55,947 bases of DNA. Source: Gammaproteobacteria bacterium. GTDB lineage: Bacteria > Pseudomonadota > Gammaproteobacteria > AKS1. The DNA lies in assembly GCA_027006175.1 (NCBI GenBank), contig JALTKS010000067.1, forward strand, positions 1-55,947, given 5' to 3'. The position numbers and the translations under genes were made by a program. Positions 1 to 55,947 of the stretch are shown here, piece after piece. Positions within the stretch are counted from its first letter, which is position 1; the number at the start of each line of letters is the position of its first letter. The notes beneath the pieces are model-generated. The model worked only from the letters and a program-made list of their open reading frames with translations, was not told where the DNA came from and did not search any database.

Positions 1-1605
1 CCGAATACACAACTACAAATGTTGTTACGTGGACAAAACTTATTAGGCTACCGTCATTATTCTGATGACGTCGTGCGTGCCTTTGTCGAACTCAGTGCTG
101 AAAATGGCATTGATGTCTTTCGTATTTTCGATGCCATGAATGACATGCGAAATTTAGAAACCTCGGTTAAAGCGGTGAATAAAGCCGGTAAACATACTCA
201 AGGCACCATTTGTTACACTATTAGCCCTGTTCACAGCATTGAAAAATTTGTTAGCCAGGCAAAACAACTTGAAGACATGGGTTGTAACAGTATCGCCATT
301 AAAGATATGGCTGGGTTACTTACACCGAATGTTATTGGCGACATGGTTGCCAAATTTACGCAAAGCCTTTCAATTCCAGTGCATTTGCATTCACATGATA
401 CCGCCGGCATGTCGACCATGAATCATTTCGCGGCAATACAAAATGGCTGCCGTCATATTGATACGGCTATTTCAACATTCTCCTGCGGTTCAAGTCATGC
501 GCCAACCGAAACAATGGTTGCCGCCTTGCATAACACAGACAATAGTACGGAACTTGATTTGGCTGCCTTACAGGAAATCGGTTTTTACTTTAAAGAAATC
601 CGTAAAAAGTATCACCAGTTTGAATCTGACATGACAGGACTTGATACACGCGTGCAAGTTAATCAGGTTCCCGGTGGGATGATTTCCAATTTATCTTCAC
701 AACTTCAGGAACAAGGTAACCTTGATCGCATGAATGATGTGTTAACAGAGATTCCGCGTGTACGTAAGGATTTAGGCTACCCGCCGCTGGTGACACCCAC
801 ATCACAAATTGTGGGCACACAGGCCGTGTTAAATGTCATGACTGGCGAGCGCTATAAAACGATTACCAATGAAGTGAAACTTTATATGCAAGGCCGCTAT
901 GGCAAAGCACCGGGGAGTGTTAATACTGATATACGAAGAAAAGCCATTGGTAACGAATCTGTCATTGATGTGCGCCCTGCTGATTTACTCAAGAGCGAAA
1001 TGAATCGACTCCGCGATGAAATTGGTGAACTCGCCAAATCAGAAGAAGATGTTTTAAGTTATGCCATGTTCCCGGAAATTGGTCGAGAATTTTTAGAACA
1101 ACGGGATGCTGGAACACTTGAACCAGAAACATTAGAAGCAGCCCCCACCGGTGACGATAGCCCTCATGCTGCTCCGGTTGAATTCAATGTCACCATGCAC
1201 GGTGAGACCTATCATATTAAAATGACCGGCACCGGGCACAAAGGTCAAAACCAACGCCCCTTCTTTGTCACTGTGGATGGTGTGCCAGAGGAGTTGATGG
1301 TTGAAACCCTTGATGAAGTAATGATTGCGACTGATGGAACAGAAACAAACCAAAGCACTCACAAGGGCAGTAAACGACCTAAAGCATCAAAACCGGGGCA
1401 TGTTACAACCTCGATGCCCGGCACCATTGTTGATGTATTGGTCGAGGAAGGCTCAGAGGTAAAAGCAGGTGATACCGTATTAGTGACTGAAGCGATGAAA
1501 ATGGAAACAGAAGTACAAGCACCCGTCTCTGGCAAAGTAACCGCTGTACATGTTGCAAAAGGTGACAGTGTTAACCCCGATGAGGCATTGATTGAAATTG
1601 AATAA
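1..1605 (+). CDS. oadA: oxaloacetate decarboxylase alpha / pyruvate carboxylase subunit B (5' truncated by window)
   Basis: The frame is open from the first base (reading PNTQLQMLLRGQN), so the gene begins outside the window. An ATG at 19 is only an internal methionine. The protein has the C-terminal part of the carboxyltransferase TIM barrel (metal-ligand region HLHSHDTAG), the conserved PycB/OadA domain, a linker rich in A, P and E, and a biotinyl domain with the motif EAMKMET. The biotin-accepting lysine is codon 1498-1500. The family moves carboxyl groups between carboxybiotin and pyruvate/oxaloacetate. Which enzyme this is depends on its partners: PycA for pyruvate carboxylase, or OadB/OadG for the sodium-pump decarboxylase. 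None is visible in the window, so the exact role is open. The domain call is firm. Confidence 0.93.
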   Translation, partial: PNTQLQMLLRGQNLLGYRHYSDDVVRAFVELSAENGIDVFRIFDAMNDMRNLETSVKAVNKAGKHTQGTICYTISPVHSIEKFVSQAKQLEDMGCNSIAIKDMAGLLTPNVIGDMVAKFTQSLSIPVHLHSHDTAGMSTMNHFAAIQNGCRHIDTAISTFSCGSSHAPTETMVAALHNTDNSTELDLAALQEIGFYFKEIRKKYHQFESDMTGLDTRVQVNQVPGGMISNLSSQLQEQGNLDRMNDVLTEIPRVRKDLGYPPLVTPTSQIVGTQAVLNVMTGERYKTITNEVKLYMQGRYGKAPGSVNTDIRRKAIGNESVIDVRPADLLKSEMNRLRDEIGELAKSEEDVLSYAMFPEIGREFLEQRDAGTLEPETLEAAPTGDDSPHAAPVEFNVTMHGETYHIKMTGTGHKGQNQRPFFVTVDGVPEELMVETLDEVMIATDGTETNQSTHKGSKRPKASKPGHVTTSMPGTIVDVLVEEGSEVKAGDTVLVTEAMKMETEVQAPVSGKVTAVHVAKGDSVNPDEALIEIE

Positions 1606-1637
1606 AGCCTATCGCAAAGCGATTATTTAAGCTTTAT
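1602..1637 (+). other. nested hairpin between oadA and maf
   Basis: ATAAAGC (1602-1608) pairs with GCTTTAT (1631-1637), and within it ATCGC (1611-1615) pairs with GCGAT (1619-1623). There is no clear U-tract, so a terminator role is uncertain. A perfect TATAAT lies at 1635-1640, only 8 nt before the maf start codon, but I find no good -35 at 17 nt. The stretch may combine weak termination of oadA with a start for maf. Confidence 0.35.
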
Positions 1638-1648
1638 AATCCCGCGTC

Positions 1649-2245
1649 ATGACAAACTTATCAACATCAACCAGACTCGTGCTGGCATCGACATCTCCCT
1701 TTCGTAAAGAAATTCTTAAAAAGTTAGGCGTAGCATTTGAAACAGCTTCACCCGATATCGATGAAAGTCCATTGGCAAATGAAACGCCACCGCAACTTGT
1801 GATACGACTTGCAGAACAAAAAGCGCGTGCCGTTGCTGATGAATTTCCCGAGCATCTTATTATTGGTTCAGATCAAGTTGCAGTTATTGATAATAAAATC
1901 ATTGGCAAGCCACATACACATGAGCGAGCAGTTGAACAGCTCAGTAACGCCTCAGGTAAAACAATACGCTTCTACACTGGGCTTTGTTTGTACAACTCAA
2001 AAACAGATCACTATGAATCTGAAGCGGTTCCTTTTGATGTGGTCTTTCGTAAACTTAGCCCTTCACAAATTGAACATTATTTGCGCGCAGAAAAGCCTTA
2101 CAATTGCGCAGGCAGTTTTAAGTCGGAGGCGCTGGGTATTAGCTTGTTTGAAAAATTAGTCGGTGAGGATCCAAACACATTAATGGGACTACCACTAATC
2201 CGTCTGGTTGCTATGTTAGAAAAACAAGGACTAAATATTATTTAG
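1649..2245 (+). CDS. yceF: Maf-family nucleotide pyrophosphatase, YceF type
   Basis: 198 aa, the usual length for Maf proteins. It opens with LVLASTSPFRKEIL, the Maf signature, and carries GSDQV in place of the SADTIV-like motif. That feature, with the later NCAGSFKSEALG block, marks the YceF subgroup, which is known to hydrolyse 7-methyl-GTP rather than dTTP/UTP. It is a cytoplasmic house-cleaning enzyme. Its place beside sppA, the HAD gene, rluC and rne is the same as in pseudomonads. There is no Shine-Dalgarno before ATG 1649, and a TATAAT only 8 nt upstream raises the possibility of a leaderless message. It converges with sppA. Confidence 0.93.
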   Translation: MTNLSTSTRLVLASTSPFRKEILKKLGVAFETASPDIDESPLANETPPQLVIRLAEQKARAVADEFPEHLIIGSDQVAVIDNKIIGKPHTHERAVEQLSNASGKTIRFYTGLCLYNSKTDHYESEAVPFDVVFRKLSPSQIEHYLRAEKPYNCAGSFKSEALGISLFEKLVGEDPNTLMGLPLIRLVAMLEKQGLNII

Positions 2246-2288
2246 TGTCAAAAGTACTTAGTGGCAGTTCAACCCGAGAGCAAACACC

Positions 2289-3245
2289 TTATTTTAACTG
2301 CATATCTTTTAAACCTAATACATTTGCCAGTGTCTTGCTCATTGATGCGCCTAACCTGTCTGCGAATCTGTCTGCAAAAGAAGGTTTAATTGTATAATCA
2401 ACCAATTTCTCTTCGCCAATAACTTCGCGAGCAACATAACTACTACTGCCCAATGCATCAATTAAACCTAACTCAAGACTTTTTTCACCTGACCAAATAT
2501 AACCACTAAATAGTTTTTCATCGTCTGCGAGCCGATCGCCACGACCATTTTTAACAACGTCAATAAACTGTTTATGTATGTCAGCTAACATCTTTTTAGT
2601 GTGAACAACTTCTTCCTGGTTAATTGGAGAAAAAGGATCAAGAAAACCTTTATGCTCGCCTGCTGTTAAAAGACGACGTTCCACACCGACTTTTTCCATC
2701 GCCTTTGTAAAACCAAAACCGTTCATAATCACACCAATGGAACCAACTAAGCTCGCTTTATCTGCATAGATAGTATCTGCTGCAGCCGCAATGTAGTAAC
2801 CACCTGATGCACAAATATCAACAATCACTGCGTAGAGGGGTTTATCCGGATACTTTGCTCGTAATCGCACAATTTCATCGTTAATGTAACCCGCTTGAAC
2901 CGGGCTGCCGCCAGGGCTATTGATGCGTAAAATAACCCCCGCTGCTTTATCATTTTTAAAGGCCTTACGTAAGGCGGTAACAATATTATCGGCACTGGCT
3001 TCATTGCCTGCAGCAATAACACCGCTCACTTCAATAAGCGCAGTGTGTGCATTCAGTTCAGCTGCTGCACTTTTGTTATCAAATTCAAACGCAACAAAAA
3101 CACTGATTAAATATAAAACAATAAAAAACCGGAATGCGAGATTCCAACGTCGAGTACGACGTTGTTCCTTGATTGAAGCAAAAAGAAGGTCATTAATCGT
3201 GTCTTTTTCCCAATTATTGTTTGGTTTTATATCATTCTCACTCAT
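2289..3245 (-). CDS. sppA: signal peptide peptidase SppA, S49 family (short type)
   Basis: 318 aa with a short cytoplasmic N-terminus, one membrane segment at about residues 37-54 and a periplasmic serine-protease domain. This is the single-domain form, not the doubled E. coli SppA. The Ser-Lys dyad is visible: S147 in DICASGGYY and K199 in AGEHKG, which coincide with the B. subtilis SppA numbering. RINSPGGSP forms the oxyanion region. The enzyme degrades cleaved signal peptides in the membrane. It is the last gene of the minus-strand run rluC - HAD - sppA, 57 nt after the HAD gene with a hairpin in the gap, so it may be partly uncoupled from them. Confidence 0.93.
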   Translation of the reverse strand: MSENDIKPNNNWEKDTINDLLFASIKEQRRTRRWNLAFRFFIVLYLISVFVAFEFDNKSAAAELNAHTALIEVSGVIAAGNEASADNIVTALRKAFKNDKAAGVILRINSPGGSPVQAGYINDEIVRLRAKYPDKPLYAVIVDICASGGYYIAAAADTIYADKASLVGSIGVIMNGFGFTKAMEKVGVERRLLTAGEHKGFLDPFSPINQEEVVHTKKMLADIHKQFIDVVKNGRGDRLADDEKLFSGYIWSGEKSLELGLIDALGSSSYVAREVIGEEKLVDYTIKPSFADRFADRLGASMSKTLANVLGLKDMQLK

Positions 3246-3276
3246 TACCTATTTCCTATCATTTCAAGAAACAAAC

Positions 3277-3300
3277 ATTACTGCTGATAATAGCAGTAAT
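3277..3300 (-). terminator. hairpin between HAD gene and sppA
   Basis: A perfect 9-bp stem, ATTACTGCT (3277-3285) with AGCAGTAAT (3292-3300), encloses a 6-nt loop. On the minus strand it is followed by the T-rich GTTTGTTTCTT. It sits just after the HAD stop codon and about 30 nt before the sppA start. It could be a weak rho-independent terminator, an attenuator or an RNA-stability element. The stem is AT-rich, so efficiency is doubtful. Confidence 0.4.
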
Positions 3301-3302
3301 TC

Positions 3303-3962
3303 TCAACTATGCTCGTGTAACCAATCATTTAGCTCAACTATGTTCTCGCAACAGGTCAGTGGCGAGTACTGTGCTAATTGTTTACAGCCATGTACGCCAT
3401 AGCTCACCGCGACACAATCAATACCGGCATTATTTGCCATCTGCATGTCATAGGTTGAATCTCCAATCATGAGGGTTTTTTCTGGTGCCACATTTAACTC
3501 CTGCATTAACTCATGCAACATAGCGGGATCAGGCTTGGATCCCGACTCATCTGCACATCGGCTGGCATGGAATAGTGTGTGGTATCCGGTTTCATCAAAG
3601 ACACGATTCAATCCACGACGAGCTTTACCTGTTGCAACCGCCATTTTGACGCCTTTGGTATTAAGGCTAGTCAGCATGGCATCTGTACCATCAAACAATG
3701 TTGACTTACCTTTACTGGTATCAAAGAAATGATGGCGGTAACGCTCAGTCAATGCTTCCTGTTGTGCCTTATTCGCATCAGGATACAATGCCTCAAATGC
3801 TTCAGACAAACCCAGACCGATTATATTCCGGTAATTATGGTGACCCAGATCTTCCATATTGGTATCGGCGGCCGCCGCTGATAATGAAGACACAATATGA
3901 TCAACTGAATCCATCAATGTGCCATCCCAATCAAATATATAGAGTTCAAACTGCTTATTCAT
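3303..3962 (-). CDS. HAD-superfamily phosphatase (Gph-like)
   Basis: 219 aa HAD subfamily IA hydrolase. Motif I is FDWDGTLMDS, with nucleophile D11 and acid/base D13. Motif II is the Thr in AVATGK, motif III the Lys in SKPDP, and motif IV is MIGDSTYDM. The cap helices lie between motifs I and II. It begins 9 nt after the rluC stop and is clearly co-transcribed. A HAD phosphatase directly downstream of rluC is a conserved gammaproteobacterial arrangement. The substrate is unknown. Phosphoglycolate or another small sugar phosphate is plausible, but sequence cannot decide. A second HAD-IA paralogue, MupP-like, lies at 43309. Confidence 0.88.
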   Translation of the reverse strand: MNKQFELYIFDWDGTLMDSVDHIVSSLSAAAADTNMEDLGHHNYRNIIGLGLSEAFEALYPDANKAQQEALTERYRHHFFDTSKGKSTLFDGTDAMLTSLNTKGVKMAVATGKARRGLNRVFDETGYHTLFHASRCADESGSKPDPAMLHELMQELNVAPEKTLMIGDSTYDMQMANNAGIDCVAVSYGVHGCKQLAQYSPLTCCENIVELNDWLHEHS

Positions 3963-3971
3963 ATATGTCTC

Positions 3972-4937
3972 TTACAATTTATCTAATATATCGCTCAGCT
4001 CATCACTCAATGGCGCGATTATATCCATTTCCTGACCCGTACCCGGATGCTCAAACTCCAGTCGATAGGCGTGTAAAAATAACCTTTTCAAGCCAATTTT
4101 CTTCAATTGTGCATTACAGTCATTGTTTCCATATTTATCATCGCCTGCAACGGGATGCCCACAATACGCCGCGTGTACGCGTATCTGATGCGTTCGTCCT
4201 GTAAAAAGCTCGATATCCATGTAACTCGCCTGCTTAAAGCGCGATATGGGCTTAAATAGTGTATGCGAGTCTTTGCCCTTTTCATCAACACGCACCACTC
4301 GTTCGCCTGAGCTATGTGTTACTTTTAAAAGCGCTGCATTTTCATGGTGCTTGCCGAGATCCCAATGACCACAGACTAAAGCGCGGTAATGTTTTCTAAT
4401 TTTCCTGTCTGTACGTAACTGTTCATGAAGATGACGCAAATAGCTGCGTTTTTTCGCGATCATTAAACAACCTGATGTATCCCGATCTAAACGATGCACC
4501 AATTCAAGGTAAGGTGCTGTCGGACGAGAGGCTCGCAGTAATTCAATGGCGCCAAAACTCAGCCCACTGCCACCGTGTACGGCAAGGCCAGATGGTTTAT
4601 TAATAATAATCAGCCCCTTATCTTCAAACAGGATGGCTGCCTCGAGACGTTCAATTTGTTCATCTGGCGGTCTGATAGTCGCGGGCTTTTCCACCATTCT
4701 GATAGGGGGAATACGGACCTCATCACCTTCTTTGAGTCGGTAAACAGGTTTAATACGCCCCTTATTTACCCGCACTTCACCCTTTCGTAAAATGCGGTAT
4801 ATACGGCTCTTGGGAACACCTTTTAGTAGTGTAATCAAATAGTTATCTATGCGTTGTCCCGCTTGTTCCGATGAAATGCTCAGCATTCTGACGGTGTTTA
4901 AGGGGCCATTTTCTACATTGCTCATGGCCGCGATCAT
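3972..4937 (-). CDS. rluC: 23S rRNA pseudouridine synthase RluC
   Basis: 321 aa. An S4 RNA-binding domain (about residues 24-80) precedes the RluA-type catalytic domain with HRLDRDTSG, the catalytic aspartate being D151. GRTHQIRVH is the second family motif. RluC makes pseudouridines 955, 2504 and 2580 in E. coli 23S rRNA. The divergent position to rne, with about 420 nt between them, is diagnostic for rluC over rluD. Alternative starts exist at residues 5 and 18. The first was kept because nothing clearly favours the others. It heads the rluC - HAD - sppA transcript. Confidence 0.93.
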   Translation of the reverse strand: MIAAMSNVENGPLNTVRMLSISSEQAGQRIDNYLITLLKGVPKSRIYRILRKGEVRVNKGRIKPVYRLKEGDEVRIPPIRMVEKPATIRPPDEQIERLEAAILFEDKGLIIINKPSGLAVHGGSGLSFGAIELLRASRPTAPYLELVHRLDRDTSGCLMIAKKRSYLRHLHEQLRTDRKIRKHYRALVCGHWDLGKHHENAALLKVTHSSGERVVRVDEKGKDSHTLFKPISRFKQASYMDIELFTGRTHQIRVHAAYCGHPVAGDDKYGNNDCNAQLKKIGLKRLFLHAYRLEFEHPGTGQEMDIIAPLSDELSDILDKL

Positions 4938-4976
4938 ACCCTAAAATTATATAAAAGCTTGTTTTTCAATGCTTAA

Positions 4977-5005
4977 TTGATGTAATCGCCTGAGGCTGCT
5001 ATATT
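4977..5005 (+). promoter_or_regulatory. rne promoter
   Basis: TTGATG (4977-4982) and TATATT (5000-5005) are separated by exactly 17 nt, a good sigma-70 match. It predicts a start near 5012 and a leader of about 347 nt before the rne start codon, close to the 361-nt leader known for E. coli rne. Confidence 0.7.
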
Positions 5006-5011
5006 ATAAGG

Positions 5012-5358
5012 TGTCTGAAGCAGCTACCGGGCAGCGTTAACGCGCCGGGCTATTAGCAAGTACAGATATCGCGCGCTCCCTGACCAGCTGGTGCGGCAGT
5101 CGAGCGCGAACATGACAAACATGAATAACTGCGATCGGACTTATGCCGATTGCAAAACTAAACTAGGTACTGCTCGAGCAAGAGCCGAGTAGTCAGGAAT
5201 AACTAGACAGGCAATAGCCTGCTGTTACAACAAACCTGCCAATGACAGCTCCGTGTCTACAGGTTCTACCGCACCAGACAAGTTTTGATAACTTGTCCTG
5301 ACTGTTCAAATAGCGAAAGCTAACTCCTGCCCGTGTTGTACAACGGGATTACAGTAAA
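5012..5358 (+). ncRNA. structured 5' leader of rne (probable autoregulatory element)
   Basis: No gene lies in 4938-5358. After the promoter the leader holds a string of stem-loops: CCGG/CCGG around GCGTTAACGC (5027-5048); CGCGCTC with GAGCGCG (5072-5108); a 9-bp stem with one G-T pair (5130-5154); an 8-bp stem (5169-5193); CAGGC/GCCTG (5208-5221); a perfect 8-bp stem GACAAGTT/AACTTGTC (5277-5297); TAGC-GAAA-GCTA with a GNRA tetraloop (5311-5322); and CCCG/CGGG (5330-5347). In E. coli the rne leader folds into hairpins that RNase E itself recognises, shortening its own mRNA. Position, length and structure suggest the same here. I have not aligned it to the Rfam rne5 model, so homology of individual hairpins is inference. 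Confidence 0.65.
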
Positions 5359-8019
5359 ATGAAAAGAATGTTGATTAATGCAACTCAACAGGAAGAGTTG
5401 CGCGTCGCACTGGTCGATGGCCAGGCACTTTATGATTTAGATATTGAAACACCTTCCAAAGAACAGAAAAAATCCAATATCTACAAAGGCAAAATTACTC
5501 GCGTCGAACCGAGCCTTGAAGCGGCCTTTGTTGATTACGGCGCTGAGCGTCATGGTTTTTTGCCCTTAAAAGAAATTTCGCGTAGTTATTTCAGCAGTGC
5601 ACCAGAACAAGGCAAACGAGTACGCATTAATGAAGTACTCAAAGAAGGTCAGGAAATTCTGGTTCAGGTTGAAAAAGAAGAACGTGGCAACAAGGGTGCC
5701 GCACTCACTACCTTCATCAGCCTCGCTGGTCGATACCTTGTACTGATGCCTAATAACCCTCGTGCTGGCGGTGTTTCTCGCCGTATTGAGGGTGCTGATC
5801 GCAGTGAAATTCGTGACATTATGGCATCGCTGAATATACCCGATGGCATGGGTCTCATTGTACGTACTGCAGGCGTTGGTAAAAACCACGAAGAACTGCA
5901 GTGGGACATGGACTACTTGCTACAACTTTGGTCTGCCATTGAAGAAGCCTCAAGTCAACGCCCTGCTTCTTTCCTCGTGTATCAGGAAAGCAATGTTATT
6001 ATTCGTGCAATTCGTGATTATTTACGTAAAGATATTGCTGAAATCCTGATAGATAGCGAAGAAGTCTATAAGAAAGCCCATGACTTCATCATGCTGGTCA
6101 TGCCGCATAACTTAAACAAAGTTAAGCGCTACGAAGATCCTATTCCACTGTTTAGTCGCTACCAGATTGAAACTCAAATTGAGTCTGCTTTTCAACGCGA
6201 TGTTAATTTACCATCCGGTGGCTCAATTGTTATTGATCATACTGAGGCGCTGGTTGCTATTGATATCAACTCAGCACGTGCCACCAAAGGTAGCGATATC
6301 GAAGCGACCGCTTTAAACACCAACCTCGAAGCGGCTGATGAAATCGCTCGTCAATTACGTTTACGTGACTTAGGTGGCCTGGTTGTTATTGATTTTATCG
6401 ATATGGTGCAATCAAAAAATCAACGTGCGGTTGAAAACAGAGTTAAGGATGCCCTAAAACAAGATCGTGCTCGTATTCAAGTTGGTCGAATTTCACGATT
6501 CGGTTTACTGGAAATGTCACGCCAACGTTTACGTCCCTCATTAGGTGAGTCAAGTCAAATTACCTGCCCGCGTTGTTCTGGTCACGGCAGTATTCGCAGT
6601 GCAGAGTCATTAGCCTTGTCTATTCTTCGTATTATTGAAGAAGAAGCAATGAAAGAGAAAACCACTCGCCTCATTACGCAAACACCCGTTGATGTCGCGA
6701 GTTTCCTCTTGAATGAAAAGCGTTCAATCATTCATGAAATTGAAGCGCGGCATAAAATCAATGTCACTGTCGTGCCAAACCCTAATCTGGAAACACCCCG
6801 TTTTGAAGTACAACGTGTTCGAGATGCAGATGCTAATGACGCTGAGTTTAATAAACCCAGTTATAAAATTGCCGATGAACCTGAAAAAGAATTAGAGCTC
6901 ATTGTTTCTGATAGTAAACCACGGATAGAAGAACCTGCGGTTAAATCATTTACACCTGCAACGGCTGCACCGGCACCAACGCCCCCACCTGCACCAAAAC
7001 CAGCAGAAGTAAAAAAATCAGGTCCAGGTGTTATTAGTCGAATCTTTGGCTCGCTATTCGGCAAAAAACAGGCAGAAGTTAAGGAAGAAACGCACAATAA
7101 TCGCCGCCAATCACGTGGTCGAAATAATCGCAATGGACGTAACCAACAAGGCAATAACCGGAATCAAAACCGGAATCAGGGTCGCCGTAATCAGAATAAT
7201 CGTGGGCAGAACCGTAATCAGAATAATACGAATAAAGACAACAATCGCAATCAAAAAAATAAAAATACTCAGAATAACCAAGATGCCAAGTCACCCGCAG
7301 CCAATCACGCGGCTACTACAAATACCACACCACAGGGTAATACCAAGAGTGAAGATCAAAACAATCAACGTAGTCGTCGTCGCGGTCGTCGTGGTGGTCG
7401 CAGAAGAAGTAATCGCAATAACCAACAAAATACAAATACGGCAGAAACATCCGGTTCAAAAACAAACACAACTGAAACGACAGCGAAGCCTGTATCAACT
7501 ACACCTGCAGAGGCATCAACACCGGCTGCTCCGAAACCTGTCGCGCCTAAGCCTGCAGAGGCATCAACACCCGCCACACCAAAACCTGTTGCGCCTAAGC
7601 CTGCAGAGACATCAACACCCGCTGCGCCGAAACCTGTTGCGCCTAAGCCTGTAGAGACATCAACACCGGCTGCACCGAAACCTGTCGCGCCTAAGCCTGT
7701 AGAGACATCAACACCGGCTGCACCGAAACCTGTCGCACCTAAGCCTGTAGAGACATCAACACCCGCTGCACCGAAACCTGTCGCGCCTAAGCCTGTAGAG
7801 ACATCAACACCCGCTGCGCCGAAACCTGTTCCACCTACACAAACAAGTACTCCTAAACAGAGTCCACAACAAGTCTTTACTAAACCAAATGTAACAGCAC
7901 CTAAACCAGACTCATCTGCCTCAGGTACGCAACAAGTGTTCACAAAACCCAAGGCGGATAATAAACCGACACCAACAGCTAACCCGTTTATACCTAAACC
8001 ACCATCAGATAAAGAGTAA
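5359..8019 (+). CDS. rne: ribonuclease E
   Basis: 886 aa endoribonuclease, the scaffold of the RNA degradosome. The catalytic half is complete: RNase-H-like segment, S1 domain (about 37-120), 5'-sensor and DNase-I-like region. The metal-binding aspartates are D302 (AIDINS) and D345 (VIDFIDM). The Zn-link CPRC has C403 and C406, one residue off E. coli D303, D346, C404 and C407. The C-terminal half is disordered. A short amphipathic segment at about 556-567 ([12 protein letters not shown]) looks like the membrane-targeting sequence. Then come an R/N/Q-rich stretch, an [11 protein letters not shown] arginine block and a 16-residue T/P/A/K repeat array (718-826). Its transcript has a long structured leader. 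ptpA begins 1 nt after its stop. Confidence 0.97.
7510..7836 (+). repeat. 48-bp tandem repeats within rne
   Basis: There are six full 48-bp units (starting 7510, 7558, 7606, 7654, 7702, 7750) and a partial seventh (7798-7836). Each codes for [16 protein letters not shown] or a close variant. Units 4, 5 and 6 differ by only one or two bases, which suggests recent expansion. All units stay in frame. The product is a proline/lysine-rich flexible spacer in the RNase E tail. Confidence 0.95.
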
Positions 8020-8020
8020 T

Positions 8021-8491
8021 ATGATTAAAGTACTATTCGTTTGCATGGGCAATATCTGTCGTTCACCGACAGCCCATGGTGTTTTTGAAACAATGGTAAA
8101 AGCTGAAGGAATGGTTGCAGATATAGAAGTGGATTCAGCCGGAACCCATGCCTACCATGTTGGCGAAATGCCCGACAAACGATCTAGCCAGTGCGCTAGC
8201 CAACGTGGCTTTGATCTTTCCTACATACGTGCTCGAAAAGTAGAAATTAGTGACTTTGATTATTTTGATTACGTATTAGCGATGGATGCTGACAACCTTT
8301 CAATTCTTAAATCAATGGCACCAACTCGCCACCAGAACAAAATCAGTTTGTTTCTGGATTTTGCAAAAGACAGAGTCGAATCAGAAGTTCCTGATCCCTA
8401 TTATGGCGGACCGAATGGCTTCGATCACGTCTTTGATTTAGTAGAATCAGCAAGCAAAGGTCTACTGGACGTTATTAAGCGAGAGAAATAA
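8021..8491 (+). CDS. low-molecular-weight protein tyrosine phosphatase
   Basis: 156 aa, a standard LMW-PTP. The P-loop CMGNICRS supplies nucleophile C8 and R14. The general acid is D125 in VPDPYYGG. It starts 1 nt after the rne stop, so translation is probably coupled. In Pseudomonas the gene after rne is also an LMW-PTP, followed by murB and kdsB. Here murB is absent and kdsB follows on the opposite strand. Substrates are unknown. Related enzymes act on bacterial tyrosine kinases of polysaccharide export, but none is seen here. Confidence 0.92.
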   Translation: MIKVLFVCMGNICRSPTAHGVFETMVKAEGMVADIEVDSAGTHAYHVGEMPDKRSSQCASQRGFDLSYIRARKVEISDFDYFDYVLAMDADNLSILKSMAPTRHQNKISLFLDFAKDRVESEVPDPYYGGPNGFDHVFDLVESASKGLLDVIKREK

Positions 8492-8513
8492 TTATTTTTC
8501 GACTATTAAAGAA

Positions 8514-9275
8514 TTAATCATCTTTAACAAGACGAATCACCCTTTCTAGTTCTTCTTGAGTATCGACACCCGGCGGTGGAATAGCAGCGGCTTCACTAAT
8601 GTGAATCCGTTCGTCATTCCAGAGTACGCGTAACTGTTCTAGTGATTCCATCTCTTCAATATCACAAGTTGGCCAGGTAACGTAGCGTTGCAAAAATCCT
8701 GCACGATAAGCATACAAACCAATATGCCTATAATGCATATGATGACCAGAAGGTCTGAAATTCGAAACACGGAAATGCTCACGTTCCCATGCTATTGGTG
8801 CACGACTAAAGTAAAGCGCATAACCTGACTTACTAAACACAACCTTAACAACATTCGGATTTGCAACATCATCCGCCGAATGAATAGGTGTGCATAATGT
8901 AGAAACACTGGCATCTTGATGATCATGCAAATCAAGAGCAACTTGCTCGATTAAGCCGGCTGGCATAAGTGGCTCATCACCTTGCAAGTTAACAATAATA
9001 TCATCATCACTAAAAGTTAAATGTTTAGCTGCTTCAGCGAGACGATCTGTGCCGGAACGATGTGTATCCGCAGTTAATACGACATCAGCACCAAATTTTT
9101 TTGCGGCATCTTCAATACGCTTATCGTCCGTTGCAATGTAAACAGAGGATGCGCCACTTTCGATAGCGCGTTCATAAACATGCTGTATCATCGGTTTGCC
9201 GCATATATCTAAAAGAGCTTTGCCGGGCAATCGTGTTGATGCAAAGCGTGCAGGAATAATGACACTAAATTTCAT
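8514..9275 (-). CDS. kdsB: CMP-KDO synthetase (3-deoxy-manno-octulosonate cytidylyltransferase)
   Basis: 253 aa, full length. The nucleotide-binding N-terminus reads IPARFASTRLPGKAL, followed by YIATDD, LQGDEP and the family RHIGLYAYR block. It activates KDO to CMP-KDO for attachment to lipid A precursor in the cytoplasm. Its start codon overlaps the stop of the preceding Trm112-like gene as TAATG, so the two are translationally coupled. It is the last gene of the minus-strand envelope run exbB - exbD - msbA - lpxK - Trm112 - kdsB and converges with the phosphatase gene. Confidence 0.97.
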   Translation of the reverse strand: MKFSVIIPARFASTRLPGKALLDICGKPMIQHVYERAIESGASSVYIATDDKRIEDAAKKFGADVVLTADTHRSGTDRLAEAAKHLTFSDDDIIVNLQGDEPLMPAGLIEQVALDLHDHQDASVSTLCTPIHSADDVANPNVVKVVFSKSGYALYFSRAPIAWEREHFRVSNFRPSGHHMHYRHIGLYAYRAGFLQRYVTWPTCDIEEMESLEQLRVLWNDERIHISEAAAIPPPGVDTQEELERVIRLVKDD

Positions 9276-9454
9276 TAAAATTCTTCTTCCGCATCTAGCT
9301 GACGTGCTTCTTCTTCTAGCATAACAGGAATATCGTCACGAACAGGATATGCGAGCCTGTCCCCTTTACAGATTAATTCTTTAGTTGGCTTGTTAAATAT
9401 CAATGGCCCCTTGCATAATGGGCAAACAAGAATTTCCAGTAACTTTTTATCCAT
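9275..9454 (-). CDS. Trm112-family small protein (YcaR-like)
   Basis: 59 aa, read directly from the minus strand. It starts [16 protein letters not shown] and contains [20 protein letters not shown], the Trm112/YcaR fold. The first half carries CPLC, and the second pair of metal-ligand cysteines common in the family is reduced to one (LICKGD). Position between lpxK and kdsB is the standard gammaproteobacterial place for YcaR. It overlaps the lpxK stop by 8 nt (ATGGATAA) and the kdsB start by 1 nt (TAATG). Function in bacteria is poorly known. In eukaryotes and archaea Trm112 activates methyltransferases. Confidence 0.92.
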
Positions 9455-10445
9455 GATCTTTTCTCTTTTCTAATAATGCTAATAAACGTGGCGCAAAATG
9501 CTTATTAAGATCTGCTTGCACAGGAACAAACCAATGCTGTTGGCATTGGAAACGCTGGCATTTAACCGCATCTTTTTCCGTCATTAGTACTGGCAAGTCA
9601 TCATCAAAACATACATCCTTTTTATTAAAAGGATGATGGTCAGGATATGCGTGTTCAATTAATGTAATACCAAATTTCTTTAGCCCTGCAAAAAATCGTT
9701 CAGGGTTGCCAATCCCACAAACCGCATGCACAGTCTGTCCGTTAAAACGTTCCAGTCCCTGCACTTTATCAGAAACCAGATTTCTAGCGACCAGCCCTTT
9801 TACCAGCATGGCATATTCACCGCGATCTGCCACACCATTACTCACAACAAAATCAACATTGTCCAATCGAGACACAGGTTCTCTTAGCGGTCCAGCGGGT
9901 AATAAGCGATGATTCCCATAACGTCGAACCCCATCAACCACTGCTATTTCAATATCTCGCTGCATTGCATAATGTTGTAAGCCATCATCAGAAACAATGA
10001 CATCACAATCTGTATGCTGCAACAAGGCATCTATTGCTGCACGACGATCAGGTCCAACAGCAATGGGGCATTTACAACGTCGCGCTAATAATACGGCTTC
10101 ATCGCCAACAATAATGGGATCACTATCAATTCTTACTTGTTGCGGCCAACTACCGGCTTTACCTTTGTAACCACGACTAATGATAGCGGGCCGATAACCG
10201 GCGCTTTTGAGCAATTCAACGACCCAAATAACCAGAGGTGTTTTACCACTCCCCCCGACAGATATATTGCCAACAACAATTATGGGAACAGGAAATGACT
10301 GGCTTTGCTTCCAGGCATGATCATAAGCAAAACGGCGTATCTTGACTAATTGGGAAAACACCCAACTAACCGGCAAAAATAGTACACATTGCCAACCATT
10401 TCCATACCAGACGTTATTAAAAAAACGTGTTAGCCATGACTTCAT
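9447..10445 (-). CDS. lpxK: tetraacyldisaccharide 4'-kinase
   Basis: 332 aa inner-membrane lipid A kinase that phosphorylates the 4' position of the disaccharide precursor. A hydrophobic N-terminal anchor (about residues 17-32) is followed by the P-loop [12 protein letters not shown] (59-70), DDGLQHY and a conserved MTEKDAVK near the C-terminus. It follows msbA with 3 nt between them, as in E. coli msbA-lpxK, and overlaps the Trm112-like gene. Lipid A synthesis and export are thus expressed together here. Confidence 0.97.
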
Positions 10446-10448
10446 TAC

Positions 10449-12209
10449 TTAATCTTCTCTGTCACTAAATTGCATACGATGGAGTAAGGCATAACGTCCA
10501 TCCAGACGAAGCAATTCATCATGCGTGCCCTGCTCTATGATTTTACCTTCATGCATCACCATAATCGTATCTGCATTTTCAATTGTAGAAAGTCGGTGCG
10601 CAATAACCAATGTAGTACGATTTTTCATTAGTGTTTCAAGAGCCGCTTGAATATGGCGTTCTGATTCAGTATCCAGGGCAGATGTTGCCTCATCAAGAAT
10701 CAGTATCGGTGCATTCTTAAGCAATGCACGTGCAATGGCCAACCTTTGGCGTTGTCCACCAGACAATAACACACCATTCTCTCCTACCATGGTGTCATAC
10801 CCTTCTGGCAATTTTTCAACAAACTCACTTACATGCGCCATTTTTGCTGCATGTTCTATCTCATCACGACTTGCATTATTCAAGCCGCCATAAGCAATAT
10901 TATTCGCAATCGTATCGTTAAACAGCGTGACATGTTGGCTTACTAATGAAATGTGCTGACGTAAATTATTCAATTCAATATCTTTTATGTCGTGACCATC
11001 TATCGATACTACGCCGCTGTTCGAATCATAAAAGCGTGGCAACAAATTAACCAATGTGGTTTTTCCACTACCAGAACGCCCGACAAAGGCAATTGTCTTT
11101 CCTGCTTCTGCTGTAAAAGAAATATCTTCAAGCACCTTCCCTGTATCAGCATCGTAACTAAAATCAACATGAGAGAAAGTGACATTACCTTTTATTTCAC
11201 TTAATTTAGTTGAACCCGTATCCGATTCTTTTTTCAGATCGAGAAAAGTAAAAATACTCTGCGCAGCAGCAATACCTGTTTGCAAATATTCATTTACTGA
11301 AGTGAGGCGCTTTATGGGGCGCTGCAAAACAATCAATGTTGTTAAAATTGAAACAAACACCCCAGGCGTGACTATGTCTCTCATGGATTCAGACGTTGCA
11401 TAATAGATAACCAGCGCTGTACCACTCGCGACTAACAACTGCACCACACCCATACTTAAAACACGTAACACATCCATTTTTATTTTTTGTTTACGATTGT
11501 AATCGTTCTCTTTTTCGAAGTTTATTGCTTCAACTTCCTGTCCACCAAATGTCTTTACAACACGGTGCCCCTCAATAACTTCTTCAGTAACATGGGTAAT
11601 ACCACCCATACTGTTTTGTATGCGTTTACTGACTTTTCGGAACTTCTTGCTAACAAAAGAAATAACCCACGCGACAAACGGGCCAATAACAATAAAAATA
11701 AGCGTCAATTCCCAGCTGTAATAAAGCATCAATGCAATCAAACCAATCGCGGTCAAGCCTTCCTGTATCACGACAGTAATAGCATTGGTTGATGCGCGCC
11801 CTACTTGCTCAGCATCGTAACTCATTCTTGATAACATGGAACCAGAAGATGTTTTGTCATACACAGCGGTGGGCAAACTAAGTAAGTGATCAAACATTTC
11901 CTTACGAAGTTGCTTAATAACAGCACGACCAACATAACTCATGCAGTAGGTAGCAACGAAATTAACCACGATACGAATCGCAAATAATGAAATGAGTAAA
12001 ATCGGAATAAGTGCAATAGCCTCGGGATCCTGGGCAATCAAACTATCATCAACCAACGGTTTCATTAATGCAGGAAAACCGACTTCCGTTATCGAAAAAC
12101 CAACCATGCCTATAATGGCAAGTAAAAACATTTTCCAATGTGGTACAACATAGGTCAGTAGTCGACGGTAAGCCTGCATGCCGTCAAGTTGTTGGCGAGG
12201 TTCAGTCAT
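10449..12209 (-). CDS. msbA: lipid A export ABC transporter MsbA
   Basis: 586 aa half-transporter. It has six membrane segments in residues 1-320, then an ABC domain with Walker A GRSGSGKT (377-384), signature LSGGQ (482-486) and Walker B ILILDE (502-507), and the switch His in VIAHRLST. A homodimer flips lipid A core across the inner membrane. Length and order (exbD upstream, lpxK downstream) support MsbA over other ABCB-type exporters. The spacing to exbD is 5 nt, so it is part of the same transcript. Confidence 0.96.
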   Translation of the reverse strand: MTEPRQQLDGMQAYRRLLTYVVPHWKMFLLAIIGMVGFSITEVGFPALMKPLVDDSLIAQDPEAIALIPILLISLFAIRIVVNFVATYCMSYVGRAVIKQLRKEMFDHLLSLPTAVYDKTSSGSMLSRMSYDAEQVGRASTNAITVVIQEGLTAIGLIALMLYYSWELTLIFIVIGPFVAWVISFVSKKFRKVSKRIQNSMGGITHVTEEVIEGHRVVKTFGGQEVEAINFEKENDYNRKQKIKMDVLRVLSMGVVQLLVASGTALVIYYATSESMRDIVTPGVFVSILTTLIVLQRPIKRLTSVNEYLQTGIAAAQSIFTFLDLKKESDTGSTKLSEIKGNVTFSHVDFSYDADTGKVLEDISFTAEAGKTIAFVGRSGSGKTTLVNLLPRFYDSNSGVVSIDGHDIKDIELNNLRQHISLVSQHVTLFNDTIANNIAYGGLNNASRDEIEHAAKMAHVSEFVEKLPEGYDTMVGENGVLLSGGQRQRLAIARALLKNAPILILDEATSALDTESERHIQAALETLMKNRTTLVIAHRLSTIENADTIMVMHEGKIIEQGTHDELLRLDGRYALLHRMQFSDRED

Positions 12210-12214
12210 CCAGG

Positions 12215-12637
12215 TTAATTTTCTTTCGTTGACAATCGTGTTGCGAACGTTAGTCGTGTAAAACCAAGTTGTCTGGCAGCATCCATTGCTGCAACCACAG
12301 ATTGATGTGAAGCCAGACCATCCGCACTGATAATCATAGGTATGTCACGCTTATCACCGGCAATTTTTACAATTGCTGCTTTTAAGGTATCTATCTGCGA
12401 GTTAATAATTCGCTCACTGTTAATCGCATAGTTACCTTTTTCATCAATTGACACTTCAACTTGTAGGGTCTGTTTTTCCAGTACCTTACCTTCTGCTGTC
12501 GGCAGCTCAATACTCAACTCGGATTCTTTATCGAACGTGGTTGATACCATGAAAAAGATCAGCAATAAAAACACTACGTCAATTAACGGTGTTAAATTTA
12601 CATCTGGATCTTCAACGCGTTGTGATCGAAGCTTCAT
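12215..12637 (-). CDS. exbD: ExbD/TolR-family protein
   Basis: 140 aa. A single membrane helix at about 16-35 contains the essential proton-path aspartate (NLTPLIDVVFLL, D20). A periplasmic domain ends in the family-typical QLGFTRLTFATR. With ExbB it forms a proton-driven motor, which usually energises TonB. No tonB or receptor is nearby, and in this LPS context the motor's client is unknown. The gene overlaps the end of exbB by 4 nt (ATGA). Confidence 0.93.
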   Translation of the reverse strand: MKLRSQRVEDPDVNLTPLIDVVFLLLIFFMVSTTFDKESELSIELPTAEGKVLEKQTLQVEVSIDEKGNYAINSERIINSQIDTLKAAIVKIAGDKRDIPMIISADGLASHQSVVAAMDAARQLGFTRLTFATRLSTKEN

Positions 12638-13287
12638 GCGGTTTCATTACCTTCTAATAATTCACCATCAACACTGTCTGCTTCTCGATCACCGTGCATC
12701 ACCTCAATCAGCTTTAATGATTCTTGCTCCATGGTAATAATGAGCTCATTGACGTGTCCCTTAAAATAACGAGAAAACATTAAAGCAGGGATAGCAACAG
12801 ACAAGCCTGCGGCAGTCGTAATCAAAGCCTTGGAAATACCCGCAGCCAGATTCGCAGGATCCCCAACACCGTGCTCGATAATAGCGGCAAACACATCAAT
12901 CATACCGACTACCGTACCTAATAAACCTAATAACGGCGTAATCGAAGCAATAATACCCAAGGTATTCAAGAACCGCTCAAGCTCAGGGACAATATGACGC
13001 CCTGCATCCTCAATGCTTTCTTTCATGATTTCGCGTGGATGATGACGATTTATCAAGCCAGCGGCAATGATTTTACCTAATGGTGAGCTATTTCTGAGAT
13101 GCGTGACCTTCACTTCATCCAAATCATTGGCTCGTGCCCAGTGCCAGACCTGTGCCACCAGATGTTTAGGGGTGATTTTTTTGCGTTGTAGTGACCAAAA
13201 ACGCTCTACAATAATGGCGACAGCCAGAATAGAGCATATGACTATCGGTAGCATGAGCCAGCCACCCGCTTTCACAAATTCAAACAC
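12634..13287 (-). CDS. exbB: ExbB/TolQ/MotA-family proton channel
   Basis: 217 aa with three membrane segments (about 10-28, 110-135 and 150-172). It has the family block GLLGTVVGMIDVF and a conserved Thr in ALITTAAGLSVAIP. The start is a GTG at 13287 (MFEFVKAGG); an AAGG Shine-Dalgarno-like stretch lies about 10 nt upstream. It pairs with exbD downstream. The 116-nt gap before it, after comEC, probably carries its own promoter, but I could not assign one with confidence. Confidence 0.93.
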   Translation of the reverse strand: MFEFVKAGGWLMLPIVICSILAVAIIVERFWSLQRKKITPKHLVAQVWHWARANDLDEVKVTHLRNSSPLGKIIAAGLINRHHPREIMKESIEDAGRHIVPELERFLNTLGIIASITPLLGLLGTVVGMIDVFAAIIEHGVGDPANLAAGISKALITTAAGLSVAIPALMFSRYFKGHVNELIITMEQESLKLIEVMHGDREADSVDGELLEGNETA

Positions 13288-13403
13288 GGTATCTATACCT
13301 TCGTTATCTTTTTGATTTATAAGTTTTTTTTATCATTTTTCAGTTACTGGAGAATATCTTCTCAAGTAGTTGATTATTGTACAACATGACCGCCACAAAA
13401 CCA

Positions 13404-15695
13404 TCACTGACTGTGCCAATATCGCCTCAATTTATCTCGCCAGCGCAGCGGCTGGGAAATGCCTGTTGATGTGATATTCACCGAAATAGCCCCCGAATTC
13501 TGTGTTTCAAACCACTTTATGCTGTCTGAGTCATACCGTTTTATAACAGAGTAATGTGGGAAACGATAACGATTACGGTAACCATCGGCTATTAACACCA
13601 GCTCAGGTGAAACCGCCTCCATAAAAGCCGATGATGATGAGGTTTTACTTCCGTGATGTGGCGCAATCAAGATATCGCTTTTTAATTGCTCGCCATAATA
13701 TTGAATAAGTTGAGCCTCCGCTTTTTTCTCAATATCTGCCGGTAACAGGATAACCTTATCGTCAACCCGTACTTGCAAAACACATGAACGATTATTCCCT
13801 CCTCTTGCCACGTTTTTTTGTGGGTGTAGTATCTCAAACTGAATACCGTCCCACTGCCAGGACTGACCTGCATTGCATGGAATTGATTGCTTATGTTGCC
13901 AGCGTTTTGTACTCGCCCCTGAATAAAGCATTTGCACAGGGAATGTATTCAGTAACGCATTCGCGCCGCCACTGTGATCATTATCGCCGTGACTCACAAT
14001 CAGTGCATCGACACGACTTATCCCCTGAGATTTCAAAAAAGGAATAATTATATTCTTGCCTGCATCAGAACGTGCTGAGTAACGCGGCCCCGTATCAAAT
14101 ACCAAGCTATGATTTTTAGTTTGCAGGACAACAGATAGACCCTGACCAACATCAAGTAAGGTTAAGTTTAAACTCCCTTCATCAGGACGCGATTTAGTTA
14201 CCATGAGTGCCGGTAAAAATAACACCGGCGCTAACCATCGTGCTGGTACACCTCGTGGCATCAACAAATAAATAGCTGCCACTGCCGCAGGTATCAACGT
14301 CCATAATACAGGTGTCGGCGTCTCTATCACGGCCCAGTGTTGAGAAGATAACCATTCCAACAACACCCATAATAAATCAAGTGATTCGCTTGCAATCGAC
14401 AGTAGTCCTTTTGATAACAAAGGAAAAATATCCAGCGTGATCACGCCGAGTAATGTGCTTGGTACAGTGATAAAACTTACCCATGGCACAGCGATTACGT
14501 TAGCCAGTGGTGCAGATAAGCTCACACGCTGAAAAAACAGTAACATCAAGGGCAACATACCGATGGCAATAACAAACTGTACTTTACTAGTCCCACCGAT
14601 AACAGACGGGCTTTTAATCCGCCCTGTCGCCGCTAAAAGAATCACAGCAACCGCAGCAAATGATAACCAGAAACCAATATCCAAGACCGACATGGGATCA
14701 AACACCAATATCACCAACAAACTAAACGCAATAATATTGGATGCACTGACTGTCCGGCGTTGTATTAACGACAACATAACAACGCATACCATTAAAAAAG
14801 CACGCTGTGTCGGAATCGTGAAACCCGCCAGCAATGCATAGACCAATGCAGCCATGATTGCTGCCGCTGCGGCAGGTATTTGCACCGGCATACTACGCAA
14901 CAACAATGGGATACGCGATACCAATAAACGCATTAGCAAAAAGGCAAATCCGGCAACAAGCCCAATGTGCAATCCCGAAATAGCGACAAGATGGATCGTG
15001 CCTGTGCGCGTTAATACTTCCCATTCACTGGAAGTCATTCGTTTACGTTCACCAATGGCTAAGGCTTCAATAATGCCTGCATGTGATTTTTTACTCAGTA
15101 CGTTTTGTAATGATGTGGATAATGACTGACGTAAGCGGACAATACGATCAGCCATGCTTGGTTCAATCTCAGTATCATTTAAAACCTGATTAACATCATT
15201 ACGCCGAACATAGCCCGTTGCTGAAATACCCTTACGATACAAGTTGCGTTCATAATCAAAACCGCCAGGGTTCATCGAACCATGTGGACGTTTTAATTTA
15301 ACTAATAAGCGCCAGTGCTCACCGGCTTTAGGTGGACGATATAATTTCTCATACCAGCTCAACTTTAATAAATGTGTTTTATTCTCAAGTTGGGTTCTGA
15401 AGATAAATTGTGTTGAGCGCTTTGATACAGATGGAATACTCGCAATAGCACCTTCAAGTAATAGCTGTTTCCCTTCAAGTGCTTGAGGAAAGGTATTATT
15501 TTGAAACAATAGAATGGATGCAAAGACCCAATTAAAACCAAGTACCAGGGCAAAAATAGGCTTTAACCATGGTTTAGCGGCATAAATCCCGAGCAAAGCA
15601 ATCGGAATTAACAGCAACCAGACTGTAGATGGAATTTGAGAGGATTGCTGCGCAGCAACAATACCTATCATAAATGCGATCGTCCCTGTACGCAT
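13404..15695 (-). CDS. comEC: DNA internalization competence protein ComEC/Rec2
   Basis: 763 aa, full length. The N-terminal membrane segments and OB-like domain precede the competence domain with TIHLVAISGLHIGLVAG, a multi-helix channel region and a C-terminal metallo-beta-lactamase domain with DVGQGLSVVL and SHGDNDHSGG. ComEC is the inner-membrane channel for single-stranded DNA in natural transformation. The MBL domain is thought to degrade the second strand. It is intact, so DNA uptake is possible, although the pilus and ComEA genes would have to be elsewhere. The gene occupies the same place beside exbB and a DUF2062 gene as in Pseudomonas. Confidence 0.95.
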   Translation of the reverse strand: MRTGTIAFMIGIVAAQQSSQIPSTVWLLLIPIALLGIYAAKPWLKPIFALVLGFNWVFASILLFQNNTFPQALEGKQLLLEGAIASIPSVSKRSTQFIFRTQLENKTHLLKLSWYEKLYRPPKAGEHWRLLVKLKRPHGSMNPGGFDYERNLYRKGISATGYVRRNDVNQVLNDTEIEPSMADRIVRLRQSLSTSLQNVLSKKSHAGIIEALAIGERKRMTSSEWEVLTRTGTIHLVAISGLHIGLVAGFAFLLMRLLVSRIPLLLRSMPVQIPAAAAAIMAALVYALLAGFTIPTQRAFLMVCVVMLSLIQRRTVSASNIIAFSLLVILVFDPMSVLDIGFWLSFAAVAVILLAATGRIKSPSVIGGTSKVQFVIAIGMLPLMLLFFQRVSLSAPLANVIAVPWVSFITVPSTLLGVITLDIFPLLSKGLLSIASESLDLLWVLLEWLSSQHWAVIETPTPVLWTLIPAAVAAIYLLMPRGVPARWLAPVLFLPALMVTKSRPDEGSLNLTLLDVGQGLSVVLQTKNHSLVFDTGPRYSARSDAGKNIIIPFLKSQGISRVDALIVSHGDNDHSGGANALLNTFPVQMLYSGASTKRWQHKQSIPCNAGQSWQWDGIQFEILHPQKNVARGGNNRSCVLQVRVDDKVILLPADIEKKAEAQLIQYYGEQLKSDILIAPHHGSKTSSSSAFMEAVSPELVLIADGYRNRYRFPHYSVIKRYDSDSIKWFETQNSGAISVNITSTGISQPLRWRDKLRRYWHSQ

Positions 15696-15773
15696 GATGA
15701 TTTATGTGCCCTTCGTGGCAAAATGTTGGATAATAGTCCCTTATTAAGGCAACCATAACATCAAGATACTCGA

Positions 15774-16289
15774 ATGGCTAAAAATCTCGTCAAACGTTTC
15801 TTACCCAGTCACGATAAAGTACTGAATAACAAGTATTTAAAAATATTTGGTACGCTTTTACACGACCCTAATTTATTCCACATCAATCGTCGATCGGTTG
15901 CCGGTGCTTTTGCTGTTGGTCTGTTCTTCGCCTGGGTACCCGTCCCATTTCAAATGGTGCTTGCCGCCGCCATTGCGATACCTACTCGTGTTAACCTGAT
16001 TATCTCGGTTGCTCTGGTCTGGATCACCAACCCGGCCTCAATGCCCTTCTTATTCTATTTCGCCTACTGGCTTGGCGGACAAGTACTGGGGCTGGATACC
16101 AACCACTTCGATTTTGAGTTAAGTTTTGAATGGCTCACTAATGAATTACTGCTTATTTGGCAACCCTTCCTGCTTGGCTGTTTAATTATGGCAGTAACAA
16201 GCTCAATTCTCGGCTATGGATTTATTCGTTTATTCTGGCGCTGGAATATTGTACGGCGTTGGGAACAACGTAAAATCCGCAAGCGATGA
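15774..16289 (+). CDS. DUF2062 membrane protein
   Basis: 171 aa. The DUF2062 core runs from about residue 25 to 160, with hydrophobic helices at about 42-66, 73-100 and 128-155 and a very basic C-terminus (RRWEQRKIRKR). The family is small inner-membrane proteins, and its function is not established. Divergent from comEC and next to the lol genes, as in pseudomonads. No partner is visible that would reveal its job. Confidence 0.88.
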   Translation: MAKNLVKRFLPSHDKVLNNKYLKIFGTLLHDPNLFHINRRSVAGAFAVGLFFAWVPVPFQMVLAAAIAIPTRVNLIISVALVWITNPASMPFLFYFAYWLGGQVLGLDTNHFDFELSFEWLTNELLLIWQPFLLGCLIMAVTSSILGYGFIRLFWRWNIVRRWEQRKIRKR

Positions 16290-16303
16290 ATTGGAAATAA
16301 AGA

Positions 16304-16708
16304 CTATTTATATGTTTGTGGTTCAATGATTGCGGGAATAACCTTACCGTTCATTAATACAACATAAATATCATACTTGGATTTCTTAACACCATTTGTC
16401 ACCTTAATTAAATAGTGCCAGTGCTTTACATGCGTTGGAAAAGGTCTTATCTCAATTTCCTTTATTACCTCAGAAACACCTAATACTTTAGAAAAATCCT
16501 TTACTGCCTTAATAGCCTGCGCAACAGTCAGTGGCGGCTCACTTATTTCAGGCTTCCATTCTGGACTGTTTTTAATATCCTTTTGACTAATCGATGCAAC
16601 CATTTTGATGTCGTCAAATTGTTCAAATATTATTTCATTAGACTGGAATGCGTATGCATTTGTCGATACAGCAACAACCACCAGAAAAAACCAACGATAA
16701 TAACTCAT
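16304..16708 (-). CDS. small secreted protein, possibly PepSY-like
   Basis: 134 aa. A clear signal peptide (YYRWFFLVVVAVSTNAYA, cleavage about residue 20) precedes a domain of about 110 aa. The pattern VAQAIKAVKDF ... WHYLIKV ... YDIYVVLMNGKVIPAIIEP recalls PepSY-type periplasmic domains, but this is a pattern impression rather than a proven match. It lies 30 nt after lolD on the same strand, where lolE often sits in other species, and could be co-transcribed with it. Function unknown. Confidence 0.75.
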   Translation of the reverse strand: MSYYRWFFLVVVAVSTNAYAFQSNEIIFEQFDDIKMVASISQKDIKNSPEWKPEISEPPLTVAQAIKAVKDFSKVLGVSEVIKEIEIRPFPTHVKHWHYLIKVTNGVKKSKYDIYVVLMNGKVIPAIIEPQTYK

Positions 16709-16738
16709 ATTAATACTTCTCCAACATTTACGTAAAAA

Positions 16739-17434
16739 TTAATTTGTATTTTCATCCGCAGTCAATACACCTGCGTCAAGCATTAAAACTCTATCCATTC
16801 GATGCGCCAGTGTTTCGTCATGAGTTACAATGACAAAGCTGGTTTGGTGTGTTTCATTCAGCTCAATCATTAAATCATGCAAGCGTTCTGCATTATAATT
16901 ATCCAGATTACCAGTTGGCTCATCCGCCAACACACATTTAGGTTCTGTCACCAAAGCACGTGCGAAAGCAGCACGTTGTCGTTCCCCCCCCGACAACTCT
17001 ACTGGACGATGATGCATGCGACTTTCAAGTCCTACTTGATTTAATACATAGCGCGCCTTTTCAGTCGCAACAGCAGGTTTCGTACCACGAAGCATAAGCG
17101 GCATCGCCACATTTTCAACTGCGGTAAATTCAGGTAACAAGTGATGAAATTGATAAACAAACCCTAAACTGCGATTTCTTAATTTGGCACGTTTGGTTTC
17201 ACTGATGTTGGCTATATTCGTACCATCAATAATGACCTCCCCCTGTGTTGGGATGTCCAAACCGCCAAGAAGATGCAATAAAGTACTCTTACCAGCACCC
17301 GAGCGACCAACAATAGCAACACGCTCTGCGCGCTGTACATTTAAATTAACATCCGTCAACACATCAACTTTCAAGTCGCCATCTTCATAGGACTTGGCGA
17401 GATGGTTACATTCAATTACATTCAACTCACTCAT
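16739..17434 (-). CDS. lolD: lipoprotein-releasing ABC ATPase LolD
   Basis: 231 aa ATPase of the Lol complex, which extracts outer-membrane lipoproteins from the inner membrane and hands them to LolA. Walker A is GRSGAGKST (43-51). FVYQFHHLLPEFTAVENVAMPL is the family Q-loop stretch. LSGGERQR and VLADEPTGNLD complete the site. The start overlaps the end of the LolC/E-type permease gene by 8 nt. Only one permease gene is present beside it. Confidence 0.96.
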   Translation of the reverse strand: MSELNVIECNHLAKSYEDGDLKVDVLTDVNLNVQRAERVAIVGRSGAGKSTLLHLLGGLDIPTQGEVIIDGTNIANISETKRAKLRNRSLGFVYQFHHLLPEFTAVENVAMPLMLRGTKPAVATEKARYVLNQVGLESRMHHRPVELSGGERQRAAFARALVTEPKCVLADEPTGNLDNYNAERLHDLMIELNETHQTSFVIVTHDETLAHRMDRVLMLDAGVLTADENTN

Positions 17435-18674
17435 AGCGCAATGCCTCAGCGGGTTGAATATAGGCAGCGCGACTTGCAGGGATAACCGTGAATATTATGG
17501 TCACAATAAACGACGCAATCGAAATAGCCGTGACATCGGACCATTGTAAGTCTGAAGGTAGCTCGCTAATTAAATACACATCGGGTGATAAAAACTGAAC
17601 ATTAAATAAAGATTCAATCGCTGGAACAATGGTGTCGATGTTCAATGATAATGTAACGCCACCAATGACACCTAAAGTAATCCCAACCAAACCAATAATT
17701 AATCCTTGAGTAATAAATATCCAGGTAATTTTAAACGGTGTTGAGCCCAAGGTACGCAGAATCGCAATGTCACTTTGTTTTTCCGTAACCGTCATCACCA
17801 TCATGGCAATAATATTAAATGCAGCAATAATAATAATGAGAATAAGAATAATAGACATAATGCGTTTTTCGGTTTGTACTGCACGGAAGAAGTTTGCATG
17901 CAATTTCGTCCAGTCATTGACCAAATATCCACCCGACAATTGGTCAACCAATTCCAGGCTAATCCGTGGTGCATCAAAAATATCTTTAATCTTAACCCGC
18001 ACCCCTGTTACATTATCGCCCATTCGCATCAGTTTAGCGGCATCTTTAATATGAATAATGGCTAAACCACTATCATATTGGTTATGCCCTGTTTCAAAAA
18101 TACCCGCAACCGTAAAGCGTTTTAATCGAGGTAAAATACCCGCCGGAGTCACCGCTGCTTGCGGGGTGACCATCGTCACCTTGTCGCCCAGATATACCCC
18201 CAGTGCACGAGCCAGATATTTACCCAGATAAATTTTAAAATCACCGGGTTTAAGATCAGCAAAGTCACCCAGCAAAATCCCCTTCTGCACGTCAGACACA
18301 GAAGGTTCAAGCTCAGGGTCAATACCACGAACAAAGGCAGCACTCACATATTGACCATTGGTCAACATTCCTTCTGTACGAATGAAAGGTGCAGAGCCAA
18401 CGACCTGGGAGTTAATGGCAGTACTCTTCATGACCTCATGCCAGTCACCTAGTTCGCCATCCATGCCTTTAATGGTAATGTGCGAAGCCGCACCGAGAAT
18501 GCGTTCCCGCACTTCTTTTTGGAAGCCATTCATGACTGACAGCACCGTAATCATGACCAATACACCAAGCATGATGCCGACAATAGAAATCAATGAAAAT
18601 ATCGAAATAAAATTGTTACGGCGGCGTGCTTTGGTGTAGCGGAGGCCTATATGTACTTCAATTGGACGAAACAT
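17427..18674 (-). CDS. lolC: lipoprotein-releasing permease, LolC/LolE type (possibly LolF-like)
   Basis: 415 aa from the chosen start MFRPIEVHIGLRYT, which matches the usual LolC/E beginning. Upstream in-frame starts at 18683 (ATG) and 18752 (GTG) add 3 or 26 unconserved residues with no Shine-Dalgarno, so they were rejected. There is one N-terminal membrane helix, a large periplasmic MacB-like domain and three C-terminal helices. LolCDE normally needs two permeases, LolC and LolE. Here only one lies next to lolD, and the next gene is an unrelated secreted protein. It may act as a homodimer (the LolDF arrangement known from Acinetobacter and Francisella), or a second gene may lie elsewhere. 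Confidence 0.9.
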   Translation of the reverse strand: MFRPIEVHIGLRYTKARRRNNFISIFSLISIVGIMLGVLVMITVLSVMNGFQKEVRERILGAASHITIKGMDGELGDWHEVMKSTAINSQVVGSAPFIRTEGMLTNGQYVSAAFVRGIDPELEPSVSDVQKGILLGDFADLKPGDFKIYLGKYLARALGVYLGDKVTMVTPQAAVTPAGILPRLKRFTVAGIFETGHNQYDSGLAIIHIKDAAKLMRMGDNVTGVRVKIKDIFDAPRISLELVDQLSGGYLVNDWTKLHANFFRAVQTEKRIMSIILILIIIIAAFNIIAMMVMTVTEKQSDIAILRTLGSTPFKITWIFITQGLIIGLVGITLGVIGGVTLSLNIDTIVPAIESLFNVQFLSPDVYLISELPSDLQWSDVTAISIASFIVTIIFTVIPASRAAYIQPAEALRYE

Positions 18675-18816
18675 GTTGCGCATTAAAGCATATGACCCGA
18701 GCCTTGACCACTCATGATATTGTGGTCTAAGTCGCAGTTTTTGATTCAGCACCTATATAAGGTATAACATGACAGTGTTATAGTTATTCAAATAGCCACG
18801 GATTCGGAGTTAAACC

Positions 18817-19107
18817 ATGCTAAACAAGAAAACATTGATTAAATCTACTCTGCTATTGTGCTTATTTAGCACGCCTTTTAGCCTTTCGGCTGAAACATTA
18901 AGTATCATCAATGAACCTGAAAATAGCGAAAATGGTGTCTTAAGACCAACTCGTGGAATGACCATGCAACAAGTTGAAGCCAGTTTTGGTGCACCAAATA
19001 GTATTAATCCAGCCGTTGGCAAACCGCCCATCACGGGTTGGGTCTATGACAAATATACTGTGTATTTTGAAGATCAATATGTCATTCATTCAGCGGTAAA
19101 TCGTTAG
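18817..19107 (+). CDS. small secreted protein, BamE/OmlA-like fold
   Basis: 96 aa. The signal peptide (KSTLLLCLFSTPFSLSA, cleavage near residue 25) has no lipobox. The mature part has RGMTMQQVEASFGAPN and GWVYDKYTVYFEDQYVI, the helix-glycine-proline then strand pattern of SmpA/BamE-like domains. It sits 10 nt before aguA, on the same strand, and the pair may be co-transcribed although a functional link is not obvious. The upstream sequence has no strong Shine-Dalgarno apart from a GGAG (18807-18810). Confidence 0.8.
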   Translation: MLNKKTLIKSTLLLCLFSTPFSLSAETLSIINEPENSENGVLRPTRGMTMQQVEASFGAPNSINPAVGKPPITGWVYDKYTVYFEDQYVIHSAVNR

Positions 19108-19117
19108 CTTTTACTGA

Positions 19118-20152
19118 ATGCTTCCTGCTGAATGGTACCCTCAGTCAGGGGTTATGCTGACCTGGCCACATAAGCAAACCGACTTTGCCAGTGAATTAAC
19201 ACGTGTAGAAACCGTGTTTTGCACCCTTGCCAGTATCATTAGCCAGTACGAGAAAGTAATTATAGGCAGTAGTGATGAACAGCATGCCTTACATATTCAA
19301 CATCTCTTAACTCAAACAGACTGCTCTCTTCACAATGTGAACATTTACCACGTTGATTCAAATGATAGTTGGGCACGTGATCATGGCCCCATTACCATCA
19401 TCGAAAATGGTGAACCACTGTTACTCGACTTCAAGTTCAATGGCTGGGGCAATAAATACCCATATAATCTCGATGATGCCATTAATTCTGCACTCGCCTC
19501 ACAAGGTGCTTTTAATGTGGCATTGAAATCCTTAAACCTGGTTCTTGAAGGCGGCAGTATTGATAGTGATGGAGAAGGAACACTGCTCACAACGACTCAG
19601 TGTCTACTCGCTGAAACACGCAATCCATCTATCAGTAAAACAAACATTGAACATCAATTAAAACAATTATTCGGCATTCACCGCATCCACTGGTTAGACT
19701 ACGGCAAGTTGCTCGGTGACGACACTGATAGCCATATTGATATGTTAGCGCGTTTCATCAATCCCGATACGATTTGTCATATGCTGTGTGAAAATCAAGA
19801 TGATCCACATGCACTCTGGATGCGCCAATTACAGCAGAATCTGCAAACACTACGAAAAGCTGATGGCAAACCATACCAACTGATTGCGCTTCCCTTTCCT
19901 GACCCAATCTATAATGAACAGGGTGAACGACTACCTGCCAGTTATTGTAATTTCTTGATTATTAATGGAGCCGTGCTTCTACCTGTTTACGGTTGCCCTC
20001 AAGATAAGCAAGCAATTGATATCATCAGTAACTGCTTTACTGATCGGGATATTATTCCAATCGATTGCCGTGCCCTCATCGAGCAACATGGCAGCTTGCA
20101 TTGCATCACCATGCAATTCCCCAAAGGTGTACTTGCTGATAAGCATTGTTAG
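19118..20152 (+). CDS. aguA: agmatine deiminase
   Basis: 344 aa member of the peptidyl-arginine-deiminase-like family. It converts agmatine to N-carbamoylputrescine plus ammonia. Motifs: MLTWPH, NDSWARDHGP (active-site Asp and His), VLEGGSID (Glu) and, near the C-terminus, HGSLHCIT with the nucleophilic C329. The adjacent aguB, 9 nt downstream, completes the pathway to putrescine. This ADC/AIH/NCPAH route implies that arginine decarboxylase exists elsewhere in the genome. Confidence 0.95.
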   Translation: MLPAEWYPQSGVMLTWPHKQTDFASELTRVETVFCTLASIISQYEKVIIGSSDEQHALHIQHLLTQTDCSLHNVNIYHVDSNDSWARDHGPITIIENGEPLLLDFKFNGWGNKYPYNLDDAINSALASQGAFNVALKSLNLVLEGGSIDSDGEGTLLTTTQCLLAETRNPSISKTNIEHQLKQLFGIHRIHWLDYGKLLGDDTDSHIDMLARFINPDTICHMLCENQDDPHALWMRQLQQNLQTLRKADGKPYQLIALPFPDPIYNEQGERLPASYCNFLIINGAVLLPVYGCPQDKQAIDIISNCFTDRDIIPIDCRALIEQHGSLHCITMQFPKGVLADKHC

Positions 20153-20161
20153 AATATCTCT

Positions 20162-21040
20162 ATGAGAAAACCCCATATACTTCATGCTGGATTGCTGCAA
20201 ACAAAATACGGCGATGATATTGAAATCGCTATCGCTAACTCCGCGGCACAAGGTGTACAACTACTTGTATTACCTGAATTACATGATCATCACTATTTTT
20301 GTCAGGTGAAAGATCCTGATAATTTTAAACTTGCCACCACGATACCCGGCCCTGTTACCGAGCATTATAGTCACCTTGCCAAACAACACGCTATTGTGCT
20401 CGTCTGTTCGCTGTTCGAAAAAGTAAATGAAAACAAATATCATAATACTGCTGTGGTTTTTGATACAGATGGTTCAATGGCTGGACAGTATCGCAAAATG
20501 CATATTCCTGAAGGTCCTAACTATTATGAAAAATTCTATTTCACCAATGGTGATCTTGGTTTTAACCCCATTCAAACATCCATTGGAAAAATAGGTGTTC
20601 TGGTATGTTGGGATCAATGGTTTCCCGAAGCCGCCCGTTTAATGACCCTGGCCGGTGCTGAGATACTGGTTTACCCGACTGCCATTGGCTGGGAACCTAC
20701 CGATACGGATGATGAAAAACAACGCCAACTTGATGCCTGGACAATTATTCAACGTGCTCACGCCATTGCCAATAATCTACCGGTTATTTCCTGCAATCGA
20801 CACGGTCATGAAAAAGATACCAGTGGCAACACGGCCGGCATTGATTTTTGGGGGAACAGTTTCATTTGTGGACCGCAAGGTGAAATACTAGCCGTAACTG
20901 ATGATTCAGTATCTACGTTTATTCATGCTGAAATCGATTTAAACAGAACCAACGACGTTCGTGAGGTATGGCCATATTTGCCAGATCGCCGAATAGACAG
21001 TTATGATGATCTGAATCAATGTTTTGCTGACGATAAATAA
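20162..21040 (+). CDS. aguB: N-carbamoylputrescine amidase
   Basis: 292 aa nitrilase-family enzyme with the Glu-Lys-Cys triad: E39 in LPELHDH, K112 in YRKMHIP and C149 in LVCWDQW. It hydrolyses N-carbamoylputrescine to putrescine, CO2 and ammonia in the cytoplasm. Pairing with aguA makes the substrate assignment strong. AroF follows 13 nt downstream on the same strand. Confidence 0.96.
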   Translation: MRKPHILHAGLLQTKYGDDIEIAIANSAAQGVQLLVLPELHDHHYFCQVKDPDNFKLATTIPGPVTEHYSHLAKQHAIVLVCSLFEKVNENKYHNTAVVFDTDGSMAGQYRKMHIPEGPNYYEKFYFTNGDLGFNPIQTSIGKIGVLVCWDQWFPEAARLMTLAGAEILVYPTAIGWEPTDTDDEKQRQLDAWTIIQRAHAIANNLPVISCNRHGHEKDTSGNTAGIDFWGNSFICGPQGEILAVTDDSVSTFIHAEIDLNRTNDVREVWPYLPDRRIDSYDDLNQCFADDK

Positions 21041-21053
21041 GGAATAATAAAGC

Positions 21054-22175
21054 ATGATCTTATTGCTTCACCCTAATACCGACAAAAAGAGTGATGACTA
21101 CCAGTCGTTACTGAATAAACTAAGTCAGCTAAGTGACGTACAAACACGCGTTCATGATGTAGAAGGAACAGAACAAACACTGACCGAAATTTATCTGCTT
21201 GGCAATACCAGCGCTTTACTCCTTAATGAAATGCAAGACTACCCCTGTGTTGAGCGTGTTATCCGAATTTCTGATGAATACCGCATTTTAGGACGACACG
21301 ATGATGAACACCGCGCTAGCTCATTTGAATACAACGGCGTGAAATTTGGTCAAGATACCCTTAATGTCTTTGCCGGTCTTTGTGCGGTCGACAACCCTGA
21401 ACACGTCGAACTCATGATGAAAGCCTTACAGGCCAACGATCAAGTTTGCACCCGTATGGGCGCATACAAACCCAGAACCAACCCCTATTCATTTCAAGGT
21501 CAAGGCAAAGACTGCTTACCGTGGGTATTTGAACTTGCCGGTAAATATGGCATTAAAGTCGTTGCCATGGAAATCACCCATGAAGCACATGTGGATGAAA
21601 TTAACGATGCTCTCGAAAAGACCGGTCACCCCACTGGTGTCATGTTACAAATTGGTACCCGTAATACCCAAAACTTTGAGCTACTAAAAAGTGTCGGGCA
21701 ACAAACAACACATCCCGTGTTATTAAAACGCGGCTTTGGCATAACGCTAGAAGAATCTATTAATGCGGCTGAGTACATCGCCAGCGAAGGTAATCAGAAT
21801 GTTATCTTTGCTCTACGTGGAATGAAAACTAATATGGGCGATCCACATCGTAACTTTGTCGACTTTGCCCATGTACCGGTTGTTAAACGTCTTACCCGTA
21901 TGCCTGTTTGTATCGATCCTTCTCACTCTGTTGGAACACGAGAAGCCGCGCCAGATGGTTTACTCGATGTGATGCATGTCACTGCACAAGGAATTATTGC
22001 CGGCGCAAACATGGTACTGGTTGATTTTCATCCCGCCCCCGCCAAAGCTCTTGTCGATGGCCCACAAGCACTCCTCATGGAGGAACTGCCTTTGTTCTTA
22101 AGCGATGTAAAAATAGCACGCGATGCCTATCTAAAACGCTGCGAATTAATGAACGAATTTAAAAATAAATCATAA
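21054..22175 (+). CDS. aroF: 3-deoxy-7-phosphoheptulonate (DAHP) synthase, type I beta
   Basis: 373 aa. A ferredoxin-like N-terminal domain (about 1-75) precedes the TIM barrel. The barrel carries GAYKPRTNPYSFQG, LKRGFG, a metal-binding C in PVCIDPSHS and DFHPAPAKALVDGPQ. This is the Thermotoga/Bacillus type (TIGR01361-like), not the AroFGH enzymes of E. coli. It catalyses the first step of aromatic amino-acid synthesis from PEP and erythrose 4-phosphate. The N-terminal domain usually confers feedback inhibition by tyrosine or phenylalanine. It ends just before a long inverted repeat that separates it from convergent nhaA. Confidence 0.93.
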   Translation: MILLLHPNTDKKSDDYQSLLNKLSQLSDVQTRVHDVEGTEQTLTEIYLLGNTSALLLNEMQDYPCVERVIRISDEYRILGRHDDEHRASSFEYNGVKFGQDTLNVFAGLCAVDNPEHVELMMKALQANDQVCTRMGAYKPRTNPYSFQGQGKDCLPWVFELAGKYGIKVVAMEITHEAHVDEINDALEKTGHPTGVMLQIGTRNTQNFELLKSVGQQTTHPVLLKRGFGITLEESINAAEYIASEGNQNVIFALRGMKTNMGDPHRNFVDFAHVPVVKRLTRMPVCIDPSHSVGTREAAPDGLLDVMHVTAQGIIAGANMVLVDFHPAPAKALVDGPQALLMEELPLFLSDVKIARDAYLKRCELMNEFKNKS

Positions 22176-22222
22176 AAACTTTAGGTTTTTACATTACAAC
22201 ACAATAAAACTATCAGCCTATA

Positions 22223-22309
22223 GAAAGAGCTTGCTAAGGTATTTGTCTCACCATTCTGAGCTAGCCGCAGGCGGCTCTGAGTGAGACAAATACCTTAGTA
22301 AGCTCTTTC
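22223..22309. repeat. 87-bp inverted repeat (29-bp arms) between aroF and nhaA
   Basis: The left arm, 22223-22251, and the right arm, 22281-22309, are each 29 nt and complementary apart from one G-T position (22233/22299). Inside the 29-nt centre, AGCCGC and GCGGCT form a second short stem around 22263-22276. No T-run follows on either strand. It could be a bidirectional transcription barrier between convergent genes, or a small mobile palindromic unit (REP/MITE-like). I see no second copy in this window. Confidence 0.85.
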
Positions 22310-22322
22310 AACCAATCTCAAA

Positions 22323-23684
22323 TTAATCTCTGGCCCCTTTCTCCGCCATAAAATACAACCACAAAAACCCTGAAATCCCCGCCAAAGCAGATGCCATCAA
22401 AATCCCTGTCTTCGCCATCAACAAATTCTCAGGCTGATTCACAAAACCAAGCTCAGCAATAAAAATAGACATGGTAAAACCAATACCGCCCATTAATGCA
22501 ACACCAACAATATGTTTAAAATTCAAACCATGTGGCAACGTCGTTAAACCAAGCTTAACCGCCAACCAGGCAAAACCAGCAATACCGATTAACTTACCTA
22601 ACACCAATCCTGCCGTAATGCCCATTGCAACAGGATGCGTGGCAACACTCCCCATTGACGACCAGTCAATAACAATACCCGCATTTGCCAAGGCAAAAAT
22701 TGGAATAATAATATACGCAGAAGGCAGATGCATTTTACGTTCAAGCATTTGTGCCGGTGCCTGCACCAATTGCACACCGTCACCCAATGCCTTTACACGC
22801 GAACGTAGTTCATCATTTTTTAAAATATTTCCTTCTCGCTGATACGCTTGCTTAATCTTCACAATCATTTCATTTATATGTGATAAAAATCTGTCTGGAT
22901 CATATTTAGGGCGCATTGGAATAGTAAAGGCGAGGAATATACCCGCTAGTGTTGCATGTACACCGCTCTTTAGCATCGCTACCCAAAGAATAACGCCTAG
23001 CAAGACATACGGAAGTGTACGACGAATACCCCCCAGATTTAGTGCCAGCAAAAGCCCCAGGGTTACTGCGACAATAGTAAGTGCTGAGATGCTAAGTGTT
23101 TCCGTGTAAAACAATGCAATCACTAACACTGCTCCCAGATCATCCACAATAGCGAGCGCCACTAAGAATGTTAATAGATTCTTCGGTATCCTATTACCCA
23201 GCAATGCCAGGGTTCCCAGTGCAAAGGCAATATCAGTTGCCATCGGAACCCCCCATCCTTTTAAGGTTGGTTCATCAGGATTGAAAATAATATAAATTAA
23301 CACGGGCACTAACATTCCGCCTATGGCAGCAATGATAGGAAAAATTGCCTGTTTCGGATCAGCCAATTCACCCACAATAATTTCACGTTTAAGCTCAAGA
23401 CCGATCACAAAAAAGAATAACGCCATCAGGCCATCATTAATCCAGTGATGCACAGATTTGGACAACTGGAAATAAGGCAGACCAATAGTAAAATTGGTTT
23501 TCAGAAAAGCATGATAAATATCGTGCCACTGACTATTGGCTATATAAAGTGCGAGTACAGCACACAACATCAATAAAACACCACTGGTTGTCTGTCGATG
23601 AATAAATTCATCCAGTGGCGTTAAAATTCGATCAAATGCCTTTTCCCACGGCGCAATAAATTCTTTTTTATAAGGATTTTTCAT
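22323..23684 (-). CDS. nhaA: Na+/H+ antiporter NhaA
   Basis: 453 aa, longer than E. coli NhaA (388). The ion-binding pair D181-D182 lies in LALAIVDDLGAV. FVIGLELKRE and ATDIAFALG are family marks. About 40 extra hydrophilic residues sit in the loop around 270-320. NhaA exchanges cytoplasmic Na+ or Li+ for protons and sets pH and salt tolerance. It starts only 3 nt after the outer-membrane barrel gene and appears to be the last gene of the tetR-RND operon, an unusual place for it. It may also have its own promoter inside the preceding gene. Confidence 0.95.
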   Translation of the reverse strand: MKNPYKKEFIAPWEKAFDRILTPLDEFIHRQTTSGVLLMLCAVLALYIANSQWHDIYHAFLKTNFTIGLPYFQLSKSVHHWINDGLMALFFFVIGLELKREIIVGELADPKQAIFPIIAAIGGMLVPVLIYIIFNPDEPTLKGWGVPMATDIAFALGTLALLGNRIPKNLLTFLVALAIVDDLGAVLVIALFYTETLSISALTIVAVTLGLLLALNLGGIRRTLPYVLLGVILWVAMLKSGVHATLAGIFLAFTIPMRPKYDPDRFLSHINEMIVKIKQAYQREGNILKNDELRSRVKALGDGVQLVQAPAQMLERKMHLPSAYIIIPIFALANAGIVIDWSSMGSVATHPVAMGITAGLVLGKLIGIAGFAWLAVKLGLTTLPHGLNFKHIVGVALMGGIGFTMSIFIAELGFVNQPENLLMAKTGILMASALAGISGFLWLYFMAEKGARD

Positions 23685-23687
23685 AGG

Positions 23688-24878
23688 CTAAAAATACCAT
23701 GCCAGTTCTAATTGTACAAAATCATCTTTGCTAAAACCGGATAGAAAATTTTGTTTATCTATGTTAGAGAAAAAGCGCGCCTCCAGGTTGATTTTCCAGT
23801 CATCACCAAGTCGCCGACTGGCTTCAATACTTGCTATACGCGATGAATCATCAATATCAACGATGATACCCGCTAGTAACTCACTACTCGCTTCATCATT
23901 TAAAGCCAGTCGTGCGCCGAGAAATACATCGTTCGCGAAGGCCGTTGTGGCCAGAGAATCGCGAGAGTCATACAGGTATTCAGCAATTAAGCCTAAATCG
24001 GCACCACCATCCGTAACCCCATATAAAGTATATTCAAAACCACCCGTCGCTGCGGTATAACGATCACCAAAACCACTTCGACTAATTAACTCTAACTTCC
24101 AAAGCCAGTCATCTTTGGTTGCCTGAAGATCCAGAGCGGTCTGATCGATGGTGTCATAAACAGGTATTAATACGGTACGCCCATGATCAACCGCGAAACG
24201 GAATCGTGGTTCACGTGATGTGCCTGAGAAATGAGAAACACCAATATCCCAATCACCGAAACTTTGTGACCAACGGACCGCCGCATCGATATTATCCCGT
24301 CCCGACGAAGAACCGTATTCAGCATGGTTAACGGCAACAGCTGCAGATGTTCGTAATCGCCCTGTCCTTGAAGGATAAGTCCGCTCACGAAAACCGGGTA
24401 AGATAAAAATATCTATATCACCCCAATCCCTAACAAGGCTTAACTTTAACATCGACTGCCCAAGCTTTTCTTCACCATCAATACTCTCAACCAAATCTGT
24501 TTGGTTAATGATATCGACAAGATGTTGTGACTCTGTCACACCCCAAAATACTTTACCCACACCGACTGTTAACTCCCAGTCTTGATGCACGGTTGTCCAG
24601 TTCAATTCTCGCACATCGAAATGACTACGCTGCGTATCACGTCCATCAATTCTTATAAAAGGGGTGAAACGAAATGATTGCTTACCATTCTCCCATTCAC
24701 GGTAATACTCTGCCTGGGCAGAGACCGATGTCGTATCGCCCTGCTGTTCTGAATCGAGTGGTGAACCAGTAAAGCCACGCCACTCAGCTGCGACATAACC
24801 GGACCACTCGCCTTGATCTGCCAGTGAAATAGAGGAAACACCCACGAGGGTGAATAGTAAAAATAATCGAGCCAACAT
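23688..24878 (-). CDS. predicted outer-membrane beta-barrel protein
   Basis: 396 aa with a signal peptide (RLFLLFTLVGVSSISLA, cleavage near residue 20). It shows alternating aromatic/polar strands (for example WELTVGVGKVFWGV and WKINLEARFFSNI) and ends in ELAWYF, a C-terminal aromatic of the type used for BAM recognition. No family name is certain. Similar barrels often accompany the RND + LolA-like pair found just upstream here, where they may form the outer-membrane part of the exporter. It is 7 nt after the LolA-like gene. Confidence 0.82.
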   Translation of the reverse strand: MLARLFLLFTLVGVSSISLADQGEWSGYVAAEWRGFTGSPLDSEQQGDTTSVSAQAEYYREWENGKQSFRFTPFIRIDGRDTQRSHFDVRELNWTTVHQDWELTVGVGKVFWGVTESQHLVDIINQTDLVESIDGEEKLGQSMLKLSLVRDWGDIDIFILPGFRERTYPSRTGRLRTSAAVAVNHAEYGSSSGRDNIDAAVRWSQSFGDWDIGVSHFSGTSREPRFRFAVDHGRTVLIPVYDTIDQTALDLQATKDDWLWKLELISRSGFGDRYTAATGGFEYTLYGVTDGGADLGLIAEYLYDSRDSLATTAFANDVFLGARLALNDEASSELLAGIIVDIDDSSRIASIEASRRLGDDWKINLEARFFSNIDKQNFLSGFSKDDFVQLELAWYF

Positions 24879-24885
24879 AAGAAAT

Positions 24886-25668
24886 CTAACGCGCGCGTTT
24901 TAAACTGTTTCTATCAAAGTCGCGATTAGTATACCCGTTGCCAAACTTATAATTCTTCCATGACAATAAGGTTGTCTTACCCGTTTGATGGTTTTCCATA
25001 AACATTTCATCCGCACGCCAGTATTTTCCAAGATACTGCTGATAACCCTTGTAAGTAAGCGTCTTTAATAATGCATTTTTACGATCGTAATAAACAATTT
25101 TATATGGGCGATATTCTTTCTGATCAACCCAGGCAACCTGTCGGGTATATCCTGACAGTTCATCCACCGGGTATCTTTCAATAACGAAACAAGTTGAATC
25201 GCCACAAGCATCATCTTTAATGTACTTGTATTTGTACTTCTCAACCTCTTGTGAGGAAATATCTTCATAGGCAAATTCACTGCCCATAAAAGAACCCGAT
25301 TTATTACGAGAAGAAATCCGCTTAACGCGTTTTAATGCCGGCAGATATAACCACTGATCATCAGAACCGACTTTATGAGTAAACGATAGAAAAGCAGTTC
25401 CCTTTACATCACGAGGGCGATCAAAGATAGACATACTTTTATCTCCATCGCCTTTGACTTCCAGTGTGCGGAGACGAATATAACGTGTGCTTTCTTCACC
25501 ATGTCTATTCTTTAGCAGCATAACCAAATCCGCTTTCGAATCAGCAAACCCTGTGTCCCGCTTATCGACTTCCGTGGCAATTTCCAAACCCTTTTCCTCA
25601 GGTGATAAAGCAAATATTGTTGTCGAGTAAATCAACCCGACAAGTAACAATGGCTTAACTAACATCAT
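24886..25668 (-). CDS. LolA-like periplasmic protein (outer-membrane lipoprotein-sorting type)
   Basis: 260 aa. A signal peptide (KPLLLVGLIYSTTIFA) precedes a domain annotated elsewhere as outer-membrane lipoprotein-sorting protein. Typical blocks are RDTGFADSKADLVM, QWLYLPALKRVKRI and GSFMGSEFAYED. The family shares the LolA/LolB half-barrel that binds lipids. It overlaps the end of the RND gene by 14 nt, so the two are coupled. It probably receives a hydrophobic cargo from the RND protein and passes it to the outer membrane. The cargo is unknown. The start may be M1 or M2. Confidence 0.88.
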   Translation of the reverse strand: MMLVKPLLLVGLIYSTTIFALSPEEKGLEIATEVDKRDTGFADSKADLVMLLKNRHGEESTRYIRLRTLEVKGDGDKSMSIFDRPRDVKGTAFLSFTHKVGSDDQWLYLPALKRVKRISSRNKSGSFMGSEFAYEDISSQEVEKYKYKYIKDDACGDSTCFVIERYPVDELSGYTRQVAWVDQKEYRPYKIVYYDRKNALLKTLTYKGYQQYLGKYWRADEMFMENHQTGKTTLLSWKNYKFGNGYTNRDFDRNSLKRAR

Positions 25669-27958
25669 GTCGTCCCCTTTCCATTCTCATTAGTAATGGC
25701 GGTAATAATAAGAAATCAGCAAATAACGCCACCGTAATTGTAATTGCGGTTAATTGCCCCATGCCTGCATTCAATTCGAAAGCAGAGAGTGATAAAACGA
25801 GAAAACCAGCCACCAGTGCAAACGATGTAATAAATAATGCCATGCCTACGTTGGCAAAGGCATAACGCACTGCATCTTCACTATTCATTCCCTTTTCTCG
25901 TCGCGCACGTGTGTACTTACTCAGGAAATGTACCGTGTCATCAACAATAATACCCAATGTCATGCTCGTCACAACGGATAAGGCTAAACCGACTTGCCCG
26001 ACAAATATACCCCATATACCAAAAGCAACTGCGGCAGGAATAAGGTTGGGAATCATACTGAGAAACCCAATCTTAAATGATTTTAAGGCGATAATTAATA
26101 TTAATGAAATTAATACGAGTGCGGATGTTGTTCCTAGCAACATACTGCGAATATTGCGTTCACCAATATGTGCAAACATAATCGATGAACTTGCGCCTTG
26201 TACTTGCATTTCTTTAGGGAGGTTAGCCTCCATCCATTTCCCGGCACGCTCCTCAATTTCTAACAAACTATTGGAAGAAATACTTTTCAGGGTTACCACC
26301 AGGCGTGTCGATGATTTATCAACATTAATTTGATTATTCAGGTCTAGACCATATGGTAATGAGAATTCGTATAACAACAGGTATTGAGCCGCCAATTCGC
26401 GTAACTTGGGCAAGGTATACCATTTAAGTTGATCACCATGCATATTTTTGTTCAAACGACGCATAGTGTCAGTTAGTACATTAACGTGTAATACACTGTC
26501 TTGCTGGCGGTACCAGTTAGCCAGACGATCCAATGCTTGCAGGTATTCGGGTTCAGCGATACCACCACTGTCTTTTGCCGGTATCGAATATTCAATTAAA
26601 TAAATACCGGTTAAATGGCTGGTTGTATAATCCGTATCCTGTCTAAACTGAACTGATTCATCAAAATATTTAACAAATTCATCATTCAGTTCATTTCTCG
26701 GTAAAAAAGAAATTAATGCAATCACCACTACCGTCATAACAACAATTAATTTTCGTTGTTGCTTGATTACAAATTCCGCAAAGTCATGCATGATGCGTGA
26801 AGATTTTCCAACTTGTCTGACTTTTATGGGCAACATGGTAATAATTGCCGGCAATAATGTGACGGAAAGAATAAAAGCAATAACTACCCCTATTGCCACT
26901 ATATTACCTAAATCGCGAAACGGAGGTGCATCACTAAAGTTCATTGAAAGAAAACCCAGTGCAGTTGTCATGCTTGTTAAAAACACGGGTTGAATATTAA
27001 TCCTCAGGCTTTCACGCATTGCTGCCAGTCTTTCTTTTCCTCCCCGCATTTCCTGCAAGAAAGTCATTAAAATATGCACACAATTTGCCACTACAATGGT
27101 CATAATAATGATCGGTGATGTTGTGGTCGGTGGTGAAAGTTTTATGCCTACCCAACCTGTTAAGCCTATTGCGGTAATAATTGTTGCAATAATCGTCAGT
27201 AACGTCATAGCGGTGGCCGTTTTGCTCTTCAGCAATAATGCCAAAACAATAATAACGGCAAGGAACATAAACGGTACTAATGTCTTAATATCTTTTTTAC
27301 TTTGCGCTGAGAATTCATTATTCATCACCACCATGCCAGTCATGCGAATTTCCAAATCAGGATATTTTTCACGTAACTTATCGGCAAGCGCATAGGCAAA
27401 CTTCGATGCCTCTGGAACCTCAAGGTGTTGCGCCTTGCCTGGCAACTGCATCGTTACATTGACAGCCGTTACGGAACCGCCTTCAGAAATCAATCTGTTC
27501 AATAACAAAGGTTCTGATAGTGCTATTTTTTTTCTATCGGCTAACTCCTCGTCAGTCAACGATTCAGGATCCAGAATAAGATCTTCGACTAACAGATCAT
27601 CTTCATTGGCACGTGTGTGTTGAAAGTTAGTAACAGAGTCAACACGGATAGAATAGGGTATTTGCCAGCCTTGTTTAGTAATATCAACAATTGCGGTCAG
27701 GGTTTTGCGTGTAAAAACCTTGCCATCTTTTGGGGTAATGACAAATAAAATATTGTCATTTTTAGTGTAAGTATCTTGTAGCGCTTCAAATGCCTGTAAT
27801 TGAGGATTTTCTTCACTAAAGAAAATTCTATAATCACTGGTGAAATATAATTTTTTTACCCCTGTAGCTGATGCAACAACACCTATCAGGACTAAAAATA
27901 TAACTAACCAGCGGTGCGCCAATACCCAATCAATATATTTGTCTTTTAGTGTTTGCAT
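25655..27958 (-). CDS. RND-superfamily (MMPL-like) exporter
   Basis: 767 aa with two repeats of one plus five membrane segments and two periplasmic loops, the compact RND layout seen in MMPL and HpnN-like exporters. LGIIVDDTVHFLSKYTRAR in the second half and IIIMTIVVANCVHILMTFLQEMR in the first are the conserved TM4 segments, with an Asp pair in the second. It has no membrane-fusion partner. A LolA-like periplasmic protein follows instead, which points to lipid or other hydrophobic cargo rather than drugs. It is controlled by the tetR gene 15 nt upstream. Confidence 0.9.
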   Translation of the reverse strand: MQTLKDKYIDWVLAHRWLVIFLVLIGVVASATGVKKLYFTSDYRIFFSEENPQLQAFEALQDTYTKNDNILFVITPKDGKVFTRKTLTAIVDITKQGWQIPYSIRVDSVTNFQHTRANEDDLLVEDLILDPESLTDEELADRKKIALSEPLLLNRLISEGGSVTAVNVTMQLPGKAQHLEVPEASKFAYALADKLREKYPDLEIRMTGMVVMNNEFSAQSKKDIKTLVPFMFLAVIIVLALLLKSKTATAMTLLTIIATIITAIGLTGWVGIKLSPPTTTSPIIIMTIVVANCVHILMTFLQEMRGGKERLAAMRESLRINIQPVFLTSMTTALGFLSMNFSDAPPFRDLGNIVAIGVVIAFILSVTLLPAIITMLPIKVRQVGKSSRIMHDFAEFVIKQQRKLIVVMTVVVIALISFLPRNELNDEFVKYFDESVQFRQDTDYTTSHLTGIYLIEYSIPAKDSGGIAEPEYLQALDRLANWYRQQDSVLHVNVLTDTMRRLNKNMHGDQLKWYTLPKLRELAAQYLLLYEFSLPYGLDLNNQINVDKSSTRLVVTLKSISSNSLLEIEERAGKWMEANLPKEMQVQGASSSIMFAHIGERNIRSMLLGTTSALVLISLILIIALKSFKIGFLSMIPNLIPAAVAFGIWGIFVGQVGLALSVVTSMTLGIIVDDTVHFLSKYTRARREKGMNSEDAVRYAFANVGMALFITSFALVAGFLVLSLSAFELNAGMGQLTAITITVALFADFLLLPPLLMRMERGRHDVS

Positions 27959-27973
27959 CTCAACACTCCGTAT

Positions 27974-28582
27974 TTATGTTGTGATTCTAAGTCCATTTAA
28001 ATAATCTAATAAAATATTCGTGCAACTTGTTAATGTCACTTCAGATTGTTTGTTTTTTGCTAAACCAATACTGCCTTCGATGGTTGCGACGATGAATAAG
28101 GATACTTCATTTACATCGACATCTTCTTTCACCTGCCCTTTTTGTTGTCCGCGAGCAAGCGCTTCAGATAACGCCGTTTGCCAGATTTCATACTGTTCAT
28201 TAACGCGTTCACGGAAACCTTCATCGACTGCGGACATTTCTTGTGACAAATTATTAAGTGGACAACCAAATTTTATTAATTCTTCGCCATGACATTTGTA
28301 TGTATCGTTAATAGAATGCTCAATGGCATCAATTGGGTTATCTGTCTTTGATAGTGGTTCGATCCAGAGATGTTGCATGTATCCCGCAAATAACTCATCA
28401 ATCACAGCATAGCCAAGTGCTAGTTTGCTTGGAAAGTGATGGTACAATGCACCGCGCGTTAAAGTTGTATTTTCAAGGATTCGGCTAATGCTCGCTGCAT
28501 GATAGCCAAATTGATGAATTTCATCACAAGCTGCTTCGAGCAGATTTTGCCGTGATTCGTCTGAGTTACGTTGCTTTAACAT
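27974..28582 (-). CDS. TetR-family transcriptional regulator
   Basis: 202 aa. An N-terminal helix-turn-helix of TetR type (about residues 12-58, with TRGALYHHFPSKLALGYAV) precedes a ligand-binding domain of unknown specificity. The C-terminal part resembles the AcrR/NemR-like group (CPLNNLSQEMS). It heads the operon with the RND exporter, LolA-like protein, barrel and NhaA. A palindrome overlaps its start codon and predicted -10, so it probably represses itself and the whole operon. There is no Shine-Dalgarno, and the predicted transcription start lies next to the ATG. Confidence 0.93.
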   Translation of the reverse strand: MLKQRNSDESRQNLLEAACDEIHQFGYHAASISRILENTTLTRGALYHHFPSKLALGYAVIDELFAGYMQHLWIEPLSKTDNPIDAIEHSINDTYKCHGEELIKFGCPLNNLSQEMSAVDEGFRERVNEQYEIWQTALSEALARGQQKGQVKEDVDVNEVSLFIVATIEGSIGLAKNKQSEVTLTSCTNILLDYLNGLRITT

Positions 28583-28597
28583 ACCGAACAGTATGTT
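28578..28597. promoter_or_regulatory. palindromic operator over the tetR start
   Basis: AACATAC (28578-28584) and GTATGTT (28591-28597) form a perfect 7-bp inverted repeat with a 6-nt spacer. It covers the tetR start codon (28582-28580) and the predicted -10. The CATAC-N6-GTATG form is typical of TetR-family operators, so autoregulation is likely. Confidence 0.75.
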
Positions 28598-28619
28598 TGT
28601 TATTGAACATTGTTGTCAA
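28590..28619 (-). promoter_or_regulatory. tetR-RND operon promoter
   Basis: On the minus strand, a perfect TTGACA (28619-28614) and CATACT (28595-28590) are 18 nt apart. Transcription would begin near 28583, practically at the start codon, which predicts a leaderless or nearly leaderless mRNA. The -10 lies inside the palindrome, so a bound repressor would block polymerase. Confidence 0.65.
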
Positions 28620-28676
28620 TTATTTTTATACGCAAATAAATCAGTAAGTTAGGATATTTAGTAAAGATATTTAGAG

Positions 28677-31600
28677 ATGGAAACAGACTATAAGAGCCTA
28701 TTCAAGCCGCCACTGCCTGCCAAGCATAGTGAAATAAGACAGTGGGGTCGCTTATACGGAAGCAGTACAGCACTAGTGATTGCCCAAGCGGCTAAACACC
28801 ATCAGGCACCCGTGGTAGTCGTCACAGGTGATACAACTGAAAGTCTCCAACTAGAGCAAACATTACGTGTGTTTGTTGAGAATGAACTCGATATTCATTT
28901 ATTCCCCGACTGGGAGACCCTACCCTATGATATGTTTTCACCGCATCAGGACATCATCTCGCAGCGACTGGAAACACTCTATAAACTACCCGAAATAAAA
29001 CGGGGCATCGTTATCTTACCTGTTGAAACCTTAATGCAGCGAATTATTCCGCGTGGCTACATTGATGTAAACAGCTTAATGCTGGAATGTGGACAAACCA
29101 TTAACCTTAATTCATTACGTGCCAAGCTTGAGCAGTCGGGGTATCTCTGCGTACCGCAGGTACAAGATCATGGTGATTTTGCTGTACGGGGTAATTTAAT
29201 CGATCTTTATCCAATGGGAAGTCAACTTCCCTATCGTATTGATTTATTCGATGATGAAATCGAGACCATTCGTTTTTTTGATCCCGATACGCAACGTTCA
29301 TTAGAAAATATAAACGAGATTCGTTTACTTCCTGCCCGAGAGTTTCCACTGGATGAAGAAAGCATCAATCGTTTCCGACAAAACTTTCGTAGTACATTTG
29401 ATATTAGTCCTAATTCAAGTCCCTTATACCGTGACATAAGCCAGGGAATACCCTCAGGGGGTATTGAATACTATATCCCACTATTTTTTGAAAAGATGGC
29501 CAGTTTATTTGACTATCTACCCAAAGATAGTTTACTCATTTCTATCAATGATACTGACGATGCGGCTGAGAAATTTCATGAAGAAGCACAACAACGCTAT
29601 GAACAAGATCGGCATGATTTAGAACGTCCATTACTACAACCCGATGTACTATTTCTGGACTGTGATGTACTCGATAAAAATATTAAACAGTTTAAGCAGA
29701 TTAAGTTACAGCACTTTGAACTAGAGCCTGCTGAAAATACAGATAACTTTGCTTCATCCGCCATTACATCCCTGGCACTCAGTGCGCGTGCGCAAGATCC
29801 AGCTAAATTAATCAAGGATTTCATTAAACAGTTTAATGGACGCATTTTGATTGCCGCCGAATCACCGGGGCGACGTGAGTTTATATTAGATACATTACGC
29901 GAGTACGCAATACACCCAACAACCATCGAGAACTGGCAGCACTTTGTTGATGGAGACTATCAACTTGCCATAACGGTTGCGCCACTGGAACAAGGTTTAA
30001 TTTTAGAAAACCCTCGTCTTGCCATTATTAGTGAAACACAAATATTTGGTGAACAAGCCCGCCAATCACGCCGCCGTAAAAAATCAAATCAGGATAGCGA
30101 TGCCATTATACGCAACCTGACTGAACTCAGTATTGGTGCGCCTGTTGTGCATGAACATCATGGCGTCGGACGTTATCTCGGCTTGCAAATGCTGGACGTT
30201 GGGAATATTAAACAAGAATTTTTAACACTGGAATATGCAGGCGATGACAAATTATATGTTCCGGTCGCATCATTAGAGCTTATTAGCCGTTACACGGGTA
30301 GCTCACCAGAAACAGCCCCCATGCACAAACTTGGCTCTGAAGTTTGGTCAAAAGCCAAAAAGCGTGCCAGTGAAAAAGCACGCGATGTTGCAGCTGAACT
30401 ACTGGATATTTATGCTCGTCGCGCAGCAAGAAAAGGCTTTGCCTACCCTGCTCCTGATGAATTATATAATTCCTTTGCAGCAAGTTTTCCCTTTGAAGAA
30501 ACGCCTGATCAGGAGTCAGCTATTCATGATGTTATCCATGATATGACGCGTGATCAGCCCATGGACAGACTCATCTGTGGTGATGTTGGCTTCGGCAAAA
30601 CAGAAGTCGCAATGCGTGCCGCGTTTTTAGCAACGCAAGCAACCAAACAAGTTGCCGTACTGGTACCCACCACTTTATTAGCACAACAACATTTTGAAAA
30701 CTTTCACGACAGATTTGCAGACTGGCCTGTTCGTATTGAAGTTTTATCCCGGTTTCAATCGAGTAAGGCATTAGACAAAACCATTAACGACCTTGCCAAT
30801 GGCAAAGTTGATATTGTTATCGGTACGCATAAGTTAATTCAAAGTGATATTAAATTTAAGAATCTGGGTCTTGTGATTATTGATGAAGAACACCGGTTTG
30901 GCGTAAGACAGAAAGATCGCTTTAAATCACTGCGCTCTGAAGTTGATGTATTAACGCTGACTGCAACACCAATTCCTCGCACATTAAATATGGCATTATC
31001 TCAAATACGGGATATGTCGATTATTGCCACGGCCCCGGCCAACAGATTATCAATTAAAACCTTTGTCCGTGAATGGGATGATGGCTTGTTACGTGAAGCT
31101 TTTATTCGTGAAATAAAACGTGGCGGACAAGTTTACTTCTTGCATAATGAAGTAAAAAATATTGAACGTGTTCAGCAACAACTACAAGCACTCGTGCCTG
31201 AAGCAAACATACGTATTGCACATGGTCAGATGCGTGAGCGTGACCTTGAGCATGTCATGCTCGATTTTTATCACCAACGCTTCAATGTCTTACTTTGTAC
31301 CACTATTATTGAAACAGGTATTGATGTGCCAAGTGCCAATACCATTATTATGAATCGCGCCGATAAATTTGGTTTAGCACAGTTGTACCAATTACGTGGG
31401 CGTGTGGGTCGTTCACATCATCGTGCCTATGCATATTTAATTCGTCCTGAACGCCGCAGCTTGAGTTCGGATGCAGTAAAACGACTTGAAGCGATTGAGT
31501 CTCTTGAAGATTTAGGTACCGGTTTCATGCTTGCAACCCACGATCTTGAAATACGTGGTGCAGGTGAATTACTCGGTGATGGGCAAAGTGGTCAAATACA

Positions 31601-32141
31601 TGAAATTGGCTTTAGCATGTACACCGAATTACTTGAACGTGCCGTACAGGCACTGCGAGAAGGCAAACAACCTAATTTAGACAAACCGCTTCACAGTGGC
31701 ACTGAAATCAATCTTCACATGCCGGCACTGATCCCTGACGACTATCTTGGCGATGTGCATTTACGTCTTATTATGTACAAACGTATTGCTAATGCGGTCG
31801 ACTCTGAAGAATTACGTGAGTTACAAGTTGAAATGATTGATCGTTTTGGACTGCTACCTGAGGCAATCAAGACCTTGTTCCGTGTTACCGAGCTTAAATT
31901 ACTCGCGACAAGACTGGGGATTGCCAAAATAGATGCCAGTGTCGATGGTGGCCGTATTGTCTTTGATGATGCCCCGAACATTGATACGACTGCGCTCATC
32001 AAATTAATCCAGACCCAAAGCCGCCGCTACCAATTCGATGGCAAGAAAACCCTTCGGATCAGTGATTTATTGCCTGATAATAGTCGTGCTGATTCACTAG
32101 AAAAAGTTATGAGTACCCTGAGCCTCGATGATGCGGCATAA
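28677..32141 (+). CDS. mfd: transcription-repair coupling factor
   Basis: 1154 aa, full length (E. coli 1148). In order: UvrB-homology module (1-350), RNA-polymerase-interacting Tudor-like domain ([15 protein letters not shown], about 485-550), SF2 translocase with [16 protein letters not shown] and [16 protein letters not shown], the second RecA-like domain with [11 protein letters not shown] and [15 protein letters not shown], and the C-terminal D7 domain. It displaces RNA polymerase stalled at lesions and recruits UvrA. The csiV-like gene overlaps or immediately follows its stop. It is divergent from tetR. Confidence 0.98.
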
Positions 32142-32148
32142 TAACGCT

Positions 32149-32925
32149 ATGCAAAAAATGAAATTAGTTATCATTACATTTATTTTCAGTGGGTTACTGA
32201 ATATTTCAAGTACCAGCCTGGCAGTGGAAAATTCGCCAAACCAAACCGAGCCTGAGATCTGGTATCAGATTGAAGTGCTTGTCTATGAGCCGGTTACTCA
32301 ATCCCTTGCCGGTGAATCATGGCCAGCCATTGTCGATAATGAAATTCCTGATAATGTTATTGAGCTTGCAGCAATTGAGACACAACCTCCTCAAACAGAA
32401 GGCAAGATACTTGTTAATGCATTTCAACAACTTGCTCCTGAAACACTTGTTTTAGCAGAAACGGCCAATAAATTAATTAACTCTCGACGTTACCGGATTA
32501 TTACTCTACAAGGATGGCAGCAACCGGTTAAACCTCGTAATGAAGCAGAGTCCGTGCATTTAACCGATAAGAAAATTGATGTTACTGAAACCGATACAAA
32601 CCCACTACCTCAGGCCGGCACGGACATAACCGAGCAAGCCGCGATTAATGAAGTCAGTATTGAAACAGAAGAAATACCAGCAAAAATTAATGGCACAGTG
32701 ACTGTTAGTTTATCGCGCTACCTGCACATGGCACTTAAATTGGCTTATTACAATCCTGATGTCTATCTTGCTGAACAAATTGCTTTGCAAAAACCGGAAG
32801 AAGTATTAATTAATACATTTATGATGAAGCAATCAAGACGAATGCGCAGTAAAGAAGTGCATGTATTCGACCACCCCTACTTTGGCGTGATTGCAACCAT
32901 TACGCCTATAAGTCGCGACATGTAG
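32149..32925 (+). CDS. CsiV-like secreted protein
   Basis: 258 aa from the chosen ATG at 32149. ATGs at 32128 and 32131 would overlap mfd and add a polar extension before the signal peptide (MKLVIITFIFSGLLNISSTS). The mature part starts with WYQIEVLVYEP and ends with HPYFGVIATITPIS, features of the CsiV family that follows mfd in many gammaproteobacteria. A central acidic linker of about 60 residues is low in complexity. In Shewanella, CsiV relatives are described as peptidoglycan-associated, but its molecular role is unclear. Convergent with mtnP, overlapping its 3' end by 20 nt. Confidence 0.78.
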   Translation: MQKMKLVIITFIFSGLLNISSTSLAVENSPNQTEPEIWYQIEVLVYEPVTQSLAGESWPAIVDNEIPDNVIELAAIETQPPQTEGKILVNAFQQLAPETLVLAETANKLINSRRYRIITLQGWQQPVKPRNEAESVHLTDKKIDVTETDTNPLPQAGTDITEQAAINEVSIETEEIPAKINGTVTVSLSRYLHMALKLAYYNPDVYLAEQIALQKPEEVLINTFMMKQSRRMRSKEVHVFDHPYFGVIATITPISRDM

Positions 32926-33655
32926 GTAAAATCATTTCGAGTAACTTCTCGATTTTCTGCATACCACTTAATAAGTTTTGCTCGATTTCATTCAAGGTAA
33001 TTTCACCATCGCCTCGTCCTGCTGCACGATTCGCAATCACCGCACATGAGGCATAGCAAAGATCCAGCTCTCTCGCCAATGCTGCTTCGGGCATACCCGT
33101 CATACCAATCATATCGGCACCATCGCGTTCCAGACGATTTACTTCAGCAGCCGTTTCTAATCGAGGGCCTTGTGTGACCGCATAGGTTCCTTTGTCACTT
33201 ATATTAATTCCGGCATTTCTTCCTGCATTGATCGCAAGCTGACGCATGGCCTCACAATAAGGCCAGGTGAAATCAATATGTCTCACGGGCCCATCGCTTT
33301 TATCAAAAAAGGTATTACTACGAGACCAGGTATAATCAATAATTTGATCTGGAATAACAATTTCACCGGGAACAAGATCGTCACGAATCCCACCGACTGC
33401 TGCAATTGCTAATACATTTTCGACACCAATCGATTTCAATGCCCAAATATTAGCGCGATAGTTAACATCGTGAGGCGGAATAGTATGACCATGCCCATGT
33501 CGTGGTAAGAAAATAACTTCATGTCCACACAATACCCCGTGCGTTACTGGACCAGAAGGCTCACCATAAGGAGTACGAACCATTTCACGGCGCGTTATTT
33601 TCAGTGCGGCTATCGACGCTAAACCGGTTCCACCAATAATTGCTATTTTAGACAT
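32906..33655 (-). CDS. mtnP: S-methyl-5'-thioinosine (methylthioadenosine-type) phosphorylase
   Basis: 249 aa. The MTAP/PNP family start reads IAIIGGTGLA. The phosphate-binding RHGHGHTIPPHDVNYRAN and GMTGMPEAALARELDL are complete. The base-recognition segment reads VIANRAAGR, with Asn where human MTAP has Asp-220 (ATDYDCW). Asn there favours 6-oxopurines, as in the Pseudomonas methylthioinosine phosphorylase. It would split methylthioinosine into hypoxanthine and methylthioribose-1-phosphate. The hpt gene 3 nt upstream recovers hypoxanthine, and mtaD at 40946 would make the substrate. Specificity is inferred, the family is certain. Confidence 0.9.
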   Translation of the reverse strand: MSKIAIIGGTGLASIAALKITRREMVRTPYGEPSGPVTHGVLCGHEVIFLPRHGHGHTIPPHDVNYRANIWALKSIGVENVLAIAAVGGIRDDLVPGEIVIPDQIIDYTWSRSNTFFDKSDGPVRHIDFTWPYCEAMRQLAINAGRNAGINISDKGTYAVTQGPRLETAAEVNRLERDGADMIGMTGMPEAALARELDLCYASCAVIANRAAGRGDGEITLNEIEQNLLSGMQKIEKLLEMILPTCRDL

Positions 33656-33658
33656 TTT

Positions 33659-34219
33659 TTATTCCATTTCCGGTATTGCATAGATACCCGAAGCATTACG
33701 CAAATAGCCTTTGTAATCCATACCACAACCAAAGACATAGCGGTTCTCAACCGCCAAGCCAATAAAATCAACATTAACCGCTGTTTTTTTCTGACAGGAT
33801 TTATCCAGTAAAATCGCTGAATAAACTTTCTTCGCCCCCGCTGCTAAACAGTCTTGTATTAACGCTTCTAACGTTAGCCCTTCATCAAAGATGTCATCGA
33901 CAATTAACACAACTCGATCTTTCAATGATTCTGTTGGTCGTGCAATCCAGTCTAATTTAGCGCCATGCAAGGCACCTCGATAGCGGGAAGCATGAATATA
34001 ATCAACTGACAGCGGAAAATCCAAACGTTCTAATAATTTCCCCGTAGTAATAATACCGCCAATCATTGTGCACAGCACTAATGGTTTCGTTTCAGAAAGT
34101 GCTTCCGATATTTTATCGGCAACAGTATCAAGCGCAGCGTTTACTTCACTCTCTGTATAAAGACAATCGGCAGATGCCTGAATAGCAAGTAAGTCATCTC
34201 GCGTTAACTCACCTTGCAT
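33659..34219 (-). CDS. hpt: hypoxanthine-guanine phosphoribosyltransferase
   Basis: 186 aa PRTase. The PRPP-binding motif is VVLIVDDIFDEGLTLEA. The flexible loop and the base-binding Lys/Tyr region (VENRYVFGCGMDYKGYLRN) are typical of type I HPRT. It converts hypoxanthine or guanine to IMP or GMP. It lies between the 87-aa gene (1 nt) and mtnP (3 nt), inside a long minus-strand operon. The pairing with mtnP makes hypoxanthine released from methylthioinosine its obvious substrate. Confidence 0.93.
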   Translation of the reverse strand: MQGELTRDDLLAIQASADCLYTESEVNAALDTVADKISEALSETKPLVLCTMIGGIITTGKLLERLDFPLSVDYIHASRYRGALHGAKLDWIARPTESLKDRVVLIVDDIFDEGLTLEALIQDCLAAGAKKVYSAILLDKSCQKKTAVNVDFIGLAVENRYVFGCGMDYKGYLRNASGIYAIPEME

Positions 34220-34220
34220 G

Positions 34221-34484
34221 TTATTTTTCTTTGGGTGGTGTTAGCGAAACAACCACTTTATCTTGTGGTTCATCAGTAAAGCGTGGGCGTTTACCTGTAG
34301 GTGCTAACTCATGTTCACGTGATGTGATCAATGCAAGACATTGACGAATATCATTGATTGTTACATCCGACAAAGGGTGTTTCATCCCCGGTTCAGTGGT
34401 CGTATCTTTAATGACGTTCGTTATTACCATTTTAACGGCGCGCAAGACCTTTAATTCTTTGTCTTGATCTGATTCATTACTCAT
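34221..34484 (-). CDS. small hypothetical cytoplasmic protein
   Basis: 87 aa, charged at both ends, with no signal peptide or membrane segment. The middle (AVKMVITNVIKDT ... VTINDIRQCLALITSREHEL) predicts two helices. The C-terminus is basic and proline-containing. I do not recognise a family. It is very tightly placed: 13 nt after the MscS gene and 1 nt before hpt, so it is part of the same transcript and most likely a real gene. No function can be given. Confidence 0.78.
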   Translation of the reverse strand: MSNESDQDKELKVLRAVKMVITNVIKDTTTEPGMKHPLSDVTINDIRQCLALITSREHELAPTGKRPRFTDEPQDKVVVSLTPPKEK

Positions 34485-34497
34485 GAGAACTCCAATA

Positions 34498-35598
34498 CTA
34501 TTCGTTTACCTGACAATTTAATGGCTCCGCCATATGAATTGTTGATGTTGGGAATGCTATTTCCGCATTATGTGACGCTATAATAGCATTAATCTTCAGC
34601 AGAACATCCTGTTTGATATCATGAAAATCAGTCCATACCGTCGTTTTTGTGAAAGTATAGATAAAAAAGTCCAGAGAAGAAGGCGCATAGGCATTAAAAT
34701 TCACCATCAAGGTCTGATTCGTATCAATATCAGGGTGGTTCAAAAGCATCTCTTTGACGTCAGCAATTATTGTTGCCAATTTATCGGCATCATCATAACG
34801 AATACCAATCGTTTCTTTAATACGCCTATTGGTCATACGTGATGGATTTTCTAACGCAATATTGGCAAACACCGAATTAGGAATATAAAGTGGCCGTTTA
34901 TCAAAGGTGCGAATACGCGTTAAACGCCAACCGATGGTTTCAACCGTCCCTTCGATATTCCTATCCGGTGAGCGAACCCAGTCGCCAACAGAAAAAGGTC
35001 GATCCAGAAAAATCATTAAACCACCAAAGAAATTCGACAATAAATCTTTTGCAGCAAAACCAATAGCAATACCACCAATGCCACCGAATGCCAATACACC
35101 TGAAATGCTATAACCCAATGTCTGCATCGCAACAAGTGTAGCGGTGATAAGAACCGAGATACGTAATAAACGACTTATTGCATCTGCCGTCGTTTTATCA
35201 ATTTCATTGCCTGCTTCACGGCTGGACTTAATGATATTTTTTTCAGCGGCTTTAATAAAACGAATAATAAACCAGGTAATCGTCGCAATCACACCCACAT
35301 CACGGATCGGAGCCACCGCACTAAAAATAATCGCATCTGAAACACCTTTTGCAATTTCTGCCGCAAAGGAAATACCAACAATCCAGACCAACAATCGTAG
35401 TGGACGACGTAACGCGCCAAGTAAAGCATCATCCCAGGTGTTTCTGGTTTTCTCGAATGTTTTTTGAACTTTGGATAAAATACGCATCAAAATAAAATTT
35501 GCTATCAATACAACAAAGACAACTATAAATATTTGATAGATCCATGCATCCTGACCACCGACATTAGTGATCTGTTCTAATAATTTATCAAAATCCAT
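34498..35598 (-). CDS. small-conductance mechanosensitive channel (MscS family)
   Basis: 366 aa. Four membrane helices (about 18-40, 62-82, 90-110 and 130-180) lead into the pore/beta domain with GIGGIAIGFAAKDLLSNFFGG and IFLDRPFSVGDWV. The cytoplasmic alpha/beta part ends the protein. It is somewhat larger than E. coli MscS (286 aa), closer to the YbdG/YnaI-like size. It opens under membrane tension during osmotic down-shock. It is located 12 nt after nagZ in the long recycling operon, where a link to wall turnover would be speculation. Confidence 0.93.
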   Translation of the reverse strand: MDFDKLLEQITNVGGQDAWIYQIFIVVFVVLIANFILMRILSKVQKTFEKTRNTWDDALLGALRRPLRLLVWIVGISFAAEIAKGVSDAIIFSAVAPIRDVGVIATITWFIIRFIKAAEKNIIKSSREAGNEIDKTTADAISRLLRISVLITATLVAMQTLGYSISGVLAFGGIGGIAIGFAAKDLLSNFFGGLMIFLDRPFSVGDWVRSPDRNIEGTVETIGWRLTRIRTFDKRPLYIPNSVFANIALENPSRMTNRRIKETIGIRYDDADKLATIIADVKEMLLNHPDIDTNQTLMVNFNAYAPSSLDFFIYTFTKTTVWTDFHDIKQDVLLKINAIIASHNAEIAFPTSTIHMAEPLNCQVNE

Positions 35599-35610
35599 TC
35601 AACTACCCTC

Positions 35611-36657
35611 TTACATATCTAAATCAAGCGTTTCTTTTAGCCCGTAACTTTCCACTGCTTTTGCCGCTTGATGCCAGTGCTGTGATTCTCTCACTGGTTC
35701 AGGTCCAAGTAAATCTCTCCCCTGCAATCTTAGCAAACGACTATTCGATGCAGGATTAACCTCCGGCTTCAATCCATCAATAACCTCAACAGCCGCCTCA
35801 CGATCATTGCAAACCAGAAACATATCACAACCTGCCTGCATACAGGCATCAGCGCGATCAACAATACCGCCCAGACCTGCCGCCCCTTTCATAGAAAGAT
35901 CATCACTAAAGATCGCGCCCTGAAAATCCAGTTCTTTGCGCAACACTTCTTTTAACCAAAACCCGGAAAATCCTGCTGGCTGATCGTGACACTGCGAGTA
36001 AATAATATGCGCAATCATAATCGCAGGCATACCAAAATGAATCATTCTTTCAAATGCCAACATATCCTCATTACGAATATCACTGTAACGACGTTCATCA
36101 ATGCTAATCGTTTCATGCGAGTCAGCAGCAATCGCACCATGACCGGGGAAATGTTTACCTACCGCCGCCATGCCAGCCTGATCCATGCCGCGCATATAAC
36201 TGTGTGCTAAATCAGCCACCACTTCAGGGCTACGATGAAAAGCACGATCACCAATTACACTGCTTACGGAGAAATCCAAATCAAGCACCGGCGCAAAACT
36301 CAAATCTGCACCTACCTCACGTAACTCGGCCGCATTGATCCAACCGGTTTGCTCCGCGAGTTGGCGTGCCAATTTTCTATCTTTATTATAAATAATTCCT
36401 AAATCTGCAACGGGCGGCAATCGCGTAAATCCATCTTTGAACCGTTGAACGCGTCCACCCTCTTGATCTACCGCAACCAATAATGGTGTTTTACGTAATG
36501 CATGAATGTTTTTAATTAACTCGGTGACTTGTCCGGGCGATTCATAATTACGCGCAAACAAAATCACCCCACCCACCAATGGGTGATGTAATACTTCTCG
36601 ATCTTCACTGCTTAATGATGTACCCGCAACATCGAGCATTAAGGGACCCAGGGACAT
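35611..36657 (-). CDS. nagZ: beta-N-acetylhexosaminidase NagZ
   Basis: 348 aa from the ATG at 36657 (MSLGPLMLDVAG). This start was chosen over the ATG at 36666 because AGGA lies 9 nt before it, while the upstream ATG directly abuts that AGGA, and because family members begin here. It is a GH3 enzyme with KHFPGHG, the catalytic His/Asp loop in DSHE and nucleophile Asp in IFSDDLSMKGA. In the cytoplasm it removes GlcNAc from anhydro-muropeptides imported during peptidoglycan recycling. It follows the two peptide permeases and a YkuD enzyme in the same operon, strongly tying them to wall recycling. Confidence 0.97.
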   Translation of the reverse strand: MSLGPLMLDVAGTSLSSEDREVLHHPLVGGVILFARNYESPGQVTELIKNIHALRKTPLLVAVDQEGGRVQRFKDGFTRLPPVADLGIIYNKDRKLARQLAEQTGWINAAELREVGADLSFAPVLDLDFSVSSVIGDRAFHRSPEVVADLAHSYMRGMDQAGMAAVGKHFPGHGAIAADSHETISIDERRYSDIRNEDMLAFERMIHFGMPAIMIAHIIYSQCHDQPAGFSGFWLKEVLRKELDFQGAIFSDDLSMKGAAGLGGIVDRADACMQAGCDMFLVCNDREAAVEVIDGLKPEVNPASNSRLLRLQGRDLLGPEPVRESQHWHQAAKAVESYGLKETLDLDM

Positions 36658-36678
36658 AATAAACATTCCTAAATAAAA

Positions 36679-37473
36679 TTAACTTCTCACATCAAGGTGA
36701 TCACGTAATTGATCACCCAGTAAATTAATCGCCATAACAACACTAAACAAAGCAATAGCCGGTATCATAACAAGATGTGGCGCAACAAGCAGGTAGCGAG
36801 AGCCATCCCTGATCATACTCCCCCATGATGATGAAGGTGCTTGCACACCCAAACCAAGAAACGACAAACCTGCTTCGGCAATAATCAGCCCCGCCACGGC
36901 AAAGGTAGCTTCAATAATCAGCGGTGCAACCAACAATGGCAATAAATGCCGAAGAATAATCTGATAACTACTGGTTCCCAGTGAACGTGCCGCTATAATG
37001 TGATCACGATTTTTCAAGAGCAATGTTTGCCCACGAGCAAGTCGGGCAAAACCAACCCAACCTACAATACTTAGTGCCAGTACTACATTCCCCACACCCG
37101 GCCCGAGTAATCCTGCCAGGGCAATGGCGAGTAATATCCCGGGAAATGCCAGAATTATATCAGTGATTCGCATAATTAATTGATCTAACCAACCACCCAA
37201 CCAGGCGCTACTAACACCAATAATTGTCCCGACTAGCAACGTAACCAACATCACAGAAAAGGCGACAAACAAGGACACTTGTGCGCCACTTAGTAATCGG
37301 TCACTCACCGAACGTCCCAAGTCGTCTTCACCTAACCAACTTGCATCTCCTGGAACAGCCAATATTTGTTGTAAGTTAATATCATTTGGCTGGAGTGAGA
37401 ACAACGGTTGTAGTAACACAACCAAAATCCAAAATAATAGAATCAGGAAAGGCAGGTATCGAAATATCTTCAT
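36679..37473 (-). CDS. peptide ABC transporter permease, DppC/OppC type
   Basis: 264 aa from the ATG at 37473, which overlaps the stop of the upstream permease gene as TGATG. An in-frame ATG at 37485 would add four residues. There is one N-terminal helix, then the DppC core with GEDDLGRSVSDRLLSGAQVSL, five helices and the EAA loop (ARSLGTSSYQIILRHLLP). It pairs with the DppB-type gene. No ATPase gene (DppD/F) is present anywhere in this operon. The cargo is likely a peptide, perhaps from murein, given nagZ directly downstream. Confidence 0.93.
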   Translation of the reverse strand: MKIFRYLPFLILLFWILVVLLQPLFSLQPNDINLQQILAVPGDASWLGEDDLGRSVSDRLLSGAQVSLFVAFSVMLVTLLVGTIIGVSSAWLGGWLDQLIMRITDIILAFPGILLAIALAGLLGPGVGNVVLALSIVGWVGFARLARGQTLLLKNRDHIIAARSLGTSSYQIILRHLLPLLVAPLIIEATFAVAGLIIAEAGLSFLGLGVQAPSSSWGSMIRDGSRYLLVAPHLVMIPAIALFSVVMAINLLGDQLRDHLDVRS

Positions 37474-38393
37474 CACGCTGCACACCGAATGCGTGGGTCA
37501 ATCAATTGATAAATTATATCGGTGATCATATTCACCACTACATAGACTGCACTAATGAATAAAATACACCCTTGCAATAAAGGGTAGTCACGGCGTTGAA
37601 TCGCTTCAACAGTCAATCGACCAATACCCGGCCAGTCAAACACCGTTTCGGTAATAACTGCACCCGCGAGTAACCCGCCTAACTGCAACCCTAATAAAGT
37701 AATCATAGGTAACATGGCATTTCGTAAAGCATGCCGAAACATCACGCGTATCGGTGAGAAACCTCTTGCATACGCACTACGAATATAATCTTCACTCATA
37801 ACTTCAAGCAAACTACTACGTAACATTCTCGCCAGTATAGCTGCCATCACTGTTCCCAATGTGATCGCTGGTAGTACTAAAGACAGAAATCCATCTCGAC
37901 CACTCACAGGAAACCAGCCTAACCACAATGAAAAAATCAAAACCAGCACAGGACCAAAAACAAAATTGGGAATAGCGATACCCAGCAACATAAAACTACT
38001 GCTAGCCATGTCCCATAATTTACCTTTGTGCATTGCTGCCCACATACCAAAAGGAACGGCTAATACAATACCCACAATAACCGCTGCCAGAGCTAATTCT
38101 GCTGATGCCGGTAGTCTCTGTAGAATTAATGTCGTCACCGGCTGGCGACTGTATAGTGAATTGCCTAAGTCGCCTTGCAGTAAGCCCGACATATAACTTA
38201 ACCATTGGCTCATCAATGGTTGATTTAGGCCCAATGCTTCACGAAGGGCTTCTCGATCAGACAGTCTCGCGGTTTCACCCAGAATAACTTCTACCGGATC
38301 ACCTGGAATAACGTGAATAAAAAAGAACACAATGACACTCACGCCAAACATCACCACAAAAGCAGAGAAAATACGTATGAATAAAATCTGCAT
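37473..38393 (-). CDS. peptide ABC transporter permease, DppB/OppB type
   Basis: 306 aa with six membrane helices and the DppB/OppB signature VFFFIHVIPGDPVEVILGE. The EAA loop reads AYARGFSPIRVMFRHALRNAM. GAVITETVFDWPGIG is also typical. It begins 1 nt after the YkuD gene, so the order is binding protein - YkuD enzyme - permease - permease - nagZ. The membrane unit is complete, but its energising ATPases must be encoded elsewhere or borrowed from another Dpp/Opp system. Confidence 0.94.
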   Translation of the reverse strand: MQILFIRIFSAFVVMFGVSVIVFFFIHVIPGDPVEVILGETARLSDREALREALGLNQPLMSQWLSYMSGLLQGDLGNSLYSRQPVTTLILQRLPASAELALAAVIVGIVLAVPFGMWAAMHKGKLWDMASSSFMLLGIAIPNFVFGPVLVLIFSLWLGWFPVSGRDGFLSLVLPAITLGTVMAAILARMLRSSLLEVMSEDYIRSAYARGFSPIRVMFRHALRNAMLPMITLLGLQLGGLLAGAVITETVFDWPGIGRLTVEAIQRRDYPLLQGCILFISAVYVVVNMITDIIYQLIDPRIRCAA

Positions 38394-38394
38394 C

Positions 38395-38880
38395 TTATTC
38401 CTTTATATAGACCTCTGTACCAACGGCTAATAAATCAAATAATGTAATAACCTCCTGATTGCGCATACGAACACAGCCGTGGGAGTTGGGCTCACCCATC
38501 ATTGTTCCATCAGGGCAGCCATGTATATAAATATAACGCCGCATCGTATCAACCTTGCCAAGACGATTCTTGTTTTTTTCACAACCACTCAACCAGAGAA
38601 TCCGTGTCAGAATCCAGTCACGTTCTGGCTGCTGTTGGCGCAATGTTTCAGTGAATACCTCGCCTGTCGGACGACGCCCGACAAATACCGTGTTTTCTTT
38701 ACAACCATGACCAATTTTGGCACGAATAATGTGTTTACCACGTGGCGTACATTCACTTCCCTGTTGTTCACCCACGCCGTTGGCAGCCGTTGAAACTAAA
38801 GCCGTAAATATCACGGCTTCATCTTCAATCACATCCAGCGTTTGCGTTGAAATATTGATAAGTACATGTCTGCTTGTCAT
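38395..38880 (-). CDS. cytoplasmic YkuD-domain enzyme, probable L,D-carboxypeptidase (LdcV/ElsL-like)
   Basis: 161 aa, made up solely of a YkuD catalytic domain: H120 (YIHGCPDG) and SHGCVRM with catalytic C136. Unlike periplasmic L,D-transpeptidases it has no signal peptide, membrane anchor or LysM domain, and starts directly with VLINISTQTLDV. Signal-less YkuD proteins of this size (ElsL of Acinetobacter, LdcV of Vibrio) act in the cytosol, removing the terminal D-Ala from tetrapeptides in peptidoglycan recycling. The position, between peptide-binding protein and permeases, with nagZ following, supports that role. The reaction is inferred. The YkuD fold and active site are seen directly. Confidence 0.88.
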   Translation of the reverse strand: MTSRHVLINISTQTLDVIEDEAVIFTALVSTAANGVGEQQGSECTPRGKHIIRAKIGHGCKENTVFVGRRPTGEVFTETLRQQQPERDWILTRILWLSGCEKNKNRLGKVDTMRRYIYIHGCPDGTMMGEPNSHGCVRMRNQEVITLFDLLAVGTEVYIKE

Positions 38881-40350
38881 CTAATGCTCTCCATTAGCCT
38901 GTGGCACCAATGTTACTTTTGCCAGCGCATCATAGTTACCATTTAAAGATAAGCTATAACCGTGTATTCGCTTCGATGTTACCGCAATATTGTTTTCGAA
39001 CCACAAAGGTATATAAGGCAAGTCCTCTAATAATATACCTTGAACACTATCAATACGTGAGATTAATGCTTCTGGATTGTTTGAGGTTGAGAAGGCAGCA
39101 TCGAGAAGCTGATCGACCTGGGCATTTTTATAACGACCACGGTTGGCTCCTTTGGGTGGCAAAGACTGGCTATGAAAGACTGTTTGATAAATATCTGGTG
39201 AACTAATCCCAACCCATGACAAGCTGTACATCTGAAAATTCCCCGATTTAATATCCGCGTAAAAGGTTCCCCAATCGTAACTGCGTATTTCCATATTAAT
39301 ACCCACATCGGCTAACTGCTTTTGTATCACCGTCGCAATACGTAATCGTAACGGGTTGGTTGTTGTCTTGTAGGTAATATGTGGACGTCGTTTATTACTG
39401 TAACCCGCTTTTTTTAATATCCCTATCGCCTTTGCCGGTTGATAAGAAAATGTCGGCATTTTTTTATTTCTTGCCCAATGTTGTAAAGGTAATACTGAAT
39501 GACTCAATGTGGCACGACCACCCAATAATGTATTGATTAACTGATTCCGATCAATCGCTAAAGATATGGCTTTTCTTATTGCCCATTGTGACGTCAAAGG
39601 ATCATCCATATTAAAACCGATATAGCTAAAGGTAGAACCACGACCAGACTGAACATCAACACTGTCTTGTTTTTGCAAGTAAGCAATCAACTCTGCTGGC
39701 AAATCATTTTGAATAATATCCAGTTCACCCCGTAACAATTTAAGCACGCGGACAGAAGGATCTTTAACATGCACAAATGACACTGTTTGACCATCATAAA
39801 CGCGTTGCAATAAAACATCTGACATCGTGTTTGCACTGCTTATCTTAAATGGTCCATTTCCAATACCCACTGACTGAGCATCAGGGATACCAATACTTAA
39901 TCGCCCGGGGAATAAAGCATCATCACGCGATAAATAAAAGTCGATGGTCTTGTCATCAATCACCTTCATGTTTTTAATATGGGCAAGATTACCCTGATGA
40001 GGTGAGGCGTTTTTTACATTAAGGATATATTCATAACACGCCAGGATGTCTTTTGTTGTTAACTTCTTACCATTATGAAAATTGTCGTTATCTGCTTTCA
40101 GAGTAAAACGGTAATGTGTTGGCGAGATAACTTGCCATGTTGCCAGACCCGGCACTGCACGAAGTTGATCATCAACATCAACCAACGACTGAAATATAAG
40201 GCGATTAATCCTCTCCGCACTGGCATCTGTTGCCCTGCGTGGATCCAAATGAATCGGCGCAGATTGTAAACCAAACCGAATAACCGATGATTCTGTCTCA
40301 GCCTGACACCCAGTTAATAAAATAATAATTAAGAGCAAGACTCTCATCAA
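38881..40350 (-). CDS. peptide-binding lipoprotein of ABC transporter (SBP family 5)
   Basis: 489 aa. The lipoprotein signal peptide MRVLLLIIILLTGC puts the lipidated Cys at residue 15. The rest is an SBP_bac_5 domain (DppA/OppA/MppA type) with GLQSAPIHLDPRRATDA, HYRFTLKAD and the hinge region around 250-280. It captures peptides in the periplasm for the DppB/DppC permeases downstream. With nagZ and the YkuD enzyme in the same transcript, murein peptides are the most likely ligands, as for MppA. It is directly adjacent to the YkuD start (0 nt) and 2 nt after the CYTH gene. Confidence 0.92.
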   Translation of the reverse strand: MMRVLLLIIILLTGCQAETESSVIRFGLQSAPIHLDPRRATDASAERINRLIFQSLVDVDDQLRAVPGLATWQVISPTHYRFTLKADNDNFHNGKKLTTKDILACYEYILNVKNASPHQGNLAHIKNMKVIDDKTIDFYLSRDDALFPGRLSIGIPDAQSVGIGNGPFKISSANTMSDVLLQRVYDGQTVSFVHVKDPSVRVLKLLRGELDIIQNDLPAELIAYLQKQDSVDVQSGRGSTFSYIGFNMDDPLTSQWAIRKAISLAIDRNQLINTLLGGRATLSHSVLPLQHWARNKKMPTFSYQPAKAIGILKKAGYSNKRRPHITYKTTTNPLRLRIATVIQKQLADVGINMEIRSYDWGTFYADIKSGNFQMYSLSWVGISSPDIYQTVFHSQSLPPKGANRGRYKNAQVDQLLDAAFSTSNNPEALISRIDSVQGILLEDLPYIPLWFENNIAVTSKRIHGYSLSLNGNYDALAKVTLVPQANGEH

Positions 40351-40352
40351 TA

Positions 40353-40832
40353 TTACCAGTCTTTGAATGGGTGCTTAATTAAACTGACATTGTAATAGCG
40401 GGGATCATCCGACACTTCTTTACCTAACCAATCCGGCTTTTCAAACAACTCATCTTCATCACGTAATTCTATTTCAGCAACAACCAGTCCTTTATTATCG
40501 CCTTCAAAAACATCAATTTCCCAAATATGCCTGCCAACATTAATTTTATAACGCGTTTTTTCAATCAGTGGCTTTTCGCACAATGTTGCAAGCATTGTTT
40601 CTGCATCACTACGATCAATTTCATATTCGTATTCCTGTCGACTAATACTTAACTCATAGCTTTTAATGTTCAAAAAAGCCTGTTCGTTATCCACCCTTAC
40701 CCGAATTGATGCGCGTGGTGATGTAACGGTCGGTCCAGCAAAATATCCCTGGCGCATCACGTTCCCGTCTCCGGCAAACTCTCGCCATGTATCATTTAAA
40801 AGTAGAAATTTACGTTCAATCTCAACGGCCAT
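40353..40832 (-). CDS. CYTH-domain phosphohydrolase (inorganic triphosphatase-like)
   Basis: 159 aa. The tunnel-fold signature ExExK is E4-I-E6-R-K8 at the very N-terminus, followed by the alternating charged strands (IRVRV, YEYEIDR, EIDVFEG, VAEIELRDEDE). The single-domain form resembles NeuTTM-type enzymes, which hydrolyse tripolyphosphate. The true substrate is unknown. AGGA 7 nt before the ATG supports the start. It is the first gene of the ten-gene minus-strand operon that continues with the binding protein. Confidence 0.92.
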   Translation of the reverse strand: MAVEIERKFLLLNDTWREFAGDGNVMRQGYFAGPTVTSPRASIRVRVDNEQAFLNIKSYELSISRQEYEYEIDRSDAETMLATLCEKPLIEKTRYKINVGRHIWEIDVFEGDNKGLVVAEIELRDEDELFEKPDWLGKEVSDDPRYYNVSLIKHPFKDW

Positions 40833-40945
40833 ACTCTCGTCCTGAAACTATCTGTACTTATTATTACGTCCCAATATACCTTATCGCTTGCCTTGTCGAT
40901 ACTTGTCGCGCTAGGCTAGCCAAAATGACTTAAAAACGAATTATT

Positions 40946-42262
40946 ATGACCACCATTGATACATTAGTTAGTGCACGCTGGATCATCACTGTTAACGATG
41001 ATAATGAGATACTGGAAAATCATAGTCTCGCGATTCAAAATGGCAGCATCATCGATATTCTTGCCACGCAAGAGGCCAACAACAAATATCAGGCAAGGCA
41101 ATCTCATCAACTTGACGGGCATGCGCTTGTTCCCGGCTTTATTAATAGCCACACCCATGCTGCGATGAATTTATATCGTGGCCTGGCCGATGATCTTCCG
41201 CTGATGGAGTGGCTACAGGAACATATCTGGCCAGCAGAACAACAACACACTAATCAGGAATTTGTAAAAACCGGCACCCAGCTTGCTATTGCTGAAATGT
41301 TACGCAGCGGGACCACCTGTTTTAATGACATGTATTTCTTTCCGGATGAAACGGCTAAAACAGCGAATGAAATAGGCATTCGTGCTTGCGTTGGTTTAAT
41401 TGTGATCGACTTCCCTACCGTGTGGGCAAACGATGCCGATGAATACATTCATAAAGGTTTACAGTTACATGACCAACTCAGGCATCAATCACTCGTAACA
41501 ACGGCCTTTGCTCCGCATGCACCCTACACTGTCTCCGATGCCCCATTACAAAAGATTCTCACCTTAAGTGAAGAGCTTGATATTCCCGTGCATATGCATA
41601 TTCATGAAACCATCGGTGAAATCGATGATGCTGTCGCGGCATCGGGTAAACGTCCACTACAGCGTTTAAGTGAATTAGGCGCGATTAGTCCCAAATTAAT
41701 CGCCGTACACATGACACAACTGCAACAAGCTGAAATTGATTTACTCGCCACCGATGCCTGTCATGTCATTCATTGCCCTGAATCAAATCAAAAACTGGCG
41801 AGCGGTCTTTGCCCTGTTCAAACCCTCATTGATGCCGGTATTAACGTTGCGCTCGGTACCGATGGCGCTGCAAGTAATAATGATCTCGATATGTTGAGTG
41901 AAATGCGTTCTGCCGCATTACTGGGAAAAATAGCAACCATGGATGCACAGGCGGTGAACGCCAGCACCGCATTACGCATGGCAACCATTAATGGTGCCAA
42001 AGCACTCGGTCTGGATACCATAACCGGTTCATTAGAAGTCGGTAAAGCGGCCGATATTACAGCGATTCAATTAGACAGCATTGAAACACAGCCACTATAT
42101 GACCCGATTTCACAGATTGTTTATGCTGCCGGTCGTGAGCAGGTGACTAACGTGTGGGTGGCGGGAAAACAGCTATTAAACAATCGAAAACTCAGCAATA
42201 TTGATGAAAAAACACTATTAGCTGACGTGGCACAATGGCAACAACGAGTAAGCACCATCTAG
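40946..42262 (+). CDS. mtaD: 5-methylthioadenosine / S-adenosylhomocysteine deaminase
   Basis: 438 aa amidohydrolase. The metal-site motif is NSHTHAAMNLYRG (H69, H71), with MHIHE, the later HCPESN and GTDGAASNN following. It belongs to the TrzN/AtzA/MtaD group. It deaminates methylthioadenosine, giving methylthioinosine for the phosphorylase encoded at 32906. The order mtaD - ubiG - mupP - yciK is the same as I recall from Pseudomonas (with additions here), which supports an MTA-deaminase role over guanine or cytosine deaminase. Divergent from the CYTH gene. Confidence 0.92.
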   Translation: MTTIDTLVSARWIITVNDDNEILENHSLAIQNGSIIDILATQEANNKYQARQSHQLDGHALVPGFINSHTHAAMNLYRGLADDLPLMEWLQEHIWPAEQQHTNQEFVKTGTQLAIAEMLRSGTTCFNDMYFFPDETAKTANEIGIRACVGLIVIDFPTVWANDADEYIHKGLQLHDQLRHQSLVTTAFAPHAPYTVSDAPLQKILTLSEELDIPVHMHIHETIGEIDDAVAASGKRPLQRLSELGAISPKLIAVHMTQLQQAEIDLLATDACHVIHCPESNQKLASGLCPVQTLIDAGINVALGTDGAASNNDLDMLSEMRSAALLGKIATMDAQAVNASTALRMATINGAKALGLDTITGSLEVGKAADITAIQLDSIETQPLYDPISQIVYAAGREQVTNVWVAGKQLLNNRKLSNIDEKTLLADVAQWQQRVSTI

Positions 42263-42317
42263 CCGCCGAATACGATATACTATACGTATACAACTGAAAA
42301 ATGAGACAAAATAAGCC

Positions 42318-42596
42318 ATGTCCACTGAAATAACCATTGAACATAACCCCTCACCTGCCAAACTCGATGTTATCGGCGTATATGACTGGCCGATCTGGAC
42401 AAAAGAGGTGTCTACTTTCCCATGGCACTACGATAAACAGGAAAAGTGCTACATCGTGGAGGGTGATATTATAGTGACACCCGATGGCGGTGAACCCGTA
42501 CACATTCAAGAAGGTGACTTTGTGACATTTCCGGCAGGCCTTTCCTGTACTTGGGAAATACGCGAAGAAGTTGAAAAACATTACGATTTTGGTTAA
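42318..42596 (+). CDS. small cupin-domain protein
   Basis: 92 aa single-domain cupin (DUF861/cupin_3-like). [39 protein letters not shown] shows the two cupin motifs, with H-E in the first and weak metal ligands in the second. It has no signal peptide. It lies between mtaD and ubiG, 5 nt before ubiG, where Pseudomonas has none as far as I recall. Function unknown. Small cupins of this type are often annotated as sugar- or ethanolamine-related, without proof. Confidence 0.88.
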
Positions 42597-42601
42597 AAAT
42601 T

Positions 42602-43303
42602 ATGCAACAAGCAAACGTTGATGCGGCAGAAGTCGCTAAATTTGAAAAATTAGCCCATCGCTGGTGGGATCCTCAAAGTGAATTCAAGCCTCTGCACGAA
42701 ATAAACCCGTTGCGACTCAATTATATTGACGAACATGCCGGACTCAAAGGCAAACACATCGTTGATGTTGGCTGCGGTGGCGGTATTCTGGCTGAAAGTA
42801 TGGCGGCAAAAGGCGCCGATGTACTCGGTATCGACATGGGTGAAACCCCTCTTTCAGTCGCCAAATTGCACAAACTCGAATCAGGCGTTGAATTAGAGTA
42901 TCGCCAATGCACCGCCGAAGAACTCGCCAAAGAAATGCCGAGGAGTTTTGATGTGGTCACCTGCATGGAAATGCTCGAGCATGTGCCTGATCCTGCCTCC
43001 GTCATCCAGGCCTGTGCCACACTGGTTAAGCCTGGCGGTAAAGTATTTTTCTCTACGATTAATCGCAATATGAAAGCCTACCTATTCGCTATTGTTGGGG
43101 CTGAATACGTTTTACAAATGCTCCCCAAAGGTACCCATGACTACGCCAAATTCATACGCCCTTCTGAAATGGAATCTTGGGCACGTGAAGCCGGACTTAC
43201 ATTCTCTGATATGATCGGCATGAGTTACAACCCACTGAGTAAAAATTACACATTAGGCAACGATGTCACGGTCAACTACATAGTATGTTGTGATACCGAA
43301 TAA
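42602..43303 (+). CDS. ubiG: ubiquinone biosynthesis O-methyltransferase
   Basis: 233 aa. The SAM-binding motif is [15 protein letters not shown], then [17 protein letters not shown] and FFSTINRN. The N-terminal block [28 protein letters not shown] is the UbiG hallmark. It performs both O-methylations of ubiquinone synthesis, peripheral to the inner membrane. It is followed 5 nt later by the MupP-like phosphatase, the conserved gammaproteobacterial pair. Confidence 0.97.
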
Positions 43304-43308
43304 TCAGT

Positions 43309-44001
43309 GTGAATAAAACAAAACAACTGCGTTCAGTCCTGTTTGATCTTGATGGTACTCTGCTCGATACTGCGCCAGACCTTGCGGCAGCGCTGAACCA
43401 TGTTCTGGCCGTAAATGGACGCGAGGCGCTCCCTTTTGAAACCATACGCCCCTGGGTATCGCATGGTGGCTTAGTCCTTATAAAAAAGGGGTTTAATATT
43501 GATCAAGACGCAAGTGAATTCGATGATTTGCGCCAACAACTCCTCCACTACTACTATAATAACCTGAGCGTCCACACGCGGCTTTTTCCGGGTATGGGCG
43601 AGGTGCTAAACAAATTAGAAAAAGCGGGCATTAAATGGGGCGTTGTCACAAATAAACCAGGCTGGTTAACCAATCCATTACTTAAAGAGCTAGAGCTGGA
43701 TGAGCGCAGCAGTTGTATCATCAGTGGCGATACGCTTAAGGAAAGAAAACCACATCCCTTACCACTGCAACATGCTTGCGAACTAATCGGCTGTGACGTA
43801 ACCGAAAGCCTTTATATTGGTGATGCGCAACGGGATATTGAGGCGGGCATTAATGCCAATATGCCCACTTTAGTCGCACTATTTGGTTATATTAGTGATT
43901 TAGACTATCCTCAAGACTGGGGAGCTGACGCAATGATTGATGCACCCTCCGACATAATCAACTGGGTTTACCAGCACTATGATTGTGAAGCGCTTAATTA
44001 A
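43309..44001 (+). CDS. mupP: HAD phosphatase, MupP / phosphoglycolate-phosphatase type
   Basis: 230 aa. Motif I is LFDLDGTLLDTAPD with D13 and D15, motif II VVTNKPG, motif III Lys in KERKPHPLP and motif IV YIGDAQRDIEAG. The start is GTG, 5 nt after ubiG. In Pseudomonas the HAD gene after ubiG encodes MupP, the MurNAc-6-phosphate phosphatase of the recycling route that bypasses MurA. Sequence alone cannot separate MupP from Gph, but the location and the recycling genes nearby (nagZ and the YkuD enzyme) favour MupP. Confidence 0.85.
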   Translation: MNKTKQLRSVLFDLDGTLLDTAPDLAAALNHVLAVNGREALPFETIRPWVSHGGLVLIKKGFNIDQDASEFDDLRQQLLHYYYNNLSVHTRLFPGMGEVLNKLEKAGIKWGVVTNKPGWLTNPLLKELELDERSSCIISGDTLKERKPHPLPLQHACELIGCDVTESLYIGDAQRDIEAGINANMPTLVALFGYISDLDYPQDWGADAMIDAPSDIINWVYQHYDCEALN

Positions 44002-44024
44002 TCAACCAACAAATAAAATAAACC

Positions 44025-46361
44025 ATGCCATCAGCTGAAGAACAACTACAACAAAAACTAACTGCACTTAAACAGGTTTTTATTGATCAGTTGCCTGAAA
44101 AAATTGAATCATTGCAGAACCAGTGGCAAATAGTTGCAAAGCAACAGTGGTCTAAAGAAGCAACGCATGCCTTTCACCTTATTGTGCATAGTTTAATTGG
44201 CACTGCGGGCACATTTGGTTTCACAGAAATCGCAGACAAAGCACGTCAACTAGAAATTATTATCAAAACAATTTCTACTGAGCAACTTACTCTATCGCAG
44301 GAAGACATTGATGTTATCGAACACGCCTTTTTGTCTCTCTGCAATGAAATGAGAACAACACCAGATACGTTACCAACGAATGAAACTGTTACTAACGCGA
44401 TAACAAGCACCAGAAACGAATTAACCAGAGTGCTTATTGTCGATGATGATGACATATTAGCAAACATTATTGCCGACCATCTACGTGCACAGGGGTTTGT
44501 CGTTGAAATACTGCTTCACCCTTCATCACTAATCGCGGTTTGTGATAAATTCAACCCATCCATTATATTAATGGATATGATTTTCCCGGAAGGCAAGATG
44601 GCAGGCGCCGCTGCCATTGAAGTATTGCGAGATAATGGTGATATGACACCCGTTATCTTTATTTCCGTTAATGAAGATATGTCCTCTCGACTCCATGCAA
44701 TACGTGCCGGCGCCTATACCTATTTAACCAAGCCTCTCGATCTGGATCTATTGATTTCCAATATCAAAATGGCCTGCGAAATAAAACCCGATCTCCCGTA
44801 TCGCGTTCTTATTATTGATGATGATGAAGAACTACTTGAACTCCATGCTCAAGCACTCATTAATGAAGGTATGTTGGTTAGTACACTAAGCGAACCAATG
44901 AAAACCCTGGACGTCGTTAATGAATTTAAACCAGAGCTTATTTTATTAGACATGCATATGCCCGAATGCTCCGGGCTTGAAGTTGCTATGACAATAAGGC
45001 AAAGCAGTGAACATAATGAGCTTCCTATTGTGTTCTTGTCATCTGAAGAAGATATCAGCATTCGCATGTTGGCTATCAAATGCGGGAGTGATGATTTTAT
45101 ATCAAAACCCGTTAACCTTGATTATCTAACCAAGGCAGTTCAGGCGCGAATAGAAAAATCACGAAAACTGATAGAATCAAAAAATATCGACAAAACAACC
45201 ATACAAAAAATATCGGCTGCAAAGAAATTAGCCGAACGCGCCAACAAAACCAAATCAGAATTTATTTCAAAAATGAGCCATGAGCTACGAACACCACTCA
45301 ACACGATTCTTGGCTATACTCAATTACTGGAAATAAATCATGAAAAAAACCTGAGCGATGCACAAATAAGTAACGTGCAACACATACTTTCATCAGGCTG
45401 GCATTTGCTGGCATTAATCAATGATGTATTAGATATTTCAAAAATAGAAATTGGTCACTTATCCTTAGCCAATACAGAAACCAATTTAAACTCAATTATC
45501 AATGCTACAATTGAAGATGTACATACCTGCGCTAATGATAAAAATATAACTATTTCTTACTCGAACCGATGCCAATTAGATGACATGGTGTACGCAGATG
45601 CAACCAGATTAAAACAGGTATTAACCAACATCATATCTAATGCGATAAAATATAATGTAGAAAATGGCACTGTCGATATTCTGGTCGACAATGATAGTCG
45701 CCACTGTAAAGTAACTGTTTCTGATAGTGGGCGAGGGCTACCTGAAGAAAAAATTAATCATTTATTTGAGCCATTCAACCGCCTTGGCTTAGAGAATACT
45801 AATATTGAAGGTAACGGTATTGGGCTGGCATTAAGTTCACAGTTAATAAAGTTAATGGACGGTGAAATTGGTGCGCATAATAATGAAGACGCAGGATCCA
45901 GTTTCTGGTTTACACTTAATAAATACACTCAGCCTGAAAATATACAGGTGAATAATAGCAAGACTATCACCGTGCTCTATGTAGAAGAAAATGACATGGA
46001 CTTTGAATTAGTGAGCAAATCTCTCTCTGCACAAAGCAACATTAAACTCTTTACCGCTCGAGATGCCGAATCTACTCTTAATTTAGCACATAAAATATCA
46101 CCTGATGTCATTTTGCTGGATATTGAACTATCCAGCATGGATGGAGCAACAATGCTAAATGCATTACGCACTAATGCTAAAATCAAAGACGTGCCTATTT
46201 TAGCTTTATCCTCAAGCGATATACCTTCTGAGCAACAGGTATTAGGGGGTGAAAATTTCTATAAATATTTCAGTAAACCTTATAATATAAAAGACCTTAT
46301 TACTGCTATCGATGATGCCCTGGATAATGAGCCGCCAACTGCTACAACAGCCAGTCATTAA
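44025..46361 (+). CDS. multi-domain hybrid histidine kinase (Hpt-REC-REC-HisKA-HATPase-REC)
   Basis: 778 aa without membrane segments or signal peptide. In order: an N-terminal Hpt domain (HSLIGTAGTFGF, H55, where the usual Lys of HxLKG is Ile); REC1 (acidic D140-D142, phospho-acceptor D184, K236); REC2 (D265-D267, D309, K361); a coiled linker (365-410); HisKA (MSHELRTPLN, H419); HATPase with N539, DSGRGLP (567) and GNGIGLAL; and REC3 (D699, K751), whose acidic pair is EE. A kinase with the receivers placed before the catalytic core and a starting Hpt domain is unusual. It has no sensory domain, so input may come by phosphotransfer. It lies after the mupP gene and 3 nt before rmuC. Confidence 0.93.
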   Translation: MPSAEEQLQQKLTALKQVFIDQLPEKIESLQNQWQIVAKQQWSKEATHAFHLIVHSLIGTAGTFGFTEIADKARQLEIIIKTISTEQLTLSQEDIDVIEHAFLSLCNEMRTTPDTLPTNETVTNAITSTRNELTRVLIVDDDDILANIIADHLRAQGFVVEILLHPSSLIAVCDKFNPSIILMDMIFPEGKMAGAAAIEVLRDNGDMTPVIFISVNEDMSSRLHAIRAGAYTYLTKPLDLDLLISNIKMACEIKPDLPYRVLIIDDDEELLELHAQALINEGMLVSTLSEPMKTLDVVNEFKPELILLDMHMPECSGLEVAMTIRQSSEHNELPIVFLSSEEDISIRMLAIKCGSDDFISKPVNLDYLTKAVQARIEKSRKLIESKNIDKTTIQKISAAKKLAERANKTKSEFISKMSHELRTPLNTILGYTQLLEINHEKNLSDAQISNVQHILSSGWHLLALINDVLDISKIEIGHLSLANTETNLNSIINATIEDVHTCANDKNITISYSNRCQLDDMVYADATRLKQVLTNIISNAIKYNVENGTVDILVDNDSRHCKVTVSDSGRGLPEEKINHLFEPFNRLGLENTNIEGNGIGLALSSQLIKLMDGEIGAHNNEDAGSSFWFTLNKYTQPENIQVNNSKTITVLYVEENDMDFELVSKSLSAQSNIKLFTARDAESTLNLAHKISPDVILLDIELSSMDGATMLNALRTNAKIKDVPILALSSSDIPSEQQVLGGENFYKYFSKPYNIKDLITAIDDALDNEPPTATTASH

Positions 46362-46364
46362 ACT

Positions 46365-47642
46365 ATGAATACACAAATGCTATTACTATTAGGGCTTGCC
46401 GCATTGATTGCAGGCATTATCGGTTATGGGCTTGCCTATATCCGTAGTGAGAAAAAATTTTCTCAATTACGTGAGAAAACCACTGAATTGAAAACGACAC
46501 TCGAGAATGAACGCAATAGTCATCTCGAAAAGCAAAAATCATTAGAAAAAGATCGTGAGAACCTTAACCAATCTTTCGCGGCACTTGCCAGCAAGGCACT
46601 AAAACATAATAGCGATGAGTTTCTTAAACTTGCCGAACAAAATTTGAAACAATTTCAAATATCGGCGAATTCTGAACTTGAAAAAAAAGAACAGTCTATA
46701 GCCGATCTTGTTAAACCCATTCGTGAAGCACTCGACAAAACAGAAAAACAAGTTCGTGAAATGGAAAAAGAACGTAAAGAAGCTTATGGCTCACTAAAAC
46801 AGCATTTGGAATTAATGTCTCAGGATCAGGCACAGCTACAATCTGAAACACGCAATTTAGTACAAGCCCTTCGTCGCCCTGAAGTTCGTGGTCAATGGGG
46901 TGAGATGACTCTCAAACGCCTTGCTGAATTAGCCGGCATGGTACAACACTGTGACTTTTATGAACAAGAAAGTATCGACACTGATGATGGCCGTTTGCGC
47001 CCTGATATGATTATTAGAATGCCAGGACAACGCGCCGTGGTCGTGGATGCAAAAGCGCCTCTCGATGCCTACATGTCTGCTATTGAAGCCAATGATGATA
47101 AGAGCAAAGAAGATTTCCTCATTCGTCACACAAAAAATGTACGTGAGCGTATTCGTGAATTATCTGCTAAAGCCTACTGGAGTCAATTTGATGACACCCC
47201 TGATTTTGTCGTGCTCTTTATTCCAGGTGATCAATTCCTAAGTGCAGCACTGGAACGGGATCCATCAATACTCGAAGATGCCATGAGCCAACAAATCATT
47301 CTCGCGACACCCAGTAGCTTTGTCGCCCTGCTTCGTGCTGTCGCGTTTGGTTGGCGACAAGAAGTGCTTGCCGACAATGCCGATAAAATCCGTAATCTGG
47401 GCGTGAGCCTATATGAAAGAATTTCTGCTTTTAGTGGTCATCTTGGCAATATCGGTAACAGTCTTAGCAAAAGTGTTGAACACTTCAATAAGGCTGTTGG
47501 ATCTTTTGATAGTCGTGTTTTACCCAGTGCCAGGCGTTTCACTGAAATGGGGATTAGCGCTAAAAAGGAAATAAAAGAACCCAATCAAGTTGAAATGATT
47601 GCCCGAGAAGTGAGTGAGCCCAATAATGACTCAAATGACTAA
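46365..47642 (+). CDS. rmuC: DNA recombination protein RmuC
   Basis: 425 aa. An N-terminal membrane helix (about 4-24), a coiled-coil region of roughly 150 residues and the RmuC nuclease-like domain with RPEVRGQWGEMTLKRLAELAGM, VVVDAKAPLDAY and FIPGDQFLSAALE. RmuC limits inversions at short inverted repeats in E. coli. Its biochemical activity is poorly defined. It starts 3 nt after the hybrid kinase, so the two are probably co-transcribed. Confidence 0.95.
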   Translation: MNTQMLLLLGLAALIAGIIGYGLAYIRSEKKFSQLREKTTELKTTLENERNSHLEKQKSLEKDRENLNQSFAALASKALKHNSDEFLKLAEQNLKQFQISANSELEKKEQSIADLVKPIREALDKTEKQVREMEKERKEAYGSLKQHLELMSQDQAQLQSETRNLVQALRRPEVRGQWGEMTLKRLAELAGMVQHCDFYEQESIDTDDGRLRPDMIIRMPGQRAVVVDAKAPLDAYMSAIEANDDKSKEDFLIRHTKNVRERIRELSAKAYWSQFDDTPDFVVLFIPGDQFLSAALERDPSILEDAMSQQIILATPSSFVALLRAVAFGWRQEVLADNADKIRNLGVSLYERISAFSGHLGNIGNSLSKSVEHFNKAVGSFDSRVLPSARRFTEMGISAKKEIKEPNQVEMIAREVSEPNNDSND

Positions 47643-47646
47643 ACGA

Positions 47647-47844
47647 TTATTTAAGTTGTTCGTTAATCGCTTCTTTTGCATCATTATAAAGACGCCCTGC
47701 TTTGTCGCTCAATCTATCCGAAACAGTTGGTTCTTTGAAGGGATTGCTCGACAAAGGCACATCACGACCAATATTAACACCCATCCACAGTCCTGCGCTC
47801 AGACCCAGCAATAAACCAATAACGATGCCATTAATTGTTTTCAT
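47647..47844 (-). CDS. small single-pass membrane protein
   Basis: 65 aa. It begins with INGIVIGLLLGLSAGLWMGVNIG, a glycine-rich hydrophobic segment (about 4-26), then a polar, helical tail with SDRLSDKAGRLYNDAKEAINEQ, reminiscent of YtxH-like small proteins. No family assignment is possible. It is transcribed opposite to rmuC (4-nt gap at the 3' ends) and divergently from hpnC with 29 nt between them. Confidence 0.65.
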   Translation of the reverse strand: MKTINGIVIGLLLGLSAGLWMGVNIGRDVPLSSNPFKEPTVSDRLSDKAGRLYNDAKEAINEQLK

Positions 47845-47873
47845 TAAAAACCTCTATCTAAATGTAAATTATA

Positions 47874-48761
47874 TTGACTACTCTACCGCAAAATACTGAA
47901 TCAGCCTACAAGGCTTGTGCTGACATAGTACGACAACACTATGAAAACTTTCCGGTTGCCTCGATTTTACTGCCGAAAACATTACGTAAACCTATCAGTG
48001 CCATTTACTCATTTGCTCGCACTGCTGACGATCTCGCTGATGAAGGTGATCTTGATGCCTCAGATAGGCTGCAAGCGTTAGAGCAATATACAAAATATTT
48101 TAATAATATGTTAGCGGGCGTGTCTGGCAATGATCCTGTGTTTATTGCCTTAGCCGATACTATTTCCCGATTCGATTTATCACCTGAATTGTTCACTGAT
48201 TTAATCAGTGCTTTTCAACAAGATATTACAAAAAAACGTTACGACAACTTCGAAGAAGTACTCGACTACTGTCGCCGTTCCGCCAACCCTGTTGGCAGGC
48301 TGCTAATACAACTTGTTGGTAAAGACCAGCCGCAAGCAAGAAAGTTCAGCGATGCTGTTTGCACGGCACTGCAACTTATTAACTTTTATCAGGATATAGG
48401 TCAGGACTATGAAGAAAATAATCGTATCTACCTGGCTAAAAATGAAATGAACGCAGCAGGTATTACTGAAGACTATTTTTCACAACGCATCAATGACGAA
48501 AAGTTCAATCATTTTATGAATCAGCAAGTTGAACGTGCTGATAAAATGCTTATCTCTGGCTACCCACTCTGCCACCACATTGGTGGGCGACTTGGCATGG
48601 AACTTAAAGTGACAATTCATGCTGCTCATACAGTAGCAACTAAAATGTTACGAACAAAAGACTGTTTTACCCGTCCTCGCCTATCCAAAACCGACTGGCC
48701 AATGATAGTATTCATGAGTCTATTTGATATAACCCCAAAAGCAATGAGTGGTTTAGCATAA
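47874..48761 (+). CDS. hpnC: squalene synthase HpnC
   Basis: 295 aa from a TTG start, with no in-frame ATG before the conserved HYENFPVASILLPKTLR. The prenyl-transferase aspartate motifs are ARTADDLADEGD and INFYQDIGQDYEENNRIYL. With HpnD and HpnE it forms the three-step route: HpnD makes presqualene diphosphate, HpnC converts it to hydroxysqualene, and HpnE reduces that to squalene. The three genes are adjacent (4-nt gap, then 4-nt overlap). Confidence 0.93.
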   Translation: MTTLPQNTESAYKACADIVRQHYENFPVASILLPKTLRKPISAIYSFARTADDLADEGDLDASDRLQALEQYTKYFNNMLAGVSGNDPVFIALADTISRFDLSPELFTDLISAFQQDITKKRYDNFEEVLDYCRRSANPVGRLLIQLVGKDQPQARKFSDAVCTALQLINFYQDIGQDYEENNRIYLAKNEMNAAGITEDYFSQRINDEKFNHFMNQQVERADKMLISGYPLCHHIGGRLGMELKVTIHAAHTVATKMLRTKDCFTRPRLSKTDWPMIVFMSLFDITPKAMSGLA

Positions 48762-48765
48762 CAAT

Positions 48766-49617
48766 ATGAACGCTGAAGAATATTGTCAGGAACAAGCAGC
48801 CGCAAGCGGTTCAAGCTTTTATTACAGCTTCTTGTTCCTTCCCGCCGATCAACGTCAGGCGATCACTGCATTATATGCATTTTGCCGTGAAATAGACGAC
48901 ATTGTTGATGAGTGCACTGAACGCAGTATCGCACTCACAAAACTAAACTGGTGGCGAGATGAAATTAAGCGAATATTTCACGGACAAGCACAACACCCTG
49001 TTGGTATTGCCTTAAGTCAATCTATTAAAAAATTCAATCTTGATGAAAAACATTTTCATAGCATCGTTGATGGCATGTTAATGGATACAGAGCATGTTCG
49101 ATATCAGAATTTTGAAGAACTATCCCTCTACTGTTATCGTGTTGCCGGCGTCGTTGGTTTACTCACCATCGAAATATTTGGTTATAAAAACAAATCCACC
49201 CAACAATATGCTGAAAATCTTGGACTTGCTTTTCAGCTCACGAATATTTTAAGAGATGTAAAAGAAGATGCTGAACGTGGTCGAATCTATTTACCACTTG
49301 ATGAACTGAAAAAATTCAATGTCTCAGAGCAAGATATTATAAATGGCAAAATCAATGATAATTTGCGTCACTTGTTTAAATTTCAGGCTCAACGTGCTGA
49401 ACATTATTACCAACAAGCCTATACATATCTTAATAAACAAGATCGTTTTCAACAGCGCAGCGGGCTTATTATGGCCGCCATTTACCATGCCTTACTCGAA
49501 CGCATAGAAAAACAAAATTTTGATGTCTTTACTCGCCCTGTTCGTCTTTCACCGTTGCGAAAACTTTGGATTGCCTGGCGAACTTCTCGTAAAGAACTAA
49601 AAGCGAACAAAAAATGA
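48766..49617 (+). CDS. hpnD: presqualene diphosphate synthase HpnD
   Basis: 283 aa. Trans-isoprenyl diphosphate synthase of the squalene/phytoene family: SFYYSFLFLPADQRQAI, CREIDDIVDEC (first Asp motif) and LRDVKEDAERGRIYLP (second). It condenses two farnesyl diphosphates to presqualene diphosphate. It overlaps hpnE by 4 nt (ATGA). Confidence 0.95.
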   Translation: MNAEEYCQEQAAASGSSFYYSFLFLPADQRQAITALYAFCREIDDIVDECTERSIALTKLNWWRDEIKRIFHGQAQHPVGIALSQSIKKFNLDEKHFHSIVDGMLMDTEHVRYQNFEELSLYCYRVAGVVGLLTIEIFGYKNKSTQQYAENLGLAFQLTNILRDVKEDAERGRIYLPLDELKKFNVSEQDIINGKINDNLRHLFKFQAQRAEHYYQQAYTYLNKQDRFQQRSGLIMAAIYHALLERIEKQNFDVFTRPVRLSPLRKLWIAWRTSRKELKANKK

Positions 49618-50930
49618 CCAACAGTATTACTCGCTCAGTTATTATCATTGGTGGTGGCTGGTCGGGTCTCACCGCCGCAACCGAGTTATTAAAAAATGGC
49701 TATCAGGTGAGCCTTTTTGAATCAGCCAAACAACTGGGCGGTCGAGCAAGATGCGTTGCTTTCGATAAGCATCGCGTTGACAATGGGCAACATCTTCTCA
49801 TTGGTGCTTATAAAAACACCTTATCGATGCTAAAAACATACGATGTTGATATGAGTGCTTCTTTATTACGGACGAAACTAACATTATTAGTCATTAACAA
49901 GAACAAACAAACCTTTAGTTTGCAGTTAGGGAAACTACCCGCTCCACTTAATATTTTGTTTGCTTTTTTAAACCTTAAGAATATCCCGTTAAAAGACCGC
50001 CTGAAAACCTGCGGCTTCCTGATTAAACTTCGATTAATGCAATTCAAGCTGAAACATGACATTAGTGTTAAAACTTTATTGCGCAAGCAACCGGATATAA
50101 TGATTAAACAATTTTGGGAACCGCTCTGTCTAGCCGCACTTAATACATCTATTAGTGATTCGTCGGCACAAATTTTTCTTAACGTGTTAAAGGACAGTTT
50201 TACCACAACACCGGATGCGTCTGATTTAATTATTCCAAAAGTAGATTTAGCTACTTTATTTGTTCATCCGGCAATGCAATATATTGACCAACATGGCGGC
50301 AATATTACTCTGGGTAAAAAAATAGTAAAAATCACAAGCGATCAAACATCAGCAACAGCCATTGACGCCGATGGCAACACTTATAGTGCTGAACATATTG
50401 TTCTTGCCGGTTCACCCTCCAGCAGTATTAACTTACTTAAAAATGCTGACTTACTCGAATCCAGTCAACAATTATTAGCGCAACTTGACTATGAACCTAT
50501 CTGCACCGTTTATCTGCAATACCCTGATAACATATCTTTACCAGAACCGATGGTTGGGCTCACCAATTGTACCGGGCAATGGATTTTTGATCGCCGCTTT
50601 TGCCAACAAGACGGGCTCATGGCGGTGGTTATCAGCGCCTCAGGCGATCACATGCAACTTGACAAAATGACATTGGCACAAATTATTAGTGATGAGCTCA
50701 GCGAAATATTTGATTGGCCGGATGCCGATAAAAGTTTCGTTGTTCGAGAAAAACGGGCGACCTTTAAATCATCGGTCAATATCAATCAATATCGCCCAGG
50801 CAATGCAAGCTCAGATGCCAGAATATGGTTCAGTGGTGATTATACGCTTAGTCGTTACCCCGCCACACTCGAAGCGGCAGTGCAGAGTGGGTTACAATGT
50901 AGCCAACAGATTATTAACCAGTCGCATTAA
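49614..50930 (+). CDS. hpnE: hydroxysqualene dehydroxylase HpnE
   Basis: 438 aa FAD-dependent amine-oxidase/phytoene-desaturase-like protein. The dinucleotide-binding N-terminus is VIIIGGGWSGLTAA, followed by ESAKQLGGRARC and a C-terminal FSGDYTLSRYPATLEAAVQSG. It reduces hydroxysqualene to squalene. No squalene-hopene cyclase or carotenoid genes are in the window, so the end product (hopanoids, C30 carotenoids or squalene itself) cannot be told. Confidence 0.94.
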   Translation: MTNSITRSVIIIGGGWSGLTAATELLKNGYQVSLFESAKQLGGRARCVAFDKHRVDNGQHLLIGAYKNTLSMLKTYDVDMSASLLRTKLTLLVINKNKQTFSLQLGKLPAPLNILFAFLNLKNIPLKDRLKTCGFLIKLRLMQFKLKHDISVKTLLRKQPDIMIKQFWEPLCLAALNTSISDSSAQIFLNVLKDSFTTTPDASDLIIPKVDLATLFVHPAMQYIDQHGGNITLGKKIVKITSDQTSATAIDADGNTYSAEHIVLAGSPSSSINLLKNADLLESSQQLLAQLDYEPICTVYLQYPDNISLPEPMVGLTNCTGQWIFDRRFCQQDGLMAVVISASGDHMQLDKMTLAQIISDELSEIFDWPDADKSFVVREKRATFKSSVNINQYRPGNASSDARIWFSGDYTLSRYPATLEAAVQSGLQCSQQIINQSH

Positions 50931-50952
50931 CCGAACAAAGGTCAGAGTTATT

Positions 50953-51717
50953 ATGTCTTCAGCCATTCCTGATAATTACCACCCAGGTAAAGAACTGCTT
51001 AAAGATCGCGTCATTCTTGTAACCGGTGCGGGCGATGGTATTGGTAAAGCTGCGGCTAAAATCTATGCGGCGCATGGCGCCAGTGTTGTGCTAACCGGTA
51101 GAACCAGTCATAAACTCGAGGCAGTGTATGATGAAATTATGGCAGAAGGTAATCCCGAACCAGCCATTTTTCCACTCGACCTGTCTTCTGCCACACAAGA
51201 AGATATCTTGGGTCTCACCGGCGGAATTTCGAACGAATTTGGCCGACTTGATGGTTTACTCAATAATGCAGCCGAACTAGGCTCACTGACACCGATTGAT
51301 CACTACCCTGTTGACTTACTGCAACGTATCTTAACGGTGAATCTACAAGCCCCCTTTATATTAACCCAGGCCTGTTTACCTTTACTGCGTCAGGCTGACG
51401 ATGCTGCCATCCTGTTTAGTTCTACTGAGCCTTACGAGAAATCAGGTGCTTACTGGGGTGCTTACGGTATGTCTAAACAAGGCCTGGACTCTTTTATGCA
51501 GATCCTTGCTGATGAATTGGAAAGCAATACACCCATTCGCGTCAATTCTATCGATCCAGGACCAATACGTACCCGGTTACGCCAATTAGCTTACCCTGCC
51601 GAAGACTTAAGCAAACTTAAATTGCCCGAAGACGTAGCAAGCACCTACCTTTATATGATGGGGCCAGACAGCAAATCCCTACGCGGACAAATTGTTAAGG
51701 CAAAATACGGCAAATAA
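50953..51717 (+). CDS. yciK: YciK-type short-chain dehydrogenase
   Basis: 254 aa from ATG 50953 (SSAIPDNYHPGKELLKDRVI). A longer open frame extends upstream to 50689 inside hpnE, but that part is antigenic noise, not conserved. Rossmann motif TGAGDGIGKAAA, NNAAELG, catalytic SSTEPYEKSGAYWGAYGMSKQ (Tyr and Lys of YxxxK) and the DPGPIRT loop are present. The substrate is unknown. In Pseudomonas this gene comes right after mupP. Here about 6.9 kb (kinase, rmuC, hpnCDE) separates the two. Confidence 0.92.
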   Translation: MSSAIPDNYHPGKELLKDRVILVTGAGDGIGKAAAKIYAAHGASVVLTGRTSHKLEAVYDEIMAEGNPEPAIFPLDLSSATQEDILGLTGGISNEFGRLDGLLNNAAELGSLTPIDHYPVDLLQRILTVNLQAPFILTQACLPLLRQADDAAILFSSTEPYEKSGAYWGAYGMSKQGLDSFMQILADELESNTPIRVNSIDPGPIRTRLRQLAYPAEDLSKLKLPEDVASTYLYMMGPDSKSLRGQIVKAKYGK

Positions 51718-51831
51718 CACAACCAAACTATGGTTAATCGGCAAGTTTTAACCGATATTTGCCACTAAAATGTGCCAAAAATTCGTCATTTTTTAGCCTT
51801 GTAAAATCATCGTCTTATAACTATATGTTTT

Positions 51832-51849
51832 GTATAGAATTGTCTATAC
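51832..51849. promoter_or_regulatory. short palindrome upstream of the diguanylate cyclase
   Basis: GTATAGA (51832-51838) and TCTATAC (51843-51849) are a perfect 7-bp inverted repeat with a 4-nt spacer. TATACT at 51845-51850 could be a -10, so the palindrome may be an operator. No convincing -35 was found. The rest of 51718-51916 has only AT-rich sequence and a direct repeat. Confidence 0.4.
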
Positions 51850-51852
51850 TTA

Positions 51853-51925
51853 AAATCATGGCACGATATTCGCATCATGAATAACAAAACAAATACGTTT
51901 TGAGGATGTACAAATCATGGCACGA
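51853..51925 (+). repeat. duplicated translation-start segment before the diguanylate cyclase
   Basis: The 14-bp AAATCATGGCACGA occurs at 51853-51866 and again at 51912-51925. The second copy spans the real ATG (51917). The first copy opens a 9-codon minicistron (51858-51884) that is out of frame with the gene. The true start has GAGG about 12 nt upstream, and the first copy has none. Confidence 0.7.
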
Positions 51926-52849
51926 CTACAAAATACCGAAGCGAAAATTCTCGATACTCACTTTTTGGAAGGACGAAACACCGTGCTTTCAACAACAGCA
52001 ACACCTGCACAAAAGCAATCCGAGCCTTACAAGGCTGATTGGGAATTAAATAGAAAGCTTCAAACAAGTTTACATGTAGATGACATCACCAACATCTTCT
52101 TTGATGGTATTCAAACCGAATTTAATTTTGCTCAAATGATTTTTGAACACGAAAAAAGTGACACCAATATTACGATTGGTGATAAAGCGGCTCGCCACAG
52201 CTGTAATTATCAAATAGAAATTGCCGGAGAATCACTTGGGCGCTTAAGTTTTACTCGCACTATCCGCTTTGCTGAACACGAATTAAACCGCCTGGAAGAA
52301 CTGCTTTGCTTGCTGGTCTACCCACTACGCAATTCCTTGTTATATGAAGAAGCATTGAAAAAAGCCATGCATGACCCTTTAACAGGTACATTAAACCGTG
52401 CAGCACTGGACACAATGCTGGAAAAAGAAATTGATCTTGCTCACCGCCATGATAACCCACTGTCACTATTAATGATTGATATCGACCATTTTAAAGATAT
52501 TAATGACAACTATGGTCACAGTATGGGCGATAAAGTGCTGCGCTCACTGGTCGATGGTCTCAATAATCATATTCGTAACTCAGATATTCTGTTCCGTTAT
52601 GGTGGTGAAGAATTCACTGTTCTTCTTAACAATACCAATATTGATGGTGCTCACTTACTTGCACAACGTATTCGTAGCAGCATTGAAAAAATGACTCATA
52701 TATATGATGGCACGGTTATCCAGCTCACCATCAGTATCGGCATGGCTACATTAGAAAATAATGAAACAGCAAACCAATTACTTGAACGTTCTGATTCAGC
52801 CCTCTATGCAGCGAAGAAATTTGGTCGAAACTGCGTTATTCAAGCCTGA
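51917..52849 (+). CDS. diguanylate cyclase (GGDEF)
   Basis: 310 aa. The N-terminal ~145 residues look like a degenerate GAF domain (LGRLSFTRTIRFAEHELNRLEELL). The C-terminal GGDEF domain starts at DPLTGTLNRAAL and has the active-site GGEEF at 229-233. RNSD at 220-223 is the product-inhibition I-site. It makes cyclic di-GMP from two GTP and lacks signal peptide or membrane helices, so it is cytoplasmic. A PilZ or EAL partner is not seen here. A protein of unknown function follows 105 nt downstream. Confidence 0.95.
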   Translation: MARLQNTEAKILDTHFLEGRNTVLSTTATPAQKQSEPYKADWELNRKLQTSLHVDDITNIFFDGIQTEFNFAQMIFEHEKSDTNITIGDKAARHSCNYQIEIAGESLGRLSFTRTIRFAEHELNRLEELLCLLVYPLRNSLLYEEALKKAMHDPLTGTLNRAALDTMLEKEIDLAHRHDNPLSLLMIDIDHFKDINDNYGHSMGDKVLRSLVDGLNNHIRNSDILFRYGGEEFTVLLNNTNIDGAHLLAQRIRSSIEKMTHIYDGTVIQLTISIGMATLENNETANQLLERSDSALYAAKKFGRNCVIQA

Positions 52850-52891
52850 TAAAACAGACTATATCTACAAACTGATAACTCGGTCACATTT

Positions 52892-52921
52892 TTGACAGCT
52901 GTGGTCTAATAACATTACTAT
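52892..52921 (+). promoter_or_regulatory. promoter of the small protein gene at 52955
   Basis: A perfect TTGACA (52892-52897) is followed by TACTAT (52916-52921) after 18 nt. The transcript would start near 52928, giving a leader of about 27 nt. This gene is thus probably transcribed on its own rather than with the diguanylate cyclase. Confidence 0.65.
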
Positions 52922-52954
52922 TCGTTTTCCGTATTAATAGCAACGAGTAGAAAA

Positions 52955-53416
52955 ATGGTTGATCCGGCATTAGAAAGAATTAATAAGCTCACGGAGCAAA
53001 GCTACCCAATTGTGTACTTTGAAACTCTGCGGAGCATGCATATTGTCGAAATATTCAAAAACCTGTCTCTTTGCAGTAGTAAAGCAATCTATCATTGGCA
53101 ACCAGAATCAGGCATGTACCGCATGGATGCCAATCACATCATGATTCCGCGTACGATTGATGCAGAAGATGTACTTAATACGATTGATAGCATGGCTCAC
53201 TTTGGTGTATTTGTATTAACTGGCTTTGATACGCACATTCAAGATAGAAAAATCGTTAACGTATTAAAGAAAATATCATCAACTCATAGAGCCAATCCCA
53301 AAATGATTATCTTGCTGGGAAATAATATTGATGTTCCAGGCGATTTACGTCCCACCGTTGCGCATATTCGCCACACCATGCGCTCAAGCTCTTCTGCCGA
53401 AAAGAAAACAGGCTAA
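52955..53416 (+). CDS. stand-alone protein resembling the N-terminal region of Ycf46-type ATPases
   Basis: 153 aa, no signal peptide. It starts with INKLTEQSYPIVYFETLRS, then AIYHWQPESG, later VLNTIDSMAHFGVFVLTGF and MIILLGNNIDVPGDL. The succession (short helix with IVYFET, W at the nucleotide-side loop, GVFVLTGFD, IILLGN.iDvPgdL) is the pattern of the region before the AAA+ domain in Ycf46-like ATPases. There is no Walker A or B, so the protein cannot be an ATPase by itself. The resemblance is by eye and needs a profile search. It may regulate or partner a full-length AAA protein elsewhere. Confidence 0.7.
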   Translation: MVDPALERINKLTEQSYPIVYFETLRSMHIVEIFKNLSLCSSKAIYHWQPESGMYRMDANHIMIPRTIDAEDVLNTIDSMAHFGVFVLTGFDTHIQDRKIVNVLKKISSTHRANPKMIILLGNNIDVPGDLRPTVAHIRHTMRSSSSAEKKTG

Positions 53417-53420
53417 TTAT

Positions 53421-54254
53421 TTATTTACGTTTAGATCGACGTCGCTGCGATGGATGCGTGCTACGCGAATCGCGCTTGTTACTGGCTGAAACAGGTGCTT
53501 TGGTTTGCTTCATGACTTTATTTCTCATACCAACAGCAGAATATAAAGCCGCGGCTTCAGCATGATTTAAATCTCTGAACATTCCTTTACGCAAATCGCG
53601 CATTAAAAAGATCGGACCAAAACGAGTGCGCATTAAACGACTTACTTTCAGTCCTTGTGATTCCCAAAGACGACGCACTTCTCTTTTACGACCTTCTTTT
53701 AAAACAACGCTATACCAGTGATTAGCACCACTTCCACCAACATCAACGATAGAATCGAATTTAGCCACCCCATCGTCGAGCTCTACGCCTTTAGTCAAAT
53801 TATCCAGCACCTCGCCGTTAACATCGCCAAGAACCCGTGCAGAATATTCACGTTCAATTTCAGATGACGGATGCATTAAGGCATTCGCCAAATCACCATC
53901 AGTTGTGAAAAATAATAAACCTGATGTATTAAGATCAAGTCGCCCAACAATGATCCAGCGAGAACCTTGTAGTTTTGGCAAGTTAGCGAATACATCAGGA
54001 CGACCATCAGGATCATTACTTGTACAAATCACACCTTCAGGTTTATTATAAACAAGAATACGGTGCTGCTGTTCATCGAAAGTAAGTTCGATTAACTTAC
54101 CATCAAGTGCTACTTTTTCATTCTCAGAAATACGATCAGCCGTTTTAGCCAAACGACCATTAATCGTAAATCGGCCTGCCTCTATCCACCTTTCCATTTC
54201 TCGCCGAGAACCATAACCACTACGAGCAAGAATCTTGTGTAGTTTTTCACTCAT
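53421..54254 (-). CDS. rluB: 23S rRNA pseudouridine 2605 synthase RluB
   Basis: 277 aa. An N-terminal S4 domain (about 1-60) precedes the RsuA/RluB/E/F catalytic domain with VGRLDLNTSGLL (catalytic D107) and LKEGRKREVRRLWES. The basic tail (residues 250-277) is rich in K, R and S. It modifies U2605 of 23S rRNA in E. coli. Last gene of trpS - scpA - scpB - rluB, 9 nt after scpB, a common bacterial arrangement. Confidence 0.94.
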   Translation of the reverse strand: MSEKLHKILARSGYGSRREMERWIEAGRFTINGRLAKTADRISENEKVALDGKLIELTFDEQQHRILVYNKPEGVICTSNDPDGRPDVFANLPKLQGSRWIIVGRLDLNTSGLLFFTTDGDLANALMHPSSEIEREYSARVLGDVNGEVLDNLTKGVELDDGVAKFDSIVDVGGSGANHWYSVVLKEGRKREVRRLWESQGLKVSRLMRTRFGPIFLMRDLRKGMFRDLNHAEAAALYSAVGMRNKVMKQTKAPVSASNKRDSRSTHPSQRRRSKRK

Positions 54255-54263
54255 GAAAAATAA

Positions 54264-54962
54264 TCAATCAACTTTTTCAGCTGATACTTCATCAACATTA
54301 ACAGATGATGATTCAGATTCAGAAGAATTATCCGCTATTTCATTGCCTTCGTTACTCTCTGATTTGTCTGGTGACTCTTGTTCCGGCATTTCCAGACCGG
54401 GTAATTGCAAATCAAGCTCAGCATTAATTGTTTCAAAATCCCGTAATTCAGCAAGTGATGGAAGTTCGTCTAATGACTTTAAATTAAAGTAATCAAGGAA
54501 TTGCTTTGTTGTGCCGTACATCGATGGCTTACCGGGCACATCACGATGGCCAACTACTTTAATCCATTCACGCTCAGTCAATGTTTTTATGATATTACTA
54601 CTCACAGCAACACCACGTACATTTTCAATTTCACCACGCGTTGCTGGTTGACGATAAGCAATAAGTGCTAACGTCTCTAGCAATGCACGGGTATAACGTT
54701 GTGGTTTTTCTTCCCATAAGCGCGAGACCCAGGGTGCCATGTCTTCACGAACCTGTAACCTGAAACCACTCGCGATTTCCTTAAGTTCAATACCACGGTC
54801 ATGACAGTCTTCACCGATTTCAGCCAGGGCTTTACGAATATCATTTTTCTCAGGTTGAAAATCACCTGCTGCAAATAAATGCATTAATTTATCAATATTC
54901 AGCGGTTTACCTGAAGCAAGCAATGCGGCTTCAATTACTTTTTTTACAATATCAGGATTCAT
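54264..54962 (-). CDS. scpB: segregation and condensation protein B
   Basis: 232 aa. It has two winged-helix domains, with ALIAYRQPATRGEIENVRG and TTKQFLDYFNLKSLDELPSL as the family hallmarks. A glutamate/serine-rich tail of about 45 residues is likely disordered. With ScpA it forms the kleisin complex that binds SMC, organising and segregating chromosomes. It overlaps scpA by 11 nt. Confidence 0.95.
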   Translation of the reverse strand: MNPDIVKKVIEAALLASGKPLNIDKLMHLFAAGDFQPEKNDIRKALAEIGEDCHDRGIELKEIASGFRLQVREDMAPWVSRLWEEKPQRYTRALLETLALIAYRQPATRGEIENVRGVAVSSNIIKTLTEREWIKVVGHRDVPGKPSMYGTTKQFLDYFNLKSLDELPSLAELRDFETINAELDLQLPGLEMPEQESPDKSESNEGNEIADNSSESESSSVNVDEVSAEKVD

Positions 54963-55845
54963 CGTTTTCAGTATCCGGCGTTATAGTAGGAGATTCTGCA
55001 TTATCTTTCGATGACGCGACAGCTTTTACATAAATAGGTCCAAATGGTTCGTTCTGCACCATTTCAATTAAAGTTTCTTTCAATAATTCTAAAATAGCGA
55101 GCAAACTAACGACAACACCGGAACGACCTTCTTCAGGTGTAAATAAATCAGAAAAATCAGTAAAGTCATCTGCTTTAATCAGGGTTAAGACACTCGACAT
55201 ACGTTCACGTACAGACAAAGGCTCCATTGCAATATGGTGATGCTGGAAATTTTCTGCTCGTTTCAACACTTTTTGAAATGCCGTCAACATATCTTGCAAA
55301 CTAACATCTGGTGCTTTTCTAACAACGGCGACATCCGGTGTATCAATTTCCACTTCGTAAATATCACGATTTAATCGCGACAAGCTATCAATATTTTCTG
55401 CCGCCTGTTTGAAGCGTTCATATTCCTGTAATCGGCGCACTAACTCTGCACGAGGATCTTCACCCTCTTCGCCTTCTTCTTCACGACGTGGCAATAACAT
55501 ACGAGATTTAATCTCGGCCAGCATGGCAGCCATAACCAGATATTCTGCAGCCAGCTCAAGTTGTAACTCTTTCATCACTTCAACATATTCCATGTACTGT
55601 GTCGTGATTTCAGCAATGGGAATATCAAGTACATCAAGATTTTGACGACGAATTAAATATAATAATAGATCTAACGGCCCTTCAAATGCATCCAGAAACA
55701 CTTCAAGCGCATGCGGAGGAATATAAAGATCCTGCGGTAATTCCGTTACCTTCTCACCTTGCACAACCGCAAAAGGCATTTCAGCTTGCTGCGGTGCTTG
55801 AGCAGTTTCAGCTTCATCAGCGATGGCGTTATCAGTTTCACTCAT
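54952..55845 (-). CDS. scpA: segregation and condensation protein A (kleisin)
   Basis: 297 aa. The N-terminal FEGPLDLLLYLIRRQNLDVLDIPIAEITTQY is the ScpA signature that binds SMC head or neck, followed by a linker with AEIKSRMLLPR and the C-terminal winged helix (VSLLAILELLKETLIEMVQ). A 25-residue acidic/Ala-rich N-terminal extension precedes the core. It begins 5 nt after the trpS stop. The coupling to trpS is frequent in proteobacteria. Confidence 0.95.
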   Translation of the reverse strand: MSETDNAIADEAETAQAPQQAEMPFAVVQGEKVTELPQDLYIPPHALEVFLDAFEGPLDLLLYLIRRQNLDVLDIPIAEITTQYMEYVEVMKELQLELAAEYLVMAAMLAEIKSRMLLPRREEEGEEGEDPRAELVRRLQEYERFKQAAENIDSLSRLNRDIYEVEIDTPDVAVVRKAPDVSLQDMLTAFQKVLKRAENFQHHHIAMEPLSVRERMSSVLTLIKADDFTDFSDLFTPEEGRSGVVVSLLAILELLKETLIEMVQNEPFGPIYVKAVASSKDNAESPTITPDTENDES

Positions 55846-55850
55846 GTTTT

Positions 55851-55947
55851 TTATTTATAAGCCAGGCCCATGACCTGACGAACCTCTTCCAGAGTTAATC
55901 GTGCAATATCACGTGCCTTTTCACAGCCTTCGTTAATAATACCGCGA
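55851..55947 (-). CDS. trpS: tryptophanyl-tRNA synthetase, C-terminal end
   Basis: Only the last 31 codons and the stop (TAA, 55853-55851) are inside the window, on the minus strand. They read as an alpha-helical end with NEGCEKARDIARLTLEEV and VMGLAYK, as in TrpS C-termini (E/A-G-x-x-K-A-R ... A-x-x-T-L-x-x-V-R-x-x-M-G-L). Position directly before scpA agrees. The rest of the gene is outside. Confidence 0.75.
   Translation of the reverse strand, partial: RGIINEGCEKARDIARLTLEEVRQVMGLAYK

Follow-up and report, generated by a model that had tools for sequence, protein, structure and literature searches.

The window, by which we mean the whole 55,947-nt stretch of contig JALTKS010000067.1 that was analyzed, carries a short gene for a stand-alone relative of the N-terminal domain of larger ATPases, presumably of the Ycf46 type. 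On its own strand the gene is preceded, in order, by hpnC, hpnD, an hpnE-like gene, a short-chain dehydrogenase gene and a diguanylate cyclase gene, and it is followed on the opposite strand by rluB, scpB and scpA. The features discussed below are collected in Table 1. The designations hpnC, hpnD, hpnE-like, YciK-like (the dehydrogenase), RluB-like, ScpB-like and ScpA-like were assigned from the look of the sequences and are presumptive. The true start of the dehydrogenase gene probably lies inside the frame given in the table. In the cyclase, ~130-150 amino acids precede the GGDEF domain, and this N-terminal region (window positions 51917-52387) gave no Pfam match at E ≤ 0.1.

Table 1. Positions of the stand-alone gene, its promoter-like site and the neighboring genes in the window.
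Feature	Position	Strand	Remarks
Short-chain dehydrogenase gene (YciK-like, name presumed)	50689..51717	+	Upstream part of the block
Diguanylate cyclase gene	51917..52849	+	GGDEF domain; I-site-like RNSD and GGEEF
Promoter-like site, TTGACA-18-TACTAT	52892..52921	+	Consensus match only; upstream of the stand-alone gene
Stand-alone relative of the Ycf46 N-terminal domain	52955..53416	+	Degenerate AAA+ core (predicted), Walker A absent
RluB-like pseudouridine synthase gene (name presumed)	53421..54254	-	Convergent neighbor
ScpB-like gene (name presumed)	54264..54962	-	Part of the conserved block
ScpA-like gene (name presumed)	54952..55845	-	Part of the conserved block

The stand-alone ORF begins with ATG and encodes 153 amino acids, the tabulated coordinates including the stop codon. 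Its translation contains IVYFET (residues 19-24), W48, GVFVLTGFD (84-92) and MIILLGNNIDVPGDL (117-131), in agreement with the ORF and the residue strings given in the original prediction for this DNA. Orthologs were found in the other three genomes of the genus that were analyzed. One of these, a binned genome, has copies of 94 and 88% identity on two contigs, and the other two have orthologs of 72-74% and 58% identity. Comparison with the closest ortholog gave a dN of 0.025 and a dS of 0.267 (ω of 0.095 by NG86 and 0.115 by YN00); the resulting dN/dS of ~0.1 rests on this closest pair, the other three pairs being saturated or undefined in dS. Because orthologs occur in these genomes and dN/dS is this low, the conservation of the ORF exceeds chance, and the ORF is real and under purifying selection. 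The two copies in the binned genome (L003, JALTKP010000245.1, G003:C245; and L004, JALTKP010000307.1, G003:C307) lie on separate contigs with the same neighbors, and we infer that they probably come from two related species binned together rather than from a duplication.

The gene had also been credited with a promoter of its own. The hexamers TTGACA and TACTAT are indeed present, 18 nt apart, with a score of 10 out of 12, the best of four such sites within a 2-kb stretch. Both are retained in the two closest aligned relatives (L085 and L084), TTGACA alone is found in L055, and neither occurs in L056. This much of the claim stood, but promoter-like sites are no more frequent in the 2-kb stretch than in shuffles of it (4 versus a mean of 5.2), and the site is best described as promoter-like.

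The gene product was originally proposed to be related to the N-terminal region of Ycf46 and to have no ATPase domain, and both proposals were borne out. A genome search for a full-length paralog located one on contig 70 of the source genome, where a second match (E of 2.4e-11, residues 14-150) lies inside a 528-codon open frame that holds GVQGCGKS and DEIEK and whose C-terminal half matches Pfam AAA at 6e-30. When 28 stand-alone sequences were aligned with 11 full-length N-domains using hhalign, an ungapped match of 144 columns was obtained with a probability of 99.7 and an E-value of 7.4e-26. The stand-alone protein thus matches the N-terminal ~145 residues of the Ycf46-type ATPases along its length, but it is without their helical part and their AAA+ module with Walker A and DEIEK or DELEK. 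Those two motifs are present in all 11 of the aligned full-length proteins, none of which has GK[ST] in its N-domain. The 153-aa ORF ends before the AAA+ module would begin, and Walker A (GxxxxGK[ST]) is found in 0 of the 28 aligned stand-alone members, one of which (L072) has the shorter GK[ST].

Sequence searches with the window's protein returned chance-level matches only (best E of 0.22 in Pfam, 0.015 in NCBIfam and 0.076 in PDB), and no Pfam AAA model matched any of the 28 members at E ≤ 0.01. In each of Pfam, PHROGs and NCBIfam a single member of the 28 matched an unrelated model (E of 0.007-0.009), and these candidates were rejected. The stand-alone family lies outside the coverage of the Pfam and NCBIfam releases searched, and the profile libraries searched held no model naming the Ycf46 family. 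With a full-length profile at E ≤ 1e-60, the full-length genes were detected in 68 of the 369 sampled genomes of this class. Synechocystis slr0374 bears the name Ycf46 (PMC7496141), and an effect of a cyanobacterial Ycf46 mutant on carbon use (Jiang et al., 2015, as described in citing passages) is all that those passages report. Judged by titles and listings, the Ycf46 papers listed show no stand-alone form, and among those joining Ycf46, AAA and N-terminal domain none has the Ycf46 N-domain as its topic by title. The gene described here represents a family without a name, in which a known domain occurs as a stand-alone variant.

The structure of the stand-alone protein was predicted with AlphaFold from six sequences (pLDDT of 79.2, pTM of 0.76). 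The first half of the model consists of a helix (4-14), a strand (19-24), a helix (27-40) and three strands (44-49, 53-56 and 59-63), and the second half of a helix (70-79), a strand (84-89), a helix (98-109), a strand (116-122), a helix (129-134) and a strand (135-140). A low-confidence, disordered tail follows the last strand, and the C-terminal helical lid is absent. This order of strands and helices is that of an AAA+ core. The 50 matches listed by Foldseek against PDB are AAA+ proteins or related NTPases, with weak E-values (best 2.4e-3, none below 1e-3). VIA-align gave Z-scores of up to 12.1, with 961 of 981 chains at Z ≥ 5; since Rubisco activase, NVL and p97 fall within one Z unit, no single structural relative stands out. 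The comparison of models that the original prediction had proposed thus points to an AAA+ core, at least on the side of the stand-alone protein; the model of the full-length protein, built from two sequences, was too poor for use (pLDDT of 39.9).

Like the AAA+ cores of RFC, DnaA/Hda, p97 D1 and Rubisco activase, the stand-alone protein is predicted to have the AAA+ order of strands and helices and the AAA+ fold, but unlike them it has neither Walker A nor a lid, and its Walker B acid is not conserved. Across the 28 members no acid is conserved at the end of strand 3, where Walker B would place it: position 90 is G in 10, D in 9, N in 3, E in 3, Q in 2 and T in 1, and position 92 is D in 5 of the 28. 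An AAA+ core order with Walker A missing leads us to predict a stand-alone AAA+ core that is catalytically dead. From the predicted fold and the hhalign relation together, the N-terminal half of Ycf46 would itself be a degenerate AAA+ core, a point that the original prediction had missed. The AAA+ domain of Sir3, which is not known to use ATP, aligned to the model with a Z of 11.4 in VIA-align, and delta-prime of the clamp loader is likewise a catalytically dead AAA+ protein. The stand-alone protein would resemble both in using the AAA+ fold without ATP hydrolysis, but Sir3 and delta-prime are parts of known larger assemblies, whereas the protein described here is a lone core.

In silico analysis of the 369 genomes with a profile of the stand-alone family produced a match at E ≤ 1e-3 in 71, and sorting of the matches by open frame and translation left 27 genomes with a stand-alone gene. 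G260 and G355 were counted, their long frames arising from an upstream out-of-phase run over the cyclase gene, and so were G149, in which the gene is split across two contig ends, and G318, in which it is shortened to 104 aa. G037 was excluded because its gene (L083; G037:C1:3385578-3387332) is a full-length Ycf46-type gene broken into an N-terminal frame and an AAA frame. In a sample of the phylum, 23 of 398 genomes matched and 5 had a stand-alone frame, the matches listed being from the same class. Two genomes of one family, G223 (L068 and L069) and G107 (L071 and L072), each carry two diverged stand-alone paralogs, outside the block of neighbors seen in the window.

In the phylogenetic tree, 29 stand-alone and 28 full-length N-domain rows lie on opposite sides of one branch with a support of 100/100, and the stand-alone protein falls outside the clade of full-length N-domains. 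That branch was recovered in 100% of 200 bootstrap trees, in a bootstrap that had not fully settled; the tree omits the duplicates L046, L047 and L155, the copies of G003 and the contig-end pieces of G149, and takes in G746 and G563 from outside the 369 genomes. A single clade set apart from the full-length N-domains indicates that recent truncations, one after another, do not account for the family. The gene could in principle be a decaying remnant of a full-length Ycf46 gene, as it is short and without the ATPase module and has a relative in G318 cut to 104 aa, but the dN/dS of ~0.1, the wide spread and the one separate clade in place of repeated truncations make this very improbable, and a recent truncation or pseudogene was rejected on the first and last of these grounds. 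The G318 relative (L075; G318:C78:1232-1612) owes its length to a stop within the domain, and the cyclase of the same genome has DGEEF rather than GGEEF; the two genes are possibly decaying as a pair.

The original prediction had offered a role as regulator or decoy subunit of a full-length AAA protein. Such a protein would pack against the N-domains or the ring of full-length Ycf46, to which it is related by domain family, and modulate it; both genes are present in the source genome and in its three analyzed relatives from the genus. Full-length genes are also commoner where the stand-alone gene is present (11 of 27 genomes) than where it is absent (57 of 342), a comparison that ignores kinship. 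In the 11 genomes with both, however, the two genes are at least ~0.5 Mb apart or sit on separate contigs, and the other 16 have only the stand-alone gene, full-length Ycf46 being absent at E ≤ 1e-60; ten of these 16 are listed as 99-100% complete. A decoy role therefore cannot be general, and we regard a regulator or decoy of full-length Ycf46 as a distinctly unlikely explanation.

Conservation of the neighborhood, one of the checks proposed originally, was evident. The block recurs far outside the genus: 19 of the 27 genomes have an RluB-like homolog downstream in the opposite orientation, and in 17, from 8 family codes, the gene immediately upstream and in the same orientation is a cyclase, always of one family. 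A cyclase of this family occurs in 152 of the 369 genomes; it is present in 20 of the 27 that have the stand-alone gene and in 132 of the 342 that do not. In the other 7 of the 27 no cyclase of the family was found at E ≤ 1e-10; five of them (G022, G127, G204, G087 and G210) have the stand-alone gene in the block with the family cyclase absent from the genome at that threshold. In G075, G107 and G223 the only cyclase match, a weak one in G075, sits elsewhere in the genome. Since the stand-alone gene keeps its place in the block in five genomes without the cyclase, the adjacency of the two may reflect inherited gene order, which can explain much of it.

The spacing of the two genes does not imply co-transcription, given gaps of 55-195 nt between the cyclase and the stand-alone ATG in the 11 of 18 pairs where it could be placed, and the promoter-like site of the window's gene. 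Of the remaining pairs, five have no ATG before the domain and two have frames that run back into the cyclase; in one of these two, G004 (L058), the aligned start lies 14 nt inside the end of the cyclase. Over 11-13 loci, distances between stand-alone proteins were correlated with those between cyclases (partial r of 0.36-0.56), but given the cyclase they were also correlated with those of RluB (0.46) and the dehydrogenase (0.47), the value for ScpB being 0.12, and hence the correlation is not cyclase-specific. A cyclase tree made by a quick method mixes cyclases with and without the stand-alone neighbor and calls for five changes, two of them forced by starred branches. As the cyclases with this neighbor are spread over more than one clade, the pair was lost or moved several times. 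A search for hidden, diverged copies of the gene beside the cyclase in 60 of the 132 cyclase-only genomes, as far as the contigs reached, found none, the best listed E being 0.32.

Outside the block, a second arrangement was found in three genomes of one family, f181 (G746 and G563, taken from the phylum sample, and G367, which belongs to the 27). In all three, a gene of ~850-870 codons comes closely after the stand-alone gene in the same orientation, the products in G746 and G563 being 53 and 49% identical to that in G367. The downstream genes of G367 and G563 match GGDEF at 1.6e-49 and 1.1e-50 and EAL at 1.2e-72 and 8.9e-73, respectively. All three downstream genes are tightly joined to the stand-alone gene, starting with a 1-nt overlap in G367, 3 nt after the stop in G746 and, in G563, with an ATG 13 nt after it. 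Matches to GGDEF number 18-29 in each of these genomes of 3.8-5.7 Mb, or well under 1 in 100 genes at ~1 kb per gene, and the pairing is thus unlikely to be due to chance at one given site. Since six kinds of outside-block site were inspected, the odds against chance are not extreme, and since the three genomes belong to one family, their pairing may be a single event. Elsewhere, L072 of G107 lies between a CheW gene, from which it diverges, and a convergent gene for a response regulator with a DUF3369 and an HD domain, and inspection by eye of the outside-block sites of G286 and G223 showed no c-di-GMP gene next door. Among the 27 genomes, the stand-alone gene thus adjoins the family cyclase in 17 and a GGDEF-EAL gene in G367; the other 9 have neither.

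Taken as a whole, these results lead us to favor, tentatively and at close to an even chance, a stand-alone pseudo-AAA+ protein that would serve c-di-GMP signaling as an adaptor or regulator. The protein would be an AAA+ alpha-beta core without Walker A, a conserved Walker B acid or the lid; it shares homology with the N-terminal module of Ycf46-type ATPases, which is inactive, and yet forms its own clade. The usual hydrolysis of ATP would not be expected of it; it would instead act by binding, with a partner or ligand within c-di-GMP signaling. A role in this pathway is suggested by the recurrent neighbors, which make or break c-di-GMP and are arranged in two dissimilar ways: a dedicated diguanylate cyclase gene stands upstream of the stand-alone gene, or a tightly joined GGDEF-EAL gene stands downstream of it. 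Full-length Ycf46 may be the partner where it is present. The link to c-di-GMP, which had been suggested from the adjacent cyclase alone, is partly supported: a cyclase or GGDEF-EAL gene does adjoin in most genomes with the gene, but the block is conserved as a whole, and this includes the five genomes without the cyclase. The support is real yet incomplete.

Instead of a protein partner, the protein may have a ligand. The vacated nucleotide pocket, or a hairpin with the pattern Y-x-W-x4-G-x2-R, could bind a small molecule, possibly c-di-GMP, and the protein would then be a sensor without protein partners. Y46 is conserved in all 28 members, G53 in 27, and W48 and R56, together with P65, L74, G84 and L131, in 26 each. 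The neighboring cyclases are predicted to be active, as RxxD-5-GGEEF is retained in 17 of the 18 checked, and there is a precedent in FleQ, an AAA+ regulator whose AAA+ domain binds c-di-GMP according to the parts of the report consulted (PMC10723142). On the other hand, the W, G and R are invariant in the 11 aligned full-length N-domains as well and may therefore be structural, and some genomes carry the stand-alone protein without the family cyclase. We consider a sensor of this kind unlikely. More specific, and rather improbable in our estimation, is a new kind of c-di-GMP effector built on a dead AAA+ core, with its gene next to those for the synthesis or breakdown of its ligand. Binding of c-di-GMP would fall to the lost ATP site or to the Y-W-G-R hairpin, an ability that the N-module of full-length Ycf46 might share. 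FleQ makes this version testable. The stand-alone protein would resemble FleQ in its predicted AAA+ fold and in a possible tie to c-di-GMP, but in FleQ the ATP site is intact and a DNA-binding domain is present, and binding of c-di-GMP by the stand-alone protein is hypothetical. If the N-terminal half of Ycf46 is a degenerate AAA+ core that also lives alone beside c-di-GMP enzymes, the stand-alone form offers a small, tractable protein with which to study that half.

Two further observations concern the neighborhood. The cyclase PA3177 of P. aeruginosa may occupy a similar one. PA3177 is similar in size to the window's cyclase and is induced by hypochlorite, according to the passages of the report consulted (PMC5702645). 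In addition, a gene for an HhH-GPD base-excision repair protein (L060:9441-10169, minus strand; Pfam 2.7e-14), with similar genes recognized by eye in L059, L067, L076, L091 and L098, often separates rluB from the stand-alone gene or from the cyclase and is then encoded on the opposite strand.
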